Shown: one piece after another, positions 1 to 64,000 of the stretch | Position numbering within the stretch: position 1 is the stretch's first letter | Layout of the letters: each line of letters starts with the position of its first letter | NCBI RefSeq assembly: GCF_000236585.1 | Contig: NC_017278.1 | Location: forward strand, 310,001-374,000 | DNA length: 64,000 nt | Reading direction: 5' to 3' | From: Thermus sp. CCB_US3_UF1 | GTDB lineage: Bacteria; Deinococcota; Deinococci; Deinococcales; Thermaceae | Made by a program: the position numbers and the translations under genes | The notes under the pieces: model-generated | The model's input: only the letters and a program-made list of their open reading frames with translations | The model's database searches: none | What the model was told of the DNA's origin: nothing

Positions 1-183
1 CACCTGCCCCCGGCGCTGCTCCTCCGCGAGCCGGGCGGCCTCCTTTCGGGCGCCCTCCTCGTCCAGGTAGGCCAGGGCGTTGCGGTCGGCGAAGGCCCGG
101 GCCCGCTCCAGGGCTTCTTCCAAGAGGGCCAAGGGGGTCGTGCCGCCCCTTTCCAGAAGGGCTTTAGCCTCCAGCAGGTCCAT
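1..183 (-). CDS. Amidase (amidase-signature family), N-terminal part
   Basis: Only the first 61 codons lie in the window; the gene runs off the left edge. The visible protein begins [10 protein letters not shown], continues with [13 protein letters not shown] and then [15 protein letters not shown]. This is the usual helical N-terminus of GatA-like amidases, just before the region carrying the Lys-Ser-Ser triad, which is not visible. The start overlaps the end of thiI by 20 bases on the same strand. A TATAAT box sits 5 bases upstream of the ATG with no room for a ribosome-binding site, so the mRNA is probably leaderless. Whether it is a tRNA amidotransferase subunit or a free amidase cannot be told from this fragment. 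Confidence 0.7.
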
Positions 184-1393
184 GCTCCATTATAAAAGCC
201 TGCCCCGCCTTCTCCCCCAGGGGCTTCCGTCCTGGCCAGGCATAGGCCACCACCTCCCGTTCCCGGAGGGCCAGGGCCACCAGGTCCTTTAGGGGCAGGC
301 GGCGCTCCACCTCCAAGACCACCTCCAGGTCGGCCCGGGTCACGGGGTGTTTGGGGGCGAAGAGGGTGCAGCACTCCTCATCGGGGAGGATGGAGATGGC
401 GTAGGTGCCCAGGCGCAGGGCCTCGGCCTTGATCTCCTGCTTGTCCATGCCGATCAGGGGGCGGAAGACGGGGAGGGTGGCGGCCCCATTCATTACATGG
501 AGATTTTCCAGGGTCTGTGAGGCCACCTGGCCTAGGCTGTCCCCGGTGGCCAGGGCCAAAGCCCCTTCCTCCCGGGCGATGGCCTCGGCGATGCGCAGCA
601 TGAAGCGGCGGTAGAGGACCACCCGGTAGGCCTTGGGGGCCTCGAGGAGGATCTGCCGCTGTACCTCGCTGAAGGGGACCAGGTGGAGCCTTAGGCGGTG
701 CTGGAAGCGCACCAAGCGCTCGGCCAGGGCCTTGGCCTTCTCCCGGCTCCCGCCCGGGAGGAGGGGGAAGGGGTGGAAGTGCACCAGGGCCACCTCCGCC
801 CCCCGGCGCATGAGGCGGTAGGCGGCCACGGGGGAGTCTATGCCCCCGGAGAGGAGGGCCACCACCTTTCCCGAAACCCCCGGGGGAAGCCCCCCGGGCC
901 CAAGGTGGCGCTCGGCCTCCAGGAGGGCCGCCCCCGGGAGGAGGCGTACCCGGAACTCCCGCTCGGCCCCCTTGAGCCGCACCTGGGCCCCGGTCCGCTC
1001 CCTCACGAAGGCCCCGAGGAGGCGCTCCACCTCCGGGGAGGTGAGGGGGAAGCCCTTGTCCGAGCGTTGCGCGCGGATGCGAAAGCTGGCGAAGCCCCCA
1101 TCCTCCAGGATCCCCGCCAGGGCGGCCTTTAGGGCCTCCAGGTCTGGGGCGGTGCGGAGGACGCGGGCAAAGCTCTCCACCCCCAGGGTCTCCCCCAGGC
1201 GTGCGCGGGCCTCGGGCCAGGCCTCCTGGGGCAGGCGGAAGAGGAGGGCCAGGGGCCACAGGGCCTCGAGGCGGGCCTCCGTGCCCTTCAGGGCCCGCTG
1301 CACGTGGGCCTTGGCCCTTTTCAGGAAAAGGGGGCGGTTTCCCCCTTTGAGGGCCAGCTCGTGGAAGAGGTTGACCAAGACCAGGGTTTCCAT
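164..1393 (-). CDS. thiI: tRNA 4-thiouridine synthetase ThiI
   Basis: ThiI adenylates and thiolates uridine 8 of tRNA and in many bacteria also supports thiamine thiazole synthesis. The 409-residue protein has an N-terminal ferredoxin-like region, a THUMP RNA-binding domain at about residues 60-165, and a PP-loop ATP pyrophosphatase domain with SGGIDS at 182-187. A conserved segment [18 protein letters not shown] follows. The C-terminal rhodanese domain of the E. coli enzyme is absent, as in many short ThiI proteins; a Cys-Cys pair in DEECC lies near residue 345. The ATG at 1393 has GGAAAGG upstream. The 3' end overlaps the amidase start by 20 bases. Confidence 0.93.
189..194 (-). promoter_or_regulatory. 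-10 box TATAAT of the amidase gene (leaderless)
   Basis: TATAAT on the minus strand is followed by GGAGC and then the ATG at 183. The GGAG lies only one base from the ATG, too close to act as a ribosome-binding site. No convincing -35 box was seen. Confidence 0.6.
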
Positions 1394-1440
1394 GGCCTTT
1401 CCGGGTCCCTGGGCGCACCCGCCCCAGGGCCGCAGGCGTG

Positions 1441-1475
1441 GGGAAAGGGTGCGCGGGCCAGGCCCGCCCGCACCC
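1441..1475 (-). terminator. Strong hairpin between the molybdopterin oxidoreductase and thiI
   Basis: GGGTGC and GCACCC flank an inner GCGGGCC/GGCCCGC repeat (1447-1475), giving a nearly continuous GC-rich stem. On the minus strand it is followed by TTTCCCC. It could end the upstream oxidoreductase transcript. A TACAAT hexamer at 1491-1496 lies upstream of it on the same strand, so a transcript starting there would carry the hairpin in the thiI leader. Confidence 0.45.
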
Positions 1476-1509
1476 CCTCAAGGTAGCAGGATTGTAGCCT
1501 AGGCGCAAA

Positions 1510-3522
1510 TCAGGCCAGGCGTAGGGGTTCCACCTCCACCGGGGTGGCGTGGAAGGTGCTCCCGCCCCCCAGGTCGGTGAGCCCTTCCGAGGTGAGGTGG
1601 TTGATGCCCTTGCCGTCCGGGGCCCATTTTTCCCACCAGATGCCCTCGAGGACCACCGTCCCCGGGATGGGGGCCTCCGTCACCCGCGCCCGGCGCACCA
1701 CCTGCCCCCAAGGGGAGCGGAGGTAGACCAGGCCCCCGTCCGTCACCCCCCGGGCTTCCGCATCCTGGGGGTGGATGAGGAGGAGGGGCTCCCCCCCCTC
1801 GGCCTCCGCCAGGGCCGCCACGTCCCCGTAGGTGGAGTTGAGGAAGCGGGGGGCCGGGGGGGTGAGGAGGACCAGGGGGTAATCGGGCAGGGGCTCGGTG
1901 GGCAGGACCTGGGGAGGGGGACTGAAGCGCACCGGCCCCCGGGCGAAGGGGAGGAAGGGCTTGGGCAGGCGGAGCTTGAGGAAGCCCTCGGCCTTGAGCC
2001 TTTCCAGGGTGATGCCTTCCAGGTAGGGGTGGTCCGTGTCCAGGAGGCTTCGGGCCACCTCCTCGGCGCTCCAGTAAAGGGTGGGCTCCTCCAGGCCGAG
2101 CCTTTGGGCCAGTTCCCGGAAAACCCAGGTGTTGGGCCGGGCCTCCCCTTGGGGTTCGGCCAGGGGCTCGTTCCAGGAAAGGTAGTAATGGCCGTAGCTG
2201 GTGTACAGGTCCGGGTGCTCGTAGAAAAGGGTGGCGGGGAGGAGGTAGTCGGCGTAGCGGGCGGTTTCCGTCATCACCTGTTCCAGGACCACGGTGAAGA
2301 GGTCCTCCCGTTCCAGGCCCGCCCGCACCTTGCCCGTGTTGGGGGCCACCACCAAGGGGTTGGTGTTGAAGACGAAAAGGGCCCGGATGGGGGGCTTGAG
2401 CCCCGTGAGGGCGGTGCCCAGCTGGTTCATGTTGATGGCCCGCACCCCGGGGTTGGGGCGGAAGTAGCCCCGGTGGGGGTGCCGGCCTTCCAGGAGGTGG
2501 CGCCCGCCCAGGAAGCGCTTGTTGAGGGGGAAGGCCCCGCTGGTGGAGAGCATGGCCCCGCACCCGGGGTAGCGCCAGGCCCCCAGGAGGGCGGGGAGGA
2601 GGAGGACCGCCCGCAGGCTGTTCCCCCCGCCGGGGTGGCGGGTCATGCCGTAGCCCACCCGCAGGAAGACCCGCCTGGCCTCCCCCAGCTCCCGGGCCAG
2701 GCGGCGGATGGCCGGGGCGGGCACCCCGGTGAGGGCCTCGGCCCGCTCGGGGGTCCAGGCCTCGGCGGCTTCCTGGAAGGCTTCCACCCCCGTCGCCGCC
2801 TCCTCCAGGTAGGCCCAGTCCACCAGCCCCTCCCGGAAGAGGACGTGGGCCAGGGCGTAGGCCAAGGCGGCGTCCGTGCCCGGGCGGAGCTTGAGGTGCT
2901 CGTGGGCGAAGCGGCTGGTGAGGTTGGCGTAGGGGTCAATGTGCACCACCTTGGCCCCCCGCCTTTTGGCCTCCTTGAGGAAGGGGGTGAGGTGGCTGTG
3001 GGTGGCAAGGCTGTTTACCCCCCAAAGGAGGAGGTAGCGGGCGTTTTCCGGGATTTCCTCCGGGTCGGGGGCCATCCTGGGGCCATAGGTCATCTCCCAG
3101 GCGGCGCTTCCCGTGCTGGCGCAGATGGTTTCCAGGAGCTCGCTGGCCCCGATGGCCCGGAAGAAGGCCAGGGGATGCTGGTTCTCCACCAGGCCCATGG
3201 TGCCGGCGTAGTGGTAGGGCAGGACCGCCTCCCCCCCGTACCGGTCCAGGATGGCCCGGAGCCGGGCGGCGATCCCCTCCAGGGCCTCCTCCCAGGAAAC
3301 CCGCTCGAACCGGCCCTCCCCCTTCCGCCCCACCCGGCGCAAGGGGTAGAGGAGCCTCTCCCTTACCCGCTCCGGGTAGCGGTAGGTTTTGCCGCAGGCG
3401 AAACCCTGGGTGATGGGGTGGCGGGGGTCCCCTTCCACCCGGACCAGGCGCCCCCCTTCCAGGGTGAGGAGGAGGCTGCAGGCGTCGGGGCAGTCCAGGG
3501 GGCAGGTGGCGCGGGCCTTCAT
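1510..3522 (-). CDS. Cytoplasmic molybdopterin oxidoreductase (DMSO reductase family)
   Basis: This 670-residue protein belongs to the molybdopterin-guanine-dinucleotide oxidoreductases. Near the N-terminus are cysteines C7, C11, C15 and C43 (pattern CPLDCPDAC...FACGK), the ligands of the [4Fe-4S] cluster. The central motifs (LLLWGVNSLATHSH, YADYLLPATLFYEHPD) and the C-terminal molybdopterin-binding domain are all present. There is no twin-arginine signal, so it should act in the cytoplasm. The substrate cannot be read from the sequence, and no membrane anchor or iron-sulfur partner gene is adjacent. I chose the ATG at 3522 because a TATGCT box lies 7 bases upstream; an in-frame ATG at 3534 is possible but would overlap that box. 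rnhB starts divergently 18 bases away. Confidence 0.85.
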   Translation of the reverse strand: MKARATCPLDCPDACSLLLTLEGGRLVRVEGDPRHPITQGFACGKTYRYPERVRERLLYPLRRVGRKGEGRFERVSWEEALEGIAARLRAILDRYGGEAVLPYHYAGTMGLVENQHPLAFFRAIGASELLETICASTGSAAWEMTYGPRMAPDPEEIPENARYLLLWGVNSLATHSHLTPFLKEAKRRGAKVVHIDPYANLTSRFAHEHLKLRPGTDAALAYALAHVLFREGLVDWAYLEEAATGVEAFQEAAEAWTPERAEALTGVPAPAIRRLARELGEARRVFLRVGYGMTRHPGGGNSLRAVLLLPALLGAWRYPGCGAMLSTSGAFPLNKRFLGGRHLLEGRHPHRGYFRPNPGVRAINMNQLGTALTGLKPPIRALFVFNTNPLVVAPNTGKVRAGLEREDLFTVVLEQVMTETARYADYLLPATLFYEHPDLYTSYGHYYLSWNEPLAEPQGEARPNTWVFRELAQRLGLEEPTLYWSAEEVARSLLDTDHPYLEGITLERLKAEGFLKLRLPKPFLPFARGPVRFSPPPQVLPTEPLPDYPLVLLTPPAPRFLNSTYGDVAALAEAEGGEPLLLIHPQDAEARGVTDGGLVYLRSPWGQVVRRARVTEAPIPGTVVLEGIWWEKWAPDGKGINHLTSEGLTDLGGGSTFHATPVEVEPLRLA

Positions 3523-3528
3523 GGCCTT

Positions 3529-3535
3529 TAGCATA
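3529..3535. promoter_or_regulatory. Overlapping bidirectional -10 element TAGCATA
   Basis: Read on the plus strand, TAGCAT (3529-3534) ends 6 bases before the rnhB GTG at 3541. Read on the minus strand, TATGCT (3535-3530) ends 7 bases before the oxidoreductase ATG at 3522. Both start codons fall where transcription should begin, so one 7-bp patch may drive two leaderless mRNAs. Confidence 0.5.
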
Positions 3536-3540
3536 AGGGG

Positions 3541-4179
3541 GTGGAGCGGGAGATGGAGGCCCTCGAGGCCCCCTTCTGGCGCCAGGGCCTGCGCGTGGCG
3601 GGGGTGGACGAGGCGGGCCGCGGGGCCTGGGCGGGCCCCATCGTGGTGGGGGCGGTAGTCCTGCCCCCCGGGGTCTACCCTTTCCGAGACTCCAAGCGCC
3701 TCTCCCCTCAGGTCCGGCGCCGGCTGGCGGCGGAGGTGCGGCGGGTGGCCTTGGGCTTCGCCCTGGGGGTGGCCGAGGTGGCGGAAGTGGACCGGCTGGG
3801 GGTGCTGAAGGCCACCCTCCTGGCGGCGGAGCGGGCCCTGGCCCTTTTGCGCCCACCCCCGGAGGCCCTGGTGACGGACTACCTGGCCCTTTCCACCCCC
3901 CTTCCCCTCCTGGCCCCCCCCAAGGCCGACGAGGAAAGCCCCAGCGTGGCCGCGGCCAGCATCCTGGCCAAGGTCCACCGGGATGCCCTTATGGAGGAGC
4001 TGGACCGCCTCTACCCCGGCTACGGCTTTGCCCAGCACAAGGGCTACGGCACCGAGGAACACCGGGAGGCCCTGTTCCGCCTGGGGCCTTCCCCCGTCCA
4101 CCGCCGGTGCTTTGCCCCCGTGGCCCAGGCTCCCTTAAGGTTTTCTGAAGCGGAGGGGGAAGGGGAAGGGCTAAGCTGA
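3541..4179 (+). CDS. rnhB: Ribonuclease HII
   Basis: RNase HII cuts the RNA strand of RNA-DNA hybrids and removes single ribonucleotides from DNA. The 212-residue protein carries GVDEAGRG (D23, E24), FRDSKRLS, VTDY (D113) and KADEESPSVAAASILAKVHRD (last Asp D148), matching the family's four acidic metal ligands. The C-terminal region HKGYGTEEHREAL and SPVHRRCF is also typical. I chose the GTG at 3541 because TAGCAT lies 6 bases upstream; an ATG at 3553 would also keep the fold intact. The last residues (SEAEGEGEGLS) are an acidic tail. The lipoprotein gene follows after 14 bases and is probably cotranscribed. Confidence 0.95.
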   Translation: MEREMEALEAPFWRQGLRVAGVDEAGRGAWAGPIVVGAVVLPPGVYPFRDSKRLSPQVRRRLAAEVRRVALGFALGVAEVAEVDRLGVLKATLLAAERALALLRPPPEALVTDYLALSTPLPLLAPPKADEESPSVAAASILAKVHRDALMEELDRLYPGYGFAQHKGYGTEEHREALFRLGPSPVHRRCFAPVAQAPLRFSEAEGEGEGLS

Positions 4180-4193
4180 GGCTGGAGGTGGCC

Positions 4194-4664
4194 ATGCGGT
4201 TTTTCCTGGTTCTGGTGGCGGGGCTTCTTTCCGCCTGCACGGTAACCCTGGAGGGGATCACCCTCACCTACCGGCTGGACCTCACCCCGGCCATCCTGCG
4301 CTTTGAGCCGGACCGGGGGGCGGGGGCCACCTACTTTGTGGGGGAGGAGGTGCGCTTCCTCCTCACCCTGGAAAGCCCGGGCTGGGTCAGCCTGGTGGCC
4401 GTGGACCCGGACGGGCGCACCTACGAGTTTGACCGCCTCTACCTGGGCCGCGGCACCCACCTTTTGCCCCCCGGGGCCTACCGCTACACCCTCACCCCCC
4501 CCAGGGGCCTTTACCGGGTGCGGGCGGTGTACACCGACCACGAGCCAGGTTCCGTGCGCCTGGAGGGGATGTTCACCGACTGGGAGGCCCGGCTTAGGGT
4601 TTACCTGGAGGCCTCGAGGACCCGCCGCCACCAGGTGGTGGAAACCCACTTCTACCTGCGCTAG
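4194..4664 (+). CDS. Lipoprotein with DUF4384-like domain
   Basis: A 156-residue protein starting MRFFLVLVAGLLSAC. The hydrophobic stretch ends in LSAC, a lipobox, so the mature protein should be anchored to a membrane through Cys15 or a neighbouring residue. The rest is beta-rich; the segment EEVRFLLTLESPGWVSLVAVDPDGRTYEF resembles DUF4384 domains found in surface and stress-related proteins. Function unknown. GGAGGTG precedes the ATG at 4194, and rnhB ends 14 bases upstream, suggesting cotranscription. Confidence 0.75.
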   Translation: MRFFLVLVAGLLSACTVTLEGITLTYRLDLTPAILRFEPDRGAGATYFVGEEVRFLLTLESPGWVSLVAVDPDGRTYEFDRLYLGRGTHLLPPGAYRYTLTPPRGLYRVRAVYTDHEPGSVRLEGMFTDWEARLRVYLEASRTRRHQVVETHFYLR

Positions 4665-4689
4665 GGGCGCATGAACTTGCAGGAGGGGC

Positions 4690-4720
4690 TTGCGCCTTGG
4701 CCCCCCCGGTGGGGTATAAT
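4690..4720 (+). promoter_or_regulatory. Promoter of the TRAP binding-protein gene
   Basis: A perfect TATAAT (4715-4720) is followed by a 25-base leader with ACGGAGG before the ATG at 4746. TTGCGC at 4690-4695 is a possible -35 but the spacing of 19 is long, so only the -10 is firm. Confidence 0.6.
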
Positions 4721-4745
4721 CCCCCCGGACCTAACGGAGGTCAAA

Positions 4746-5825
<1,080 letters not shown>

Positions 5826-5841
5826 GGCTTCCCAAGGACAT

Positions 5842-5869
5842 CCCCCCGGGGAAGCCCCCGGGGGGTTTT
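5842..5869 (+). terminator. Intrinsic terminator after dctP
   Basis: CCCCCCGGGG pairs with CCCCGGGGGG across a short AAGC-type loop (5842-5865) and is followed by TTTT. It sits 16 bases after the dctP stop and 8 bases before the stop of the convergent dctM. Confidence 0.8.
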
Positions 5870-5877
5870 CCTTGGGG

Positions 5878-7371
5878 CTAGCCCCCTGCCCCGTGGACGA
5901 AGCGCAGGATGGGCTCCCGCAGGAGGTAGGTGAGGAGGAGGACCAGAAGCTGCAGGCCGATGAAGGGCACGCCGCCCAGGTAAATGTCCCCCGTGCGCAC
6001 ACTGGCTGGGGCCACGTTCCTGAGGTAGAAGAGGGCGAAGCCAAAGGGCGGGGTGAGGAAAGAAGTCTGAAGGTTTACCCCCACGAGGAGCCCGAACCAG
6101 AGCTTATCGATCCCCAAGGCATCGGCCCCGATGGCGAGGAGGGGCAGGGCGATGAAGGCGATCTCAAAAAAGTCGATGAAGAAGCCCAGGAGGAAGACCA
6201 GCACCATGACGAAGAGGATGAAGCCCACCTCCCCGCCAGGCAGGCCGGTGAGGAAGCCCTCCACCCACAGGTCCCCATCCACCCCGCGGAAGACCAGGCT
6301 GAACAGGGTGGAGCCGATGAGGATGAAGATGACGAAGGCGGTGAGCCTGGCCGTCCCCTCCATGGCCCCGTAGAGGACGGGGAAGGAAAGCCGGCGGTTC
6401 AGGGCGGCCAGGATAAGGGCCCCCACCACCCCCATGGCCCCGGCCTCCGTGGGGGTGGCCAGGCCGATGAGCACTGTGCCCAGGACCAGGAAGATGAGGA
6501 CCAGAGGGGGGACCATGGAGAGGAGGGCCTTCCTAAGAAGGGGGTTCTTGCGGATCCAGGGAAGGAGGATGAGGGTCCAAAGGCCCAGGGCCAGAAGGAT
6601 CTCCAGCCACTCCGCCCAGGCCGGGAGGAAACGGCCCACCGCATAGGCCCCTACCCCCACCAGGAGGTAGGAGAGGAGGGCGAAGGCCGCCCCGGTTTCC
6701 TTGCCGGCATCGGGCCGGGCCTCGAGGGGCAAGGCCGGAGCCCACCGGGGCCGGAAGAGGGCCACGTAGACCACGTAAAGGAAGTAGAAGGCCACGGTGA
6801 GGCCCGCGGGGATCAGGGCGGCCTGGTACATGTCCCCCACGCTCACCCCCAGCTGGTCCGAGAGGACGATGAGGACCACGCTGGGGGGGATGATCTGGGC
6901 CAGGGTGGCCGAGCCCAGGATCACCCCGCTGGCGAAGCGGGGGTTATAGCCGTACTTCAGCATGATGGGCAGGGAGATGAGCCCCATGGCCATCACGCTC
7001 GCGGCCACCACCCCGGTGGTGGCGGCCAGGATGGCCCCCACGAAGACCACGCTAAGGGCTAGGCCTCCCCTTAGGGGCCCAAAGAGCTTGCCCATGGTGT
7101 CCAGGAGGTCCTCGGCCAGGCCGCTTTTCTCCAGGATGATGCCCATGAAGGTGAAGAAGGGGATGGCCAGGAGGAGCTGGTTGGACATGATGCCGAAAAT
7201 CCGGTCGGGCATGGCCCGGAGGAGGGGTGCGGGGAAGATGTCCAGGGCGATGCCCAGGAAACCGAAGACGATGCCCACCGCCCCCAAGGAGAAGGCCACG
7301 GGGTAGCCGGAGAGGAGGAAGACGATGAGGGCCAGGAACATCAGGGGGGGCATGAGGCTTTCCAGGCTCAT
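5878..7371 (-). CDS. dctM: TRAP transporter large permease, DctM family
   Basis: The 497-residue multi-spanning membrane protein is the transport subunit of the TRAP system. It begins MSLESLMPPLMFLALIVFLLSGYPVAFSL and contains typical DctM segments: NQLLLAIPFFTFMGIILEKSGLAEDLL, TTGVVAASVMAMGLISLPIM, LGSATLAQIIPPSVVLIVLSD, GLATPTEAGAMGV and VNLQTSFLTPPFGFALFYL. The start codon overlaps the dctQ stop in an ATGA, so translation is coupled. It faces dctP tail to tail; together these three genes form one complete TRAP carrier. Confidence 0.93.
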   Translation of the reverse strand: MSLESLMPPLMFLALIVFLLSGYPVAFSLGAVGIVFGFLGIALDIFPAPLLRAMPDRIFGIMSNQLLLAIPFFTFMGIILEKSGLAEDLLDTMGKLFGPLRGGLALSVVFVGAILAATTGVVAASVMAMGLISLPIMLKYGYNPRFASGVILGSATLAQIIPPSVVLIVLSDQLGVSVGDMYQAALIPAGLTVAFYFLYVVYVALFRPRWAPALPLEARPDAGKETGAAFALLSYLLVGVGAYAVGRFLPAWAEWLEILLALGLWTLILLPWIRKNPLLRKALLSMVPPLVLIFLVLGTVLIGLATPTEAGAMGVVGALILAALNRRLSFPVLYGAMEGTARLTAFVIFILIGSTLFSLVFRGVDGDLWVEGFLTGLPGGEVGFILFVMVLVFLLGFFIDFFEIAFIALPLLAIGADALGIDKLWFGLLVGVNLQTSFLTPPFGFALFYLRNVAPASVRTGDIYLGGVPFIGLQLLVLLLTYLLREPILRFVHGAGG

Positions 7372-7907
7372 TCCACCACCTCCTCCCGCTCCTCCTTAAG
7401 CTGGAGGTGGCCCGTCAGGAAAGCGATGCGCTTGATGAGTTCGGAAAGGCCCTGGAGGGCCAGGAGGGCAAAGCCCAAGGGCAGAGCCAGCTTGATGGGC
7501 CACCGGGGAAGCCCGCCCACGTCCGGGGACATCTCCTTGCCCCAAAAGGAGTTCATGGCCCAGGGCCAGGCCAGGTAGATGACGCCCAGGGCCATGGGCA
7601 GGAGGAAGAGCACCGTGCCCACCAGATCGATCCAGGCCTGGGTGCGCCGGGACAAGCGGCCAAAGACCAGGTCGATGCGCACGTGGGCGTTGTGCTTGAG
7701 GGCGTAGGCCCCGCCCAGGAGGAAGATGAGGCTGAACATGTACCACTGGGCCTCGAGGTAGGCGTTGGAGCTATAGCTGAAGCCGTAGCGCATGATGGCG
7801 TTGCCCGCGGAGAGCAGGGCCACCAGGAGCACCAGCCAGACCACCGCCCGCCCTACCCCCTCGGTCAGGGTGTCTATGGCGCGGGATAGACCCAGGAGAA
7901 AGCGCAT
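7368..7907 (-). CDS. dctQ: TRAP transporter small permease, DctQ family
   Basis: The small four-helix membrane subunit that supports DctM. From the ATG at 7907 the protein has 179 residues, beginning MRFLLGLSRAIDTLTEGVGR. It carries YLEAQWYMFSLIFLLGGAYALKHNAHVRIDLV, the hallmark of DctQ proteins. The longer frame to 7964 is rejected because the ATG at 7907 has GGAGGG at the right distance and the promoter lies inside the extra stretch. It is the first gene of the dctQ-dctM operon. Confidence 0.92.
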   Translation of the reverse strand: MRFLLGLSRAIDTLTEGVGRAVVWLVLLVALLSAGNAIMRYGFSYSSNAYLEAQWYMFSLIFLLGGAYALKHNAHVRIDLVFGRLSRRTQAWIDLVGTVLFLLPMALGVIYLAWPWAMNSFWGKEMSPDVGGLPRWPIKLALPLGFALLALQGLSELIKRIAFLTGHLQLKEEREEVVE

Positions 7908-7935
7908 ATTCTTACCCTCCAAGAAAGCCGGCCCC

Positions 7936-7964
7936 ATCCTACCCGGGAAGGGTGTGGGTGTCAA
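7936..7964 (-). promoter_or_regulatory. Promoter of dctQM: TTGACA-N17-TAGGAT
   Basis: On the minus strand TTGACA (7964-7959) and TAGGAT (7941-7936) are separated by exactly 17 bases. Transcription should start near 7929, leaving a leader of about 20 bases with GGAGGG before the dctQ ATG. Confidence 0.8.
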
Positions 7965-7994
7965 CGCGTGGGGAAGGGCATTTTTACAGGAGGC

Positions 7995-9203
7995 CTAGCG
8001 GGCCCGGCGGATGGGGGCCACCAGAAAGGCCCCGAGGAGGAAAAAGCCCCCCGCGAGCCCGAAGAGGACCAGGTAGCCCAGGCCGGGGGCTTGGGCGTTC
8101 AGGAGGTCTAGGGGCCGGCCAAAGGCCCCGGCCAGCACCTGGGGCACCACGATGGAGGTCTGCCAGAGGCCCATCTGGGTGGCGTGGGCCTCGGGCTCCT
8201 TAAGGATGTCGGAAACCAAGGCCCAGTCCACCGCCAGGTAAACGCCGTAGAAGAGGCCGAAGAAGAGGGAAAGGAAAAGGAGGAGGTCGTACCGGGGGAA
8301 GAGGAGGAGGAAGGGCATGAGGAGGCCAAGCCCCGCCCCCGAGAGGTAGATGAGGGGCTTGCGCCCCATCCGGTCCGAGGCCCGCCCCGCGGGGACGCTG
8401 GAAAGCCCAGCCCCCAAGGAGATGAGGAGGCCGAGAAGGGCCACGGCCTGGAAGGGCTCTTCCGTCAGGGAACGGCCCCAGGCCTGGAAGGTCTGGACCA
8501 CGTCCCCCAGGTAGTACTGCAGGTAGGTCTGGGCCAGGTAGAAGCCCAGCATCACCAGGAAGCGGGTGAGGTAGACGAGGAGGAAGTCCCGGTCGCGCCA
8601 GGGGGCGGCCATGGCCTTTAGGAAAGGGCGCTCCGAACGCGTAGGAAGCCGCTCGGGTACCAGCTTCAGGCTCCAGAAGGCCCCCAGGAGGTTCACCAGG
8701 GCGGCCAGGTAGGCCTGGGGGTGGAGGGGCAGCAGGAACCCCACCACCCCCCCCAGGACCTGGCCCGATACCTGCAAGACCCCCATGTACCCCGAGGCCG
8801 TGCCCCGCTCCCCCTTGGGCACCAGGTCGGGGATGAGGGCGGAGTAGGGGCCGGTGGCCAGGTCGTCCGCCAGCTGCAGGAGGAGGTAGGCCAGGAGGAG
8901 GACCCCGTAGCTGGGGGCGTGGGCCAAAAGGAGGAGGGCCAAGGCGGTGAGGAGGCTTCCCAGGAGGAGGAAGGGCCTTCTCCGCCCCAGGCGGTCCGAG
9001 AGGTAGCCCATGATGGGGGGGCCGAGGATGGCCATCACCGCCCCCAGGCCGAAGAGGAAGCCCAGCCGGGTGGCCTTTTCCTCCGGGGGGGAAACCTCGG
9101 CCACCTTGGCGGGCAGGAGGACCAGGAGGACCAGGAACCACTTGAGGCTGGTGGCGAACCAGTAGGCGGAAAGGGAAAGGAACCAGCCCGGTCCGTGGCG
9201 CAT
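7995..9203 (-). CDS. MFS transporter
   Basis: A 402-residue major facilitator superfamily protein with about 12 hydrophobic segments. The loop between helices 2 and 3 is GYLSDRLGRRRPFLLLG, and the corresponding loop of the second half is GRASDRMGRKPLIYL, both classical MFS signatures. It resembles the sugar-cation symporter style (a SLC45/SUT-like N-terminus with a long helix 1), but the substrate cannot be assigned. The ATG at 9203 has AAGGTG about 8 bases upstream; a GTG at 9212 would overlap that site. The universal stress protein gene ends 10 bases upstream on the same strand, so the two are probably cotranscribed. Confidence 0.85.
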   Translation of the reverse strand: MRHGPGWFLSLSAYWFATSLKWFLVLLVLLPAKVAEVSPPEEKATRLGFLFGLGAVMAILGPPIMGYLSDRLGRRRPFLLLGSLLTALALLLLAHAPSYGVLLLAYLLLQLADDLATGPYSALIPDLVPKGERGTASGYMGVLQVSGQVLGGVVGFLLPLHPQAYLAALVNLLGAFWSLKLVPERLPTRSERPFLKAMAAPWRDRDFLLVYLTRFLVMLGFYLAQTYLQYYLGDVVQTFQAWGRSLTEEPFQAVALLGLLISLGAGLSSVPAGRASDRMGRKPLIYLSGAGLGLLMPFLLLFPRYDLLLFLSLFFGLFYGVYLAVDWALVSDILKEPEAHATQMGLWQTSIVVPQVLAGAFGRPLDLLNAQAPGLGYLVLFGLAGGFFLLGAFLVAPIRRAR

Positions 9204-9213
9204 GGGCTTCACC

Positions 9214-10047
9214 TTACCAGACTGCGGCCTCGGGGACCACCAGGAGGGGCAAGGGGGTTCTGGCCACCAGGGTTTCCACCATCCGCCCCAGGCGGTGCCG
9301 CCAGGTGCTTTTGGCCTTGGACCCCAGCACCAGGAGGTCCGCCCCGCGGGCTTCCGCCAAGCGAAGGAGGTCCAGCTCGTCCTCCCCCTTGCTTACCTCC
9401 ACCACCCCCGTGGCCCGGAGGAGGGCCTCGAGGTGGGCCCGGGCCCGCTCCAGCACCTCGGCCAGGGCCAGCCCCCGGGGGTCCAGGTAGGTGGGGAAGC
9501 AGCACCCGCCCTCCCCGCTCACCAGGTGCAGGCCCAGGACCTCGGCCCCCAGGGCCCTGCCCCAGGCCTCCGCCACCCGGAAGGCAGCCAGGCTGGCGGG
9601 GCTTTCGTCCAGGCCCACGGCGATGCGCCGCACCCCTTTCAGGGCCCGGGGAAGCAGGAGGACGGGCACCTCCCCCCGGTGCAGCAGGTAGCGGGCCAGC
9701 CCCCCGCGGGCCAGGACCTCCAGGCTTCCTTCCCCCTTATGCCCCAGGAGGACGGCCTTGCTCCGCAAGGCCTCCCCGGCCACCACCTGGGCGGGGAAGC
9801 CCCGGAGGACCCTGGCTTTCAGGCCGGTGCCCCTTAGGACGGCTTCCACCTTGGCCTCCACTTGGCCCAAGGCGGCCTCGAGGCTGGGCCCAAGCTCGGG
9901 GAAACGGCGGGCCAGGGCCTCCAGGTAGGGGGTGGGAACCACGTGCACCACCTCGGCGGGGATGCCCAGGCCCCCTTGCAGGAAACGGGCGCTGGCCACC
10001 ACCCCTTCCAGGGTGTCTCCCAGGTCTACCGCGGCCAACAGGCGCAT
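9214..10047 (-). CDS. Tandem universal stress protein (two UspA domains)
   Basis: The 277 residues form two UspA-like halves. The first (MRLLAAVDLGDT... to VPVLLLPRA, about 1-135) has a degenerate nucleotide motif. The second starts RRIAVGLDESPASLAAFRVAEAW and ends GADLLVLGSKAKSTWRHRLGRMVETLVARTPLPLLVVP. Its G-(x2)-G-(x9)-G-type region is only partly kept: GSKAKSTWRHRLG. Such proteins bind ATP or AMP and are linked to stress survival; the specific role here is unknown. The gene reads divergently from folP. AGGAGGGG precedes the ATG, so it has a short leader. Confidence 0.88.
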   Translation of the reverse strand: MRLLAAVDLGDTLEGVVASARFLQGGLGIPAEVVHVVPTPYLEALARRFPELGPSLEAALGQVEAKVEAVLRGTGLKARVLRGFPAQVVAGEALRSKAVLLGHKGEGSLEVLARGGLARYLLHRGEVPVLLLPRALKGVRRIAVGLDESPASLAAFRVAEAWGRALGAEVLGLHLVSGEGGCCFPTYLDPRGLALAEVLERARAHLEALLRATGVVEVSKGEDELDLLRLAEARGADLLVLGSKAKSTWRHRLGRMVETLVARTPLPLLVVPEAAVW

Positions 10048-10064
10048 TTTCCCCTCCTGGCCCC

Positions 10065-10072
10065 ACTATAAT
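10065..10072. promoter_or_regulatory. Overlapping divergent -10 elements ACTATAAT
   Basis: The plus-strand TATAAT (10067-10072) ends 6 bases before the folP GTG at 10079. The minus-strand TATAGT (10070-10065) lies 17 bases before the stress protein ATG at 10047, leaving a short leader with AGGAGGGG. The two hexamers share four base pairs. Confidence 0.55.
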
Positions 10073-10078
10073 CCTCCT

Positions 10079-10897
10079 GTGCTCTGGCTACGCGACCGCG
10101 CCCTGGACCTTTCCCGCCCCCGGCTCATGGGCATCCTCAACCTCACCCCCGACTCCTTCTCCGACGGGGGGTTGTACCTGGACCCGGAAAGGGCCCTGGC
10201 GCGGGCCCGGGCCATGGTGGCCGAAGGGGCCGACCTCCTGGACCTGGGGGCCGAGTCCACCCGCCCCGGGGCGGAGCCGGTGCCGGTGGAGGAGGAAAAG
10301 CGCCGGCTTCTGCCCGTACTGGAGGCGGTGCTCTCCTTGGGGGTGCCCGTGAGCGTGGACACCCGTAAGCCCGAGGTGGCCGAGGAGGCCCTCAGGATGG
10401 GGGCCCACCTCCTGAACGACGTGACGGGCTTACGGGATGAGCGCATGCTGGCCCTGGCGGCCCGCTTCGGCGTGGCCGCGGTGGTCATGCACATGCCCGT
10501 GCCCGATCCCAAGGCCATGATGGCCCATGCCCGCTACGGCGACGTGGTGGCTGAGGTCCGGGCCTTCCTAAAGGCCCAGGCGGAAAGGGCCCTCCGGGCC
10601 GGGGTGCCCCAGGTGGTCCTGGACCCGGGGTTTGGCTTCGGCAAGCTCCTGGAGCACAACCTGGCCCTCCTGCGCCGCCTGGAGGCCATCGTGGAGCTAG
10701 GCCACCCGGTCCTGGTGGGGCTTTCCCGCAAGCGCACCATCGGGGAGCTCACGGGGGTGGAGGCGCCAGGGGAGCGGGTCCTGGGCTCCGTGGCCGCCCA
10801 CCTCTACGCGGTCCTCAAAGGGGCCAGGATCCTCCGGGTGCACGACGTGGGGGCCCACCGGGAGGCCCTTGCGGTGTGGAACGCCCTCTGGGGGTAG
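10079..10897 (+). CDS. folP: Dihydropteroate synthase
   Basis: FolP condenses 4-aminobenzoate with dihydropterin pyrophosphate in folate synthesis. The 272-residue protein has MGILNLTPDSFSDGG near residue 17, LDLGAESTRPGAEPV, SVDTRKPEVAEEAL, LLNDVTGLRD and VLDPGFGFGK, and ends with GLSRKRTIGELTG and VHDVGAHREAL. All substrate-binding regions are present and the length is normal. I chose the GTG at 10079 because TATAAT ends 6 bases upstream, giving VLWLRDRALDL as the N-terminus; longer frames upstream run into the promoter. folB follows after 2 bases. Confidence 0.95.
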   Translation: MLWLRDRALDLSRPRLMGILNLTPDSFSDGGLYLDPERALARARAMVAEGADLLDLGAESTRPGAEPVPVEEEKRRLLPVLEAVLSLGVPVSVDTRKPEVAEEALRMGAHLLNDVTGLRDERMLALAARFGVAAVVMHMPVPDPKAMMAHARYGDVVAEVRAFLKAQAERALRAGVPQVVLDPGFGFGKLLEHNLALLRRLEAIVELGHPVLVGLSRKRTIGELTGVEAPGERVLGSVAAHLYAVLKGARILRVHDVGAHREALAVWNALWG

Positions 10898-10899
10898 GC

Positions 10900-11256
10900 A
10901 TGGGGGTGATCGCCCTTCTGGGCTTGGAGTTCTATGGCCGCCACGGGGTCATGCCCGAGGAGGGGCGGCTTGGGGCGCGGTTTGTGGTGGACCTGTGGCT
11001 TTCCGTCCCCTTTGAGGGCAAGGGGGACCGGCTGGAGGAGACCGTGGACTACGCCGCGGTCTACGCCCTGGTGGAGGAGGCGGTGCGCCACCGCCGCTTC
11101 TACCTCATTGAGGCCCTGGCCGACCACCTGGCGGAGGCCCTCATCCAGGCCTTTCCCCGCCTCGAGGGGGTGCGGGTGCGGGTGCACAAGCCCCACGCCC
11201 CCATCCCTGGGGTCTTCCGCGACGTGTACGCGGAAACCGAGAAAAAACGCTCCTAG
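10900..11256 (+). CDS. folB: Dihydroneopterin aldolase
   Basis: FolB cleaves dihydroneopterin to 6-hydroxymethyl-dihydropterin and glycolaldehyde, two steps upstream of FolP. The 118-residue protein shows LLGLEFYGRHGVMPEEG, ETVDYAAVYALVEEAV, YLIEALADHLAEALI and VRVHKPHAPIPGVFRDV, including the Glu of YGRHGVMPEE and the Lys of VHKPHAPI expected for catalysis. It follows folP with two bases between stop and ATG, so the two are one operon. The HPPK gene folK is not adjacent. Confidence 0.95.
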   Translation: MGVIALLGLEFYGRHGVMPEEGRLGARFVVDLWLSVPFEGKGDRLEETVDYAAVYALVEEAVRHRRFYLIEALADHLAEALIQAFPRLEGVRVRVHKPHAPIPGVFRDVYAETEKKRS

Positions 11257-11277
11257 AGCGGATTTTCTTCCCTCATC

Positions 11278-11306
11278 TTGCGCTCATGGGAGCCTTGTGT
11301 TAGGAT
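11278..11306 (+). promoter_or_regulatory. Promoter-like TTGCGC-N17-TAGGAT downstream of folB
   Basis: TTGCGC (11278-11283) and TAGGAT (11301-11306) are separated by exactly 17 bases. The predicted transcript would begin near 11313 and run through a GNRA-capped stem (GCCC-GAAA-GGGC) and a 10-bp hairpin before the NYN gene. It may drive that gene or a small RNA. Confidence 0.4.
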
Positions 11307-11347
11307 AGCGGCGCCCGAAAGGGCTAAGCCGAAGCCTGTATGCCCTC

Positions 11348-11370
11348 CCCACCGCTCATGGAGCGGTGGG
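11348..11370 (+). repeat. Perfect 10-bp hairpin in an IS200/IS605-end-like context
   Basis: CCCACCGCTC and GAGCGGTGGG pair perfectly around a 3-base ATG loop. The flanks (AAGCCGAAGCC before, TGAAGTTTCTCAC after) resemble right ends of IS200/IS605-type elements, where GAAGCC precedes a GC-rich hairpin followed by a TTCAC-like tail. No transposase or TnpB frame remains. A plain terminator is less likely because no T-run follows. Confidence 0.35.
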
Positions 11371-11397
11371 CTATGAAGTTTCTCACCTCCTTTGGGC

Positions 11398-11403
11398 TAG
11401 ACT
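11398..11403 (+). promoter_or_regulatory. Candidate -10 TAGACT upstream of the NYN gene
   Basis: TAGACT is used as an apparent -10 box at several other genes in this window. Here it would leave a leader of about 22 bases with AAAGGGG before the ATG at 11433. Confidence 0.35.
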
Positions 11404-11432
11404 GAGGGTGCCCGGAAAGGGGCGGGCCGGTT

Positions 11433-11975
11433 ATGGAAAGGGTGGCCATATTTATCGACGGCTCCAACCTTTACAAGGGGTTGGTGCAGCACCTGGGTTC
11501 GGATTATCGGCTGAACTTTGTGGAGTTTATCACCTTGCTCACCGCTGGGCGGCGGCTTCTCCGGGCCTACTACTACAACGCCCCCCTCCCCCCGGAGGAC
11601 CCCGCGGCCAAGGCCCACCAGAGCTTCCTCAACTACCTCAAGCGGGTGCCCTACGTGGCCGTGCGCCTGGGCCGCCTGGAGCGGCGGGCCGACGGCTTTG
11701 TGGAAAAGGGGGTGGACATCCAGATCGCCATCGACATCCTGCGCCTGGCCTATGCCGACGCCTATGACGTGGCGGTCCTGGTGTCCGGGGACGGGGATTT
11801 CGCCGAGGTGGTGCGGGTGGTGCAGGACATGGGCAAGCAGGTGGAGAACACCACCTTCCACGCCCTCTCCTCCCACCGCCTGGCCCAGCAGGCGGACCGC
11901 TTCTACCCCCTGGACGACTTCCCCTGGGAGCGCCTCCGGGCCCCCAGCCTTCCCCAGGCCTCGGAAGGCGAGTGA
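11433..11975 (+). CDS. NYN-domain (LabA/DUF88) putative ribonuclease
   Basis: A 180-residue protein of the NYN family, a PIN-like nuclease fold. It carries the metal-site segments VAIFIDGSNLYKGL (residues 4-17), KGVDIQIAIDIL and VLVSGDGDFAEVVRVV, where the conserved aspartates would bind Mg or Mn. A short tail of 20 residues follows the domain. Such proteins act on RNA in diverse systems; the target here is unknown. The 176-base region upstream holds two possible promoters and a hairpin. ndk is convergent, 20 bases downstream. Confidence 0.85.
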   Translation: MERVAIFIDGSNLYKGLVQHLGSDYRLNFVEFITLLTAGRRLLRAYYYNAPLPPEDPAAKAHQSFLNYLKRVPYVAVRLGRLERRADGFVEKGVDIQIAIDILRLAYADAYDVAVLVSGDGDFAEVVRVVQDMGKQVENTTFHALSSHRLAQQADRFYPLDDFPWERLRAPSLPQASEGE

Positions 11976-11995
11976 CCCCTACCCGGGTCTGGGGC

Positions 11996-12409
11996 TTAGA
12001 GCAGCTCTTCCGGCCGGAAGAAGAGGGCGATCTCCCGCTCCGCGTCCTCGAGGCTGGCCGAGCCGTGGATCACGTTCTCGTCAATGGTGGTGGCGAAGTC
12101 GCCGCGGATGGTGCCGGGCAGGGCGTCCTTGGGGTGGGTGGCCCCCATCATCTTCCGCACCTCGGCCACCACGCCCGGCCCCTCCAGGACCATGGCCACC
12201 ACCGGACCCGAGGTGATGAAGGCCACCAGGCTGGGGAAGAAGGGCTTCTCCCGGTGCTCGGCGTAGTGCTTTTCCGCCAGCTCCTGGGGGATGCGCAGGG
12301 CCTTGAGCCCCACGAGGCGGAAGCCTTTGCGCTCAAAACGGGCCAGGATCTCCCCCACCAGGCCGCGCCGGAAGCCATCGGGTTTCACCATCACGAAGGT
12401 GCGCTCCAT
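11996..12409 (-). CDS. ndk: Nucleoside diphosphate kinase
   Basis: Ndk transfers the gamma phosphate of ATP to nucleoside diphosphates through a phospho-histidine. The 137-residue protein has the family length, begins [19 protein letters not shown], and contains the ATP-site [20 protein letters not shown] and the active-site [16 protein letters not shown] with the catalytic His. It faces the NYN gene tail to tail and follows the phosphatase gene by 21 bases on the same strand. A TAGACT box lies 9 bases before the ATG, so the leader would be 2 to 3 bases long at most. Confidence 0.97.
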
Positions 12410-12418
12410 ACCCCTAGG

Positions 12419-12424
12419 AGTCTA
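12419..12424 (-). promoter_or_regulatory. -10-like TAGACT upstream of ndk
   Basis: Minus-strand TAGACT ends 9 bases before the ndk ATG at 12409; the intervening CCTAGGGGT could also serve as a weak ribosome-binding site. It lies within the 21-base gap after the phosphatase gene. Confidence 0.35.
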
Positions 12425-12430
12425 GCAGGT

Positions 12431-13363
12431 CTAGGGCTTCCGGAAGTAGCCCAGAAGGATGTAGCCCACCACCAGGATCCACAGGCCGATGAGGAGCACG
12501 TCCCGCCAGCCCAGGCGGGCCCCTTTCCTCTCCGGTTCCAGGACCTGGGTGGGGAGTTCGTCCGGCTCCTCCCCCAGCTTGAGGCCCACCGGCTTCCCCT
12601 GGGCGGCCTCCAGGGGCAGGGCGTAGGGCCGGGGGTTCCTGGGCAGCTCCTCGGGCACGCGCACCACGATGGCGCTGATGTTGTCGGGCCCCCCCCACTC
12701 GTTGGCCAGGGCCACCAGGCGGCTCGCCGCTTCCTGGGGAGGGAAGTGCCTTAGCACCTCCCCCAAGGTGCGCTCGTCCAAGACGCCAGAAAGCCCATCG
12801 GTGCAAAGCAGGAACACATCCCCCGGTTCCAGCTTGAGCCCCAGGAGGTCCACCCGGGCCTGGGGGAAGGAGCCCAGGGCGTTGGTGATCACGTTGCGCC
12901 AGCGGTGGGTCCGGGCCTCCTCCGGGGTGAGGAGGCCCTGGCGCACCCGCTCGGCCACCCAGGAGTGGTCCTCGGTGAGGAGGGTAAGCTCCCCCTGGCG
13001 CAGGAGGTAGGCCCTGGAGTCCCCCACGTGGGCCAGCAGGGCGTAGGGCAGGTCCAGGAGGAGGCAGGTGGCGGTGGTGCCCATGCCCCGGTTCTCCGGG
13101 CGTTGGGCTTCCCCATGGATGCGGGCGTTGGCCTCCTCAAAGGCCTGGAGGAGGGCCTTGGGGCTGGGCTCCCCCTCCTTGAGGTGGGCCAGGATGGTCT
13201 CCACGGCCAGCCGGGCCGCCACCTCCCCGGTGCGGTGCCCCCCCATGCCGTCCGCCACCACGAAGACCCCACCCCAGGGGGTGAGGGTGTACCCCAGGGC
13301 GTCCTCGTTCTTGGGCCGCTTCAGGCCGGGGTGGGTTTCCAGGGCGAAGGCCAGGCCGGGCAC
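12431..13363 (-). CDS. PP2C-type serine/threonine phosphatase with C-terminal membrane anchor
   Basis: A 310-residue protein with a PPM/PP2C domain at about 5-235. Metal-binding motifs are visible: RPKNEDALGY, VVADGMGGHRTGEVAA, AHVGDSRAYLL, EDHSW, LLCTDGLSGVLD and GPDNISAIVV. After a linker of about 50 residues comes a single hydrophobic helix (VLLIGLWILVVGYILLG) near the C-terminus, so it is probably membrane-tethered with a cytoplasmic catalytic domain. No Ser/Thr kinase gene is adjacent. I chose the GTG at 13363 since TAAAAT lies 6 bases upstream, again pointing to a leaderless transcript. Confidence 0.92.
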   Translation of the reverse strand: MPGLAFALETHPGLKRPKNEDALGYTLTPWGGVFVVADGMGGHRTGEVAARLAVETILAHLKEGEPSPKALLQAFEEANARIHGEAQRPENRGMGTTATCLLLDLPYALLAHVGDSRAYLLRQGELTLLTEDHSWVAERVRQGLLTPEEARTHRWRNVITNALGSFPQARVDLLGLKLEPGDVFLLCTDGLSGVLDERTLGEVLRHFPPQEAASRLVALANEWGGPDNISAIVVRVPEELPRNPRPYALPLEAAQGKPVGLKLGEEPDELPTQVLEPERKGARLGWRDVLLIGLWILVVGYILLGYFRKP

Positions 13364-13369
13364 GGGGGG

Positions 13370-13375
13370 ATTTTA
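13370..13375 (-). promoter_or_regulatory. -10 box TAAAAT of the PP2C gene (leaderless)
   Basis: Minus-strand TAAAAT is followed by CCCCCC and the GTG at 13363. There is no ribosome-binding site in the six-base gap. Confidence 0.6.
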
Positions 13376-13415
13376 CCCCAGCCTGCGGGGGGAAGGGGGG
13401 CTTGGTTGCATACCC

Positions 13416-13444
13416 TTGACGCATAGCGCATACCGGGGTAACTT
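13416..13444 (+). promoter_or_regulatory. Promoter of rtcB: TTGACG-N17-TAACTT, with GCATA repeats
   Basis: TTGACG (13416-13421) and TAACTT (13439-13444) have exactly 17 bases between them. GCATA occurs three times around and inside this promoter (13408-13412, 13421-13425, 13428-13432); two copies extend to GCATACC, 20 bases apart, and may form an operator. Confidence 0.65.
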
Positions 13445-13454
13445 GATGATAGGC

Positions 13455-13485
13455 CCGGGCCTCTAGAGCCCGGCGGTTTTGTTTT
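13455..13485 (+). terminator. Hairpin plus T-tract in the rtcB leader (possible attenuator)
   Basis: CCGGGC (13455-13460) pairs with GCCCGG (13468-13473) around CTCTAGA, and TTTTGTTTT follows (13477-13485). This has the shape of an intrinsic terminator but lies inside the 5' leader, between the promoter and the ribosome-binding site GGGAGGG. It could attenuate rtcB transcription. Confidence 0.5.
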
Positions 13486-13496
13486 GGGAGGGCGCC

Positions 13497-14927
13497 ATGC
13501 GTTGGGAAAAGATCGCCCCCTACACCTACCGCATCCCCAGGCAGGGGAAGATGCGGGTGGATGCCGTCTTCTTCGCCTCCGAGGAGATCCTAAGGGACCT
13601 CGAGGCCGAGAACTACGCTTCCTTAGCCCAGCTGGCCAACGTGGCCACCCTGCCCGGCATCGTGGAGCCAGCCTTGGCCATGCCCGACATCCATTGGGGC
13701 TACGGTTTTCCCATCGGCGGGGTGGCGGCCTTTGACCCGGAGGCCGGGGGGGTGGTGAGCCCTGGGGGGGTGGGGTTTGACATCAACTGCGGGGTCCGGC
13801 TCCTGGTCTCGGCCCTCACCCTGGAGGACCTTTTGCCCCGGCAAAGGGAGCTGGCCGACGCCCTCTTCCGCCTGGTGCCCTCGGGGGTGGGGAGCGAACG
13901 CAAGGACGTGCGCTTCAGCAAAAAGGAGCTCAAGGAGATCCTCAAGGAGGGGGCAGGGTGGCTGGTGCGCAAGGGGTTTGGCCACCCTGAGGACCTGCGC
14001 TTCATAGAGTCGGAAGGACGCCTGCCCTGGGCCAACCCGGACAAGGTTTCCGAGCGAGCCTTTGAGCGCGGGGCCCCTCAGATCGGTACCCTGGGAAGCG
14101 GCAACCACTTCCTGGAGGTGCAGTATGTGGACCAGGTCTACGACCTGGAAGCGGCTGAGGCCTACGGGCTTTTCCCAAACCAGATCGCCGTCCTCATCCA
14201 CACGGGCAGCCGCGGCCTCGGCCACCAGGTCTGCCAGGACTACGTGGAGCGCTTCTTGAAGGTTGCCCCGCGGTACGGGATTGAACTGGTGGACAAGCAG
14301 CTGGCCGCCGCCCCCATCCGGAGCCCCGAGGGGGAGGATTACCTCCAGGCCATGGCCGCCGCCGCCAACTTCGCCTTCGCCAACCGCCAGCTCATCGCCC
14401 ACTTCGTGCGCGAGGCCTTTGAGGCCGTGGGCTTCACTCCTAGGGAGCATGGGCTTAGGGTCCTTTACGACCTGGCCCACAACAACGCCAAGTTTGAGGA
14501 GCATGGGGGAAGGCGGGTCCTGGTCCACCGCAAGGGGGCTACCCGGGCCTTCGGCCCTGGCTACCCCGAGATCCCCCGGGAGTACCAGCGGGTGGGCCAG
14601 CCGGTCCTGGTCCCCGGGGACATGGGCCGCTACTCCTACGTCCTGGCGGGGACGGAGGGGGCCATGGCCCACGCCTTTGGCTCCAGCTGCCACGGGGCCG
14701 GGCGCAAGATGAGCCGCCACCAGGCCAAGCGGGTAGCCCGGGAGCGCAACCTGGTCAAGGAGCTGGCCGAGCGGGGGATCCTGGTGCGGGCCGCCACCCG
14801 GGCCACGGTGGACGAGGAGATGCCCGAGGCCTACAAGGACGTCTCCTCGGTGGTGGAGGCGGTGCAGGGGGCAGGGATCGGCAAGAAGGTGGCCCGCCTC
14901 CGCCCCCTCATCGTGGTCAAGGGCTAA
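13497..14927 (+). CDS. rtcB: RNA ligase RtcB
   Basis: RtcB joins RNA ends with 2',3'-cyclic phosphate or 3'-phosphate to 5'-OH ends using GTP and Mn. The 476-residue protein has the family length. Visible metal and nucleotide motifs are FDINCGVRLL, GSGNHFLEVQ, HTGSRGLGHQVCQDY and SSCHGAGRKMSR, the last holding the histidine expected to be guanylylated. The start MRWEKIAPYTYRIP at 13497 has GGGAGGG 6 bases upstream; the longer frame to a TTG at 13479 lies in the leader. No archease gene is adjacent. The upstream promoter has a good -35 box, and the leader contains a terminator-like hairpin. Confidence 0.95.
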   Translation: MRWEKIAPYTYRIPRQGKMRVDAVFFASEEILRDLEAENYASLAQLANVATLPGIVEPALAMPDIHWGYGFPIGGVAAFDPEAGGVVSPGGVGFDINCGVRLLVSALTLEDLLPRQRELADALFRLVPSGVGSERKDVRFSKKELKEILKEGAGWLVRKGFGHPEDLRFIESEGRLPWANPDKVSERAFERGAPQIGTLGSGNHFLEVQYVDQVYDLEAAEAYGLFPNQIAVLIHTGSRGLGHQVCQDYVERFLKVAPRYGIELVDKQLAAAPIRSPEGEDYLQAMAAAANFAFANRQLIAHFVREAFEAVGFTPREHGLRVLYDLAHNNAKFEEHGGRRVLVHRKGATRAFGPGYPEIPREYQRVGQPVLVPGDMGRYSYVLAGTEGAMAHAFGSSCHGAGRKMSRHQAKRVARERNLVKELAERGILVRAATRATVDEEMPEAYKDVSSVVEAVQGAGIGKKVARLRPLIVVKG

Positions 14928-14961
14928 GCCCCTTCTCACCGGGGCCTGCTTTCATGGGGGG

Positions 14962-16439
14962 ATGAGGCCTTTGCCCTTCTTCCCCTTCCTGTTCCTGTTC
15001 CTGTTCCTGGGCCTGGCCCTGGGGCAGACCCTCCTTCCCGCCCAGGTCCTGGGCCTGTCCTTCCGGGAGGAGGCGGGGGCTTGGGTGTACGAGGGCGAGG
15101 GGGTGCGGCTGGCCTACGTTCCCGGGGTGGGCTGGGCCGAGCCCCTGGGGGCCCACCTGCCCCCGCCCGACCGGGAGCGGCTTCCCCTCGAGGCCCTGAA
15201 GGCCCTGGGCTACTTCCAGGCCCCCGAGGCCGGGGTGCGCTTCGGGGTCCAGGGCCGGGCCTTCCGGGCCGTCCTGGACCTGCCCATGCCCCACGGGGGT
15301 GGGGCCCAGGAGGGGCGGGGTGGGGCTTTGGACCTTCCCCTGCCCTACCTGGCCCCGGGCCTCCTCCAGGCCCCCTGGCCCCCCGGGGTACGGGCCGAGG
15401 TCCGCCTCCAGCCCGGGGGGACCCTCCTCCGCCTCCAGGCCCCTGGCCGCCTCCTGCGCTACCGCCTTTTTCCCCTGCAAGACCCTCCCCGGCTGGTCCT
15501 GGACCTTTACGCCCTGGAGCCCGAGGTGGAGGAGGCCCTGGCCCCAGGGGTGCGCTACAAGGAGGTCTGGGCCTTCGCCCCCGAGCCCCTGCGGCTTTAC
15601 CTGGTGGAGGCCGAGAGGGGAAGGCTCGTCCCCGTGGGCACCCCGGGCCGCAGGGCCGTGGCCCGGGACCTGGCCCCGGGGGCCTTGGCCGTCCTGAACG
15701 GGGGTTACTTTGACCCGGGAAGCGGCACCCCCATCGGGCTTTGGGTCCAGGACGGGGTGACGGTCTCCTACCCCTTTGGCCGGGTCACCCTCCTGTGGGA
15801 GGGGTGGGGCTTCTTCCTGGGCTTTCCCCGCTTTGAGGCGGTGGTCCGGGGGCCGGGGGGGAGCGGGTGCGGGTGGGGGTGAACGCCTCCCGGGCCCGCT
15901 ACACCGCCCACACCGTCCCCGGGCCCGTGGGGCGGGAGGGGGAGGAGGTGGCCCTGGTGGTGGGGGACCGGGTGCAGGCCCTCCTTCCCGCCCCCCAGGA
16001 GCTTCCCCCTGGGGCCTGGGCCCTGAGCTTCCCCAAGGGAAGCCCCCCCTTCCCCCTAGCCCCGGGCACCCCCTTGAGCCTGTATGGCCGCCTGGACCCC
16101 CCCTTCGCCTACGCCCTGGAGGGCGGCCCCTTGCTGGTGCGGGAGGGGCGGTACGCCTTTGACCCGGCCCAGGAGAACTTCAAGGACCCCAGGCCCCTGC
16201 AGGCCCTGGCCTCCCAGGCGGCGGTGGCCTGGACCCGGGAGGGGCGGCTTTGGCTTCTGGTTTCCGAACCCACCACCCCGGGGGTCCTGGCCCGGGGCCT
16301 CCTGGCCCTGGGGGCCTGGAACGCCCTGAGGATGGATGGGGGCGGCTCGGCCCAGCTCTGGGTGAGGGGCCGGCTCCGCAACCCCTACCAGGGCTCCCCC
16401 CGGCCGGTGGTGAGCGCCCTGGCCCTCTATGCCCCTTAG
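14962..16439 (+). pseudogene. Phosphodiester glycosidase-family exported protein, split by a frameshift in a G7 run
   Basis: The first part (14962-15882) begins with a signal peptide (MRPLPFFPFLFLFLFLGLALG) and reads into an NAGPA/DUF2233-type domain: VARDLAPGALAVLNGGYFDPGSGTPIGLWV. It stops at 15882 after an unlikely tail SGCGWG. The second part continues in another frame, with the reading RGPGGERVRVGVNASRARYTAHT if one G is added to the GGGGGGG run at 15855-15861, and ends properly with LRMDGGGSAQLWVRGRLRNPYQGSPRPVVSALALYAP, the family's conserved C-terminus. One missing base in the poly-G run explains the break. It may be a true mutation, a sequencing error, or a site of transcriptional slippage. 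Confidence 0.8.
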
Positions 16440-17002
16440 GAGGCCCTCTGCCAGACTTCCAGGAACTCCTTGAGGATGTTCCCCGTCACCCCCCAGATGT
16501 CCACCCCCCGCCAGGGGAAGTGCCAGACGGTCCGCCCCCCGCGCACCTCGCTCCAGGGCTCCACCCGGAGGAGTTCCTCCAGGGGGGCTAGGAGGACCTC
16601 GGCCACCTCCAGGGGGTTGGGGCGCAAGGGGGGAAGGTCCTCCCGGTGGACCACCACCGGCTGGACCAGGAAGCCTTGGGGGGAGAGGGTAGGGGAGAGG
16701 AAGCCCAGGGGCTCGAGGCCCCCAAGCCCCACCTCCTCCTCCGCCTCCCGCAGGGCGGCCTCCACCGGGCTTTCCCCGGGCTCCACCACCCCCCCGGGGA
16801 AGCTCACCTGGCCGGCGTGGGTGGGGAGGTGGGGGCTGCGCCGGGTGAGGAGGAGGACCTCCCCCAGAAGGGGCACGGCCACCGCCGCCAGGCGGAAGCC
16901 CGGGGGCAGGGTTAGGCCTCCCGGCAGGCCCTGAGGGAGCGCCTCCTTAAGGCGCTCTCGGGGTCCAGGCCCCGCTTGGCGAAAAGCCCCACCAGGTTCC
17001 AC
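16436..17002 (-). CDS. Nudix hydrolase, CoA pyrophosphatase type
   Basis: A 188-residue (longest form) protein with the Nudix box GGVVEPGESPVEAALREAEEEVGL preceded by LLTRRSPHLPTHAGQVSFPGG. The pattern LPTHAGQVSFPGG is the CoA-pyrophosphatase (NUDT7/YeaB) signature, so it should hydrolyse CoA or related dinucleotides to phosphopantetheine and a nucleotide. The C-terminus FPWRGVDIWGVTGNILKEFL supports this. The GTG at 17002 gives a 91-base overlap with mazG; a shorter start inside KEALPQGLPGGLTLPPG is possible but no ATG or GTG is available there. Its stop shares bases with the stop of the convergent glycosidase. Confidence 0.88.
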   Translation of the reverse strand: MEPGGAFRQAGPGPRERLKEALPQGLPGGLTLPPGFRLAAVAVPLLGEVLLLTRRSPHLPTHAGQVSFPGGVVEPGESPVEAALREAEEEVGLGGLEPLGFLSPTLSPQGFLVQPVVVHREDLPPLRPNPLEVAEVLLAPLEELLRVEPWSEVRGGRTVWHFPWRGVDIWGVTGNILKEFLEVWQRAS

Positions 17003-17499
17003 AGCGCCTCCTCCAGGTCCCCCCGCTCCAGGGCGGCCCGCAGCCCTTCCTCGCTGCCAGGCTCCACCCCCCTGCGTTGCAGCTCGTAGGCCCTCAGCAG
17101 GGTGGGCAGGTGCTGGGGCAGGCCGCAGGGCCGTTCCTCCTTGCCCTCTTCCGCCTTCAGGGCCTCCCAGCGGGCCTTGACCTCCTCCGGGGTGTGGGCG
17201 CTGGCCTCCCCGAAGACGTGGGGGTGGCGGCGGATGAGCTTTTCCACGATGCCCCGCTCCACGTCGCCATAGGTGAAGCGGCCTTCCTCCTCGGCGATCA
17301 CGCTGTGGAAGGCCACCTGGAGGAGGACATCCCCCAGCTCCTCGGCCATGGCCTGGGGGTTTCCCTCCAGGAGGGCGTCCGCCGCCTCGCTGGCCTCCTC
17401 CAGGAGGTAGGGCACCAGGCTGGCGTGGGTCTGGGCCCGGTCCCAGGGGCAGCCGCCCGGCCCCCGCAGGCGGCGCATCACCTCAAGAAGCCGCTCCAT
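16912..17499 (-). CDS. mazG: Nucleoside triphosphate pyrophosphohydrolase MazG (short form)
   Basis: MazG removes pyrophosphate from NTPs or dNTPs, a house-cleaning and stringent-response-linked role. The 195-residue protein starts MERLLEVMRRLRGPGGCPWDRAQTHASL and has the metal-binding EEASEAADALLE and MAEELGDVLLQVAFHSVIAEE, followed by VVxKLIRRHPHVFGE-type sequence. It is shorter than the two-domain E. coli enzyme (about 260 residues): the second domain is reduced to a helical region ending in LVGLFAKRGLDPESALR. The start overlaps the upstream membrane protein gene by 17 bases. Confidence 0.92.
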   Translation of the reverse strand: MERLLEVMRRLRGPGGCPWDRAQTHASLVPYLLEEASEAADALLEGNPQAMAEELGDVLLQVAFHSVIAEEEGRFTYGDVERGIVEKLIRRHPHVFGEASAHTPEEVKARWEALKAEEGKEERPCGLPQHLPTLLRAYELQRRGVEPGSEEGLRAALERGDLEEALWNLVGLFAKRGLDPESALRRRSLRACREA

Positions 17500-17932
17500 G
17501 CCTCCCATTCTCCCCCAAGAGGACCCCCCCCGCCAGGGAGAGCCCCACCAGGAGGAGGGAAAGGGGGTCCAGGGGGGCGGGCTCGAGGGCCCAGCCGCTG
17601 GGCCCGGGGAAGGGCAGGCCGGCGGTACGGGTGAGGAGGAAGAGGAGGAGGAGGAGCCCCACCAGGTACCGCCCCCCCCGCAGCCACCCTGGGGAGAGGC
17701 GCACCTCCAGAAGGGGAAGGAGGAGGAGGGAAAGGCCAAAGCCCAGCTCCAAGGCCAGGAGGAGCATGAAGAGGAGGCCGTACCAGAACCCCGGGGTCTG
17801 CAGGGCCAAGGAGGGGTCGCCCACCCGGAAGACCTCGCCGCAAAGCCCCCCGCCCAAGGGGGTGTCCCCCAGGCCCAAGAGTTGAAGGAAGAAGGGCAAG
17901 GAAAGGAGGATGCCCGCCAGGCGGCTGCGCAT
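17483..17932 (-). CDS. Small membrane protein of the nos-type cluster
   Basis: A 149-residue protein with four hydrophobic segments. It begins MRSRLAGILLSLPFFLQLLGLGDTPLGGGLCGE, contains LLFMLLLALELGFGLSLLLLPLLEV and LVGLLLLLFLLTRTAGLPFPGP, and ends SLLLVGLSLAGGVLLGE. I do not recognise a family. It lies 9 bases after nosY and overlaps the start of mazG, so it appears to be the last member of the copper-maturation gene block. A cytochrome- or quinone-linked accessory role is possible but not shown. Confidence 0.7.
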   Translation of the reverse strand: MRSRLAGILLSLPFFLQLLGLGDTPLGGGLCGEVFRVGDPSLALQTPGFWYGLLFMLLLALELGFGLSLLLLPLLEVRLSPGWLRGGRYLVGLLLLLFLLTRTAGLPFPGPSGWALEPAPLDPLSLLLVGLSLAGGVLLGENGRHGAAS

Positions 17933-17941
17933 GGGGCCATC

Positions 17942-18691
17942 CTACCGGTCGCGGCGGGCGAAGACCAGGGCGGCCAGCAGGGTGAGGAGGAAGCCGAAGG
18001 CGAAAAGGTAGGCCAGGCCCCAAAGGGGGGCCACCGCCCCCAGCCGCTCGGCCACCAGGTAGCCCAGGGGGCCGGTGAGCACGGGGGCCTTCACCCCAGA
18101 GAGGAGGGCCACCCGGTGGATCTCCTGGGGGTTGAGGAGGAGGGCCAGGGAGAGGAGGCCTTCCAGGGGGTGGTCCTGGAGCCGCACGGCCAAGGCCACC
18201 ACCAAGGGGCCGTAAAGGACGTTTCCCAGGCCAAAAAGCCCAAAGCCTAGGCCCAAGGCCCGTCTTTCCTCCAAAAGGAGGGCGGAAAGGAGGGCCGCCA
18301 CTCCCACCCAGAAGGCCAAAAGGCCCACCCCCGAAAGGAGGAGCCAGAGGGTACTTCCTGGGGAAAGCCCCAAAAGCCCCGCCCCCAGGAGGAGGCCCGG
18401 AAGGAGGGGGAGGCCTAGGCCCAGGAAGACCCCCAGGACCCCTTCGGCAAAGGCCTTCCCTGGGGGCAAGGGAAGGCCAAGGAGGAAGGCCCACTCCTCC
18501 CTCGAGGCCAAAAGGGGCACGGCCAGGGCCAGGGCCAGGGGGGGCAGGAGGAGCAAAAGCCCCGAGTAAAGCCCCACCAGCCCCACCCCCTCCCCCCGGC
18601 CCTGGAAGCCCAGGGCCAGGAGGGCCGGCAGGAGGAGGAGGCCCAGGCCCCAGGGGTTGCGCCCCACCTCGCGGAGGAAGAGGAGGGTCAT
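17942..18691 (-). CDS. nosY: NosY-type ABC transporter permease
   Basis: A 249-residue, mostly hydrophobic protein with about six membrane helices. It starts MTLLFLREVGRNPWGLGLLL and has ASREEWAFLLGLPLPPGKAFAEGVLGVFLGLGLPLLPG, the layout of NosY and related ABC-2 permeases in which the first helices frame a short cytoplasmic loop. With NosF and NosD it should form the NosDFY complex, which in nitrous oxide reducers carries sulfur or copper species for cofactor assembly in the periplasm. The start codon overlaps the nosL stop as ATGA, so the two are coupled. Confidence 0.82.
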   Translation of the reverse strand: MTLLFLREVGRNPWGLGLLLLPALLALGFQGRGEGVGLVGLYSGLLLLLPPLALALAVPLLASREEWAFLLGLPLPPGKAFAEGVLGVFLGLGLPLLPGLLLGAGLLGLSPGSTLWLLLSGVGLLAFWVGVAALLSALLLEERRALGLGFGLFGLGNVLYGPLVVALAVRLQDHPLEGLLSLALLLNPQEIHRVALLSGVKAPVLTGPLGYLVAERLGAVAPLWGLAYLFAFGFLLTLLAALVFARRDR

Positions 18692-19200
18692 GGGGCCTTG
18701 GGGGGCGGGGGGAAGAAGGCGGCGGGCACCCAAGGGCGCTTCCCCCCTTCCTTCAGGGCCTGGGCCCAGGAGAGGACCCGGCCCCCCGCCCGCTCGGGGC
18801 GTTCCCTCAGGTGGCCTTCCAGGGCCTCGCGGCGGGCAAAGGCCAGAAGCCCCGAGCCCATGGGGGTGCGGATGCGGGGATGGTGGTAGAGGATGGCCCC
18901 TTCCGCCGGCACCCAGCGGGGTTCGCTGCGGGTGCTTTCCCCGTAGTCCGCCAGGTAGACCTCCCGGGCCCTAAGGCTCGGCCCACCCCAGCCGTTCAGC
19001 TGGTCCAGGAGGCAGGCGGGGTCATCGTAGAAGAAGGCCTTTCCCTGGGGGTTTACCGCCTGGGCGGCGTGGCGGGCGTCCAGGAGGGTCATAAAGCAGT
19101 AGGGGCAGGCCTCCACCCCCACCCGGAGGGCCCGGGGCGCGCCCCTGGCCCAGGGCAGGAGGCTTCCGGCCAAGACCCAAAGGAAGCGGCGCCGCTCCAT
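18688..19200 (-). CDS. nosL: NosL-like copper chaperone (first copy)
   Basis: A 170-residue exported protein. The N-terminus MERRRFLWVLAGSLLPWARGAPRA is a twin-arginine-like or simple Sec signal without a lipobox. The copper-site motif is C32-P-Y-C35-F-M37, matching the C-x2-C-x-M of NosL, which delivers Cu(I) to nitrous oxide reductase. Further NosL features are KAFFYDDPACLLDQL and REVYLADYGES, then GAILYHHPRIRTPMGSGLLAF. It overlaps nosY by 4 bases and follows a second, divergent NosL copy. Confidence 0.85.
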   Translation of the reverse strand: MERRRFLWVLAGSLLPWARGAPRALRVGVEACPYCFMTLLDARHAAQAVNPQGKAFFYDDPACLLDQLNGWGGPSLRAREVYLADYGESTRSEPRWVPAEGAILYHHPRIRTPMGSGLLAFARREALEGHLRERPERAGGRVLSWAQALKEGGKRPWVPAAFFPPPPKAP

Positions 19201-19209
19201 GGACCAAGC

Positions 19210-19872
19210 CTACCGGTTCTGCAGCAGCCCCGCGTGCCGGGCCAGGAGGGCCACCAGGTTCATCTCCGGCAAGGGGGCCAGGTCCAGGAGGGTTTGGAAG
19301 CTATAAAAGCGCTGCCGCCCATGCTGGGCCTTGTGGGCCTCGGCGAAGTCCTGGGCCGCCTTGGCGCTGGCAAAGGCCAGGAGCTTGGCGTTCATCACCA
19401 CCATCATCCGCTCCCCCCAGTAGAAGGTGGCGCTGCGGGCCGGCACCAGGCGCACCGTTTCCTGGGGACGGGCGGGGTCGTAGGCCCCGCGGTCGGTGAC
19501 GTAAAAGGTGGCCCCTTCCCCGTCCCTAAGGCCGTGCACCCAGGCGTAGTTCACCATGCAGGCGATGCTTTCAAAGTGCAGGGCCTCCACGGTTTCCTTG
19601 GGGTTGTGGGGGGCGGGGCGGGGCTTCTCAAAGGCGATCTGGCTGTAGGTCTGTTCAAAGAACCCTTTGGGGAAGGTGCGCCCCCGCCATGCCCCTTCCG
19701 GGGTCTTGATGGGCATCTCGCAGAAGGCGCACGACCCCCCCTCCCAGGGGATGGGCTTGGCGGGCACCCGCACCCCGCCTGGAGTGCCCTCTCCCGGGGC
19801 CATCTGGGCCAGGGCCGGGCTCCCAAGGACCAGTCCTCCTAAAGCCTTGAGCACCTCACGCCGGTTCCTCAT
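19210..19872 (-). CDS. nosL: NosL-like copper chaperone (second copy)
   Basis: A 220-residue exported protein starting MRNRREVLKALGGLVLGSPALAQ, a twin-arginine-type signal. The metal motif is C48-A-F-C51-E-M53 in GGSCAFCEMPI, typical for NosL. The downstream region (HFESIACMVNYAWVHGL, GATFYVTDRGAYD, GERMMVVMNAKLLAFASAKAAQDF) aligns in order with the first copy but is clearly diverged, with a longer insert. The gene lies between nosF and the other nosL, overlapping nosF by 17 bases. Two non-identical NosL proteins in one cluster are unusual and may serve two target proteins or two transfer steps. Confidence 0.85.
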   Translation of the reverse strand: MRNRREVLKALGGLVLGSPALAQMAPGEGTPGGVRVPAKPIPWEGGSCAFCEMPIKTPEGAWRGRTFPKGFFEQTYSQIAFEKPRPAPHNPKETVEALHFESIACMVNYAWVHGLRDGEGATFYVTDRGAYDPARPQETVRLVPARSATFYWGERMMVVMNAKLLAFASAKAAQDFAEAHKAQHGRQRFYSFQTLLDLAPLPEMNLVALLARHAGLLQNR

Positions 19873-20533
19873 AGAGCACCTCCATGAGCCAGGGGAGGCG
19901 TTCTCCCCTTGGACCCAAAAGCCGTTCTGGGGGGCCTTCCTCCAGGACCTTTCCCCCCTTGAGGAGGACCAGGCGCTGGGCCCTTTGGGCCTCCTCCACG
20001 TGATGGAGGGCCAGGAGGGCCACCCCTTCCCCCTTTTCCCCCACCCAGGCCCAAAACCGCTCCCGCCCCTTGGGGTCCAAAGCGGCGGTGGGCTCATCCA
20101 GGAGCCAGATGGGGGGGTTGCCCATCAGGCTTGCCGCCAGGGCCAGGCGCTGGCGCTCTCCCCCGGAGAGGGTCCCCACGGGTTTCCCCCACACCCCTTC
20201 CAACCCCATGCGGGCTACGGCTTCCTCCAGGGCCTCGAGCCCAAGCCCCTTGGCCCGCCGGGCCCCCTCCAGCACCTCCTTGCCCTTGAGGTGGGGGAAA
20301 AGCCTGGGGCTTTGGGGCAGGTAGGCGCGAAGGGCCAGGGCCCTGGGGTCCCGGGGGTCCAGGCCAAGGAGCCGCGCCTTCCCGGCGCTGGGCTTCAGCC
20401 TTCCCGCCAGGAGGGCCAGGAGGGTGCTCTTCCCCGCCCCGTTGGGGCCCAACAGGCCCACCACCCCCCCGCGGGCCTCGAGGCTTACCCCCCGAAGCCG
20501 CCCGTCCTTTCTCAGGTCCTGAACCGCCACCAC
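19856..20533 (-). CDS. nosF: NosF-type ABC transporter ATPase
   Basis: A 225-residue ATPase with Walker A LGPNGAGKSTLL, Q-loop YLPQSPRL, signature LSGGERQRLALAASL, Walker B IWLLDEPTAALD and switch His in ALHHVEEAQRA. It should power NosY at the membrane. I chose the GTG at 20533 because AGGAGGT precedes it at the correct distance, giving the N-terminus VVAVQDLRKDGRLRGVSLEA; longer frames run into nosD. It overlaps nosD by 22 bases and nosL by 17, as expected of a tightly packed operon. Confidence 0.9.
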   Translation of the reverse strand: MVAVQDLRKDGRLRGVSLEARGGVVGLLGPNGAGKSTLLALLAGRLKPSAGKARLLGLDPRDPRALALRAYLPQSPRLFPHLKGKEVLEGARRAKGLGLEALEEAVARMGLEGVWGKPVGTLSGGERQRLALAASLMGNPPIWLLDEPTAALDPKGRERFWAWVGEKGEGVALLALHHVEEAQRAQRLVLLKGGKVLEEGPPERLLGPRGERLPWLMEVLYEEPA

Positions 20534-21699
20534 AGGACACCTCCTAAAAGCCCCAGGAGGAGGAGAGGCGCGTGCGCCCTCCGGGAGGGGGGCAGGGCCA
20601 GGGCCTGGGGGTCGGCCAGGGAGAGGAGGCGGAGGCCCGGGACCTGGGCCTCGGCCCCTTCCCAAAGGAGCACCCCGGGGGAGAGGGCCAGGAGGGAGAG
20701 CTCGGGCTGCCGGGCCAGGAGGAGGGCGAAGCTGGAGCTCGGCAGGTGGGGTACGGGGAGGCCCGAGGCCCGGTCGTAGGCGTTGCCCACCACCTGGGCC
20801 TTGGCCTCGGGGTCATCCACCAGGAGGTCGTAGAGGTTGCCCAGGAAGAGGTTCCCCTCCACCCGGGCCGAGTTCCCTCCCTTTTCCCGGGTGATGCGGA
20901 GGGCGGTGCCGTTTTCCTGGAAGCGGTTGCCCCGCACCCCCACCTGGGCGGCATCCAGGAGGACCAGGCCCAGGGTGTTTTCCTGGAAGCGGTTGGCCTC
21001 CACCTGGCTTCCCCGCTCGTCCTGGAGGAGGAGACCGTAGGCCAAGGGGCTGCGGTGGCCGTGGAGACGGTTCCCCCGCACCCGGTTCTCCGCCCCGTGC
21101 ATCACCGCATTGCCGACGCCGTTTCCCCAGCTTTCGTTGCCCTCCACCCGCACGTGCCAGGAGAACATCACGTGGAAGCCGTACCGCCCGTGGCCCGTAA
21201 GGCGGTTGCCCCGGAGGACTAGCCCTGGGCTGTACTCGGCGTAGATCCCGTCCATGAAGCCTGCCAGGTGGCTCTCCACCACCTGGGCCCCTGGGCTGCG
21301 GTACACCAGGACCCCGGGGGAGGCCCCCAGGCCCCGGGCCCTAAGCCCCTGGACCTTTGCCCTGGGGGAGTCCTCCAGCCGCACCGCCGCCGGGGCGCCT
21401 TCCACCTCCAGGCCCTCCAGCAGGCACCCCTCGCACCCCCGGAGGTAGACCGCGGCGTCGGGTTCAAAGAAGTCGTCGCCGCCCCCTGCCCCCACCACCT
21501 TGAGGCCCCGCACCCGGATGCCGGGGGCAAGGAGGGAAAGGGTGTGCCCCTTCCGGCCCCGGAGCACCGCCCCCTCCGCCTCCACCTCTAGGCCCGGGGT
21601 GGTGAGGACCAGGGGGCCTTCCACCTCCCCCTCGAGGCGGAGGACTGGGGCGGCCAGGCTGACGCCCGCCAGGGCCAGGAGGAGGCTCGCCCGCTTCAT
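20512..21699 (-). CDS. nosD: NosD-like periplasmic copper-binding beta-helix protein
   Basis: A 395-residue protein with a Sec signal (MKRASLLLALAGVSLAAP) and a right-handed parallel beta-helix of many short repeats, such as VVGAGGGDDFFEPDAAVYLRG, GFMDGIYAEYSPGLVLRGN, YGFHVMFSWHVRVEGN and QENTLGLVLLDAAQVGVRGN. These are typical of NosD. The C-terminus ends in a hydrophobic helix (LLLLGLLGGVLWWRF) that could anchor it. It is the first gene of the minus-strand cluster. A TACCCT box lies 8 bases before the ATG at 21699, suggesting a leaderless or nearly leaderless mRNA. Confidence 0.88.
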   Translation of the reverse strand: MKRASLLLALAGVSLAAPVLRLEGEVEGPLVLTTPGLEVEAEGAVLRGRKGHTLSLLAPGIRVRGLKVVGAGGGDDFFEPDAAVYLRGCEGCLLEGLEVEGAPAAVRLEDSPRAKVQGLRARGLGASPGVLVYRSPGAQVVESHLAGFMDGIYAEYSPGLVLRGNRLTGHGRYGFHVMFSWHVRVEGNESWGNGVGNAVMHGAENRVRGNRLHGHRSPLAYGLLLQDERGSQVEANRFQENTLGLVLLDAAQVGVRGNRFQENGTALRITREKGGNSARVEGNLFLGNLYDLLVDDPEAKAQVVGNAYDRASGLPVPHLPSSSFALLLARQPELSLLALSPGVLLWEGAEAQVPGLRLLSLADPQALALPPSRRAHAPLLLLGLLGGVLWWRFRT

Positions 21700-21707
21700 T
21701 ACCCCCC

Positions 21708-21713
21708 AGGGTA
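21708..21713 (-). promoter_or_regulatory. -10-like TACCCT of nosD
   Basis: Minus-strand TACCCT ends 8 bases before the nosD ATG. The same hexamer precedes the divergent PCuAC gene, so the two transcription units facing each other share the same -10 type. Confidence 0.4.
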
Positions 21714-21776
21714 GGGGAGGGAGGTGGGACATTCGTACTTCCAGGCCCTGAAGGACATTTGCCCCGGAGGCTCTGG

Positions 21777-21782
21777 TACCCT
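21777..21782 (+). promoter_or_regulatory. -10-like TACCCT of the PCuAC gene (leaderless)
   Basis: TACCCT is followed by AAAGGGC and the GTG at 21790. The seven-base gap leaves no room for a functional ribosome-binding site. Confidence 0.5.
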
Positions 21783-21789
21783 AAAGGGC

Positions 21790-22206
21790 GTGAGGCACCT
21801 CGCCGTCTTGGCCTTTTTAGGCCTGGCCCTGGCCCAGCCCCTCGCCGTTCCGGGCTGGGTGCGCCTGGTACCCCCGGGGGTGAAGGACACCGCCGCCTAC
21901 CTGACCCTGGAGAACCGGGGCCAGGTTGCCTTGCGCCTGGTGGGGGCGGAAACCCCCGTGGCCCAGCGGGTCTCCCTGCACCGGGAACACCGGGAGCACC
22001 GGGGCGGGCACACGGTCTTGGGCATGCGCCCCCTGCCCCATCTGGACCTCCCCCCCGGGGCCAGGGTGGCCTTCCGGCCTGGGGGCTACCACTTCATGCT
22101 GGAGGGGCTAAAGCGCCCCCTTAAGGCGGGGGAAAAGGTGGAGCTCGTCCTTAAGTTTGCCGACGGCACCCGGCTTAGGGTGGTCTTGCCGGTGGAGATG
22201 CGATGA
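21790..22206 (+). CDS. PCuAC-type periplasmic copper chaperone
   Basis: PCuAC binds Cu(I) in the periplasm and, in T. thermophilus, loads the CuA site of ba3-type cytochrome oxidase. From the GTG at 21790 the protein has 138 residues and a signal peptide MRHLAVLAFLGLALAQ. The copper motif M79-x21-H101-x-M103 is present (LGMRPLPHL... GYHFML), preceded by a His-rich stretch around 64-74 (HREHREHRGGH). The start is set by the TACCCT box and by the signal peptide; the longer frame begins in the divergent nosD promoter. The sco gene overlaps by 4 bases. Confidence 0.9.
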   Translation: MRHLAVLAFLGLALAQPLAVPGWVRLVPPGVKDTAAYLTLENRGQVALRLVGAETPVAQRVSLHREHREHRGGHTVLGMRPLPHLDLPPGARVAFRPGGYHFMLEGLKRPLKAGEKVELVLKFADGTRLRVVLPVEMR

Positions 22207-22790
22207 GAAGAAGGATCTTCCCCCTGTTGGCGGTGCTTCTCCTGGTGGGCTTGGCCTACTGGCTTCTGCCCAAGGGCGGCCACAGCTTTTACGGCACCCG
22301 GCTCCTCAACCCCAAGCCGGTGGACTTCACCCTGCAGGGTCCTTCCGGGCCGGTGCGCTTGGGGGAGATGGGGGGCAGGCTTGTCCTCCTCTTCTTCGGC
22401 TTCGTGCACTGCCCCGATGTCTGCCCCACCACCCTTATCGCCCTCAAGCGGGCCTACGAGCGCCTTTCCCCGGAGGAACAGGCGCGGGTGCGGGTGGTCT
22501 TCGTCAGCGTGGACCCCGACCGGGATACCCCTGAGGTTTCGGACCGCTACGCCAAGGGGTTCCACCCCAGCTTCCTGGGGCTTTCGGGAAGCCCCGAGGC
22601 GGTGCAGGAGGTGGCCCGCACCTTTGGGGTTTACTACCAGAAGACCCAGTACCGGGGCCCAGGGGAGTACCTGGTGGACCACACCGCCACCACCTTCGTG
22701 GTCCAAGACGGCAAGCTGGTCCTCCTCTTTAGCCCAGAAAAGGTGGAGGCCACGGACAAGGTGGTGGCCGACCTGAGGGCCCTTTTCTAA
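22203..22790 (+). CDS. sco1: SCO1/SenC family copper and redox protein
   Basis: Sco proteins reduce the CuA-site cysteines or deliver copper during cytochrome oxidase assembly. The 195-residue protein has an N-terminal membrane anchor (IFPLLAVLLLVGLAYWLL), a thioredoxin fold with the metal site C70-P-D-V-C74 in FVHCPDVCPTTL, and the third ligand H160 in YLVDHTATTFVV. It begins in an ATGA overlap with the PCuAC gene, so the two are translated together, matching their known joint role in CuA assembly. No cytochrome oxidase gene lies in the window. Confidence 0.95.
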   Translation: MRRRIFPLLAVLLLVGLAYWLLPKGGHSFYGTRLLNPKPVDFTLQGPSGPVRLGEMGGRLVLLFFGFVHCPDVCPTTLIALKRAYERLSPEEQARVRVVFVSVDPDRDTPEVSDRYAKGFHPSFLGLSGSPEAVQEVARTFGVYYQKTQYRGPGEYLVDHTATTFVVQDGKLVLLFSPEKVEATDKVVADLRALF

Positions 22791-22796
22791 AGGGGG

Positions 22797-23591
22797 TTAG
22801 CCTAGGGCCACGTCCAGGGCCATCATGAGGGCAAAGCCCACCATGACGCCAAAGGTGGAGGTGTCCCCGTTGCCCTCGGATTGGCTTTCCGGGATGACCT
22901 CCTCCACGATCACGAAGACCATGGCCCCCGCGGCCAGGGCCATGAGGTAGGGCAGGAGGGCCTGCATCTCCGCCACCAACAGGGCGCCCAGCACCGCCCC
23001 CAAGGGTTCCACGATGGCGGAAAGCTGGCCGTAAAACCAGGCCCGCCCCGCGCCGATGCCCGCCCGCCGCAGGGGCCAGGCCACGGCCAGGCCTTCGGGA
23101 AGGTTCTGTAGGCCGATGCCCATCGCCAGGGCCACCGCCCCCCCCAAGGTGGCCGCCCCGCTGGGATCTAGGCCCGCGGCCCCAAAGGCCACCCCCACCG
23201 CCAGCCCCTCGGGGAAGTTGTGCAGGGTGATGGCCAGGATGAGGAGGGTGGTGCGCCGCCAGGCGGTGTGCAGGCCTTCCTCCTGGGCCCCTGGCCCCAG
23301 GTGGAGGTGGGGCAAAAAGCGGTCCAGAAGGCGCAAAAGCCCCCCGCCCAGGAGGAAGCCTACCACCGCCGGCACCCAGGGGAGCATCCCTTGGGCCTGG
23401 GCGATCTCCATGCCCGGGAGGAGGAGGGAGAAGACACTAGCCGCCAGCATCACCCCGGCGGCGAAGCCCAGGAGTCCGTCCAGGAGCTTGCGGCTGGGCT
23501 CTTGCCACAGGAAAACGCTGGCCGCCCCCACCGCGGTGAGGCCCCAGGTGAAGACGCCCCCCAGCAGGGCGTAGAGGAGGGGGGAGTCCAT
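22797..23591 (-). CDS. ZIP family metal transporter (first copy)
   Basis: A 264-residue ZIP permease for zinc or related divalent metals. Signatures are ITLHNFPEGLAVGVAFG in helix 4 and GIGLQNLPEGLAVAWPLRRAG in helix 5, the metal-pathway histidines and glutamates. A His-containing loop (DRFLPHLHLGPGAQEEGLH) joins helices 3 and 4. I chose the ATG at 23591 because TAAAAT lies 7 bases upstream, although an ATG at 23609 is in frame. It converges on sco with 6 bases between the stops. A second ZIP gene lies at 32361-33107. Confidence 0.9.
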   Translation of the reverse strand: MDSPLLYALLGGVFTWGLTAVGAASVFLWQEPSRKLLDGLLGFAAGVMLAASVFSLLLPGMEIAQAQGMLPWVPAVVGFLLGGGLLRLLDRFLPHLHLGPGAQEEGLHTAWRRTTLLILAITLHNFPEGLAVGVAFGAAGLDPSGAATLGGAVALAMGIGLQNLPEGLAVAWPLRRAGIGAGRAWFYGQLSAIVEPLGAVLGALLVAEMQALLPYLMALAAGAMVFVIVEEVIPESQSEGNGDTSTFGVMVGFALMMALDVALG

Positions 23592-23598
23592 AGGCCTT

Positions 23599-23604
23599 AT
23601 TTTA
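23599..23604 (-). promoter_or_regulatory. -10 box TAAAAT of the first ZIP gene (leaderless)
   Basis: Minus-strand TAAAAT, then AAGGCCT and the ATG at 23591. This box decides between two in-frame ATG codons. Confidence 0.55.
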
Positions 23605-23640
23605 GGCATGCCTAAACCCCTGGGCAAGCCCGCCTTGGGG

Positions 23641-23646
23641 TATCCT
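23641..23646 (+). promoter_or_regulatory. -10-like TATCCT upstream of prfA
   Basis: TATCCT ends 10 bases before the prfA ATG. The gap GAGGTAAGGT contains a Shine-Dalgarno-like sequence, so the leader may be only about four bases or the site is used differently. Confidence 0.4.
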
Positions 23647-23656
23647 GAGGTAAGGT

Positions 23657-24721
23657 ATGCTGGATAAGCTTGCGCGCCTAGAAGAAGAGTACCGGGAGCT
23701 GGAAGGCCTCCTGGCTGACCCCGAGGTCCTCAAGGACCCAAGGCGCTACCAGGCCCTTTCCCGGCGCTACGCCGAGATGGGGGAGATCATCGCCCTCATC
23801 CGCGAGTACCGTAAGGTCCTCCAGGACCTCGATGGCCTGGAAGACCTCCTGGACGACCCCGAACTCAAGGAGGTGGCCAAGGGGGAACGGGAAGCCCTCC
23901 TGGCCCGCAAGGAGGAGCTGGAGAGGGATTTGGAGCGCCACCTCCTGCCCAAGGACCCCATGGACGAGCGGGACGCCATCGTGGAGATCCGCGCCGGCAC
24001 CGGCGGGGAGGAAGCGGCCCTTTTCGCCCGCGACCTCCTGGAGATGTACCTGCGCTTCGCCGAGGAGATGGGCTTTGAAACGGAGATCCTGGACTCCAAC
24101 CCCACGGACCTGGGCGGGTTTTCCAAGGTGGTCTTTGAGGTGCGGGGCCCAGGGGGCTATGGCACCTTCAAGTACGAAAGCGGGGTCCACCGGGTGCAGC
24201 GGGTGCCGGCCACGGAGACCCAGGGGCGGATCCATACCTCCACGGCCACGGTGGCCGTGCTGCCCAAGGCCGAGGAGGCCGACTTCCAGCTCAACATGGA
24301 CGAGATCCGCATTGACGTCATGCGGGCTTCCGGGCCTGGGGGCCAGGGGGTAAACACCACGGACAGCGCGGTGCGGGTGGTCCACCTGCCCACGGGGATC
24401 ATGGTCACCTGCCAGGACTCCCGCAGCCAGATCAAGAACCGGGAGAAGGCCCTCATGATCCTGCGCAGCCGCCTTCTGGAGATGAAGCGGGCGGAGGAGG
24501 CGGAACGGCTCAGGCAGACCCGCCTGGCCCAGATCGGTACCGGGGAGCGCTCGGAGAAGATCCGCACCTACAACTTCCCCCAGTCCCGGGTGACCGACCA
24601 CCGCATTGGCTTCACCACCCACGACCTGGAAGGGGTGCTCTCGGGCCGCCTCCAGCCCCTCCTGGAGGCCCTGAAGCGGGCCGACCAGGAGCGCCAGCTG
24701 GAGGCCATGACGGAAGCGTGA
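23657..24721 (+). CDS. prfA: Peptide chain release factor 1
   Basis: RF1 recognises UAA and UAG and triggers peptide release. The 354-residue protein has normal length. It contains RAGTGGEEAALFARDLLEMY, the stop-codon reading PxT tripeptide in HRVQRVPATETQGRIHTS, and the catalytic GGQ in ASGPGGQGVNTTDSAVRVVHLPTG. PAT in place of the textbook PxT fits RF1, whereas RF2 has SPF. The C-terminus RVTDHRIGFTTHDLEGVLSG is typical. A nudix gene follows with a one-base TGATG overlap. The gene for the glutamine methylase PrmC is not adjacent. Confidence 0.97.
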   Translation: MLDKLARLEEEYRELEGLLADPEVLKDPRRYQALSRRYAEMGEIIALIREYRKVLQDLDGLEDLLDDPELKEVAKGEREALLARKEELERDLERHLLPKDPMDERDAIVEIRAGTGGEEAALFARDLLEMYLRFAEEMGFETEILDSNPTDLGGFSKVVFEVRGPGGYGTFKYESGVHRVQRVPATETQGRIHTSTATVAVLPKAEEADFQLNMDEIRIDVMRASGPGGQGVNTTDSAVRVVHLPTGIMVTCQDSRSQIKNREKALMILRSRLLEMKRAEEAERLRQTRLAQIGTGERSEKIRTYNFPQSRVTDHRIGFTTHDLEGVLSGRLQPLLEALKRADQERQLEAMTEA

Positions 24722-25188
24722 TGCGCCGCGAGATCCTGGTGGTGGCGGCCATCCTTCTGGACCGCCAGGGGCGGGTCCTCCTGGTGGGCAACGACTGGGG
24801 GCGGCGGGGCCAGGTGCGCTACACCCTGCCCGGGGGGACGGTGGAGCCGGGGGAGACCGTGCTGGACGCCCTGGTGCGGGAGGTGCGGGAGGAGACGGGC
24901 TTGCGGGTGAGGGGCATTGAGCACCTGGCCTACGTGATCCAGGTGGAGGACCGCCGCAAGAACGAGCGCACCCTGGCCATGGCCTTCCGGGCCAGCTACG
25001 AGGGGCTTCTCAACCCCCGGGATCCCGACGGCCACATCGTGGAGGCCCGCTTCTTCACCCCCGAGGAGGTGGCGGCCAGGCTCTCCGGCCACCGCCCCCT
25101 GCAGGAACCCCTGTTGGACTACCTTTCCGGGGAGCGGGGGCGGTTTTACGCCTACCCGGGCTGGGGCCAGCCGGGGGTGCGGGTCTAA
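24721..25188 (+). CDS. Nudix hydrolase
   Basis: A 155-residue Nudix protein with the box GGTVEPGETVLDALVREVREETGL at about residues 38-61 and an N-terminus MRREILVVAAILLDRQGRVLLVGNDW. The substrate cannot be assigned from the sequence; the overall layout (ADP-ribose or nucleotide-sugar type, with DGHIVEARFFTPEEVAARL) is common to several subgroups. It is coupled to prfA by a TGATG overlap. Its TAA stop overlaps the TAG stop of the convergent zinc-ribbon gene. Confidence 0.88.
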   Translation: MRREILVVAAILLDRQGRVLLVGNDWGRRGQVRYTLPGGTVEPGETVLDALVREVREETGLRVRGIEHLAYVIQVEDRRKNERTLAMAFRASYEGLLNPRDPDGHIVEARFFTPEEVAARLSGHRPLQEPLLDYLSGERGRFYAYPGWGQPGVRV

Positions 25189-25850
25189 GGGCCGAGCTTG
25201 CGCTTTAGGTAGGCGGTAAGCTCTTCCAGGGCCTTCCTCAGGGCCCGCTGTTCCTCGGCCAGGGCCTCTAAGGGGTCCTTGTTCCCTTCCCCCCCGGAGA
25301 GGGTTTTGAAGAGGAGGGTGGGGTTGCCGCACCGGGGGCAGGCCACACCGGCTGGGCGCACCGCGGGCGCGTAAAAGACCCGGGCCTTGCACCGGGGGCA
25401 GAGCAGGTACTTGGCCCCCAGGGCCTCTCCCTTGCGCACCGCCTCCTCCAGCTCCAAGGCCTCCTCCCGCGGGTACCCCAGGAAGTAGTCTTCCCCCAGC
25501 TGCGCCATTCCCAGGGCCTCCTCTGTGCTTTTGAGGTCGCCCCGCTTGCCCTCGGGTACCTCCCAGGTGAAGCCATTCCAGCGGAAGTGGCGCAGGTGCT
25601 TTCTCCCCTCCAGGTCCTCCACCTCCACGATGAGCTGGAGGCCTGGGTCCTTGGGGTAGTAGAAGAAGCGCACCCCCTGCACCCCGGAAAGGCTTTTGGT
25701 CCGGGGCAGGGTGTAGCTGAGGGGGCCATCCCCCTTGGCGGGGTAGCCCACCAGGCGTTCCAGGTCGTAAAGGGTAAGGCCAGGGCGCTCCATATCCCCG
25801 AAGAGGAGGCGCTCCACGTAGCGGAAGGCAGCCTCGAGGCCCGGGTCCAT
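25185..25850 (-). CDS. Zinc-ribbon protein of unknown function
   Basis: A 221-residue soluble protein I do not recognise. Residues 1-120 are mixed alpha/beta (MDPGLEAAFRYVERLLFGDMERPGL, LQLIVEVEDLEGRKHLRHFRWNGFTWEVPEG). A zinc ribbon follows with two CPRC knuckles (LLCPRCKARVFYAP and VACPRCGNPTLLF), then a C-terminal helix rich in Glu, Leu and Lys (ALAEEQRALRKALEELTAYLKRKL). A nucleic-acid or protein-binding role is possible. TAGACT lies 6 bases before the ATG, pointing to a leaderless mRNA, and overlaps one arm of an inverted repeat. Confidence 0.7.
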   Translation of the reverse strand: MDPGLEAAFRYVERLLFGDMERPGLTLYDLERLVGYPAKGDGPLSYTLPRTKSLSGVQGVRFFYYPKDPGLQLIVEVEDLEGRKHLRHFRWNGFTWEVPEGKRGDLKSTEEALGMAQLGEDYFLGYPREEALELEEAVRKGEALGAKYLLCPRCKARVFYAPAVRPAGVACPRCGNPTLLFKTLSGGEGNKDPLEALAEEQRALRKALEELTAYLKRKLGP

Positions 25851-25856
25851 GGGATC

Positions 25857-25889
25857 AGTCTACCCCCGGGGAGGGTTCTTGGGGTAGAC
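25857..25889 (-). promoter_or_regulatory. -10 TAGACT embedded in a 9-bp inverted repeat
   Basis: GTCTACCCC (25858-25866) and GGGGTAGAC (25881-25889) form a 9-bp inverted repeat with a 14-base spacer. On the minus strand the second arm contains the TAGACT box (25862-25857) that ends 6 bases before the zinc-ribbon ATG. The repeat could be an operator, or the terminator of the GH57 gene, whose stop lies at 25904. Confidence 0.45.
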
Positions 25890-25903
25890 CTGGGGAACAC
25901 GCC

Positions 25904-28840
25904 CTAGGGTGCGGGCCAGTTCAGGCAGTAGGGCTTCAGGACCGCCAGCTTCCCGCCCCCGTACGGGGAGAGCATGGCCTCCTGGGTCCCCTTTTCCGGC
26001 CAAAGGTAGTCCACCACCAGGGGGGCATCCTCGTTTTGCGCCCCGCCCAGGTTCCAGGGGCCGGCCTCCTTGCCCACGGGCCGGAAGTGGTCAGGGCCGT
26101 AACCGTCCTGGCTGCCCACCAGGACGTAGAGGCAGACCCGCTGCCCCGGGGTGGGGTTGAAGTATTTTTTGTCCAGCTGCAGGATCACCTGCTTGTCCGC
26201 GGGGTTGCTCCCCACCACCACGCCATCCGCGGTGTCGGTGCCGTCAGGGAAGCCCACCCGCTGGCCGTACTGGGGCCAGCCCGCGGCCTTGAGGAAGAGG
26301 TCCCAGGGGTGGGCGGGGTCAAAGGCCACCTTGGCCCCCTTGGCGAAGGTGTCCGTCCTCCCCCCCTCCTTGAAGTCCAGGTAGACGTTGAGGAGCTGGT
26401 GGCTGAAGCCCGCCGGGGCTCCCCAGGGGTTGGTCATCTCCCCGAAGGTGAAGACCAAGGTCCAGGTGGCCCCGCTGTCCAGGACCCGCATCTCCAGGAG
26501 GTCGAAGAGGCCCTTATAGGGGGCGAAGGCACCCTCCTTGGGGTAGGTGTAGGTGCCGGGGCCGTGCTCGTCCCCCTCGGGGTCCCTCAGGCGGAGCACC
26601 TCCTTCCCCGCTAGGCGCTGGGGCAGGCTGAGGGCCAGGGGGCTTCCGTTGGGGGCGGTGTCCAGCACCCTGCCCCCCTTCTCCAGGACCAGGGCCAGGC
26701 GCAAGGTATCCCCGGCCTCTGCCCTTAGGGTGGTGTAGGGGATGCGCATCTCCACCACCTGGTCCACCCAGGCCCGCCTGCCCGCCAGGTCCGCGGGGGA
26801 GCTGGCCAGGACCCAAGCCCCCTCCCGGTAGGCGAAGCGCACCAGGGTGGCCTGCCCCTCCCGCACCCCGTCCAGGTCCAGGGTGACCCGCTGCTGTAAG
26901 GGGAAGCCTAGGGGTACCTCCGCCCCTTCGGGGAAGGCGGCCCCGCCCTCCTCCTTGGGGGTGGTGGCGTAAAGGTGCAGGCGGTACCCCTGGCCCAGGA
27001 GGTCCTTGGCCCTCACCCCTTCCTTTAGGTCCACCCGCAGGTAGACGTGCTGCTCGTCAAAGCCCAGGTACACCCCCCGGATGAGGTCGTCCTGGGTCTG
27101 CATGGTGGTGCCCTCGAGGTCGGGGAGGTAGGCGGCTCCCCGCCATTCCTCGGGGCCCGCTTGGCCGTCCAGGGTGGGCTTGACCCGGCCAGGGGTCCCC
27201 TGGGGTTGGACCGGGGGGCGCACGGCGATGAAGAGGGCTTCCGGGGGCTTCTGCCCTATGGTCCCGTAGACCGCTTGCAGGATGGCCCGGAAGGCCTCGT
27301 CAAAGGGGGGGTTGTTGGGGAAGCCGGTGTCCTGGCCATACCACCAGAACCAGTCGGAGGCTTGGGCCTGGTAGATGAGGCCCAAGGCCTTCTCCACCGC
27401 CTTGGGGTCCCCGCCCTGGGCCTGGAAGTCCAAGACCGCCTGCCGGGCCCGGGCCAGCCGGTCCCAGGCCTCGTTTTCCTCCGGCTCCCCCGCCCACATG
27501 GCGAAATCCCCTGCCCAGCCCCCGGTGCCCAGCCTGGCGATGGGGAGGGAGGGCTCGGAGAGGAGTTCGGAAAAGAGCACGGTCTTGAGCGTCCCCTTCC
27601 GCTCTTCCTCGGCAAGGCGCCGGTAGAGGAGGCGGCGGAACTCGTTGCCGTTATTGGGGTAGTTCTCCCAGGCGTTTTCCCCATCCAAGGCGATGGTGAG
27701 GACGGCGTTGGGGTTTTGGCCGATCACCTGGCGGCGGATTTCCAGCAAGGTGCCGATGAAGTCTTCCACCGCCCGTTCCGCGGGCATGCCGCTATAGCTA
27801 AAGCCGATGCGGTCGGAAAGGTCCCGGTGGCGGAAGAAGAGGCGTACCCGCTTGCCGTCCTTCTCCACGTGGTAGATGCGGGTGAGGGTGGCGGGGTTGA
27901 CGGGGAAGCCGCTTTTGCCCAGGATGGCCTCGTCGGTGACCAGAAAGCCGATGCCCTCCTGGGCGTAGAGCTCAGCGGCCTTTTGGCTCACCGCCCCTTC
28001 GGGGGGCCACATGCCCTTGGGTTCCTGGCCGAAGAGGGCCTTGAAGTACTCCCGGCCAGCCCGCACCTGCCAGGCGGCATCCTCAGGCCAGGCGATGGGC
28101 TCCTTGGGTAGGCTCAGGGCGGGGTTGGACTCGCGGATGGCCTCCTTGTCCAGCAGGATGGGCAGGATGGGGTGGTAGTAGGGGGTGGTGATGAGGTCAA
28201 TCTGCCCCTTGCGCCAAAGCTCCCGGTGTAGGGGCAGGATGGTGGCCATCAGCTCCAGGTGTTTTTTCAGCACATAGTTCACGTCCTCCTGGGTGAAGCC
28301 CCGGTCCTTGCGGTACAGGGCCCGGAGGCCGGGATCCCGCTCAATGTAGTCAATATTGATCCAGTATAGGTTCCAAAGAACCCTGAGGTCCTGCAGATCC
28401 GCATCGGAGAAGGCTTCGCCCCGTGCCTTCTTGGCCTGGAGCTCGCGGTAGCGGGGGCTTTTTTCCACGAAGCGGGGGTTGAGGTCAAAGAACCGGGCCA
28501 CGATAAAGGCCCGCTCCTCTTGGCTTAGGGCGGAAAGGGGTTTTTCCGAGACCCGCCAATAGGCGTCCTTGGCCTTGCCGGAGAGGTAGTCCCCGATCTG
28601 CTTCAAAAGGGTGGAGGTGTAGTCAAAGGTGACCTTGATCTCGGGAAACTCCTTCAGCACCTCCGCCATCCAGGGGTAGTCGTTTACCCCGTGGGCCCGC
28701 ACCCAGGGCTCCTCGTACTGCCCGGTGACGGGGTTCTCGTAGGGGGGCTGGTGTTGGTGCCACAGGATGGCCACCCGCAGGGGCTGGGCCAGGGCGAGGG
28801 GCGCCATCATCAGGCCGATCAGGATCCCGTGTAGCTTCAT
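25904..28840 (-). CDS. Secreted glycoside hydrolase family 57 protein (amylopullulanase-like)
   Basis: A 978-residue exported protein with a signal peptide ([19 protein letters not shown]). The N-terminal GH57 domain shows the family motifs HQHQPPY (28-34), a WPPEG segment with the likely nucleophile E281, and ALDGENAWE with the likely acid/base D386. A helical domain follows to about 550. The C-terminal 400 residues look like carbohydrate-binding beta-sandwiches ([18 protein letters not shown]; then [24 protein letters not shown]), the latter like the glucodextranase C-terminal module of archaeal amylopullulanases. It likely cuts alpha-glucans outside the cell. GAGGAGG precedes the ATG at 28840, with a leader of about 45 bases from TATAAT. 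Confidence 0.9.
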
Positions 28841-28890
28841 TGCCGCTCCTCCTCGGTCTCGTGGAAGGGGTTCCACCCGCGAACGGGGCC

Positions 28891-28896
28891 ATTATA
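28891..28896 (-). promoter_or_regulatory. -10 box TATAAT of the GH57 gene
   Basis: Minus-strand TATAAT, 50 bases upstream of the ATG at 28840, leaves a normal leader ending in GAGGAGGAGCGGCA. It contrasts with the leaderless layout of the divergent gene. Confidence 0.55.
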
Positions 28897-28914
28897 CGCC
28901 CAAGCCCTTTTGGC

Positions 28915-28920
28915 CATAAT
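28915..28920 (+). promoter_or_regulatory. -10 box CATAAT of the old yellow enzyme gene (leaderless)
   Basis: CATAAT is followed by GGGCTC and the ATG at 28927. No ribosome-binding site fits in the six-base gap. Confidence 0.5.
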
Positions 28921-28926
28921 GGGCTC

Positions 28927-29976
28927 ATGTCCCTCCTCTTCTCCCCCCTAACCCTCCGTGGGCTTCGCCTCAAGAACCGCCTGGCCATGTCCCCCATGTG
29001 CCAGTACTCGGCCACGGCGGAAGGGCAGGTGACCGACTGGCACCTCCTCCACTACCCCACCCGGGCCCTGGGCGGGGTGGGCCTGGTCCTGGTGGAGGCC
29101 ACGGCGGTCCTCCCCGAGGGCCGGATCAGTCCCCTGGACCTAGGCATCTGGTCCGAGGACCACCTTCCGGGCCTAAAGGAACTGGCCCGGCGCATCCGGG
29201 AGGCGGGGGCGGTGCCCGGCATCCAGCTGGCCCACGCCGGGCGTAAGGCGGGCACCACCCCCCCTTGGGAAGGGGGAAAGCCCTTGGGCTGGCGGGTGGT
29301 GGGGCCGAGCCCCCTGCCCTTCGCCGAGGGCTACCCGGTGCCGGAGGCCCTGGACGAGGCGGGGATGGAGCGGGTCCTCGAGGCCTTCGTGCAGGGGGCC
29401 AGACGGGCCCTCAGGGCCGGTTTCCAAGTGGTGGAGCTCCACATGGCCCACGGCTACCTCCTCTCCTCCTTCCTTTCCCCCCTCAGCAACGGGCGGACGG
29501 ATGCCTACGGGGGCAGCCTGGAAAACCGCATGCGCTTTCCCCTACGGGTGGCCCAGGCGGTGCGGGAGGCCCTCCCTCCCGAGCTTCCCCTCCTGGTGCG
29601 GGTTTCCGCCACCGACTGGGCCGAGGGGGGCTGGGGCCTCCCCGATACCCTGGCCTTCGCCGAGCGGCTCAAGGCCCTGGGGGTGGACCTTCTGGACTGC
29701 TCCTCGGGGGGGGTGGTGCCTGGGGTACGGGTGCCGGCGGCCCCCGGGTTCCAGGTGCCCTTCGCCGATGCGGTGCGGAAGCGGGTGGGCCTGGCCACGG
29801 GGGCGGTGGGGCTCATCACCGAAGCCTTCCAGGCGGAAACCCTCCTCCAGGCGGGGAGTGCGGATCTGGTCCTCCTGGGCCGGGTCCTCCTCCGCGACCC
29901 CTACTTCCCCTTGCGGGCGGCCAAGGCCCTGGGGGTGCCGGCGGAGGTACCTCCCCAGTACCAGCGCGGGTTCTAG
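28927..29976 (+). CDS. Old yellow enzyme, NADPH:flavin oxidoreductase (CrS/YqjM-like)
   Basis: A 349-residue FMN enzyme of the thermophilic old yellow enzyme class, which reduces activated C=C bonds and, for the close Thermus scotoductus homologue, chromate. Visible features are the N-terminal MSPMCQYSA with Cys25 that tunes the flavin, [32 protein letters not shown] with two substrate-binding histidines, [15 protein letters not shown], and the C-terminal phosphate site [25 protein letters not shown]. Length and ends match the family. The physiological substrate is not evident from the neighbours. Confidence 0.95.
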
Positions 29977-29983
29977 GCCGGGC

Positions 29984-29989
29984 TAGACT
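29984..29989 (+). promoter_or_regulatory. -10 box TAGACT of the SWIM-domain gene (leaderless)
   Basis: TAGACT is followed by AGGGGCG and the GTG at 29997, only 8 bases after the stop of the previous gene. It sets the start of a frame that is otherwise open far upstream. Confidence 0.5.
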
Positions 29990-29996
29990 AGGGGCG

Positions 29997-31406
29997 GTGC
30001 GGGCTTTTCCCCCAGAGAGGGAGGAGGACTTCGCCCCCCTGTTGCCGGAGGAGGTGGTGCGCCGGGGCCTGGCCTACTTCCAAGAGGGCCGGGTGCGGCG
30101 GGTTTTTCGCCTGGGGGAAAGGCTTTGGGGGGAGGTGCAGGGCTCGGGGCCGGAGGCCTACCGGGTGGAGGTGGGCCCGGGGCTGGTGGGGCGGTGCACC
30201 TGCCCCCATCCCCGTTTTCCCTGCAAGCACGCGGTGGCCCTCCTCTACGCCCACCTGGAGCGCAAGGCCCAGGACCTCGCCCCCTTGCTGGCGGCCCTGG
30301 CCCCGGAGGAGGCCAAGGCCCTTTTGCTCCGGCTCGCCCACCTGCCCCAGGTGGCCTTCCTCCTGGCCGAGGCCCTGGCCCCGGAACGGGCCTTCCGCGA
30401 GGGGGTGCGGCGGATGCGCCAGGCCTTCCGCCTGGGGGGTGGGGAGGAGGAAGCCCGGGGGCTTCTCCTGCGCCTCGAGGGGGCCGGGCGAGAGGAGGTG
30501 GAGGCCTTCTTGGAGGCCCTCCTGCAGGCCCCCTTTGACCCCGAGCCCTACCTCGAGGCCGCCCTGGAGCGCTACCGGGCCCTAGGGCCTAGGCTTTCCT
30601 TCCTCCTTGGCCTTTACTTGCGCCACCCCTCCGAGGCCCTGAAGGAGGCCTGGTTGCGCCTGGGGGAGGGGCGGCCCGAGGAGGCCCTGGCCCTCCTGGG
30701 GGGGAGGGACCCCGAAGGGCGCAGGCGGGGGCTTAGGGCGGAGCTCCTCCTCCGCCTGGGCCGGGAAGAGGAGGCCTTGGCCGCCCTAAAGGAGGGGCTA
30801 GAGGGGGTGGAGGACTACCTCCACCTGGTGGGGCGGCTCCTGGCCCTGGGCCGGGTGGCGGAGGCCCTTAGGTACGCGGAGGAGGCCCGGGACTGGTTCG
30901 GCAAGGACCCCAGGCTCCTGCCCCTTTTGGACCTCCTGGTGGCCCATAGGGGCCTGCCCGAGGACCACCGGGCCCGCTTCGCCCTGCGGCCCAACCTCGA
31001 GGACTACCTGGCCCTCAAGGCCAAGCTGGGCCGGGCCTTCGCCCAGGAGCGCCCCGCCCTGTTGCGCCCGGTCGAGGACCCCGTCCTCCTGGCCCGCATC
31101 TACCTCCTGGAGGAGGACTGGAAGGCCTTGGACCGCCTGCTACGGAGGCTTCCCCCCAAGGCCTACCCCCGCCTGGCCGAGGCCTTGGAGGAGAGGCTAC
31201 CCCAGGAGGCCCTGCGCCTTTACCGGGAGGCGGCCCAGGCCCGGGTGGCGGAGGGGGGCCGCCCGGCCTACCGGGAAGCGGCCCAGATCCTGAAGCGGAT
31301 GGCCCGCCTGGACCCCGAGGCTACCCGCCGGACCATCCGGGAGATCCTCCAGGCCCATCCGCGAAGGCGGGCCCTAAGGGAGGAGCTGGCTTTCCTGCTG
31401 GCCTAA
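29997..31406 (+). CDS. SWIM zinc-finger protein with helical repeats
   Basis: A 469-residue protein starting VRAFPPEREEDF. A SWIM zinc finger lies at 67-78: C67-T-C69...C76-K-H78 in GRCTCPHPRFPCKHAVAL. The remaining 380 residues are almost wholly helical and repeat-like (for example EEALAALKEGLEGVEDYLHLVGRLLALGRVAEALRYAEEA), suggesting TPR-type pairs. SWIM domains bind DNA or proteins; no catalytic domain is present. The frame is open far upstream within the previous gene, but composition and the TAGACT box place the start at the GTG 29997. Two tRNA-Ser genes follow. Confidence 0.8.
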   Translation: MRAFPPEREEDFAPLLPEEVVRRGLAYFQEGRVRRVFRLGERLWGEVQGSGPEAYRVEVGPGLVGRCTCPHPRFPCKHAVALLYAHLERKAQDLAPLLAALAPEEAKALLLRLAHLPQVAFLLAEALAPERAFREGVRRMRQAFRLGGGEEEARGLLLRLEGAGREEVEAFLEALLQAPFDPEPYLEAALERYRALGPRLSFLLGLYLRHPSEALKEAWLRLGEGRPEEALALLGGRDPEGRRRGLRAELLLRLGREEEALAALKEGLEGVEDYLHLVGRLLALGRVAEALRYAEEARDWFGKDPRLLPLLDLLVAHRGLPEDHRARFALRPNLEDYLALKAKLGRAFAQERPALLRPVEDPVLLARIYLLEEDWKALDRLLRRLPPKAYPRLAEALEERLPQEALRLYREAAQARVAEGGRPAYREAAQILKRMARLDPEATRRTIREILQAHPRRRALREELAFLLA

Positions 31407-31424
31407 GCCCGGTAGGGGGCGCGC

Positions 31425-31453
31425 TTGACAGGGCCTAGCCCTTGCCGCATAGT
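31425..31453 (+). promoter_or_regulatory. Promoter of the tRNA-Ser pair: TTGACA-N17-CATAGT
   Basis: TTGACA (31425-31430) and CATAGT (31448-31453) are separated by exactly 17 bases. Transcription should start near 31460, 14 bases before the first tRNA. It is one of the best -35 boxes in the window. Confidence 0.8.
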
Positions 31454-31473
31454 AAGGGTTGCGGCCATACCTT

Positions 31474-31564
31474 GGAGGGTTGGCCGAGCGGTTGAAGGCG
31501 GCGGTCTTGAAAACCGCTGTGGGCCCTGGGCCCACCGGGGGTTCGAATCCCTCACCCTCCGCCA
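31474..31564 (+). tRNA. tRNA-Ser (anticodon TGA)
   Basis: A 91-base class II tRNA. The acceptor stem is GGAGGGT / ACCCTCC with discriminator G and encoded CCA (31562-31564). The anticodon stem GCGGT/ACCGC holds TGA at 31508-31510, reading UCN serine codons. A long variable arm (GGGCCCTGGGCCC region) and the T-loop GGTTCGAATCC confirm a serine tRNA. Confidence 0.97.
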
Positions 31565-31573
31565 ACCATGCCT

Positions 31574-31667
<94 letters not shown>

Positions 31668-31670
31668 AGG

Positions 31671-31688
31671 GCCCGGCTCAGGCCGGGC
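31671..31688 (+). terminator. Hairpin after the tRNA-Ser pair
   Basis: GCCCGGC (31671-31677) pairs with GCCGGGC (31682-31688) around TCAG, followed by TCGCTTCTT. The T-tract is weak, so read-through into sfsA, which starts 10 bases later without a clear promoter, is plausible. Confidence 0.5.
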
Positions 31689-31697
31689 TCGCTTCTT

Positions 31698-32372
31698 ATG
31701 CTGGCCCTTCCCTTGCCCCCCCTCAAGCCCTGCCGCTTCCTTGGGCGCAAAAACCGCTTCCTGGTGGAGGCGGACGTGGGGCCTTTGCACCTGCCCAACT
31801 CCGGGCGCATGGCCGAGCTCCTCCTCCCCCACGCCCCCTGCTTCTACTGGCCCAAGCCCACCCCCAAGACCCGGGGGCGGATGGTCCTGGTGGAGCGGGA
31901 AGGGGTTCTGGTGGGGGTGGACGCCACCCAGGCCAACCGCCTCCTGGAGCTTCTCCTTGGCCAGGGGGTGCTGGGGCCCCTCGAGGCCCTGGAAAGGGAG
32001 GTCCGGCTTGGGGGTGAGCGCCTGGACTTCCGCGCCCGGCTGGGGGGGCGGGAAGCCCTTCTGGAGGCCAAGAACTGCAACCGGGTGGAGGGCCCCCTGG
32101 CCCTTTTCCCCGACGCCCCCACCGCCCGGGGGGCCCGGCACCTCCGCCTCCTGGCGGGCTGGGCCCGGGAAGGGGGCTTGGCCTACGCCCTGTGGTTCGT
32201 GCAGCACCCCCAGGCCCAGGCCTTTGCCCTGGACCCTGCGGATGGGGCCCTCCTCGAGGCAGCCCGGGAGGCCTGGGAAGCGGGGGTGCGGCTTCGGGCC
32301 TACCGGGTGCGGCCTAGCCTAAAGGCCCTCCACCTGGAAGGGGAACTCCCCTGGGTCTGGCTACCCACCTAA
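31698..32372 (+). CDS. sfsA: SfsA family protein (DNA-binding / nuclease-fold)
   Basis: A 224-residue SfsA homologue, family known from the E. coli sugar fermentation stimulation protein. It shows the N-terminal OB-like segment FLGRKNRFLVEADVG and LPNSGRMAELLLPHAPCFYWPKP, then the nuclease-like core RLDFRARLGGREALLEAKNCNRVEGPLALFPDAPTARGARHLRLL, in which D, E and K of the restriction-enzyme-like fold are kept. Its biochemical role is unsettled. The ATG at 31698 is 10 bases after the tRNA hairpin; no separate promoter was seen. Its stop overlaps the end of the convergent second ZIP gene by 12 bases. Confidence 0.88.
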   Translation: MLALPLPPLKPCRFLGRKNRFLVEADVGPLHLPNSGRMAELLLPHAPCFYWPKPTPKTRGRMVLVEREGVLVGVDATQANRLLELLLGQGVLGPLEALEREVRLGGERLDFRARLGGREALLEAKNCNRVEGPLALFPDAPTARGARHLRLLAGWAREGGLAYALWFVQHPQAQAFALDPADGALLEAAREAWEAGVRLRAYRVRPSLKALHLEGELPWVWLPT

Positions 32373-33107
32373 GAGGATTTGGAAGGCCACCATGAGGGCC
32401 ACGGCCAGGGTGAGGACCGTGGCCACCCCCTCGGCCTCCGCTTCCTTTAGGGCCTCGGGCAGGATCTCCGCCACCGCCATCCAGATCATGGCCCCGGCGG
32501 CGAAGCCCAGGCCCACGGGCAGGGCGGGCTTGAAGGCTTCCACGAACAAGAAGGCGGGCACGGCCATGAGGGGCTGGGGCAGGCTGGAGAAGATGCTCCA
32601 CAAAGAGGCCCCCAGGACGCTCACCCCCCGGGGGATGAGCACCAGGCTGATGGCCAGGCCCTCGGGGATGTTGTGCACGGCGATGGCCAGGGTGATGAAG
32701 ACCCCCAGGGCCTCCCCACCGCCGAAGGCCACCCCCACCCCTACCCCCTCGGCGAAGGAGTGGAGGGTCATGATGCCCACCATCATCAGGGCCTTGCGGG
32801 CGTCCAGGGCGCTCATATGGCCAAAGCTCACCTCCCGCCCCTCCAGGTAGCGGTGGGAGAGGAGGATGAAGAAAAGACCCAGGAGCACCCCCAAAAGGGT
32901 GCGGCCCAGGCTGGCCTGCACCCCTTCGTAGATGAGGCCAAAGCTGGCGGAGAGCATCAGTCCGGCGGCGGCGGCGTTGGCCAGGCCCAGGTGCCGCGCC
33001 ACGATGTTGCGGGTGAAGAGGAAAGGAAGGGCGCCCAACCCGGTGGCGATGGCGGTGAAAAGGGCGTAGAGGAAAACGGCGCCCACGGAAATGGACAGCG
33101 GCTCCAT
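32361..33107 (-). CDS. ZIP family metal transporter (second copy)
   Basis: A 248-residue ZIP permease, MEPLSISVGAVFLYALFTAIATGLGALPFLF, with the helix 4 motif MTLHSFAEGVGVGVAFGGGE and helix 5 motif AIAVHNIPEGLAISLVL. It differs from the copy at 22797-23591 in length and in these motifs, so the two are separate subfamilies (this one is closer to the GufA/ZupT style). TAAAAT lies 7 bases before the ATG, within the stop codon region of the upstream hydrolase gene. It converges on sfsA with a 12-base overlap. Confidence 0.9.
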   Translation of the reverse strand: MEPLSISVGAVFLYALFTAIATGLGALPFLFTRNIVARHLGLANAAAAGLMLSASFGLIYEGVQASLGRTLLGVLLGLFFILLSHRYLEGREVSFGHMSALDARKALMMVGIMTLHSFAEGVGVGVAFGGGEALGVFITLAIAVHNIPEGLAISLVLIPRGVSVLGASLWSIFSSLPQPLMAVPAFLFVEAFKPALPVGLGFAAGAMIWMAVAEILPEALKEAEAEGVATVLTLAVALMVAFQILLGG

Positions 33108-33114
33108 GGCTGGT

Positions 33115-33120
33115 ATTTTA
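33115..33120 (-). promoter_or_regulatory. -10 box TAAAAT of the second ZIP gene (leaderless)
   Basis: Minus-strand TAAAAT includes the TAA stop codon of the upstream hydrolase gene and ends 7 bases before the ZIP ATG at 33107. The intervening ACCAGCC has no ribosome-binding site. Confidence 0.55.
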
Positions 33121-33810
33121 CTGCGAGTGATTACTAGTTGCAATAATCCAGTCCTGCACCGCCCGGGCCACCGCCTCCCGGTCCCGGTCCAGGAGGAGGT
33201 CATGGCCGCTTTCCGGGAAGACCAGGTAGTCCTTCCGGGCGCTTCCCAGAAGCCGGTGGTACCGGCGCACGCCCTTGACCACCTTGTCCTTGCCCGCTTC
33301 CACCACCAAGGCCGGGGCCTCTACCCGAGGGAGGACCCTGGGGGTCTGGCCCATGAGGGCCAGGAGCTGCAAAACCGCCCGGGTGGGGAAGTAGGGGTAG
33401 TTGGGGTTTTGCCTTTGGCACTCCGGATCGCAGATGGAATCGGGACCGGGGAAGCGGGGGATGAGGGGGGCAAGGACGGGGGCCAGCGGGGCCAGGGGGC
33501 TTTTCAGGGCCAGGGCGGGGGCCAGGGCCACCAGGAGGGCGGTGGGGGTTTCCGCGGCCAGGTGGGCGGCCAGGAGGGCTCCCATGGAGAGCCCCACCAC
33601 GCCCCGGGGCTCGGGGAGGTCCCGGTAGGCGGCCCGGGCGGTTTCCAGCCAGTCCCGCCAGCGCACCTGGAGCAGGTCCTCGGGCCTCGTCCCGTGGCCG
33701 GGTAGGGTGGGCTGACGCACGGAAAACCCCGCTTCCCGCAAGGCCTGGGGCAGGGGTCCCAGGGTGAGGAGGGGGTGGGAGGTAAAACCGTGCAGGAGGA
33801 GCAGGTTCAC
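33118..33810 (-). CDS. Alpha/beta hydrolase (carboxylesterase-like)
   Basis: A 230-residue alpha/beta hydrolase without signal peptide. The oxyanion segment is LLLHGFTSHPLL, the nucleophile elbow GLSMG in GVVGLSMGALLAAHL, the acid in ALVVEAGKDKVV and the catalytic His in FPESGHDLLLDRD. A cap with CDPECQRQNPNYPYFP separates the halves. It resembles the small thermostable monoglyceride lipase/esterase group. The substrate is unknown. The GTG at 33810 is supported by a TATGCT box 5 bases upstream. The ZIP gene follows after 10 bases, with its own -10. Confidence 0.88.
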   Translation of the reverse strand: MNLLLLHGFTSHPLLTLGPLPQALREAGFSVRQPTLPGHGTRPEDLLQVRWRDWLETARAAYRDLPEPRGVVGLSMGALLAAHLAAETPTALLVALAPALALKSPLAPLAPVLAPLIPRFPGPDSICDPECQRQNPNYPYFPTRAVLQLLALMGQTPRVLPRVEAPALVVEAGKDKVVKGVRRYHRLLGSARKDYLVFPESGHDLLLDRDREAVARAVQDWIIATSNHSQ

Positions 33811-33815
33811 GCCTT

Positions 33816-33821
33816 AGCATA
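33816..33821 (-). promoter_or_regulatory. -10 box TATGCT of the hydrolase gene (leaderless)
   Basis: Minus-strand TATGCT is followed by AAGGC and the GTG at 33810. The same hexamer is used by the molybdopterin oxidoreductase gene. Confidence 0.5.
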
Positions 33822-33847
33822 CCCTGCCTGGACGAGGGGCATCCGGC

Positions 33848-34648
33848 GTGGTAAAACGGGGGGGAATGCTGGAGGGTAACCTCGCGGAGTTCCCCTTTCC
33901 ATCCCTGGTGGGTGCGCTGATGAGCGCGGGGCGCACGGGCCGGCTTCATATCCGGCCTCCTTTCCTCGAGGGCCAGGTCTACCTGCGGGCGGGGCAGGTG
34001 GTCCACGCCCAGGTGCAGGCGGGGGATAAGGCCCTGGAGGGGGAGGAGGCCTTGGACCTCCTGGTGGGGCTCAAGCGGGCCCCCTTTGCCTTTGAGCCGG
34101 AAACCCTTCCCCCCCACACCACCTTGATGGGCGGGCTGGCGGTGCCGGCCCGTCTGGCCGAGGCCCAGGCGGCCTGGAAGTCCCTGGCCCTGCCCGCGGA
34201 CTGGGGGTATGTCCTGCGCCTGCCCGCAGGGGGCGGGGAGGTGGAGCTTTCCGCGGAAGCCCTCAAGGTGCTGGCCCAGGTGGAGGGCAAGCGCATCGCC
34301 GAGGTGTTGGTGGCCCCTGGGGTCTTGCGCCTGGCCCGGATCCTGCACACCCTCCTGCAGATGGGGGCCTTGGAGGCCGTACCCCTGGTGGCGGTGCCCC
34401 CGGCCTCCCTCCTGGTCTTGCCCATCTACGGGCCGGGTTCAGGGGTGGCCTACGTGGACGAGGCCCTGTACGCGGAATGGGCCCGGACCATCCGCCACGG
34501 CTTCCGCCTGCGGCTCCATCCCCTGGGGGCGGTGATGGAGGTGCGCCCCAGGCCCAACATCCAAGGGCGGCTGGGCCTTCTGGAAGAGGACCTGAAGCGC
34601 CTCCGCCTCCGGCGGGGGGATAAGGTGGAGGTGGTGCCGGAGGTGTAG
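33848..34648 (+). CDS. DUF4388-domain (PATAN-like) protein
   Basis: A 266-residue protein. Residues 7-100 match the DUF4388 type: MLEGNLAEFPFPSLVGALMSAGRTGRLHI then LEGQVYLRAGQVVHAQVQAGDKALEGEEAL. These domains occur with response regulators and GTPase/motility systems of Deinococcota and myxobacteria. The second half has a winged-helix-like region (RIAEVLVAPGVLRLARILHTLLQMGALE) and a C-terminal beta part. The GTG at 33848 has GAGGGG 8 bases upstream; an ATG at 33866 is an alternative. A sodium:alanine symporter follows after 3 bases, so they are one operon. Confidence 0.78.
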   Translation: MVKRGGMLEGNLAEFPFPSLVGALMSAGRTGRLHIRPPFLEGQVYLRAGQVVHAQVQAGDKALEGEEALDLLVGLKRAPFAFEPETLPPHTTLMGGLAVPARLAEAQAAWKSLALPADWGYVLRLPAGGGEVELSAEALKVLAQVEGKRIAEVLVAPGVLRLARILHTLLQMGALEAVPLVAVPPASLLVLPIYGPGSGVAYVDEALYAEWARTIRHGFRLRLHPLGAVMEVRPRPNIQGRLGLLEEDLKRLRLRRGDKVEVVPEV

Positions 34649-34651
34649 CCT

Positions 34652-36007
34652 ATGGATGTCTTGGCTTGGAACGATTATCTAAACCGCATCGTATACGGCT
34701 TTCCCATGAAGCTGGTCTTCCTCCTGGTGGGGGCCTACCTGGTCATCTTCCAGATCCGCTGGTTCAGCGCCCCCTTGCGGATGATGCGGGTCTCCTTCAG
34801 CGAGACCTTCGGGGCCATCCGGGAGAGGACCTACGGCTTCGGCGGGCAGATCACCCCCTTCCAGGCCACCATGGTGGCCCTTTCGGCCACCGTGGGCACC
34901 GGGCACCTTTTGGGCATGCTGGCGGCGGTCCTGGTGGGGGGGCCGGGGGCGGTCTTTTGGATGTGGCTGGGCTATTTCTTCGGCACAGGCACCAAGTTCG
35001 CCGAGGCCACCCTGGCCGTCCATTTCCGCCGCCGCTACGCGGACGGCTCGGTGTCCGGCGGGCCCATGCACTACCTCCTCCGGGGGCTGCCCCGGCTTCG
35101 CTTCCTGGGCTACCTTTTCGCCTTCTTCGCCGCGGTGGCCGCCTTCGGCATCGGCAACCTCTCCCAGGCAGGAGCGGTGGGCGGGGCCTTGGCCCCCTTG
35201 GGGGCTCCTCCTGCCCTGGTGGGCCTTTTCCTGGCCCTTTTGGTGGGGGTGATCCTGGGTGGGGGGATCGTGCGGGTGGCCCGTTTCGCCCAGGTGGTGG
35301 TGCCCCTGAAGCTCCTCCTCTTCCTGGTGGCCATTCTGCCCCTCTTCATCCTCTACGCCGGCCAGATCCCCCAGGCCCTAGCCCTGGTCTTCCAGGCGGC
35401 GTTCAGCCCGGAGGCCGCCCTAGGGGGAGCGGCCGGGTATAGCCTCTTCGCCGCCATCAACGCCGGGCTTGGCCGGGGGATCTTCGCCAACGAGGCCGGC
35501 CTGGGTTCGGCCCCCATCGCCCATGCCCAGGCCCAGGTGGACCACCCCGTGCGCCAGGGCTTCTGGGGGGTCACGGAGATGTTCGTGAGCTTCCTGGTGA
35601 CGAGCCTCACCGCCCTCACCTTCATCGCTTCCGGGCTGTGGCGGCAGGGGGGAAGCGCCGCCGAGGCGGCCACGGCCCTCTTCCAGGCCCATCCCCTCGG
35701 GGGGGTGGTCCTAGCCCTCACCGTGGCGGTCTTCGCCCTGGGGACCATGGTTTCCTGGGGTTTTTACGGGGAGGAGGCCGCAGCCTTCCTCTTCGGGGAG
35801 GGGGTGCGCTGGCCCTACCGGCTTACCTTTGCCGTCTTGGCCTTCGTGGGGCCCTTGGGGGGCCTCGAGGCCTTCCTGGCCATCTCCGATACCCTCAATG
35901 GCCTCATGGCCATCCCCAACCTCCTGGGGCTGATCCTCCTGGGCCCGGTGGTGGCCCGCCTCACCTACGGCTTCTTCCGCGGGGAGCCCTGGGTGCCGCC
36001 CCGCTAG
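34652..36007 (+). CDS. Sodium:alanine symporter (AGCS family)
   Basis: A 451-residue membrane protein with about 11 helices. AGCS signatures are GGQITPFQATMVALSATVGTGHLLGMLAAVL, GPGAVFWMWLGYFFGTGTKFAEATLAVHFR, DGSVSGGPMHYLL and GLGRGIFANEAGLGSAPIAHAQA. It should import alanine or glycine with sodium. The first residues MDVLAWNDYLNRIVYGFPMKLVFLLVG match the family. It lies three bases after the DUF4388 gene; a ribosome-binding GGAGGTG overlaps the stop of that gene. Confidence 0.93.
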   Translation: MDVLAWNDYLNRIVYGFPMKLVFLLVGAYLVIFQIRWFSAPLRMMRVSFSETFGAIRERTYGFGGQITPFQATMVALSATVGTGHLLGMLAAVLVGGPGAVFWMWLGYFFGTGTKFAEATLAVHFRRRYADGSVSGGPMHYLLRGLPRLRFLGYLFAFFAAVAAFGIGNLSQAGAVGGALAPLGAPPALVGLFLALLVGVILGGGIVRVARFAQVVVPLKLLLFLVAILPLFILYAGQIPQALALVFQAAFSPEAALGGAAGYSLFAAINAGLGRGIFANEAGLGSAPIAHAQAQVDHPVRQGFWGVTEMFVSFLVTSLTALTFIASGLWRQGGSAAEAATALFQAHPLGGVVLALTVAVFALGTMVSWGFYGEEAAAFLFGEGVRWPYRLTFAVLAFVGPLGGLEAFLAISDTLNGLMAIPNLLGLILLGPVVARLTYGFFRGEPWVPPR

Positions 36008-36013
36008 GCGCCC

Positions 36014-36412
36014 TCAGCGGAACATCTCCCGGATGGCCTTTTCCAGCTCCTCCCCCGCCTTTTTGTCCAGGGTGAGCTTCACCTTGAGGGCCACCCGGAG
36101 GGCTTCCTCCTCGAGGCTCTCCCGGCTTGCGCACCCCTCCAGCCGGGCCACCAAGGGTTCCGCTTTGGGTCCCAGGCGGCGGCGGAGGAGCTCCACCAGG
36201 CGGGCGCAGAGCTCCTTGGGCCCCTCCACGGGCAGGATCAGCCCCTGCTTGAGGAGGTCCGCCAGCACCCGGTAGGCCTCCTCGCCCAAGCCGCTTTCCC
36301 GCACCACCTCCTCCTCGCTGCGCCGCCCGTCGCAAAGGGTGTAGACCCGCCATTCCTCGGGGGTGGGTTTCCAGTCGGCCACCGGGGGCGTGGGGTTGCG
36401 GCGGAAGACCAT
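36014..36412 (-). CDS. Small winged-helix-like protein of unknown function
   Basis: A 132-residue protein, MVFRRNPTPPVADWKPTPEEWRVYTLCDGRRSEEEVVRESGLGEEAYRVLADLLKQGLILPVEG, whose first 65 residues read like a winged helix of the kind paired with DUF4388 domains. The rest is helical and charged, ending EELEKAIREMFR. It may form a complex with the DUF4388 protein encoded 1.4 kb away, but that is inference. It is the last gene of a minus-strand run from the M20 peptidase, 2 bases after the small membrane protein. Confidence 0.65.
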   Translation of the reverse strand: MVFRRNPTPPVADWKPTPEEWRVYTLCDGRRSEEEVVRESGLGEEAYRVLADLLKQGLILPVEGPKELCARLVELLRRRLGPKAEPLVARLEGCASRESLEEEALRVALKVKLTLDKKAGEELEKAIREMFR

Positions 36413-36414
36413 GG

Positions 36415-36699
36415 CTACAGGGAGGCCACGATGGCGTCCAGCAGGCGGAGGACCAGGTGGACGAAGACCGAGCCCAGGAGGAGGATGAGGGAGAGCAAGA
36501 GGAGGAGCAGGCTGGAAGGCTCCCCCCAGGTGAGGAGGAGGACCCCCAGGTAGCTGGCGGCGAAGAAGAAGATGAGGAAGAGCATCTGCCCTCCCCGTTC
36601 CCCCATGACCCCCCCGGGGATGGCCCGTTTGAGCCTTAGGCCGTAGAGGACGTTGTAGACCATCACCAAAAAGCCCAGGAGCAAAAGGACTTTTTCCAT
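36415..36699 (-). CDS. Small membrane protein, three helices
   Basis: A 94-residue protein: MEKVLLLLGFLVMVYNVLYGLRLKRAIPGG, LIFFFAASYLGVLLLTWGE and SSLLLLLLSLILLLGSVFVHLVLRLLDAIVASL, three hydrophobic segments joined by short charged loops. No family recognised. TAGGCT-AAGGCT precedes the ATG, with the hexamer overlapping the stop of the upstream gene, so it could be transcribed separately. It is otherwise packed in a five-gene minus-strand row. Confidence 0.7.
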   Translation of the reverse strand: MEKVLLLLGFLVMVYNVLYGLRLKRAIPGGVMGERGGQMLFLIFFFAASYLGVLLLTWGEPSSLLLLLLSLILLLGSVFVHLVLRLLDAIVASL

Positions 36700-36708
36700 A
36701 GCCTTAGC

Positions 36709-36984
36709 CTACCCATTCCACTCGCGGATGGGGATGAGCTCGCCCCCCTCCACCGCCTTGCGCACCGGGCGGTAGCCCCGGTCAAACCAGATCTCCAGCA
36801 CCGCCCGGTCCAGGCTCCTGGGGGCCACGATCTCCTTGCGCACGTAGTACCCGCCTTCTATGGGGCTGATCTCCATGCTCTTGGAGAGGCGGAGTTCCAC
36901 CACCTCGCCGCTTCGGGTGCGCACCCGCACCCGGAAGGCCATGGGGCCCTCGGGCTTTACGTGGGGGTCTTTGCGGAACCACAT
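36709..36984 (-). CDS. Conserved small hypothetical protein
   Basis: A 91-residue soluble protein: MWFRKDPHVKPEGPMAFRVRVRTRSGEVVELRLSKSMEISPIEGG, then YYVRKEIVAPRSLDRAVLEIWFDRGYRPVRKAVEGG. It is beta-rich and compact. No family recognised. The ATG at 36984 has GGAGGGG upstream and is a single base away from the YbaK gene stop; the longer frame to 37266 lies entirely over that gene and is rejected. Confidence 0.65.
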   Translation of the reverse strand: MWFRKDPHVKPEGPMAFRVRVRTRSGEVVELRLSKSMEISPIEGGYYVRKEIVAPRSLDRAVLEIWFDRGYRPVRKAVEGGELIPIREWNG

Positions 36985-36985
36985 C

Positions 36986-37462
36986 CTACCCCTCCTTGAG
37001 GTCCGCCACCTTGGCCCCGGTGAGGGCCAGGAGTTCCTCCGGCCTGGTCCGGAAAAGGGCCCTGGGGGTGCCCGCCGCCGCCCAGACCACCCCGTAGCCC
37101 AAAAGCTCCTGGTCCAAAAAGGTGGGAAGGGGGGTGGGGTGGCCCAAGGGGGGTACCCCGCCGATGGCGAAGCCGGTGAGGGCCCGTACTTCCTCGGGGC
37201 TTGCCCGGCGAAGGGGTTCCCCGGCCAAAGCCGCGGCTTTGCCCGGGTCCAGGCGATTTTTCCCACTTACCAGGAAAAGGTAGCCTCCCTTTTCCCCCAC
37301 GAAGACCAGGCTCTTCACGATCTGGCCCACCTCGGCCCCCACGGCCTGGGCCGCCTCCGCGGCGGTACGGGTGGAAACCGGCAGTTCCTCTACCCGGAGG
37401 TGGCCGAAACCCCCTTCCTCCAGGGCCCGCTGCACCCGGGTGGCGGCAGGGGAGAGGCTCAT
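36986..37462 (-). CDS. YbaK/ProX-type aminoacyl-tRNA deacylase
   Basis: A 158-residue member of the YbaK/ProRS-INS superfamily, which clears mischarged tRNAs in trans. Signatures are AAEAAQAVGAEVGQIVKSLVFV with the essential lysine, FLVSGKNRLDPGKAAALAG, RRASPEEVRALTGFAIGGVPPLGH and LLGYGVVWAAAGTPRALFRTRPEELLALTGAKVADL. The overall form is closest to the general YeaK/ProX-like deacylases rather than E. coli YbaK; the exact amino acid cannot be called. Its ATG overlaps the M20 peptidase stop as ATGA. Confidence 0.9.
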   Translation of the reverse strand: MSLSPAATRVQRALEEGGFGHLRVEELPVSTRTAAEAAQAVGAEVGQIVKSLVFVGEKGGYLFLVSGKNRLDPGKAAALAGEPLRRASPEEVRALTGFAIGGVPPLGHPTPLPTFLDQELLGYGVVWAAAGTPRALFRTRPEELLALTGAKVADLKEG

Positions 37463-38574
37463 AGGGCGTAGAGGAGCTCGGCCAAGAGGGCTACCCGCCG
37501 GGGGATCTCGGAGACCACCACGTATTCCGTCCGCTGGTGGGCGTCCCCACCCAGAAGGCCCAGGCCGTCCAGGGTGGGCACCCCCAAGGCGGCGGTGAAG
37601 TTCCCGTCCGACCCCCCGCCCACCCGCCCCGGGCGCAGGGCAAGCCCCAGGGCCTCCCCGATGGCCTGGGCTTTATGGAAGAGGGACAGGCTTTCCGGGG
37701 TGGGCTCCATAGGGGGGCGGTTGAGGCCGCCCGTGAGCTCCAGCCGGGCCCCGGGTAGGGCAGGGCTTAGGGCCCGGAGGGCCTCCTCCACCCGCCGGGC
37801 CTCCTCCAGGGTCCAGGCCCGGAGGTCGATCTCCACCCAGGCTTCCTCCGCCACCACGTTGCTCACCGTTCCCCCCCGCAGGACGTTGGGGCCCAGGGTG
37901 GTGCCCTTGTCCCGGTCCTCCAGGGCCGCCACCTTGGGGATCTGGTGGGCGAGCTCCAGGATGGCGTTGACCCCTTTTTCCGGCTCCACCCCCTGGTGGG
38001 CAGCCTTGCCCAGGGCCTTGAGGCGGTAAAGCCCCACCCCTTTGCGGGCCACCTTTAGGTCCCCCTCGAGGGTGGGGGGCTCGAGGACCAAGGCCGCCCG
38101 GGCCTTTTTGGCGGCGGCCTCGATCAGGGGACGGCTTTCCCTAGAGCCCGTCTCCTCGTCGGGGGTGAAGAGGATCTCCAAGGGAGGAAGCCTCCGCCCC
38201 GTGGCCTCGGCGTGGCGCAGGGCGTAGAGGAGGGCCAGGATCCCCCCCTTCATGTCGTAGACCCCAGGGCCCACCGCCCTATCCCGCTCCAGGCGGAAGG
38301 GCTCGGGGAAGCTCCCCTTGGGGTGGACGGTGTCGTAGTGGCAGAGCACCAGGACCGGCTCCCCCTCCCCTTCCCGCTTGAGGAGAAGGATGGGGCCCGC
38401 CGGGGTGTCCTTGCGGGAAAGCCGCCCCTTTAGGGGCGCGAAGGCCTTTTCCAGAAAGGCGGCCGCCTCCTCTAGGCCCTTGAGGTCCCCCGAGGGGGAT
38501 TCGCGGCGCACGAAGGCCTCGAGGTCCCGCAAAAACTCCGGCAGCCTGGCCTTCATCCATTCCAGGGTTTCCAT
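37459..38574 (-). CDS. M20 family metallopeptidase (carboxypeptidase G2-like)
   Basis: A 371-residue di-zinc peptidase. Metal-site motifs are VLVLCHYDTVHPKGSF, VGPGVYDMKGGILALLYAL, FTPDEETGSRESRPLIEAAA, LVLEPPTLEGDLKVARKG and GGGSDGNFTAALGVPTLDGLGLLGGDAHQRTEYV. The dimerisation domain (KAAHQGVEPEKGVNAI, TLGPNVLRGGTVSNVVAEEAWVEIDLR) fits carboxypeptidase G2-like enzymes that remove C-terminal glutamate or other residues. CATAAT lies 6 bases before the ATG at 38574, so the mRNA is probably leaderless. The YbaK-type gene is coupled downstream. Confidence 0.92.
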   Translation of the reverse strand: METLEWMKARLPEFLRDLEAFVRRESPSGDLKGLEEAAAFLEKAFAPLKGRLSRKDTPAGPILLLKREGEGEPVLVLCHYDTVHPKGSFPEPFRLERDRAVGPGVYDMKGGILALLYALRHAEATGRRLPPLEILFTPDEETGSRESRPLIEAAAKKARAALVLEPPTLEGDLKVARKGVGLYRLKALGKAAHQGVEPEKGVNAILELAHQIPKVAALEDRDKGTTLGPNVLRGGTVSNVVAEEAWVEIDLRAWTLEEARRVEEALRALSPALPGARLELTGGLNRPPMEPTPESLSLFHKAQAIGEALGLALRPGRVGGGSDGNFTAALGVPTLDGLGLLGGDAHQRTEYVVVSEIPRRVALLAELLYAL

Positions 38575-38580
38575 GGGACC

Positions 38581-38586
38581 ATTATG
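38581..38586 (-). promoter_or_regulatory. -10 box CATAAT of the M20 peptidase gene (leaderless)
   Basis: Minus-strand CATAAT is followed by GGTCCC and the ATG at 38574. The same hexamer and a similar six-base gap precede the old yellow enzyme gene. Confidence 0.55.
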
Positions 38587-38613
38587 CCCCCTTGCGCCAA
38601 GGCCCTGTGCCTC

Positions 38614-38642
38614 TTGGCAAGGGGCTAGCCCCATGGTATAAA
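38614..38642 (+). promoter_or_regulatory. Promoter of rpsA: TTGGCA-N17-TATAAA
   Basis: TTGGCA (38614-38619) and TATAAA (38637-38642) are separated by exactly 17 bases. Transcription should begin near 38649, leaving a structured leader of about 127 bases. Confidence 0.7.
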
Positions 38643-38669
38643 GGAAGGGTATGCCCTTCGGGGCCGGTT

Positions 38670-38753
38670 CACACGGAAGCGGGGAGTGAGGGTTCTCCCC
38701 CTCCTTTTCGTGTGGACGCGCGCGAAAAGCGCCCGCCTTCCCCAAGGGGAGGC
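38670..38753 (+). promoter_or_regulatory. Structured rpsA leader with three hairpins
   Basis: The first is a long stem: CACACG-GAAG-GGGGAG on one side and CTCCCC...CGTGTG on the other (38670-38714). A small GCGC-GAAAA-GCGC hairpin follows, then GCCTTCCCC-AA-GGGGAGGC just before the Shine-Dalgarno TAAGGAGG at 38757. S1 is known to autoregulate its translation in other bacteria; this leader is a candidate site. Confidence 0.5.
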
Positions 38754-38775
38754 GCGTAAGGAGGAAAGAGGCGGC

Positions 38776-40371
38776 ATGGAAGAAAAGGCGACCCAGACCC
38801 CAGAAAAGACCTTCAGCATGGAAGAGGCCCTTCAGGAGACCGAGGCCCGCCTGGAGAAGCGCGTGCGCCCGGGGCAGGTCCTGACGGGCAAAGTGGTCTT
38901 GGTGGGTTCCGAAGGCGTGGCGGTGGACATCGGCGCCAAGACGGAAGGCATCATCCCCTTCAACCAGCTCACGGAGAAGGTCCTCCCCGAGGAGGAGCTC
39001 AAGGGGCTCCTCAAGCCGGGGGACGAGGTGCGGGTCCAGGTGCTCCGGGTAGACCCGGAAACCGGGCAGATCCTCCTCTCCCGCAAAAAGGTGGAGGCCA
39101 CCGAGCACTGGGACCACATCCAAGCCCTCTACGAGCGGGGCGAGCCGGTCACCGTCACCGTGAAGGAGAAGGTCAAAGGGGGCGTGGTCGCCGAGTTGGA
39201 TGGCGTCCAGGCCTTCATCCCCGCCTCGCAGCTGGACCTGAGGCGCACCCCTAACCTGGACGAGTACGTGGGCCAGCAGATCCTGGCCAAGATCATTGAG
39301 TTCCACCGCAAGAAGGGGCGGGTCCTCCTCTCCCGCCGGGCGGTGCTGGAGGAGGAGCAAAAGCGGGCCAAGGAGGCCTTCTTCCAGAGCCTAAAGCCCG
39401 GCCAGGTGGTGGAGGGCGCCGTGGTGGACGTCACCGACTTCGGGGCCTTCGTGAACCTGGGTCCGGTGGACGGCCTGGTGCACCGCTCCGAGATCACCTG
39501 GGGCCGTTTCGGCCACCCCAAGGAGGTCATCCACAAGGGGCAGAGGGTGCGGGCCCAGGTGGTGTCCGTGGACCCCGCCAAGGAGCGGGTCAACCTCTCC
39601 ATCAAGGCCCTGATCCCCGACCCCTGGACCACGGTGGCGGAGAAGTACCCCGTGGGCACCCGGGTCAAGGGCAAGGTGGTGGGCCTCACCCCCTTCGGGG
39701 CTTTCGTGGAGGTGGAGCCTGGGCTGGAAGGGCTCATCCACATCTCCGAGCTTTCTTGGACCAAGCGGCCCAAGCACCCCTCCGAGGTGGTGAAGGAGGG
39801 GGACGAGGTGGAGGCTGTGGTCCTGCGCCTGGACCCCGGAGAGCGCCGCCTTTCCCTGGGCCTTAAGCAGACCCAGCCCGATCCCTGGCAGCTCCTGGTG
39901 GAGAAGTACCCTCCGGGCACCGTGGTCAAGGGCCGCGTGACGGGGGTTACGGACTTCGGGGTCTTCGTGGAGCTGGAGCCCGGCATGGAGGGCCTGGTCC
40001 ACGTGTCGGAGCTGGACCACCAGCGGGTGGATAACCCCGCCGCCCACTTCAAGAAGGGCGAGGAGATGGAGGTGGTGGTCCTCAACATTGACCCCGTGGA
40101 GCAGCGCATCTCCCTCTCCCGCAAGCGCCTCCTGCCCCCGCCCCCGCCCAAGGCGGAGGAGGAGCGGCCCCGCAGGGCCAAGGGCAAGGAAGCCCGCAGC
40201 AAGCGCAAGCCCACCCCGCGCCGCGAGGAGCGCCGGGAGTACGAGTACGGGGCCGTGGCCGAGTACAACCTCTACGATGCCTCCGCGGTGCCCACCGCCA
40301 GCACCAGCGTGAAGCTGGGTGACCTCTACGGCGACCTCCTGGCCAGCCTGGGCCTGGAAGAGGAAAAGTAA
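38776..40371 (+). CDS. rpsA: 30S ribosomal protein S1
   Basis: S1 binds mRNA at the ribosome during initiation. The 531-residue protein has five S1/OB domains, seen from repeats such as GQVLTGKVVLVGSEGVAVDIGAKTEGIIPFNQL, VVEGAVVDVTDFGAFVNLGPVDGLVHRSEI, RVKGKVVGLTPFGAFVEVEPGLEGLIHISEL and VVKGRVTGVTDFGVFVELEPGMEGLVHVSELD. A basic, disordered tail (PRRAKGKEARSKRKPTPRREERREY) and a short C-terminal end DLYGDLLASLGLEEEK follow. The ATG at 38776 has AAGGAGG upstream; an upstream GTG at 38686 would start inside the leader hairpin and is rejected. Confidence 0.97.
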   Translation: MEEKATQTPEKTFSMEEALQETEARLEKRVRPGQVLTGKVVLVGSEGVAVDIGAKTEGIIPFNQLTEKVLPEEELKGLLKPGDEVRVQVLRVDPETGQILLSRKKVEATEHWDHIQALYERGEPVTVTVKEKVKGGVVAELDGVQAFIPASQLDLRRTPNLDEYVGQQILAKIIEFHRKKGRVLLSRRAVLEEEQKRAKEAFFQSLKPGQVVEGAVVDVTDFGAFVNLGPVDGLVHRSEITWGRFGHPKEVIHKGQRVRAQVVSVDPAKERVNLSIKALIPDPWTTVAEKYPVGTRVKGKVVGLTPFGAFVEVEPGLEGLIHISELSWTKRPKHPSEVVKEGDEVEAVVLRLDPGERRLSLGLKQTQPDPWQLLVEKYPPGTVVKGRVTGVTDFGVFVELEPGMEGLVHVSELDHQRVDNPAAHFKKGEEMEVVVLNIDPVEQRISLSRKRLLPPPPPKAEEERPRRAKGKEARSKRKPTPRREERREYEYGAVAEYNLYDASAVPTASTSVKLGDLYGDLLASLGLEEEK

Positions 40372-40385
40372 GGCGCAAAGCTTAA

Positions 40386-40409
40386 GGCCCCCGCCCTTGG
40401 GCGGGGGCC
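40386..40409. terminator. Bidirectional terminator between rpsA and fbcB
   Basis: GGCCCCCGCCC pairs with GGGCGGGGGCC across a TT loop, an 11-bp perfect stem, 14 bases after the rpsA stop and 5 bases before the convergent fbcB stop. Short T-rich sequences lie on both sides, so it can serve both genes. Confidence 0.85.
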
Positions 40410-40414
40410 TCCAT

Positions 40415-41677
40415 TTACTCCAGGGCCTTTTCCGCCCTCTTCCCGTAGAAGATGCGCATCAGGGTGTAGGACACCAGGAAGGTGAGAAGGGGCCCCCCTA
40501 GGACCAGGGTCCAGAGGACGGCGTTATTCCCCAGCAAGGAACCCTGCTGCTGGAAGTCGATCTTGTAGCCCGCCAGGGTGCTCATGAGGAAGAAGACCAG
40601 GAGGGCCAGGATGACGCTGGTGCGCACGGGGTGCTCGGAGGGCAGCTCCAGGTAGCGCATCTTGTCCTTCTGGGTGTCCACGAAGGGCAGGAGAAGGGCG
40701 ATAAGGGCCAGGATGCCCGGCACCACCACCCCGCCGATGAACTCAGGCCCGATGATGGCGCCGAAGAGGTGGAACTCCCAGCTGGAGGGGATGATCTGCA
40801 GGATGCCGTAGATCCAGAGGAAGTACCAGTCGGGCTTGACCGCCGGGGTATTGGGGGTGGGGGGGCCAAAGGCCTCAATGGGGTGGGCCAGGAACGCCCC
40901 GGCGATGATGGCCATGATGCCCACGTAGAGGGCGAAGAGGATGCCCATCATCACCAGCTGCTGCGGGTACATGGGCACACCCAGGATCTTCCCCGGGGCT
41001 ACCTTTTCCGCATAGCGGGGCTGGGTGTGCTTCTGCTTCATCATGATGGCCAGGTGCCCCCCGATGAGGGCCAGGAGGAGGAGGGGCAGCCAGAGGACGT
41101 GGAGGCTGTAAAGCCGGGGGATGGACTGGGCCGAGCCCGGGAACTCCCCGCCAAACATCACCTGGGCCAGGGTGGTGCCGATCCAGGGTATGGAGGTGGC
41201 GATGCCGTAGCCGATGCGGGTGGCGGTGACGGCGTAGTTGTCGTAGGGCAGGGCGTAGCCGGTGAAGGCGGTCACCACCGCCAGGCCCAAGAGGGCCAGG
41301 CCCACCAGGTAGTTGAGCTCCCGCGGCTTCTTGTAGGCCCCGGAGAGGAGGATCCGGAGCATGTGCAAGAAGGCCGCGGCGATCATCACGTGGGCCGACC
41401 AGTGGTGGAGGCTGCGGATCACCGCGCCAAAGGGCAGGCTATCGATGTAGAGGACGCTGGCGTAGGCCGCGGGCACGGTGCGCCCGTCGGGGAGCTTCAC
41501 CTCGCGGATGGAGGGCTCGAAGTTCAGGGTGAGGAAGACCCCCGTGAGCACCAAAACGATGAAGGCGAACAGGGTGATCTCGCCCAAGAAGAAGGAGTGG
41601 TGCACGGGGAAGGCCTTGCGCAGCACCTTGTGGTAAAGCCCCGTGAGGTCTAGGCGTTCGTCAAGCCACTTGTACAT
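40415..41677 (-). CDS. fbcB: Cytochrome bc1 complex, cytochrome b subunit
   Basis: The quinol-oxidising membrane subunit of complex III. The 420-residue protein has heme-ligand histidines in LHHWSAHVMIAAAFLHMLRI and in SLHVLWLPLLLLALIGGHLAIMM, and the quinol-site PDWYFLWIYGILQIIP near PxxY-type sequence. The second half (from about 225) contains the subunit IV-like helices on the same chain. It is the last gene of the fbcC-fbcX-fbcF-fbcB operon known from T. thermophilus and lies 9 bases after fbcF. Confidence 0.96.
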   Translation of the reverse strand: MYKWLDERLDLTGLYHKVLRKAFPVHHSFFLGEITLFAFIVLVLTGVFLTLNFEPSIREVKLPDGRTVPAAYASVLYIDSLPFGAVIRSLHHWSAHVMIAAAFLHMLRILLSGAYKKPRELNYLVGLALLGLAVVTAFTGYALPYDNYAVTATRIGYGIATSIPWIGTTLAQVMFGGEFPGSAQSIPRLYSLHVLWLPLLLLALIGGHLAIMMKQKHTQPRYAEKVAPGKILGVPMYPQQLVMMGILFALYVGIMAIIAGAFLAHPIEAFGPPTPNTPAVKPDWYFLWIYGILQIIPSSWEFHLFGAIIGPEFIGGVVVPGILALIALLLPFVDTQKDKMRYLELPSEHPVRTSVILALLVFFLMSTLAGYKIDFQQQGSLLGNNAVLWTLVLGGPLLTFLVSYTLMRIFYGKRAEKALE

Positions 41678-41686
41678 CCTTCCCTC

Positions 41687-42316
41687 CTATACCTGGCGGC
41701 ACTGGCCGGCGCTGGCCTTTACCCCGATCTCGCCCAGGAACTCGCCCGCGGCCACCAGCACCCCGTTTTCCACCTTGAGGGGGAGCTGGGGTACCGGGCG
41801 GGGCGGGGGGCCGGCCACCACCTTGGCCCCGTGGGCGAAGTCAAAGGTACCCCCGTGGCAGGGACAGAGGCCGGCTTGCTTGTCCGCCACCCACTGGCTC
41901 ACGATGCACCCCAGGTGGGTGCAGACGGCGGAGAAGGCCACGATGCCCTCTACCGCGTGCTGGGCCACCTCGGGAGAAAGGGCCTCGGGGGCGTAGCGCA
42001 CCACCAAGACGGTGTTCTTGGCCTCCCCGCTTTTCACCACCTTGGTCTTGGGGTCCATGGGGTAGGCCAGGACGAAAGGGTCCCCGGGCTTCAGGTCCTC
42101 GAGGCGGATGGGCTTGGGCTCCCCTCCCCCTTGGGCGTAGACCAGGAGGTCCCCCGGCTTCAGGGGCTCCTTTTCCGGGGTGACCTCGGCCTTGGGGCGG
42201 AGGCTGGCCCCCACATAAAAGGCGGAGACCAGGGAAAGCCCGATGCCCGTGCCGATGGCGGTCTTGAGGAAAAGCCGCCTCCGGGATGTGCGCAAACGGA
42301 TCTCGCGTTCGTCCAT
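41687..42316 (-). CDS. fbcF: Cytochrome bc1 complex, Rieske iron-sulfur protein
   Basis: A 209-residue membrane-anchored Rieske protein. The N-terminus [22 protein letters not shown] holds a twin-arginine motif (SRRRLFLK) and one helix. The [2Fe-2S] ligands are C132 and H134 (CTHLGC) and C151 and H154 (CPCHGG), with the disulfide pair C137 and C153; these positions agree with the crystallised T. thermophilus protein. It accepts electrons from quinol at cytochrome b and passes them to cytochrome c. Third gene of the operon. Confidence 0.97.
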
Positions 42317-42327
42317 CCTTCACCTCT

Positions 42328-42810
42328 TTACCAAGGGAACTGGCTTTTCTCCTCCTCGGTGATGGCCTCATCCCGGCCAAAGAACTTCTTGTAGACGCCC
42401 AAGAGGGCCGCCACCACCAGGCTGATGGCGCCGAAGATGAGGCCCTGGAGCCAGGTGGGGTTGTGGCCGCTCTGGGCGGAGTAGACCAGCAGGCGCACGA
42501 AGAAGCCGGAAAGGGCGGTGAGGAGGAGGACCAGGATCACCCCCGCGGCCACGGGGGCGGTGGAGGGGGTGGGGAAGTGGCGGCCAGGGCGGAGCTCAAT
42601 CCCCTCCAGCCAGTAGGAGACCAGGCCGATGAGGCCGTAGAGGAGGAGGACGGCCCCAAAGGCCATGAGGCCGATCTGGCCCACGGAAAGCTCCTCAGGG
42701 GTGTGGCCCAGGAGGCGGGCGATGTGGAGCCCGTCCAGGTAGGCCGTGTAGAAGAGCCCTAGGGCCAGGATGAGGGCAAAGGTGGGGATGATGGGGTCGT
42801 TGCGGTACAT
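42328..42810 (-). CDS. fbcX: Cytochrome bc1 complex, FbcX membrane subunit
   Basis: A 160-residue membrane protein with about four helices: IIPTFALILALGLFYTAYLDGL, IGLMAFGAVLLLYGLIGLVSYWLEGIELRPGRHFPTP, VAAGVILVLLLTALSGFFVRLLVYSA and LIFGAISLVVAALLGVYKKFFG. It occupies the fbcX place between fbcC and fbcF. No cofactor-binding motif is present; a structural role in the Thermus bc1 complex is likely. Confidence 0.88.
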   Translation of the reverse strand: MYRNDPIIPTFALILALGLFYTAYLDGLHIARLLGHTPEELSVGQIGLMAFGAVLLLYGLIGLVSYWLEGIELRPGRHFPTPSTAPVAAGVILVLLLTALSGFFVRLLVYSAQSGHNPTWLQGLIFGAISLVVAALLGVYKKFFGRDEAITEEEKSQFPW

Positions 42811-42819
42811 GCTTCCCCC

Positions 42820-43548
42820 TTACTCCACCGGGCCAAAGCTGTTGCCGAAGCTGTTGCGGATGTAGGTGGCCACGGCCTTGACCTCTTCCTCGGAGAAGGC
42901 CGCCCCCACCGGGGGCATGGCCCCCCGCCCGTTCTTGACGATGTTGAGGATCATCTGGGCGTCCTTGAGGTTGGCGTTCCCGGCCAGGGCGGGCATGGCC
43001 GGGGGCATGCCCTGGCCGTTGGCCTGGTGGCAGGCGGCGCAGTGGGCCTCGTAGACCGCCTTGCCCTTTTCCAGGAGGGCGGGGTCCACGTTGGCGGCGG
43101 GTTGGGCCCCCGTGGCCCCGTGGGCCTGGCTTTCCTGGGCAGGGGGGGCCACCTCGGCCACGATCTTCTCCGCTGCCGGGCTCAGGGCGAAGTAGCTCCA
43201 GATGCCCCCTAAGACCACCACCGAGGCCACCACGTACCAGAGGGGATTAAAGCGGATGGGCTCCACGGGGAGCTCGGGCTCGCCCACCGCCAGGCGGAGT
43301 TCCACCTGGCCGGCCACCTCTCCCCCCTCGTCCAGGCCCAGGACCAGGATGTCGGGGTAGTTGTTGACGGTGAAGGGGATCTCGCGGATCTCCTGGCCTC
43401 CCCCCCGGAAGTGGGTGACGACCCTTAGGGTGTGTTCCCCGTCGGGGAGCTTCTTGGTGTCCAGGTTCAGCCGGTAGGGGGGTTCCTTGAGGACGGCCAG
43501 GGGCTCGGCTGCCCCATCCAGGTACACCTCAATCCGGTCTACGACCAT
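42820..43548 (-). CDS. fbcC: Cytochrome bc1 complex, cytochrome c subunit
   Basis: A 242-residue protein with an unusual order: an N-terminal beta-sandwich of about 100 residues (VYLDGAAEPLAVL, GEHTLRVVTHFRGGG), a single helix at 101-122 (NPLWYVVASVVVLGGIWSYFAL), an Ala-rich linker and a C-terminal class I cytochrome c domain with C170-A-A-C173-H174 and a possible Met ligand in GQGMPPAMP or GAMPPVG. The N-terminal domain therefore probably sits in the cytoplasm and the heme domain outside. It starts the fbcCXFB operon, with GGGAGGC before the ATG at 43548. Confidence 0.93.
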   Translation of the reverse strand: MVVDRIEVYLDGAAEPLAVLKEPPYRLNLDTKKLPDGEHTLRVVTHFRGGGQEIREIPFTVNNYPDILVLGLDEGGEVAGQVELRLAVGEPELPVEPIRFNPLWYVVASVVVLGGIWSYFALSPAAEKIVAEVAPPAQESQAHGATGAQPAANVDPALLEKGKAVYEAHCAACHQANGQGMPPAMPALAGNANLKDAQMILNIVKNGRGAMPPVGAAFSEEEVKAVATYIRNSFGNSFGPVE

Positions 43549-43592
43549 TCTGCCTCCCTTTTGTGAAGGGGGGTGCAAACCCCCACCCCACC

Positions 43593-43598
43593 ACTATA
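43593..43598 (-). promoter_or_regulatory. -10 box TATAGT of the fbcCXFB operon
   Basis: Minus-strand TATAGT lies 45 bases before the fbcC ATG. The leader holds GGGGGT-TTGC-ACCCCC (43584-43569), a 6-bp hairpin, then GGGAGGC. No good -35 box was found at 16 to 18 bases. Confidence 0.5.
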
Positions 43599-43631
43599 AG
43601 GGCAGGGGGGCAAGGACAGATGTCCCCGGGG

Positions 43632-44399
43632 CTAAGGGGCGAGGAGGCGGAGGAGGCGCTCCCGGCTCCGGCCCACCCCCTCCATCCCCCCGCCCACCTC
43701 CAGGGCGGCGGTGCCGGCAAACCCCTGGAGGTGGGGGGCGAGCTTCTCCCAAGGAAGCGCCCCGGCCCCCACGGGCAGGTGGTCGTCCTTGCGCCCGTGG
43801 TTGTCGTGGAGGTGGAGGTGGAGGAGGCGGGGGGAGAGGGCCTCGAGGTAGAGGAAAGGCCCCCGGGGGCCGAGCTCCACCAGGGCGTGGCCCACATCCA
43901 GGCAGAAGCCGTACTGGGGGAAGCGATCCAAGAGGGCTTGCAGTTCCTCGGGGCCCCGGATGAGGTCCTCCTCGGCGAGGGCCAGGTTTTCCAGGGCTAT
44001 GGGAAAAGGGAGGGGGAGGAGGGCGGCCAGGGTTTTCTCCAGGGCTTCCCGGGCCAGGTCCAAGGCCATGGGGTGGCGGACGGGCACCTGGCCGGTGTGG
44101 AGCACCCCCACCTTGGCCCCCAGGGCCTCGCCGAACTCCAGGGCCCGCTTGAGCCGGTCCTCGGAAAGCTGGCGCACCGCGGGGATGAGGCTGGCCGGGT
44201 TCATCTCCACGAAGGGCAGGTGCAGGGTGAACCCCACCCCCAAGGCCTCCCCTGTGGCCCGCAGGGCGCGGGGATCGGGAAGGGGGAGGGCCTCGTGCAG
44301 GTCGTAGGCCACCTCGAGGTCCATCCCCAGCTGGGCGGCCAGGCGGAAGGCCTCCTCGTAGCCCAGCTCGGCGTTGAAGGGGCTGAAACCCAGGCGCAT
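43632..44399 (-). CDS. Sugar phosphate isomerase/epimerase-type TIM-barrel protein
   Basis: A 255-residue xylose-isomerase-like TIM barrel (AP endonuclease family 2 fold). It begins MRLGFSPFNAELGYEEAFRLAAQLGMDLEV and has VGVLHTGQVPVRHP, PIALENLALAEEDL, GFCLDVGHALVELG and LLHLHLHDNHGRKDDHLPVG, the metal-site Glu, Asp and His positions. The role, epimerase or nuclease, cannot be fixed. It is the last gene behind the two ABC binding proteins and probably belongs with them in sugar metabolism. AGGGGG precedes the ATG. Confidence 0.85.
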   Translation of the reverse strand: MRLGFSPFNAELGYEEAFRLAAQLGMDLEVAYDLHEALPLPDPRALRATGEALGVGFTLHLPFVEMNPASLIPAVRQLSEDRLKRALEFGEALGAKVGVLHTGQVPVRHPMALDLAREALEKTLAALLPLPFPIALENLALAEEDLIRGPEELQALLDRFPQYGFCLDVGHALVELGPRGPFLYLEALSPRLLHLHLHDNHGRKDDHLPVGAGALPWEKLAPHLQGFAGTAALEVGGGMEGVGRSRERLLRLLAP

Positions 44400-44411
44400 G
44401 GGCTTTTCCCC

Positions 44412-45608
44412 CTAGCGGATGGCCTCCGCCTTGCGCTGGGCCTCCTCCAGGGCCCGCTGCGGGGCCATTCCCCCCTTGAGGCTCTTCTCCAAGGCCTCGG
44501 CCAGGAGGCTGGCCCAGGCGGAGAACTGGGGCAGGCGGGGCCTTTCCTGGGCCACGGCGATCTGCTCAAAGGCCACCTTGCGGAAGGGGTTCTCCCGGTA
44601 GAAGCCTTCCAGAAGAGGGGCGGCGGATTTGCGCACGGGGACGTAGTAGCTGGCCTCTACCCAGCGGGCCACGTTGCTAGGCTCCATCAGGTACCTCCAG
44701 AAGTCCAAGGCCCCCCGCACCTGGGCCTCCGAGGCCCCCCGTAGGACCACCAACTGGGCCCCGCCCAGGGGCACCTTGCCCCCGGTTTCCCGGGGGACGG
44801 GGGCCACCCCCAGGGTGAAGGCGAAGGAGAAGTTCTCCGCCGCCGGCCAGTTGGCGATGGAGGCCATGACCATCATCCCCTTGGTGCGCACGAAGTCCAG
44901 CTGGGCAAAGGTGGACTCGGCCATGCTGCGCACGGAAAGGAGCCCGGCCCGGTTCATGCGCCAGAGCATCTCCAGGGCCTCCACCACCTCCTTGGAGAGG
45001 AAGTTGGGCCGGCCTTCCCGCACCAGGCTGCCTCCCCGGCTGGTCGCCATGGCTTCAAAGAGCCAGGCCTGGGGATCGGTGACGAAGATGAAGCCCTTGG
45101 CCTGACGGGAGGTAAGGGCCTTGGCTACCTCCTCAAACTCTTTCCAGTTCCTGGGGGCCTTGAGCCCCTTGGCCCTGAGGGCATCCAGGTTGTAGAAGAG
45201 GACCGGGGTGGAGGTGTTGAGGGGAAGGCCGTAGCGCCTTCCCTCCATTAGGCCGTAGTTCCAGGCGGGTTCAAAGAGGTCCTCCAGGAAGGCCCGGTCC
45301 AGGTTGAGGTAGGGGTCCAGGGCCAGGGCCCGGCCCTCCCCCACCAACCGGGGGAAGAAGGAGATCTCGGCCTGGAAGAGGACGGGCTGGGCCCCGGTGC
45401 GCAGGGCGGCCACCAGCTTGGTCTCCGCGTCCCGGTAGTCCCCCACGTACTGGGGCAGGACGCGGTAGAGCCCCTGGCGGGCGTTGAACTCCTGGGCGAA
45501 GGCGGAAAGGAGCCTGCCCGCCGGCCCGTCCATGGAGTGCCAGAAGGACACCTCCGTCTGGGCCAAGACGGGGAGAAGGAGAAGGGCTAGGGCGAGGAGC
45601 TTTTTCAT
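44412..45608 (-). CDS. ABC transporter sugar-type substrate-binding protein (copy 1)
   Basis: A 398-residue periplasmic binding protein of the extracellular solute-binding family 1 (UgpB-like). The signal peptide is MKKLLALALLLLPVLAQ; the body contains VSFWHSMDGPAGRLL, LPQYVGDYRDAETKL, LPLNTSTPVLFYNLDALRAKG and SKEVVEALEMLWRM. It resembles glycerol-3-phosphate or sugar receptors. It is clearly paralogous to the next gene (45654-46844). No permease or ATPase gene is adjacent, so it must use a transporter encoded elsewhere. TAAAAT lies 7 bases before the ATG at 45608. Confidence 0.88.
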   Translation of the reverse strand: MKKLLALALLLLPVLAQTEVSFWHSMDGPAGRLLSAFAQEFNARQGLYRVLPQYVGDYRDAETKLVAALRTGAQPVLFQAEISFFPRLVGEGRALALDPYLNLDRAFLEDLFEPAWNYGLMEGRRYGLPLNTSTPVLFYNLDALRAKGLKAPRNWKEFEEVAKALTSRQAKGFIFVTDPQAWLFEAMATSRGGSLVREGRPNFLSKEVVEALEMLWRMNRAGLLSVRSMAESTFAQLDFVRTKGMMVMASIANWPAAENFSFAFTLGVAPVPRETGGKVPLGGAQLVVLRGASEAQVRGALDFWRYLMEPSNVARWVEASYYVPVRKSAAPLLEGFYRENPFRKVAFEQIAVAQERPRLPQFSAWASLLAEALEKSLKGGMAPQRALEEAQRKAEAIR

Positions 45609-45615
45609 GGGGCGG

Positions 45616-45621
45616 ATTTTA
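45616..45621 (-). promoter_or_regulatory. -10 box TAAAAT of binding-protein copy 1 (leaderless)
   Basis: Minus-strand TAAAAT, then CCGCCCC and the ATG at 45608. It lies in the 45-base gap after the paralogous gene, so the two copies can be transcribed separately. Confidence 0.55.
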
Positions 45622-45653
45622 CCATCCCCCCTGTCAGGAGGGCTTCAAGGGGC

Positions 45654-46844
45654 TTAGCGCCTTTCCACCGCTAAGGCCTTGCGCTGGGCCTCCTCGAGGG
45701 CCACCTGGGGCTTCACCCCCTGTTTCAGGCTCCGCTCCAAAGCCTCCTCCAGGAAGCCGTACCAGACCACCATCTCCGGGTCCTGGCTCCAGGGGCGGCC
45801 GATCTCCGCCTGGGCGAAGACCCCCTGCCGCTCGGGGTCCTTGAGGAACTCGCCCAGCTCCCGCTCCGCCTCCCGCCTCAGGGGCAGGTACCAGGTGGTG
45901 CGCACCCAGGCCGCTTGGCGCTTGGGATCCAGGAAGTGGAGCCAGAAGGCCACCGCCCCCCGGGCCTGCTCGGGGCTAGCCCCCTTGAGGACCGCCAGGG
46001 CCGCTCCCGAGAGGGGCACCGCCCCCCCTTCCCGCCGGGGTACCGGGGCCATGCCCACGGCGAAGGGAAGGGAGGTCTGGGAGAGGACCACGGGCAGGGC
46101 GGTGGTGGGCCCCAGGCCCATGAAGGCCTTGGTGCGCAGGAAGTCGGCCACGGCGAACTGGGCCTCGGCCAGGTTCCGCGGCTGGGCATGCCCCCGCTGC
46201 ACCATGCGGTGGAGCATCTCCAGGGCCTCCACCACCTCCTTGGAGGTGAAGGCGGGAAGCCCGTCCTTGACCAGGCTGCCGCCTAGGCTCATGACCAGGG
46301 CGTTGAAACTCCAGATGTCCGTGGAGACCACCAGGCCCTTGCTGGTGCGGCTGGTGAGCTTGGCCGCGGCCTCCTCCACCTCGGCCCAGGTGCTGGGGGG
46401 TCTTAGGCCCCTGGCCCGGAAGGCGTCCTTGTTGTAGTAGAGGACGGGCACGGAAAGCCCTAGGGGTAGGCCAAAGGTCTTCCCCTTTACCTGCACCGTC
46501 CGGAGCATCTCCGGGTACAGGTCCCGGGGGAGGCCGTTCAGGTAAGGGTCCAAGGAAAGGGCCGCCCCCTCCTGGGCCAGGCGGGGCAGGAAGGAAAGCT
46601 CCCCGTGGAAGAGCACCGGCGCCCCCCCGGAGCGCAGGGCGGCCAGGAGCTTGACCCCGGCTTCCCGGTAGTCCCCCACGTAACGGGCTTCGATCCGGTA
46701 GGCCCTTTGCCCCTCGTTGAAGGTGCGGATGGCCTCCTCCAGGACGGTGTTGCCCGGAGGGCCGGCGGTGTGCCAGAAGGGGAGGGTCACCTGGGCCTGG
46801 GCCAGGAGGAAAAAGGGTAGGGCGGCCAGAAAGGGTCGCCTCAT
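45654..46844 (-). CDS. ABC transporter sugar-type substrate-binding protein (copy 2)
   Basis: A 396-residue paralogue of copy 1, with signal peptide MRRPFLAALPFFLLAQAQ. Shared blocks in the same order include LPFWHTAGPPGNTVL, ARYVGDYREAGVKLLAALRSG, LPLGLSVPVLYYNKDAFRARG, SKEVVEALEMLHRM and EEAQRKALAVER. The two differ throughout, so this is an old duplication with possibly different ligands. It sits 10 bases after a PaaX-like regulator gene, with a TAAGCT box 7 bases before the ATG. Confidence 0.87.
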   Translation of the reverse strand: MRRPFLAALPFFLLAQAQVTLPFWHTAGPPGNTVLEEAIRTFNEGQRAYRIEARYVGDYREAGVKLLAALRSGGAPVLFHGELSFLPRLAQEGAALSLDPYLNGLPRDLYPEMLRTVQVKGKTFGLPLGLSVPVLYYNKDAFRARGLRPPSTWAEVEEAAAKLTSRTSKGLVVSTDIWSFNALVMSLGGSLVKDGLPAFTSKEVVEALEMLHRMVQRGHAQPRNLAEAQFAVADFLRTKAFMGLGPTTALPVVLSQTSLPFAVGMAPVPRREGGAVPLSGAALAVLKGASPEQARGAVAFWLHFLDPKRQAAWVRTTWYLPLRREAERELGEFLKDPERQGVFAQAEIGRPWSQDPEMVVWYGFLEEALERSLKQGVKPQVALEEAQRKALAVERR

Positions 46845-46851
46845 GCCCTCA

Positions 46852-46857
46852 AGCTTA
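46852..46857 (-). promoter_or_regulatory. -10-like TAAGCT of binding-protein copy 2
   Basis: Minus-strand TAAGCT includes the TAA stop of the PaaX-like gene and ends 7 bases before the ATG at 46844. Both read-through from paaX and separate initiation are possible. Confidence 0.4.
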
Positions 46858-47631
46858 CCGGGCCCCGGGTGAGAGGGCGGCCAAGGGAAGGTGAAACCCC
46901 TTAAGGAAGGGCTCAGCCCGGGCGTAGAGGGCTTGGCGCAGGGCGAAGAACCGCTCCCGGGCGGCCAGGCCCGGGTAGCCCGGGGGCAGGAGCTCAGGGG
47001 GGAGGAGGGGGTCCAGGAAGAGCACCTTGCGCATCCCGTGCACCAGACGGGTGAGGGCCTGGAAGGCCAGGAGGGGGTTTTCCGGTACCTCCTGGGGGAA
47101 GAGGGTCCGGTAATGGGCCTCGGCCTGGGCCAGGGGGAAGGCCTTGCGCACCTCCTCCGGGGACCCTAGGTGTTCGGCGCGGAACAGGGTGGCGGTAAGG
47201 CCATAAAACCCCAGGAGTTCCTTCGTGGCCTCCAGGTCCACCCCCGCCCCCAGGTAGATCCCGCTTTGCAGGCTTCCGTAGCCCAAAAGGGCCATCTCCC
47301 GCCGGAAGCGCTCCCGTTCCCCCCGCTCCTTGGGGCCCTCGGGCAGCACCAGGAGGAAGCGCCCGTCCCAAGGGGCTACGGGCTCGTAAAGCCGCCTCCG
47401 CACCTGGCGCACCTGCCAGTAGACCCGGTCGGAGAGGGCGTAGTAGGCGGTGCGCCCCCGTCGTTCCGCCACCACCCAGCCCCGCTTGGCGCTCCGGGAC
47501 AAGGCGGCCCGCACCGCGGCCTCGGAGAAGCCCAGGGCCTCCATCATGGCCACCAGGTCCCGCACCGGGGCCCGGCGCTCGGGGTAGGCGTACTCCAGAA
47601 AGAGGGTGAAGATGGTGGACCGCGCCCGCAT
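46855..47631 (-). CDS. PaaX-family transcriptional regulator
   Basis: A 258-residue regulator. Residues 1-70 form a winged helix (STIFTLFLEYAYPERRAPVRDLVAMMEALGFSEAAVRAALSRSAKRGWVV), followed by the PaaX central and C-terminal domains (YYALSDRVYWQVRQVRRRLYEP, WDGRFLLVLPEG, MRKVLFLDPLLPPELLPPGYPG). PaaX proteins bind CoA esters, classically phenylacetyl-CoA; no phenylacetate genes lie here. Its neighbours are two sugar-type binding proteins, which may be its targets. The ATG overlaps the thrS stop in TGATG, so it is translated with thrS. Confidence 0.88.
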   Translation of the reverse strand: MRARSTIFTLFLEYAYPERRAPVRDLVAMMEALGFSEAAVRAALSRSAKRGWVVAERRGRTAYYALSDRVYWQVRQVRRRLYEPVAPWDGRFLLVLPEGPKERGERERFRREMALLGYGSLQSGIYLGAGVDLEATKELLGFYGLTATLFRAEHLGSPEEVRKAFPLAQAEAHYRTLFPQEVPENPLLAFQALTRLVHGMRKVLFLDPLLPPELLPPGYPGLAARERFFALRQALYARAEPFLKGFHLPLAALSPGAR

Positions 47632-49610
47632 CAGAAGACCGGCTCCAGCTTACGCTCCCGATACTCCCTGAGGGCACCTTCCAGGAAGGTGGCCAGGGGC
47701 ATGGTTCCCAGGTTCCCCCGGTGCCGCCGGCGCACGCTCACCGTCCCTTCGGCCCTTTCCCTCTCCCCCACCACCAGGATGTAGGGTACTTTTTGCACCT
47801 CCGCGTCCCGGATCCGGGCCTGCATCCTTTCTGGGCGCAGGTCCCCTTCCGCCCGGAGGCCAGCCTCCTTGAGCCGCTCCACCACCTCCTTGGCGTAGTC
47901 CTCCTGCTTTTCCGACACCGGGACCACCACCGCCTGCACCGGGGAAAGCCACAAGGGGAAGTCCCCGGCAAAGTGCTCAATGAGGATGCCGATGAAGCGC
48001 TCCAGGGAGCCGAAGGGGGCGCGGTGGATCATGACGGGGCGGTGCTCCTCCCCGTCCTTGCCCACGTAGGTCAGCTGGAAGCGCTCGGGAAGGTTGTAGT
48101 CCACCTGGATGGTTCCAAGCTGCCACTCCCGCCCCAGGGCGTCCTTGACCACGAAGTCCAGCTTGGGGCCGTAGAAGGCGGCGTCCCCTTCCTCCAGGGT
48201 GTAGTCCAGGCCGGCTTCCTGGGCTGCCTCCTCAATCTGCCGCTCGGCCAGGGCCCACTTGGCCTCCTCCCCCACGTACTTGCTGCTTTGGGGGTCCCGC
48301 ACGCCGATCCGGGCCCGGAACCCCTTCAGGCCCAAGGTGGCGAAGACTTTTAGCACCAGGTCCAGTACCCCCAGGAACTCCTCCTTCACCTGCTCGGGGG
48401 TGCAGAAGAGGTGGGCGTCGTCCTGGGTGAACCCCCGGACCCGGGTGAGGCCCAAAAGCTCCCCGGCCTTCTCGTAGCGGTAGACGGTGCCGAACTCCGC
48501 GATCCTTAAGGGGAGTTCCCGGTAGGAGCGCTTCTTGTGGGCGTAGATGCGGATGTGGTGGGGGCAGTTCATGGGCTTGAGGAGGTACTCCTCCGAGCCC
48601 TCCCGGTCCTCGAGGCGCATGGGGGGGAACTGGCTTTCCGCGTAGTAGGGGTAGTGGCCCGAGGTCTTGTAAAGCTCCAGGCCGCCGATATGGGGGGTGG
48701 TGACCAGTTGGTAACCCCTCCTAAGCTGCTCCTCCCGCATGAAGGCGATGAGCTCCTCCCGGATGGTGTTCCCCTTGGGCAGCCAAAGCACCAGCCCCTT
48801 GCCCACCATGGGGTCAATGAGGAAAAGCTCCAGCTCCCGCCCAAGCCGCCGGTGGTCCCGCCGCTTGGCTTCCTCCAGCTGCCAGAGGTATGCCTTAAGC
48901 TCCTCGGCGGTGCGGAAGGCCACCCCGTACACCCTTTGCAGCATGGGGCGCCGCTCGTCGCCCCGCCAGTAGGCCCCGGCCACGTGGGTGAGCCTGAAGT
49001 GGGGAGGGATGCGGCCCGTGGAGGGCACGTGGGGCCCACGACACAGGTCGGTGAAGCCGTAGGCCTCGTCCCCTTGCTGGTAGAAGCTGATCTCCTCCCC
49101 CTCTGGTAGCTCCTGGATGAGTTCCGCCTTGTAAGGGTCCTTGCCCTGGTAGCGGGCCAGGGCCGCCTCCCGGGAAAGGGTGTAGCGGCGCAGGGGCAGG
49201 TCCTTGGCCAGGATGGCCCGCATCCTCGCCTCCAGGGCGGGCAGGTCCTCGTCCGAGAGGGGTTCGGGGGCGTCGATGTCGTAGTAGAACCCCTTTTCGA
49301 TGACCGGGCCCACGCCCAGCTTCACGCTCTCGGGGTCGTACCCCTTTTCCTGGAAGTGCTCCTTTACCGCTTGGGCCAGCACGTGGGCCAGGGTATGGCG
49401 GAAGAGGGTCTGGTACTCGGGGTCCTCCTCGGTGAGGATCCTCACCGAGGCCCCGGGGGGAAGGGGTTTGAGGAGGTCGTAAAGCTCCCCGTTCACGATG
49501 GCCCCCACCGCCTTTTGGGCCAGCCTGGGGCCTAGGGCCTGGGCCACGTCCCGGGCGGTGGCGCCCTCTTGCACCTCGAGGGCCTTCCCGTCGGGCAGGT
49601 AAACCGTCAT
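47631..49610 (-). CDS. thrS: Threonyl-tRNA synthetase
   Basis: A class II synthetase of 659 residues. Domain order is TGS (1-60, MTVYLPDGKALEVQEGATARDVAQAL), N2 editing domain (HTLAHVLAQAVKEHF with HxxxH, DLCRGPHVPSTG), catalytic core (LPKGNTIREELIAFMR, LLKPMNCPHHIRIY with zinc Cys, YRYEKAGELLGLTRVRGFTQDDAH, MIHRAPFGSLERFIGILIEH) and C-terminal anticodon-binding domain (VVPVSEKQEDYAKEVVERLKEAG). I chose the ATG at 49610 because TATAGT lies 7 bases upstream; the GTG at 49619 overlaps that box. No T-box leader is present. A PaaX-like gene is coupled downstream. Confidence 0.97.
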   Translation of the reverse strand: MTVYLPDGKALEVQEGATARDVAQALGPRLAQKAVGAIVNGELYDLLKPLPPGASVRILTEEDPEYQTLFRHTLAHVLAQAVKEHFQEKGYDPESVKLGVGPVIEKGFYYDIDAPEPLSDEDLPALEARMRAILAKDLPLRRYTLSREAALARYQGKDPYKAELIQELPEGEEISFYQQGDEAYGFTDLCRGPHVPSTGRIPPHFRLTHVAGAYWRGDERRPMLQRVYGVAFRTAEELKAYLWQLEEAKRRDHRRLGRELELFLIDPMVGKGLVLWLPKGNTIREELIAFMREEQLRRGYQLVTTPHIGGLELYKTSGHYPYYAESQFPPMRLEDREGSEEYLLKPMNCPHHIRIYAHKKRSYRELPLRIAEFGTVYRYEKAGELLGLTRVRGFTQDDAHLFCTPEQVKEEFLGVLDLVLKVFATLGLKGFRARIGVRDPQSSKYVGEEAKWALAERQIEEAAQEAGLDYTLEEGDAAFYGPKLDFVVKDALGREWQLGTIQVDYNLPERFQLTYVGKDGEEHRPVMIHRAPFGSLERFIGILIEHFAGDFPLWLSPVQAVVVPVSEKQEDYAKEVVERLKEAGLRAEGDLRPERMQARIRDAEVQKVPYILVVGERERAEGTVSVRRRHRGNLGTMPLATFLEGALREYRERKLEPVF

Positions 49611-49617
49611 GCCCTTC

Positions 49618-49623
49618 ACTATA
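49618..49623 (-). promoter_or_regulatory. -10 box TATAGT of thrS (leaderless)
   Basis: Minus-strand TATAGT is followed by GAAGGGC and the ATG at 49610. The box lies 6 bases after the stop of the upstream MFS gene and decides between two possible starts. Confidence 0.6.
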
Positions 49624-49628
49624 CCGCC

Positions 49629-50852
49629 CTACCCCTCCCGGGGCAGCTTCCTCCCCGCCCAAAGGGCCAGGGCATAGAGGGCCGCGGCCAGGAGGAAGAG
49701 GGCGGAAAAGCCCAGGGCATCGGCCACCCATCCTCCCAGCACCGTGGCGAAGGCGAAGACCCCAGCCACGGTGTTCCCCAGGCCGATAAAGGCGCTTCGC
49801 TCCTCGGGAGGGGCCAGGTTGAGGAGGTAGGTGGTGGTGGCCAGGTTGAGGGCGGCTAGATAAGTGCCCTGGAGGAGGAAGACCGCCCCGTAAAGCCCAG
49901 GGGGCAGGAGGAGGGCCAGGAGGGGGGCCATGCAGGCCAGGCCGGCTCCCCGCAGGAGGACCCCTTTGGAACCCCGCTCCGCTAGGCGGGCCCAGAGGAG
50001 GTTGGAAAGGGTGAAGGCCAGGGCGTAAAGGGAAAGGTAAAGCCCAAGTTCCTCCCCATGCCCCAGGGCGCGCACCGCGTAGACGGCGTAAAAGGGTTCC
50101 GCCATCCCCGCCAGGCCCAGGAGAATCCGCACCCTTAGAAAGCGGCGGAAGCCTGGGCTTCGCAGGGGCAGGAGGAGGTCGATACGCTCCTCCTTGGGGG
50201 CCTCCGCGGGCTCGGCGGTGAGGCCGAAAAGGTACCACCCCGTGCCGAAGGCCAGGGCCCCTAGGGCGAAGAGGAGGGCGTAGGGCAGGGGGAAGGGGAG
50301 GGGCAGGGCCAGGATCCCCCGGACCAGGAAGCCCGCCAGGAAGGCCAGAAGACCTCCCACCAGGTTGCGGGCGGAGAAGAGGGCCGCCCGCCTCTCCTTG
50401 GGCGTGGTCTTGGCCACCACCTCCCAGAAGGGAAGGCTGGAAACCCCGGTGAAGAGGGCGTTGAGAAGGAGGCCCGTGAGGAAGCCCATGAGGAGAAGGT
50501 GAGGCCAAGCCCCAAGCAGGAAAGCCGAAAGGGCCATGAGGACCACGCCCAAAAGGCGCAGGGCCGCCACCTGGCGGTAAAGGACGATCTTCCGGGGGAA
50601 GCGGGCCACATAGGGGGCCAGGAAGGCCTGGGGGATCATGCCCCCGGCCTGCAGGAGGGCGGGCAGGAGGCCGATCAGGGCCCCGGGGGCCCCCAGCTTG
50701 GCGGCGAAGCCGCTCAGGACGATGTTGGGGTTCAAAAAGGTGTCCCCCAGCCAGACCAGCCAGCCGTTCACCACCGCCAGCCGGTAGTTCCGCTCCCTCA
50801 GGTCTAAGATGGGGAGGATGCTCCTTCTGCCTTCCCTTGGGCCCTTCCACAT
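49629..50852 (-). CDS. MFS transporter
   Basis: A 407-residue major facilitator with about 12 helices. It contains NYRLAVVNGWLVWLGDTFLNPNIVLSGFAAKLGAPGALIGLLPALLQAGGMIPQAFLAPYVARFPRKIVLYRQVAALRLL in the first half and LAERGSKGVLLRGAGLACMAPLL in the second, with weak MFS loop motifs. The substrate is unknown; the style resembles drug or solute exporters of Deinococcota. The ATG at 50852 is the longest form and overlaps the divergent gene at 50818 by 35 bases head to head; a shorter start cannot be excluded. thrS follows 19 bases downstream. Confidence 0.8.
   Translation of the reverse strand: MWKGPREGRRSILPILDLRERNYRLAVVNGWLVWLGDTFLNPNIVLSGFAAKLGAPGALIGLLPALLQAGGMIPQAFLAPYVARFPRKIVLYRQVAALRLLGVVLMALSAFLLGAWPHLLLMGFLTGLLLNALFTGVSSLPFWEVVAKTTPKERRAALFSARNLVGGLLAFLAGFLVRGILALPLPFPLPYALLFALGALAFGTGWYLFGLTAEPAEAPKEERIDLLLPLRSPGFRRFLRVRILLGLAGMAEPFYAVYAVRALGHGEELGLYLSLYALAFTLSNLLWARLAERGSKGVLLRGAGLACMAPLLALLLPPGLYGAVFLLQGTYLAALNLATTTYLLNLAPPEERSAFIGLGNTVAGVFAFATVLGGWVADALGFSALFLLAAALYALALWAGRKLPREG
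50805..50810 (+). promoter_or_regulatory. -10 box TAAGAT of the gene at 50818 (leaderless)
   Basis: TAAGAT is followed by GGGGAGG and the ATG at 50818. The purine run could be read as a Shine-Dalgarno site but touches the ATG. The box lies inside the coding sequence of the divergent MFS gene. Confidence 0.45.
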
Positions 50853-51780
50853 CCTGCATCCACGCTACAACGCGGCCACGGTCCTGGCCCTTTTGGATGA
50901 GGCCCGTCCCCCCGTTCTCTACCTGGCCTCCCTTTCGGAGGAAGCCCTCCGGGAGGGGGTTTGGCGCGAGGAGGACCCCCTCCTCTTCCACCTCCTCCCC
51001 TGGGCCGAGGCCCGGGGGGTTCCCGTGGTGGCCCTGGACGCGGAGGCCCACCTGAAAGGGGAGGCCGAGGCCTTCCGCGAGGCCCTGGTCCAGCACCCTT
51101 TAGGGGCGCCTTACCTGGAGCGGATGCAGGCCCTGGACCAGGAGCTTCTCGGCCTCCTAAGGACCCCCCTCACCCCGGAGGTCTTGGGGGGAGAGGCGTT
51201 TTTGGCCCGCCTGCAGGCCCTCTACCGGGCTTTTGCCGCGGCCTTTGGCGAGGGGCCGGCCACGGGCTTCCGCCAGCGGCGCATGGCCCAGGTGGCCGAG
51301 GCCCTCCGGGGGAAGGAGGGGGCGGTGGTGGCGGACCTCCTGGACTACGCCCTGTTGGCCGAGGCTTTCCCCCAGGCCCTGCCCCAGGCCCACACCCCCA
51401 CGGAGGGGGAGCGGGAGCGGGCCCTCTTGGACCGGGCCTGGCAGCTGCGGGAGGAGGACGACTGGGCTGGGCTTCTGGAGGGGCTTTTCGCCATAGGAAG
51501 CCCCGAGGCCCTCTACCTGGCAGCCCAGGTCTACCTGGCGGCTGGGGAGTGGCGGGAGGCCTTGGCCTTGATGGAGGAAGTCCTTCGCATGGACTTCCAC
51601 CACCCCGGCTACCTGCCAGGCTATGTCCTGGCCCGGTTTGGCCAGCTTCTGGACCTGGCGGGGGAGCGGGAGCGGGCCCTGAGGGCCTACCGGGGGGCTT
51701 TGGCCCTTTCCTGGATCCCGGAGGAGGCCCGGGCCATCGCCTTGGCGGGGCTGCGTACCCCCTTCCGCCTGGGGGGGTAG
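50818..51780 (+). CDS. Hypothetical protein with C-terminal helical repeats
   Basis: A 320-residue soluble protein without a recognised domain. The start MLLLPSLGPFHILHPRYNAATVLALLDEARPPVLYLASLSEEALREG has a faint resemblance to TraB/Tiki-type proteins (a His near the N-terminus, then a region ending in a strand), but the match is too weak to name. The last 110 residues (EGLFAIGSPEALYLAAQVYLAAGEWREALALMEEVLRM, GERERALRAYRGALALSWIPEEARAIALAGL) look like TPR helices. Its start lies within the MFS gene on the other strand. Confidence 0.65.
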   Translation: MLLLPSLGPFHILHPRYNAATVLALLDEARPPVLYLASLSEEALREGVWREEDPLLFHLLPWAEARGVPVVALDAEAHLKGEAEAFREALVQHPLGAPYLERMQALDQELLGLLRTPLTPEVLGGEAFLARLQALYRAFAAAFGEGPATGFRQRRMAQVAEALRGKEGAVVADLLDYALLAEAFPQALPQAHTPTEGERERALLDRAWQLREEDDWAGLLEGLFAIGSPEALYLAAQVYLAAGEWREALALMEEVLRMDFHHPGYLPGYVLARFGQLLDLAGERERALRAYRGALALSWIPEEARAIALAGLRTPFRLGG

Positions 51781-51815
51781 CCCCTTCGGGGTCATTTGTC
51801 CTTTGACGGCTCGCC

Positions 51816-51821
51816 TATCCT
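51816..51821 (+). promoter_or_regulatory. -10 box TATCCT of the gene at 51828 (leaderless)
   Basis: TATCCT is followed by GGGGGC and the ATG at 51828. No ribosome-binding site fits the gap. Confidence 0.5.
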
Positions 51822-51827
51822 GGGGGC

Positions 51828-52301
51828 ATGGAGGTAGAGGTCCGCCGCGCCCGCCACGCCCTCTACCTGCGCCTGGCCGCGGTCCATGCCGGGCCCTTGG
51901 GGCCTGCCCTCCTGGGCCACCCTGAGCTTGCCCCCCTTTACCCAAAGGCCTATGCCGCCTGCGGGGGGGCGGAGGGCCTGGCCTGCGCGGGGGTGGGGGG
52001 GGAGCCCCGGGTGTGCGTGGTGCGGCGGCTTGCCCACCTGGCCAAAAGCGCCCTCCGGGGGGGAAGGCGCCGCCGCGAGCAGGAAAAGGCCATGGTGGAA
52101 GGGCTTTTGCTCTGCATGGCCCACCTGCAAAGGGAGTTCCCCCCGGAGTTTTCTCCGGTTTTGCAGGCCACCCAGGAGGCCTTGCGCAAGGACCTGAGGT
52201 ACCTCCGGGGGGAACTCTCCCCGGAGGAGGCCCTAAAGCAGATGGTACATCCGCCCCAGGACCAGCATCAGGGCCACGGTTCCCGCGGCCAGAACGATTA
52301 G
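51828..52301 (+). CDS. Hypothetical cysteine-containing helical protein
   Basis: A 157-residue protein I do not recognise. The core is helical: EVRRARHALYLRLAAVHAGPL, VCVVRRLAHLAKSALRGGRRRREQEKAMVEGLLLCMAHLQREFPPEF and LQATQEALRKDLRYLRGELSPEEALKQM. The last 20 residues (HPPQDQHQGHGSRGQND) differ sharply in composition and are read from DNA that encodes the end of the convergent membrane protein, so the two genes overlap tail to tail by 69 bases. The functional protein may effectively end near residue 137. Confidence 0.6.
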   Translation: MEVEVRRARHALYLRLAAVHAGPLGPALLGHPELAPLYPKAYAACGGAEGLACAGVGGEPRVCVVRRLAHLAKSALRGGRRRREQEKAMVEGLLLCMAHLQREFPPEFSPVLQATQEALRKDLRYLRGELSPEEALKQMVHPPQDQHQGHGSRGQND

Positions 52302-52433
52302 GACCAGCATGAAGAGGATGAAGCGCAGGTCAAAGGTCTCCCCCTCGGTGGTGAGCACCCGGGGGTTTAGGATCAGGTAAAAGAGCAAGGTCACCAAGGC
52401 CGCTCCTAGGGCGAATAGGGCAATGTATACCAT
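52233..52433 (-). CDS. Small two-helix membrane protein
   Basis: A 66-residue protein: MVYIALFALGAALVTLLFYLILNP, a short loop RVLTTEGETFDLR, then FILFMLVLIVLAAGTVALMLVLGRMYHLL. Two membrane helices in hairpin form. No family recognised. AGGGGAGG lies 5 bases before the ATG, and it follows the hypothetical gene at 52446-53066 by 12 bases, so they are probably one operon. Its end overlaps the convergent gene by 69 bases. Confidence 0.65.
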   Translation of the reverse strand: MVYIALFALGAALVTLLFYLILNPRVLTTEGETFDLRFILFMLVLIVLAAGTVALMLVLGRMYHLL

Positions 52434-52445
52434 CTTTTCCTCCCC

Positions 52446-53066
52446 TCACCAGAGGCGAAGCAGCGCCTCCAGGCTTGCCCTCAAGTTTACCAGGCCCACC
52501 CCATAGGTGGGTATCCCCAGGGCCCGGCCCACCCCTCCCAGGTAGGGCCCTTCCCCCTGGGGCAGGTCCAGGGGGAGGGGGGGGCTTTCCCAGGGGCCGT
52601 AGGCCCGCACCTCGCGGTAGGTGAGCCCGGTGGGGGCTTCCACGTGGAGGACCAGGGCGGCCCCGGGGGCTTCCAGGGACCCCCAGCCTGCCTGGGTTTC
52701 CTTTCCCCCGGGGTAGGTGAGGCCCAGGCCTTCCCCGGGGAAGGCCAGGAGGAGGCGGTCGGGCCGGGTTCGCTCCAGGAGGTGTTCCAGGGGGGCCCGG
52801 GTGGGTCCGGAAAGGGGGACCTCTTCCCGGGTAGGGGAGAGGGGGGAGGGGTCCAGGGCCAGGAGGAGGCGGCCGCGGAAGGAGAGGCCATTCAGGGCCT
52901 GAAGCACGGGCAGGGCCTCCTCATAGGGGGCGTGGAGCAGGGTGGTGCGCCCACCCCGGCCCCCTTCCAGGTAGCAGAGGAGGGTGCCGAACTCGTCCAG
53001 GCCTGCCCGTAGGTGCCCGGAGAGGACCTCCAGATCCTGCGAAAGCCTTTCCAGAAGCGCCGGCAT
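52446..53066 (-). CDS. Hypothetical protein
   Basis: A 206-residue soluble protein, MPALLERLSQDLEVLSGHLRAGLDEFGTLLCYLEGG, continuing with RTTLLHAPYEEALPVLQALNGLSFRGRLLLALDPS and ending LGIPTYGVGLVNLRASLEALLRLW. It has alternating strands and helices but no motif I recognise. It reads divergently from the phosphoesterase gene, with 23 bases between start codons. TACCAT ends 6 bases before the ATG at 53066. A small membrane protein follows. Confidence 0.6.
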   Translation of the reverse strand: MPALLERLSQDLEVLSGHLRAGLDEFGTLLCYLEGGRGGRTTLLHAPYEEALPVLQALNGLSFRGRLLLALDPSPLSPTREEVPLSGPTRAPLEHLLERTRPDRLLLAFPGEGLGLTYPGGKETQAGWGSLEAPGAALVLHVEAPTGLTYREVRAYGPWESPPLPLDLPQGEGPYLGGVGRALGIPTYGVGLVNLRASLEALLRLW

Positions 53067-53072
53067 GCCCTC

Positions 53073-53082
53073 ATGGTATCCT
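53073..53082. promoter_or_regulatory. Overlapping divergent -10 elements ATGGTATCCT
   Basis: The plus-strand TATCCT (53077-53082) ends 7 bases before the GTG at 53090. The minus-strand TACCAT (53078-53073) ends 6 bases before the ATG at 53066. The hexamers share two base pairs, and both starts have the leaderless layout. Confidence 0.45.
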
Positions 53083-53089
53083 AAGCGGC

Positions 53090-53812
53090 GTGCGCTACCT
53101 GGTCCTCTCGGACATCCACGGGAACTGGCCCGCCCTCGAGGCCGTCCTCCAGGCTGCCCCCCCCGTTGACCGGGTGCTTTTCCTGGGGGATGCGGTGGGC
53201 TACTACCCCGACGGGGACCGGGTGCTGGACTGGTTGATGGAGGTGGGGGCAGAGTGCGTCCTGGGCAACCACGACGCCTGGCTTTTGGCCCTGGACCGCC
53301 TGCCCGTGGAGGGGGCGGTTTTGGAGATCCTGGCCTGGCAGCGGGACCGCCTCTCCCCCGAGCACCTGGCCTTTTTGGGCTCCTGGCCCTGGCAAAAGGA
53401 GGTGGAGGGGGCGCTTTTGGTCCACGGTAGCCCCTGCGACCCCTTGGAGTACCTGGACGACCTGGAGCCGGCCCGCCAGGCCTTTGCCTGCACCGAGGCC
53501 CGCCTGGCCTTTCACGGCCACACCCACCTGGCGGGGGCCTTCTTGCAGCTTTCCGGGCCCCGGCCCTGGGTCCGCTACCAGGCCTTCCGCCAGGGCGGGG
53601 AGCTCCTTCTGCCCCCCAAGGTGCGGGCCCTGATCAATCCGGGCTCGGTGGGCCAGCCCCGGGACGGGGTTCCCGGGGCGGCCTTCGCCCTTTGGGAAGG
53701 GGAGCGGGTGGAGTTCTTCCGGGTGGCCTACCCCTTGGAGGAAGTGGAGGCCCGCCTGCGGGAGGAGGGCTTTCCCCCATGGCTTTGGGAGCGGCTCAGG
53801 GTTGGGGAATAG
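53090..53812 (+). CDS. Metallophosphoesterase (YfcE/MJ0936-like)
   Basis: A 240-residue calcineurin-like phosphoesterase. The five metal-binding blocks are all visible: LSDIHGN (residues 6-12), FLGDAVGYYPDG, VLGNHDAWLL, LVHGSP and FHGHTHLAG. A C-terminal strand region INPGSVGQPRDG fits the bis(5'-nucleosyl) or phosphodiesterase-type subgroup. The substrate is not known. The GTG at 53090 is set by the TATCCT box. holB starts within its last 34 bases, suggesting that it heads the holB operon. Confidence 0.92.
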   Translation: MRYLVLSDIHGNWPALEAVLQAAPPVDRVLFLGDAVGYYPDGDRVLDWLMEVGAECVLGNHDAWLLALDRLPVEGAVLEILAWQRDRLSPEHLAFLGSWPWQKEVEGALLVHGSPCDPLEYLDDLEPARQAFACTEARLAFHGHTHLAGAFLQLSGPRPWVRYQAFRQGGELLLPPKVRALINPGSVGQPRDGVPGAAFALWEGERVEFFRVAYPLEEVEARLREEGFPPWLWERLRVGE

Positions 53813-54588
53813 TGGGACACGAGGCCATCCTGGAGCTCCTGCCCCGGATAAGGGCCTCCACCCTCCTCTTTTCCGGCCCGGAAGGGGTGGGGCGGCGGCT
53901 GGTGGCCCGCTGGTACGCCCTGGGCCTGAACCGCGGCTTCCCCCCACCCCCTTTGCCCGAGCACCCCGACCTTTGGGAAGTTGCCCCCAAGGAAGGAGGC
54001 CTGCGGGGCCGGGCGGAGGTGCGTCTGGAGGAGGTGGAGCCCCTCATGGACTGGTTTGCCAGCCACCCCCGGGAGCGGGTGAAGGTGGCCATCCTGGACG
54101 CCGCCCACCTCCTCACCGAGCCTGCAGCCAACGCCCTTTTGAAGCTCCTAGAGGAGCCTCCCTCCTACGGGCGCATCGTCCTCATCGCCCCCAGCCGGGA
54201 CACCCTCCTGCCCACCCTGGCCAGCCGGGCCCTGGAGGTCCCCTTTGGCCCCGTGCCCGAGGCGGCCCTGCGCTCCCTAACCCAGGACCCCGGGCTTCTC
54301 GCCTACGCCGCCGGGGCCCCGGGCCGGCTCAAGCGGGCCCTGGCGGAGCCGGAGCGCTTCCGCGAGCGCCTGGACAAGGCGGCGGCCCTGGGGAAGGCCG
54401 CGCCCTTGGCCCGCCTTTCCCTCCTCAAGGAGCTTCTGGCCGAGGAGGAGGGGTTTTTTGCCCTCTACGCCGCCTGGCGCCACCGCCCGGAGGCCCTCCT
54501 GGCCCTCGAGGCCGCCCGGGAGGCCCTGGAGGCCTACGTGAACCCCGAGCTGGTCCTGGCCCGCCTGGCCTTAGACTTAGAAACATGA
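53779..54588 (+). CDS. holB: DNA polymerase III delta prime subunit
   Basis: The 269-residue clamp-loader subunit starts MALGAAQGWGIVGHEAILELLPRI. The Walker A-like site is FSGPEGVGRRLV, where the usual GKT is GRR, so this subunit should not hydrolyse ATP. Further features are VAILDAAHLLTEPAANALLKLLEEPPS and the SRC-like element RALEVPFGP in place of SRCQ. These losses are typical for delta prime. The gene lies between a phosphoesterase and the PSP1 gene, in the same order as in Bacillus holB-yaaT. Confidence 0.9.
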   Translation: MALGAAQGWGIVGHEAILELLPRIRASTLLFSGPEGVGRRLVARWYALGLNRGFPPPPLPEHPDLWEVAPKEGGLRGRAEVRLEEVEPLMDWFASHPRERVKVAILDAAHLLTEPAANALLKLLEEPPSYGRIVLIAPSRDTLLPTLASRALEVPFGPVPEAALRSLTQDPGLLAYAAGAPGRLKRALAEPERFRERLDKAAALGKAAPLARLSLLKELLAEEEGFFALYAAWRHRPEALLALEAAREALEAYVNPELVLARLALDLET

Positions 54589-55352
54589 CCGTGGGCGTCC
54601 GCTTCCGCACCCCCGTCCTGCGCTACTTCCGCTTCCAGGGGGAACCCCCGCCCCTGGAGGCCTTTGTGGTGGTGCGCACCAGCCGGGGCCTGGAGGTGGG
54701 CAAGGTGCGCACCCCGCCCCGGGCGGAGAAGGAGGTGGGGGAGGTGGTCCGTCTGGCCACCAAGGAGGACCTGGACAAGGCGGCCCGCCTCCGCGTCCGG
54801 GCGGAGGAGGCGTTGTTCTACCTGCGGGCGCGGCTACGGGAGGAGGGGGTGGAGGCCAAGATCCTGGGGTGCGACTTCACCCTGGATGGCCGCCACCTCT
54901 CCGTGCACTACAGGGCGGAGGAGCGGGTCAACCTGAGGCGCTTCACCCGCGAGCTCTCCCAGCGGTTTGATGCCCGGGTGGAGTTCCTGGCGGAGGGCCC
55001 CCGGGAGGAGGCCCAGTACCTGGGCACCCTAGGGGCCTGCGGCATGGAAAGCTGCTGCTCCACCTGGCTGCAGGGCTTCGCCCAGGTGTCCATCAAGCTG
55101 GCCCGGGACCAGCAGCTGCCCCTGAACCCGGAGAAGATCTCTGGTCCCTGTGGCCGCCTCCTCTGCTGCCTGGCCTACGAGCACCCCGTCTACCAGGAGC
55201 TTTTGGCCGAGCTTCCCCGCAAGAACGCCCGGGTCTGCACCAAGGAGGGGGTGTGCGGCAAGGTGCAGAAGCTAAACCCCCTCAAGGGCACGGTGGAGCT
55301 CTTGTTGGAGGAGGGGAAGGTCCTGGAGGTGTCCAAGGAGGAGCTGGCATGA
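54585..55352 (+). CDS. PSP1-domain protein (RicT/YaaT-like)
   Basis: A 255-residue member of the PSP1 family. It has RTSRGLEVGKVRTPPRAEKEVGE, ILGCDFTLDGRHLSVHYRAEERVNLRRFTRELSQRFDARVEF and the cysteine blocks CGMESCCSTWL and CGRLLCCLAYEHP, which bind an iron-sulfur cluster in the Bacillus Ric complex. There the complex guides RNase Y; partners RicA and RicF are not encoded nearby. The ATG overlaps the holB stop as ATGA, so translation is coupled. Confidence 0.92.
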   Translation: MTVGVRFRTPVLRYFRFQGEPPPLEAFVVVRTSRGLEVGKVRTPPRAEKEVGEVVRLATKEDLDKAARLRVRAEEALFYLRARLREEGVEAKILGCDFTLDGRHLSVHYRAEERVNLRRFTRELSQRFDARVEFLAEGPREEAQYLGTLGACGMESCCSTWLQGFAQVSIKLARDQQLPLNPEKISGPCGRLLCCLAYEHPVYQELLAELPRKNARVCTKEGVCGKVQKLNPLKGTVELLLEEGKVLEVSKEELA

Positions 55353-55885
55353 GGCGGTACGCGCCCCAGGGTCCCCTGCCCGCCTTTTACCACTTCTACC
55401 CCGGGGTGCCCGCCGTGGTGGGGGTGCGCCTGGGGGAGCGGGTGAACTTCTGCCCCGCGGTGTGGAACACGGGGCTTTCCGCCGACCCGCCCCTCTTCGG
55501 GGTGGCCCTGAGCCCCAAGCGCTACACCCACGGCCTCCTCCTCCAGGCCCGCCGCTTTGCCGCAAGCTTCCACCCCCATACCCAGATGGCCCTGGTCCAC
55601 CGGCTGGGAAGCCTTTCCGGTCGCGAGGTGGACAAGGGCCAGGCCCCCCATTTCCTGGGCGAAACCGGCGTGCCCATCCTGGAAGGGGCCTACGCCGCCT
55701 ATGAGCTGGAACTGCTAGAGGTCCACACCTTTGGGGACCACGACCTCTTCGTGGGCCGGGTGGTGGGGGTCTGGGAGGAGGAGGCCCTTTTGGACGAGAG
55801 GGGGCGGCCCAAACCCGGCCTTTCCCTCCTCTACTATGGCCGGGGCCTCTACGGCCGCCCGGCCGAGGAAGCCTTCGCCCCATGA
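55349..55885 (+). CDS. Flavin reductase-like FMN-binding protein
   Basis: A 178-residue flavoprotein of the flavin reductase/DIM6 split-barrel family. It opens MRRYAPQGPLPAFYHFYPGVPAVVGVRLGERVNFCPAVWNTGLSADPPLFGVALSPKRYTHGLL, the FMN-binding core, and ends FGDHDLFVGRVVGVWEEEALLDERGRPKPGLSLLYYG. It likely binds FMN and reduces a flavin or a protein partner. It starts in an ATGA overlap with PSP1 and ends in another with the next gene. Confidence 0.88.
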   Translation: MRRYAPQGPLPAFYHFYPGVPAVVGVRLGERVNFCPAVWNTGLSADPPLFGVALSPKRYTHGLLLQARRFAASFHPHTQMALVHRLGSLSGREVDKGQAPHFLGETGVPILEGAYAAYELELLEVHTFGDHDLFVGRVVGVWEEEALLDERGRPKPGLSLLYYGRGLYGRPAEEAFAP

Positions 55886-56148
55886 CCCAGGCCGAGGCCT
55901 TTGCCCAAAGGGTGCGCCGCCTGGCCCTGAACCGCCAGGGGACGGAGGCCCAGGTCTTCCTGCCCGAGGGCTTCCTCTACCTGCGGGCGGACGGCTTCGC
56001 CCGCTTCGCCCAAGGGCCAGGGGCCGAGGTCCTTTCCGGCTTCGCCCTGGCCCGGGGGGAGCTGGTCCTATGCTTTTCGGATGGAAGCGCCCTTACCCTC
56101 CGCCACCGCCTTGGCCGGCTGCAGCGGCGGGTGGGCTACTTCTCGTAG
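55882..56148 (+). CDS. Small hypothetical protein at the end of the holB operon
   Basis: An 88-residue protein, MTQAEAFAQRVRRLALNRQGTEAQVFLPEGFLYLRADGFARFAQG, then LSGFALARGELVLCFSDGSALTLRHRLGRLQRRVGYFS. It is mixed helix and strand with one cysteine. No family recognised. It is coupled to the flavin reductase by an ATGA overlap and overlaps the convergent permease gene by 13 bases. In Bacillus the comparable place after yaaT is held by yabA, but no sequence similarity is evident. Confidence 0.6.
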   Translation: MTQAEAFAQRVRRLALNRQGTEAQVFLPEGFLYLRADGFARFAQGPGAEVLSGFALARGELVLCFSDGSALTLRHRLGRLQRRVGYFS

Positions 56149-57059
56149 GGCTTGCCCACCGCCGAGGGCGGGCGGCTTCTGCCGATGAAGCCCGCCAGGA
56201 CCAGGACCGTGACCACGTAGGGGAAGGCCTGGACCAAGACCGCGGGCAGGATCTCCGTGCCCTGGAGCTGGATGGCCAGGGCCGAGGCCAGGCCGAAGAG
56301 GAGGGTGGAGAAGAGGATGCCCAAGGGGTGCCATTTGCCGAAGATCATGGCCGCCAGGGCGATGAAGCCCATGCCCGCCGACATGCCGCGCACGAACTGG
56401 TTCAGGAAGCCGATGGCCAGGTAGGCCCCCGCCAGCCCGGCCAGGACCCCGGAGAGCACCACGCCGATGTAGCGCATGCGGTAGACGTTCACCCCCAGGG
56501 TGTCCGCCGCCTCGGGGTGTTCGCCCACGGCCCGGAGGCGCAGGCCGAAGGGGGTCTTGAAGAGCACCCACCAGCTTAGGGGCACCAGGAGGAAGGCCAG
56601 GTAGACCAGGGGGGAGAGGGCAAAGCCCTCCGGGCCCCAGAGGGGGAGGCGGTTGGTCACCTCCTTGGAGTTGGTGGCGTTGCCGTAAAAGTAGGTGAGG
56701 ACCAGGCTGGGGGCCCCCAGGGCCAGGAGGTTGATGGCGGTGGCGCTGATGATCTGGTCCGCCCGGTAGCGGATGGAGACCACCGCGTGCACCCAGGCCA
56801 CCAGGCCGCCCACGGCCATGGCGGCCAGGACCCCCACCCAGGGGAGCCAGGGGTGGGGCCCGGGCCCCAAAGCGGCCTCGAGGCGCTCCACCACCACCGC
56901 CGCCGTCAGGGCCCCGAAGAGGATGATCCCCTCCAGGGCGATGTTCACCACCCCGCTCCGCTCGGAGAACATCCCCCCCAAGGCGGTGAAGAGGAGGGGG
57001 GTGGTCTGCCGCAGGGTGGAAAGGAATAGGGCTACCAGGAAGGCCGCATCCAGGTTCAC
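56136..57059 (-). CDS. Nucleoside-type ABC transporter permease (YufQ-like)
   Basis: A 307-residue inner-membrane permease with about nine helices, one of two permeases in BMP-type uptake systems for purine nucleosides. It begins MNLDAAFLVALFLSTLRQTTPLLFTALGGMFSERSGVVNIALEGIILFGAL and has IRYRADQIISATAINLLALG and FGLRLRAVGEHPEAADTLGVNVYRMRYIGVVLSGVLAGLAGAYLA, all typical. It overlaps the companion permease by 4 bases. The ATPase and BMP lipoprotein genes are not in the window. Confidence 0.9.
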   Translation of the reverse strand: MNLDAAFLVALFLSTLRQTTPLLFTALGGMFSERSGVVNIALEGIILFGALTAAVVVERLEAALGPGPHPWLPWVGVLAAMAVGGLVAWVHAVVSIRYRADQIISATAINLLALGAPSLVLTYFYGNATNSKEVTNRLPLWGPEGFALSPLVYLAFLLVPLSWWVLFKTPFGLRLRAVGEHPEAADTLGVNVYRMRYIGVVLSGVLAGLAGAYLAIGFLNQFVRGMSAGMGFIALAAMIFGKWHPLGILFSTLLFGLASALAIQLQGTEILPAVLVQAFPYVVTVLVLAGFIGRSRPPSAVGKPYEK

Positions 57060-58867
57060 CGTTTCACCTCCTCGGCCTTCAGCTCCACCTCCGCCGCCCG
57101 CAAGGGGTCGGTGAAGTAGCGGGGCAAAAAGCCCCCGGCGGCGATGAAGAGCACGATGAGGGCCTGGAGCACCGCCACCAGCTCCCGGCTGATGCCAAGC
57201 TGCAGGTTCACCTGCAGCCCCCCGGTGAGGAGGATGCCGAAAAGCCAGGCGGCCAGCCCCACCCCCAAGGGGGTGTTCTGGCCCATGAGGGCCACGGCGA
57301 TGCCGTCAAAGCCCACGGAGTAGGGGAGGGACTGCTTCAGGCGGTACTCGTCAATCCCCCCGCCCAGGACGTAATGGGTGGCGGCCAGGCCGGCCAGGGC
57401 CCCGGCCAGGAACATAACCCAGACCACCTTTCTCCCCGCCAGGACCCCGCCGTACTCCGCCGCCTTGGGGGCCAGGCCCAGGGCCCTGAGCTCATACCCC
57501 CCCACGGTGCGGAAGACGTAGAAGTGGAAGAAGAAGAGGGCCAAAAGGGCCAGGAGGAAGGCCCCGTTGAGGCGCACGGAGGTGAGGTCGGGGCCGAAGG
57601 CCACGGCGGGACCCGGGAGAAGCCCGCCCACCAGGTACCCCGCCACCCCCAAGAGGAGGGCCGAGAGCACCCGGTGCCCGGGGCTTCGCCGCACCCCAAC
57701 GTAGCCAAGAAGCCCCAGGAGAAAGGCCAAGGGCAGGGCGAAGGAAAGCTCCCCCCCAGGGGCCACAAGCTCCGTCCAGTGGGGGAGGCGGGCCTCGGGC
57801 CGCACCTCGTAGCTGCGGGCCTCGTAGCCGGGGTACTTGAAGGGCAGGTGGAGGGTCTGGCCGAAGAACTTGTACTCGTTGGCGGAGATGAGGAAGAGGA
57901 AGAGGCTGGCGGCGATGTAGTTCAGCATGATGGTGTTGATGACCTCATGGGCGCCGAAGCGGGCCTTGAGCCAGCCGGGAAGGGCCCCCCAAAGCCCCCC
58001 GGCCAAGGCGGCGGCTAGGAGGGCGAGGGGTAGGACCAGCCACCGGGGCCCTGGCAGGTAGACCCCCACCAGCATGGCGGCGATGGCCCCCAGGATGAGC
58101 TGCCCCGGGGCCCCGATGTTGAAGAGGCCGCCGCGGAAGCCCAAGGCCACGGCCAGGCCGGTGAAGACCAGGGGGGTGGCCAGGAGGAGGCTTTGCAGGA
58201 AGCCGGAGGGGTTCACCAGGGGGCTGAAGAGGAGCTGGTAGGTGTAGGTGATGAGGTCCAGCCTGAGCATGACGGCCTCCCGCAGGCTCCCCACCTCCCC
58301 GGAGGGTTCTTTGAGCACCGCCACGATGACCCCGCCCAAAAGGGCAGCCAGGAGGAGGGAGAAAAGGGGCACCACCACCCCCCGGCGCCGTACCAGGAAG
58401 GCAAGCCCCCCGGGGGAGAAAAGGCGGGCCAGGAGGAGGAGGTAGAGGCCGTAGGCCAAGGTGGCGTAGCTTCCCAGGCCCAGGCTGTGCCGCCGCAGGA
58501 TGGGGCGCTCCCCCAGGGCGTTGGCCTGGGCCACGCTTCCCTGGAAGAGGGCGTAAGTGAGGAGGAAGAGGAGGAGGCCCAGAAGGCCCATCCAGAAGAG
58601 GCCTTTGGGCCCAGCCTTGCTCCAGGCCACGGCCAGGGTGAGGAGGAGCCAGGCCAAGGAGGCGTAGAAAAGCGGGTACAGCCAGCCGTCCCGGTAGCCC
58701 TGGGGCAGGTTCCCTTGGGGCAGGTGGTGGCCGAAGGGGCTGAGGAGGAGGCCCTCCCCGCCGAAGGAGCGGTGGGGTACCGCCCAGGGGGCCAGGTACC
58801 AGAGAAGGAGGAGAACCCCTCCCCCCAAGAGGACCAAGACCCCCAGGCGCCTAGGGTCCGTCAACAC
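57056..58867 (-). CDS. Nucleoside-type ABC transporter permease (YufP-like) with long N-terminal extension
   Basis: A 603-residue membrane protein. The C-terminal 400 residues are a YufP-like permease: LLATPLVFTGLAVALGFRGGLFNIGAPGQLILGAIAAM, FGAHEVINTIMLNYIAASL, YELRALGLAPKAAEYGGV and SVGFDGIAVALMGQNTPLGVG. About 170 extra residues at the N-terminus hold further hydrophobic segments (LGVLVLLGGGVLLLLWYLAPWAV, LFYASLAWLLLTLAVAW, FLLTYALFQGSVAQANALGERPILRRHSLGLGSY). Usual YufP proteins have about 350 residues. I chose the GTG at 58867 because TACAAT lies 7 bases upstream; the GTG at 58873 is one base from that box. It is the first gene of the pair. Confidence 0.88.
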   Translation of the reverse strand: MLTDPRRLGVLVLLGGGVLLLLWYLAPWAVPHRSFGGEGLLLSPFGHHLPQGNLPQGYRDGWLYPLFYASLAWLLLTLAVAWSKAGPKGLFWMGLLGLLLFLLTYALFQGSVAQANALGERPILRRHSLGLGSYATLAYGLYLLLLARLFSPGGLAFLVRRRGVVVPLFSLLLAALLGGVIVAVLKEPSGEVGSLREAVMLRLDLITYTYQLLFSPLVNPSGFLQSLLLATPLVFTGLAVALGFRGGLFNIGAPGQLILGAIAAMLVGVYLPGPRWLVLPLALLAAALAGGLWGALPGWLKARFGAHEVINTIMLNYIAASLFLFLISANEYKFFGQTLHLPFKYPGYEARSYEVRPEARLPHWTELVAPGGELSFALPLAFLLGLLGYVGVRRSPGHRVLSALLLGVAGYLVGGLLPGPAVAFGPDLTSVRLNGAFLLALLALFFFHFYVFRTVGGYELRALGLAPKAAEYGGVLAGRKVVWVMFLAGALAGLAATHYVLGGGIDEYRLKQSLPYSVGFDGIAVALMGQNTPLGVGLAAWLFGILLTGGLQVNLQLGISRELVAVLQALIVLFIAAGGFLPRYFTDPLRAAEVELKAEEVKR

Positions 58868-58874
58868 GCCCACG

Positions 58875-58880
58875 ATTGTA
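58875..58880 (-). promoter_or_regulatory. -10 box TACAAT of the permease operon (leaderless)
   Basis: Minus-strand TACAAT is followed by CGTGGGC and the GTG at 58867. The upstream GTG at 58873 is excluded because it begins one base after the box. Confidence 0.55.
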
Positions 58881-58914
58881 CCCTACCGGGGTGGGCAGGG
58901 TGTCCTTGGGGTGC

Positions 58915-58920
58915 TAGACT
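58915..58920 (+). promoter_or_regulatory. -10 box TAGACT of menG (leaderless)
   Basis: TAGACT is followed by CCCCTC and the GTG at 58927; no ribosome-binding site is present. Confidence 0.55.
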
Positions 58921-58926
58921 CCCCTC

Positions 58927-59631
58927 GTGGCGGCCTTGCCTGAGGAAAAAGCCCGGCGCGTCCAGAGGATGTTTTCCGAGATCGCCCCCCGGTATGACCT
59001 CTTGAACCGCCTCCTTTCCTTCGGGGCGGACCAGCGCTGGCGGGCCCGGGCGGTGGCCTTGGCCCTGGAGGGGCGTCCCCGGCGGGTTCTGGACCTGGCC
59101 ACGGGCACGGGGGACCTGGCCCTCCTCCTTAAGGCCAAGGCCCCCGAGGCCGAGGTGGTGGGGGCGGACTTCGCCCCCCCTATGCTGGAGATCGCCCGCA
59201 GGAAGGCCCAGCAAAGGGGCTTGGGGGTGCGCTTCCTCGAGGCCGACGCCCTGGCCCTCCCCTTCCCCGAAGGGCATTTTGACGCCGTCACCATCGCCTT
59301 TGGCTTCCGCAACTTCGCCGACTACCCCAGGGCCCTGGCCGAGCTCCACCGCGTCCTGGCCCCTGGGGGAAGGCTGGTCCTTTTGGAGTTCCCCCCGCCC
59401 CCCAAAGGGGTCTTTGGCCTGGTCTACCGGGTCTACTTCCAGCGGGTCCTGCCCTTTGTGGGGGGGCTCATCTCCGGGAGCTTCGGCGCCTACCGCTACC
59501 TGCCGGAAAGCGTGGAGGCTTTCCCTTCCCCTGAGGCCCTGAAGGCCCTGATGGAGAAGGCAGGCTTTGCCGTGCGCTACGAGCTCCTCACCTTCGGGGT
59601 GGCGGCCATCCACCTGGGGGTGAAGCCCTAG
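58927..59631 (+). CDS. menG: Demethylmenaquinone methyltransferase (UbiE/MenG)
   Basis: The enzyme adds the ring methyl group in the last step of menaquinone synthesis with S-adenosylmethionine. The 234-residue protein has the UbiE signatures MFSEIAPRYDLLNRLLSFGADQRWR, VLDLATGTGDLALLL (SAM motif I), VGADFAPPMLEIARRK, DAVTIAFGFRNFADYPRAL and the C-terminal SGSFGAYRYLPESVEAFPSPEAL. Length and ends are normal. Thermus uses menaquinone for the bc1 complex encoded elsewhere in the window. Its stop shares bases with the stop of convergent arsC. Confidence 0.95.
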   Translation: MAALPEEKARRVQRMFSEIAPRYDLLNRLLSFGADQRWRARAVALALEGRPRRVLDLATGTGDLALLLKAKAPEAEVVGADFAPPMLEIARRKAQQRGLGVRFLEADALALPFPEGHFDAVTIAFGFRNFADYPRALAELHRVLAPGGRLVLLEFPPPPKGVFGLVYRVYFQRVLPFVGGLISGSFGAYRYLPESVEAFPSPEALKALMEKAGFAVRYELLTFGVAAIHLGVKP

Positions 59632-60080
59632 GGCCTGGCCGCCTCCCGTAGCTCCGCCTCCGAGGGCAGGTCCCCCTCCCGGAGGCGCTCCACCAGGAAG
59701 CGGGCCAGGCGCCTTAGGCCCTCCCGCACCTCCCGCCAGGCCGCGAGGGGCTTCCCCGTGGGGTCGGGGAAGGGGACGTGGCGCCTTGCGGTCTTGGCGG
59801 GGTAGGCGGGGCAGGCCGCCTCGGCCTCGTGGCAGAGGGTGAGGACCAGGTCAAAGTTCCAGGGGTCGGGCACCTCCTCTAGGGTCTTGGAGGTGTGGCC
59901 CTCCAGGCTCAGGCCCACCTCGGCCATGACCTGCTGGGCCTCCTCCTTGACGAAGCTCTTCTCCGTGCCCGCGGAGTGGACCTCGAGGGCCACCCCCAGC
60001 TCCCTGGCGAAGTGCTTGAGCCAGGCCTCCGCCATCTGGCTGCGGGCGGAGTTGTGGGTGCAGAGGACGAGAAGGCGCAT
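59628..60080 (-). CDS. arsC: Arsenate reductase, low-molecular-weight phosphatase type
   Basis: A 150-residue protein with the P-loop CTHNSARSQ (C7) that binds oxyanions, and further cysteines in LVLTLCHEAEAACPAYP suited to the thioredoxin-linked disulfide cascade. A Thermus thermophilus homologue reduces arsenate with thioredoxin. The segment HVPFPDPTGKPLAAWREVREGL carries the acid-loop Asp-Pro. There is no neighbouring ars operon. TAGGCT-GGGGAGG lies directly before the ATG, a leaderless-type layout. Confidence 0.92.
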   Translation of the reverse strand: MRLLVLCTHNSARSQMAEAWLKHFARELGVALEVHSAGTEKSFVKEEAQQVMAEVGLSLEGHTSKTLEEVPDPWNFDLVLTLCHEAEAACPAYPAKTARRHVPFPDPTGKPLAAWREVREGLRRLARFLVERLREGDLPSEAELREAARP

Positions 60081-60087
60081 CCTCCCC

Positions 60088-60093
60088 AGCCTA
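60088..60093 (-). promoter_or_regulatory. -10-like TAGGCT of arsC
   Basis: Minus-strand TAGGCT ends 7 bases before the arsC ATG at 60080, in the 45-base gap after pepF. The intervening GGGGAGG touches the ATG, so it is not well placed as a ribosome-binding site. Confidence 0.4.
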
Positions 60094-60125
60094 ACCCCCT
60101 TCCTTCAGGGGAAGGTCAGGCGGCC

Positions 60126-61811
60126 CTAGAGCCGGGCCTCCAGGGCCTCCACCTTCTCCCCAAGCACCTTGAGGCCCTTGCGCCAGAAGTCCACGCTTTC
60201 CAGGTCAAAGCCAAAGCGGGCGGCCAGCTCCTTGGCGGGGTACAGGCCCGAGGCGGCCAGGAGGTCCTCGTACCGGGTGGCGAAGGCGGGGTCCTCCTTG
60301 GCCTGGCCGTAGACCGCCAGGCCGAAGAGGAGGCCGAAGGTGTAGGGGTAGTTGTAAAAGTCCGCCCCGTAGTAGTGGCCCTTCACCGCCCACATGTAGG
60401 GGTGGCGGGTGGCCAGGGCCTCGCCGTAGGCCTCCTCTTGGGCCTTCAGCATCAGCGCCTTGAACTCCCGTGGGGAAAGCTCCCTCTCCTTGCGCTTGGC
60501 GAAGACCCAGGACTCAAAGAGGAAGCGGCTATGGATGTCCACCACCACCTGGGCCGCCCCCTGGAGGTAGGCGTCCAGGATCTCCAGGCCCTCCTCCGCC
60601 GAAGCCTCCTGCAGGGCGGCCTCCACCACCAGGGTCTCGTTCATGATGCTGGCGGTTTCCGCCAGGGTCATGGGCACGTGGCGCAAGGAGGCGGGCACCC
60701 GGGCCAGGGCGAAGTTGTGGTAGGCGTGGCCCAGCTCGTGGGCCAGGGTGGAAACCGCCTCAAAGCTCTCCTCGTAGTTGGCCAGGATGAGGCTTTTGCC
60801 TCCGCCCCGGGGCATGCAGTAGGCCCCGCCCACCTTGCCCTTGCGGGGTAGGAGGTCCATCCAGCGCTCGGCGAAGGCCGCCTCGGCCACCTTGGCCGCG
60901 TTGGGGGCTAAGGCGGCGAGCTTTTCCCTAAGGAAGCCCCGGGCCTCCTCCAGGGTCCACCTGCGCCCCTTTCCCAAAGGGGCGAAGAGGTCCCACCAGT
61001 CCAGCCGCTCCTTGCCCAGGGCCCTGGCCTTCAGGAGGTAGTAGCGGCGGAAGAGGGGAAGGCTTTCCCGCACCGCCTCCTGCATGGCCCAAAGGGCCTT
61101 GCGGGTGATGCGGTTCTGGGCCAGGGTGGGCTCCAGGTCGTCCCTGTAGCCGCGGCGGCGGTTCAGCACCCCTGCCTCCCCCTTGACCCCGTTCAGGGCG
61201 TAGGCCAGGGGCACCTCGTGCCGTTCCCAGGCCCGGAGCTCGGCCTCGTAGGCCTTTTTGCGCACCGCTTCCTCGGGGCGGAAGTAGAGGTTGCGTACCT
61301 GGGTGATGGGCAGCTCCTCCCCGTCCACCGTGGCCGTGATCTGGCTGGTGAGGTTCTCGTGGAGCTTGGCCCAGGCCTGGCGCCCGGAGAGGGAAAGCTC
61401 CGCGGAAAGCACCTCCTCCCCCTCGGGCATCAGGTGCAGGGCCTCCCAGCGGGCCTCCTCCACCAGGATGCGGTAGGGGCCAGCCTCCTCAGGCTCCTGC
61501 AGGGCCAGGTAGCGGGTGAGGCGGGGCCTTAGGCGCTCGTAGTCCAGAAGGAGCATCTCCAGCTCGGAGAGCTTGGCCAGGGCTGCCTCGTCCTCCGTGT
61601 TGGCGCTGAAGCGGGCGTAGAGGTAGGCGGAAAGGGGGGTGGTCTTTTCCGCCAGGGCGTCCAGGGCAGCGAGGACCTCGTCCAAGGGGGTTTCTCCTTC
61701 CAGAAGCCCCTTGAGGTGGGCGATCTGCCGCCTCAGGTCCTCCCAGGCCCCTTGGAACTCGGGGCTTTCCAGGCTGGGGAAAAGGGGGGTCAGGTCCCAG
61801 GTGGTTTCCAC
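60126..61811 (-). CDS. pepF: Oligoendopeptidase F (M3 family)
   Basis: A 561-residue zinc metallopeptidase that degrades short peptides in the cytoplasm. The active site is HELGH in VSTLAHELGHAYHNFALA, with the third ligand Glu further on in IMNETLVVEAALQEA. The N-terminal region (WDLTPLFPSLESPEFQGAWEDLRRQIAHL) and C-terminal YGADFYNYPYTFGLLFGLAVYGQAKEDPAFATRYEDLLAASG fit PepF. The GTG at 61811 is supported by TATAGT 6 bases upstream, a leaderless layout. A perfect 18-bp palindrome lies just upstream. Confidence 0.95.
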   Translation of the reverse strand: METTWDLTPLFPSLESPEFQGAWEDLRRQIAHLKGLLEGETPLDEVLAALDALAEKTTPLSAYLYARFSANTEDEAALAKLSELEMLLLDYERLRPRLTRYLALQEPEEAGPYRILVEEARWEALHLMPEGEEVLSAELSLSGRQAWAKLHENLTSQITATVDGEELPITQVRNLYFRPEEAVRKKAYEAELRAWERHEVPLAYALNGVKGEAGVLNRRRGYRDDLEPTLAQNRITRKALWAMQEAVRESLPLFRRYYLLKARALGKERLDWWDLFAPLGKGRRWTLEEARGFLREKLAALAPNAAKVAEAAFAERWMDLLPRKGKVGGAYCMPRGGGKSLILANYEESFEAVSTLAHELGHAYHNFALARVPASLRHVPMTLAETASIMNETLVVEAALQEASAEEGLEILDAYLQGAAQVVVDIHSRFLFESWVFAKRKERELSPREFKALMLKAQEEAYGEALATRHPYMWAVKGHYYGADFYNYPYTFGLLFGLAVYGQAKEDPAFATRYEDLLAASGLYPAKELAARFGFDLESVDFWRKGLKVLGEKVEALEARL

Positions 61812-61817
61812 GGCCCC

Positions 61818-61823
61818 ACTATA
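61818..61823 (-). promoter_or_regulatory. -10 box TATAGT of pepF (leaderless)
   Basis: Minus-strand TATAGT is followed by GGGGCC and the GTG at 61811. A plus-strand TATACC overlaps it at 61820-61825, facing the thioesterase gene. Confidence 0.55.
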
Positions 61824-61841
61824 CCTGACCCGTGGGTCAGG
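61824..61841. repeat. Perfect 18-bp palindrome between pepF and the thioesterase gene
   Basis: CCTGACCC and GGGTCAGG flank a GT centre. It abuts the pepF -10 box and ends two bases before the thioesterase ATG, so it is well placed as an operator controlling both genes. It could also form an 8-bp hairpin. Confidence 0.6.
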
Positions 61842-61843
61842 CC

Positions 61844-62269
61844 ATGGTAAGCTTGGAGGCCATGGAGGGGTTTCCCGTTTCCCTGCCGGTGCAGGTGCGC
61901 TTCTGCGACCTGGACGCCTTGGGGCACGTGAACAACGCCGTCTACCTCACCTACTTTGAGCTGGCCCGCACGGCCTACTTTGCCCGGCTGGAGCGGGACT
62001 GGATCGCCCGGGGGCATTTCATCCTGGCCCGGGCGGAGGTGGACTTTAAGCGGCCCATCCACCTCGAGGACCCGGTGGAGGTGGGGGTGCGGGTGGTGCG
62101 CCTGGGGCGCTCCAGCTTTGAGATGGAATACCAGGTGGTGGCGGGCGGGGAGGTGGCGGCCACGGGGCGGACGGTCCAGGTCTGGCTGGAAGAGGGGCGG
62201 CCCGCCCCCCTGCCCGAGGCCATACGGGCCCGGATCCAGGCCCTGGAGGGCCGCCCCTTAGCCCCTTAG
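61844..62269 (+). CDS. Hotdog-fold acyl-CoA thioesterase
   Basis: A 4-hydroxybenzoyl-CoA thioesterase-type protein of 141 residues. The active-site segment is VRFCDLDALGHVNNAVYLTYFELARTAYF, where the Asp of DLDALGHVNN is catalytic; the core continues FKRPIHLEDPVEVGVRVVRLGRSSFEMEYQVV. It should hydrolyse an acyl-CoA of unknown chain. Starts are uncertain: ATG 61844 is listed, GTG 61832 would lie in the palindrome centre, and ATG 61862 gives MEGFPVSLPVQVRF, the usual family start. Its end overlaps mutS2 tail to tail by 12 bases. Confidence 0.88.
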   Translation: MVSLEAMEGFPVSLPVQVRFCDLDALGHVNNAVYLTYFELARTAYFARLERDWIARGHFILARAEVDFKRPIHLEDPVEVGVRVVRLGRSSFEMEYQVVAGGEVAATGRTVQVWLEEGRPAPLPEAIRARIQALEGRPLAP

Positions 62270-64000
62270 GGCCACCACCGTGACCCCGTGCCCCCCCTCG
62301 TGGGGGGGAGCGTCGGCGAAGCCCTCCACCCGCTTGTCCCGGCGCAGGAACTCCCGGATGGCCTGCCTGAGGGCCCCCGTGCCCTTGCCGTGGAGGAGGC
62401 GGAGGGTGGAAAGGCCCAGGGCCTTGGCCTCCTCCAGGGCGTCGTCCACCTCCAAAAGGGCTTCCTCCACCGTAAGCCCCCGCAGGTCCACCTCCTTGGC
62501 CTCCCGCCTGGGTTTGGCCAGGAGGGGCTTGGGGGCCTCCTCCCCTGGCAGGGGCTTAAGCTCCTTGGCCTTGAGGTTGAGCTTGACCGGGCCCACCTGG
62601 ACCAGGGCCTCTTCCCCCCGGAGCTCCACCACCCGCCCCCGCTTCCCCAGGGAGGGGACCTCCACCAAGGCCCCCGGGGAAAGCCCGGGTGGGGGCGGCG
62701 GGGGCGGGGCTTTTTTGGCGTATTTTTCCTTTAGGGCCATCAGTTCCCGCAGGGCATCCCGCTTGCCTTCGCTGCGGGCCTTCTCCTTGAGGGCCTTGAG
62801 CTCGGCCTCCACCTGGAGGAGCCGCCCGCGCACCTCCTCCTCCAGGGCCCTAAGCCGCTCGGCCCTTTCCTCCTGGTAGCGGGCCTCCCGGGCCTCGAGG
62901 CGGGCCCTTAGGGCCTCGGCCTGGGCCAGCTCGGCGGCCAGCCTCCGCCTTTCCTCCTCCATGGCCAGCCGCTCCCCCTCCAGGCGCTCCAGGAGGTCTT
63001 CCAGGCGGTTTCCCCCTTGGAGGGCCTCAGCCCGCCGGAGCACCTCTTCGGGTAGGGAAAGCCTTCTGGCGATGGCCAGGGCGTAGCTCCGCCCCGGCAC
63101 CCCCAGGACCAGCTCGTAGGTGGGGCGTAGCCTCTCCAGGTCAAAGCGCATGGAGGCGTTCTGGATCCCCTCCCCCCCCTGGGCGAAGGCCTTGAGGGGG
63201 GAGAGGTGGGTGGTGACCATCCCCTTGACCCCTCGCTCCAGGAGGGCCTCCAGGATGGCCTGGGAGAGGGCCGCCCCTTCCTCGGGGTCGGTGCCGCTTC
63301 CCAGCTCGTCAATGAGGACCAGGCTTTGGGCGGTGGCCTCCAGGAGCATCGCCTTGAGGCGCTGGAGGTGCCCGGCGAAGGTGGAGAGGTTCTCCTGCAG
63401 GGACTGCTCGTCCCCGATGTCGGCGAAGACCCGGTCGGGCCAGGCCAAAAGGGCCCTTTCCGCACCCACGAAAAGCCCCGACTGGGCCATGAGAACCGCC
63501 AGCCCCAGGGTCTTCAGGAGGGCGGTCTTTCCCCCCATGTTGGGGCCGGAGATGAGGATGAGGCGGGTCTTTTCGTCCAGGGTGAAGGTGTTGCGCACCG
63601 GGTGGGGGATCAAGGGGTGGAAGGCCCCCTGGAGCCGGTAGGCCTCGCCGAACCGGGGGCGGGTGAGGGAGAGGTCCTTGGCCAGGGCGGCCTGGGCCTG
63701 TACCAGGTCTAAAAGGCCCAGGGCCTCCAGGGTACCCGGCACCCCGGGGTCTTGGGCCAGCCGTTCGGAGAGCTCCCGCAGGATGCGGCCCACCTCCTCC
63801 TCTTCCTGCAGCCTCAGGGCCTGGAGGCGGTTGTTGAGCTTGACCACGGAAAGGGGTTCCACGAAGAGGGTGGCCCCGGACTCGGACTCGTCCAGGAGGA
63901 TCCCCGGCACCTTGTGGGCCATCCCCGCCTTGACGGGAACGCAGTAGCGCTCCCGCTTAAAGGCCACGAAGCGGTCCTGGAAGGCTTCCCGCTGGCGGTC
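62258..64000 (-). CDS. mutS2: Endonuclease MutS2, C-terminal part
   Basis: The gene runs off the right edge; at least 580 residues are visible. They contain part of the core and clamp (GRILRELSERLAQDPGVPGTLEALGLLDL), the ATPase with Walker A SGPNMGGKTALLK, LSTFAGHLQRL and Walker B LVLIDELGSGTDPEEGAAL, a long coiled coil (RLAMEEERRRLAAELAQAEALRARLEAREARYQEE), a KOW-like segment and a C-terminal Smr nuclease domain (LRGLTVEEALLEVDDALEEA, LHGKGTGALRQAIREFL). MutS2 limits recombination and acts on collided ribosomes in other bacteria. A Pro-rich stretch (PPPPPPPGLSPG) separates coiled coil and KOW part. Confidence 0.96.
   Translation of the reverse strand, partial: DRQREAFQDRFVAFKRERYCVPVKAGMAHKVPGILLDESESGATLFVEPLSVVKLNNRLQALRLQEEEEVGRILRELSERLAQDPGVPGTLEALGLLDLVQAQAALAKDLSLTRPRFGEAYRLQGAFHPLIPHPVRNTFTLDEKTRLILISGPNMGGKTALLKTLGLAVLMAQSGLFVGAERALLAWPDRVFADIGDEQSLQENLSTFAGHLQRLKAMLLEATAQSLVLIDELGSGTDPEEGAALSQAILEALLERGVKGMVTTHLSPLKAFAQGGEGIQNASMRFDLERLRPTYELVLGVPGRSYALAIARRLSLPEEVLRRAEALQGGNRLEDLLERLEGERLAMEEERRRLAAELAQAEALRARLEAREARYQEERAERLRALEEEVRGRLLQVEAELKALKEKARSEGKRDALRELMALKEKYAKKAPPPPPPPGLSPGALVEVPSLGKRGRVVELRGEEALVQVGPVKLNLKAKELKPLPGEEAPKPLLAKPRREAKEVDLRGLTVEEALLEVDDALEEAKALGLSTLRLLHGKGTGALRQAIREFLRRDKRVEGFADAPPHEGGHGVTVVALRG

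Follow-up and report, generated by a model that had tools for sequence, protein, structure and literature searches.

Two divergent genes in the 64,000-nucleotide stretch of DNA analysed here (the window) are separated by 18 bp, and the question raised by this locus is how two mRNAs could be started in opposite directions from so little intergenic DNA. On the minus strand lies a molybdopterin oxidoreductase gene (1510-3522, ATG at 3522), an open frame of 670 aa with PF04879, PF00384 and PF01568, whose protein reached the cut-off of no listed NCBIfam family. On the plus strand lies rnhB, the gene for RNase HII (3541-4179, GTG at 3541), an open frame of 212 aa that scores above cut-off for PF01351 and NF010538. 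Judged from the sequence, the heptamer TAGCATA within the gap (3529-3535) probably acts as a bidirectional, -35-less housekeeping promoter for both genes, one of a class that recurs in Thermus.

Geometry of the intergenic gap

Reading of positions 3520-3543, CAT GGCCTTTAGCATAAGGGG GTG, confirmed that the minus-strand ATG and the plus-strand GTG are 18 bp apart (gap, 3523-3540), as an earlier note on this DNA had described, and the spacings given there for TAGCATA were correct as well. The heptamer reads as TANNNT on both strands: TAGCAT (3529-3534, plus), the predicted -10 of rnhB, ends 6 bp before the GTG, and TATGCT (3530-3535, minus), the predicted -10 of the oxidoreductase gene, ends 7 bp before the ATG. 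Both are no better than average as -10s. No good match to a -35 was found at the expected distance from TAGCATA, and no sigma-70-type -35/-10 promoter was found on either strand within 3350-3750. For the plus -10, the -11A falls at 3530 and the -7T at 3534, with a predicted RNA start at 3541; for the minus promoter, the predicted RNA start is 3523 or 3522. On the opposite strand, the partners of A3530 and T3534, T and A, would serve the minus element as its -7T and -11A, respectively.

TANNNT spacing in this genome

In Deinococcus-Thermus, leaderless or -10-adjacent ORFs carry TANNNT 6-7 bp from the start, do not need a -35 and make up ~20-40% of genes (PMC12340547, PMC3160421). Such -10-only promoters 6-7 bp from ORFs drive reporters in D. 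radiodurans, and in T. thermophilus transcription rises past -10-only motifs near ORFs (PMC12340547). The spacings of 6 bp to GTG 3541 and 7 bp to ATG 3522 are the same as those of these ORFs; the two papers differ in treating single genes, and neither "divergent" nor "bidirectional" occurs in the relevant sense in the texts searched.

Start statistics for the present genome were collected over 344 kb (15% of the genome), with genes and starts called by coding potential only, using a null model and overlap control, and motifs were counted over the whole genome. Of 329 genes, 70 (~21%) have a TANNNT ending 6 bp (43 genes) or 7 bp (27 genes) ahead of the start, compared with mostly ~2-3 genes, and at most 8, at any other spacing, a background of ~1% per spacing. 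The 6-7 bp arrangement is present at 38 of 100 starts with a divergent neighbour versus 32 of 229 codirectional starts. At the predicted leaderless starts, TTGACA as a -35 at the right distance was barely above random. In 37% of leaderless promoters the base after TANNNT is an A, so the two-way heptamer arises in part without selection for two-way use.

The locus in other Thermus genomes

In most of the 27 Thermus genomes, a carboxylesterase gene (PF00135; for example L039, 3515-5008, minus strand) separates the oxidoreductase gene from rnhB. In a search with positive controls, neither the window's genome nor the four others in which the two genes adjoin had this gene. Comparison of the 18-bp gap with other Thermus genomes, which the earlier note had proposed, recovered the two-way element as TAGCATA or TAGGATA in G000, G013, G025 and G009, always with a minus spacer of 7; in G016, the genes adjoin across a longer gap.

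Genomes bearing the esterase gene have TACTAT or TACTCT 6-7 bp before the oxidoreductase ATG, within the last esterase codons, and the codons that carry this -10-like element use CTA, which accounts for 3% of leucine codons here. In most Thermus genomes rnhB has other neighbours, and there too a -10-like element lies near its start; in G026, G006 and G017, the gap between the esterase gene and rnhB is 22-24 bp, with a TANNNT, identified by eye, 6 bp from both starts. The presence of adjacent -10s at the separated genes of these relatives indicates that each gene mostly has its own -10 without the two being neighbours.

Among the four compact genomes, identity is 73-93% over the 15 nt that precede the minus gene, compared with 76-80% at its third codon positions over 200 codons and 88-96% at those of its first 25 codons. 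The upstream stretch is thus not clearly above third positions. These four genomes alone do not prove purifying selection on the gap, and the case for two-way use draws mainly on geometry and the class described below. In a weakly resolved tree of the oxidoreductase, in which recombination is possible, the four compact genomes were not a clade, which makes transfer or repeated change possible. This tree did not support the single origin that had been expected for the compact arrangement.

Start codons of the two genes

The prediction of a leaderless oxidoreductase mRNA is well supported, because TANNNT lies 6-7 bp before the ATG of this gene in the Thermus genomes inspected; no well-placed SD was seen for it. 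The coding-only gene caller picked another in-frame minus-strand ATG, at 3532-3534 within the -10 itself. This ATG is probably not a genuine start, because an RNA begun near 3522 could not include it, and it is a likely source of wrong start annotation.

For rnhB, two starts have to be weighed. A leaderless GTG is normal in this genome, as GTG begins 23 of the 70 predicted leaderless genes in the 344-kb sample. An alternative ATG (3553-3555) sits at the position of the start codon in many relatives, and in the alignment of rnhB starts a GGAG (3543-3546) that could serve as its ribosome-binding site lies 6 bases upstream; this combination would make an equally good rnhB start. In that event, the shared -10 would still drive both genes, and rnhB RNA beginning at 3541 would be translated from ATG 3553, leaving only the oxidoreductase mRNA leaderless. 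This is a sub-variant of the explanation favored here, with which its confidence overlaps, and we would place it a little below an even chance. The relatives point both ways. In G009, GGGGAGGAGG precedes the sole in-frame rnhB start, which is 17 bp away from the -10 and forces an SD leader of ~10-11 nt, whereas in G013 the only rnhB ATG follows the -10 by 8 bp, which leaves no room for an SD leader and forces a near-leaderless start. Across the four compact species, the nearest usable rnhB start is 6, 8, 8 or 17 bp from the -10. The view of the earlier note that both mRNAs would be leaderless is therefore well supported for the oxidoreductase gene, given its TANNNT at 6-7 bp, but is not certain for rnhB, given ATG 3553 with its GGAG and the leader in G009.

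A proposed shared -10 used in two orientations

We infer transcription, start sites and polymerase competition at this locus in the following form. Sigma-A RNA polymerase would engage TAGCATA in either of two orientations, which would be mutually exclusive because the key bases of each -10 (-11A and -7T) pair with those of the other. Directed towards rnhB, the polymerase would start RNA at 3541 or an adjacent base, and RNase HII would be translated from GTG 3541 without a leader or from ATG 3553 behind a leader of 12 nt; directed the other way, it would start at 3523 or 3522 and produce a leaderless mRNA for the molybdopterin oxidoreductase. Both directions would be expected to be active, never simultaneously, because -10-only promoters near ORFs drive reporters in D. 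radiodurans and are followed by a rise in transcription in T. thermophilus (PMC12340547).

Bidirectional promoters with symmetric -10s (Warman et al. 2021, as set out in PMC12825309 and PMC10268837) have starts 18 or 23 bp apart (PMC12825309). In the 18-bp configuration, -11A and -7T are reciprocally paired between strands, and T is the most common base at -18 of bidirectional promoters without being a requirement (PMC10268837). The present locus shares with the 18-bp promoters the overlapping -10s on opposite strands, the paired -11A and -7T (3530/3534) and the 18-bp distance between predicted starts (3541 and 3523). It differs in having coding genes on both flanks, with each predicted RNA start placed at a start codon, so that the gap would consist of the promoter only. 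It also has no -18T, as 3523 is G on the plus strand and 3541 is C on the minus strand.

Two-way -10 elements as a recurring arrangement

Sites with a two-way -10 between opposed start codons were counted in two registers. In the heptamer register, CAY-N5-6-TANNNTA-N5-6-RTG, 14 sites were found in the genome versus none for the reversed motif and none for ATNNNAT, both composition-matched; the corresponding total for the 27 Thermus genomes was 334, against 16, 37 and 20 in controls. With the mean of the three genus-wide controls as expectation, the Poisson probability of the 14 sites is ~1e-12. In the decamer register, ANNNTANNNT, in which the hexamers overlap by TA only and gaps are 22-24 bp, there were 16 sites here versus none in the control, and 470 versus 20 across the genus; the heptamer and decamer registers correspond to the 18- and 23-bp classes of bidirectional promoters, respectively (PMC12825309). 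Strong coding potential on both flanks was present at 8 heptamer and 14 decamer sites, or 22 pairs, and the gaps of the at least 22 divergent pairs with overlapping -10s are 17-24 bp. The TAGCATA arrangement is not chance. The shared two-way -10 proposed in the earlier note is well supported by its spacing, by the enrichment in genome and genus over composition-matched controls, by its presence in four species and by its fit to the published geometry, but it is not exceptional, with at least 22 similar pairs in this genome. As a strongly supported prediction from sequence, the locus would be a minimal variant of the known bidirectional promoter, leaderless on one or both sides and without further intergenic DNA, and the case is ordinary within Thermus.

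These counts also bear on the possibility that the -10 of one strand only is used, most likely that of the minus strand, with the promoter of the other gene lying inside the opposite gene. A single -10 would be enough for one gene, and the plus spacer varies more across species than the minus spacer, as this would allow. We nevertheless consider it unlikely, since the interval 3350-3750 offers no sigma-70-type promoter on either strand, rnhB has a nearby -10-like element beside other neighbours in most other Thermus genomes, and the joint spacing is found again at 22 pairs. That TAGCATA is a chance AT-rich patch, retained after a deletion joined the two genes, is very improbable: compactness does accompany the missing carboxylesterase gene, so the junction could be an accident, but where the esterase gene is present, each of the two genes already has a -10-like element next to it, and the controls gave none against 14 heptamer sites.

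Extending the shared-promoter reading from this locus to the genus, we lean towards a standing class of at least 22 pairs per Thermus genome in which the whole intergenic DNA would be one two-way -10, leaderless on both sides. Geometry alone would set the gap, at 17-19 or 22-24 bp, and the orientation of the polymerase would be the sole switch between the two mRNAs. A literature search found no paper describing such a class, and an earlier mention in De Groot 2014 or Warman 2021 is possible. Should the predicted starts be used, the pairs would be among the smallest possible divergent control regions, with the promoter and the RNA and translation starts of two genes contained in 18-24 bp, no leaders and no space for activator sites in the gap. 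Such pairs would offer a clean natural system for studying how polymerase chooses its orientation and whether expression is limited by opposing transcription, and promoter geometry could be used to correct start annotations in Thermus.

In most other Thermaceae, the heptamer register still exceeded its control, and results beyond this family were inconsistent. In some more distant genomes of the order (G029, G031-G034 and G072-G073), the two-way motif was about as frequent as its reversed control and hence gave no signal.

Members of the class, named by eye from N-terminal sequences, include apparent alaS, uvrC, miaA, ispD and uppP. Two further gaps contain TAGCATA itself (the two cases covered by L088 and L091): one separates an apparent miaA from the gene divergent to it, the other an apparent mannose-6-phosphate isomerase gene from the gene next to it; the 24-mer at the miaA site is unchanged in several Thermus genomes. 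The window contains another compact divergent pair at 53066-53090, with a gap of 23 bp, ATGGTATCCT, in which TACCAT lies 6 bp from an ATG on the minus strand and TATCCT lies 7 bp from a GTG on the plus strand.
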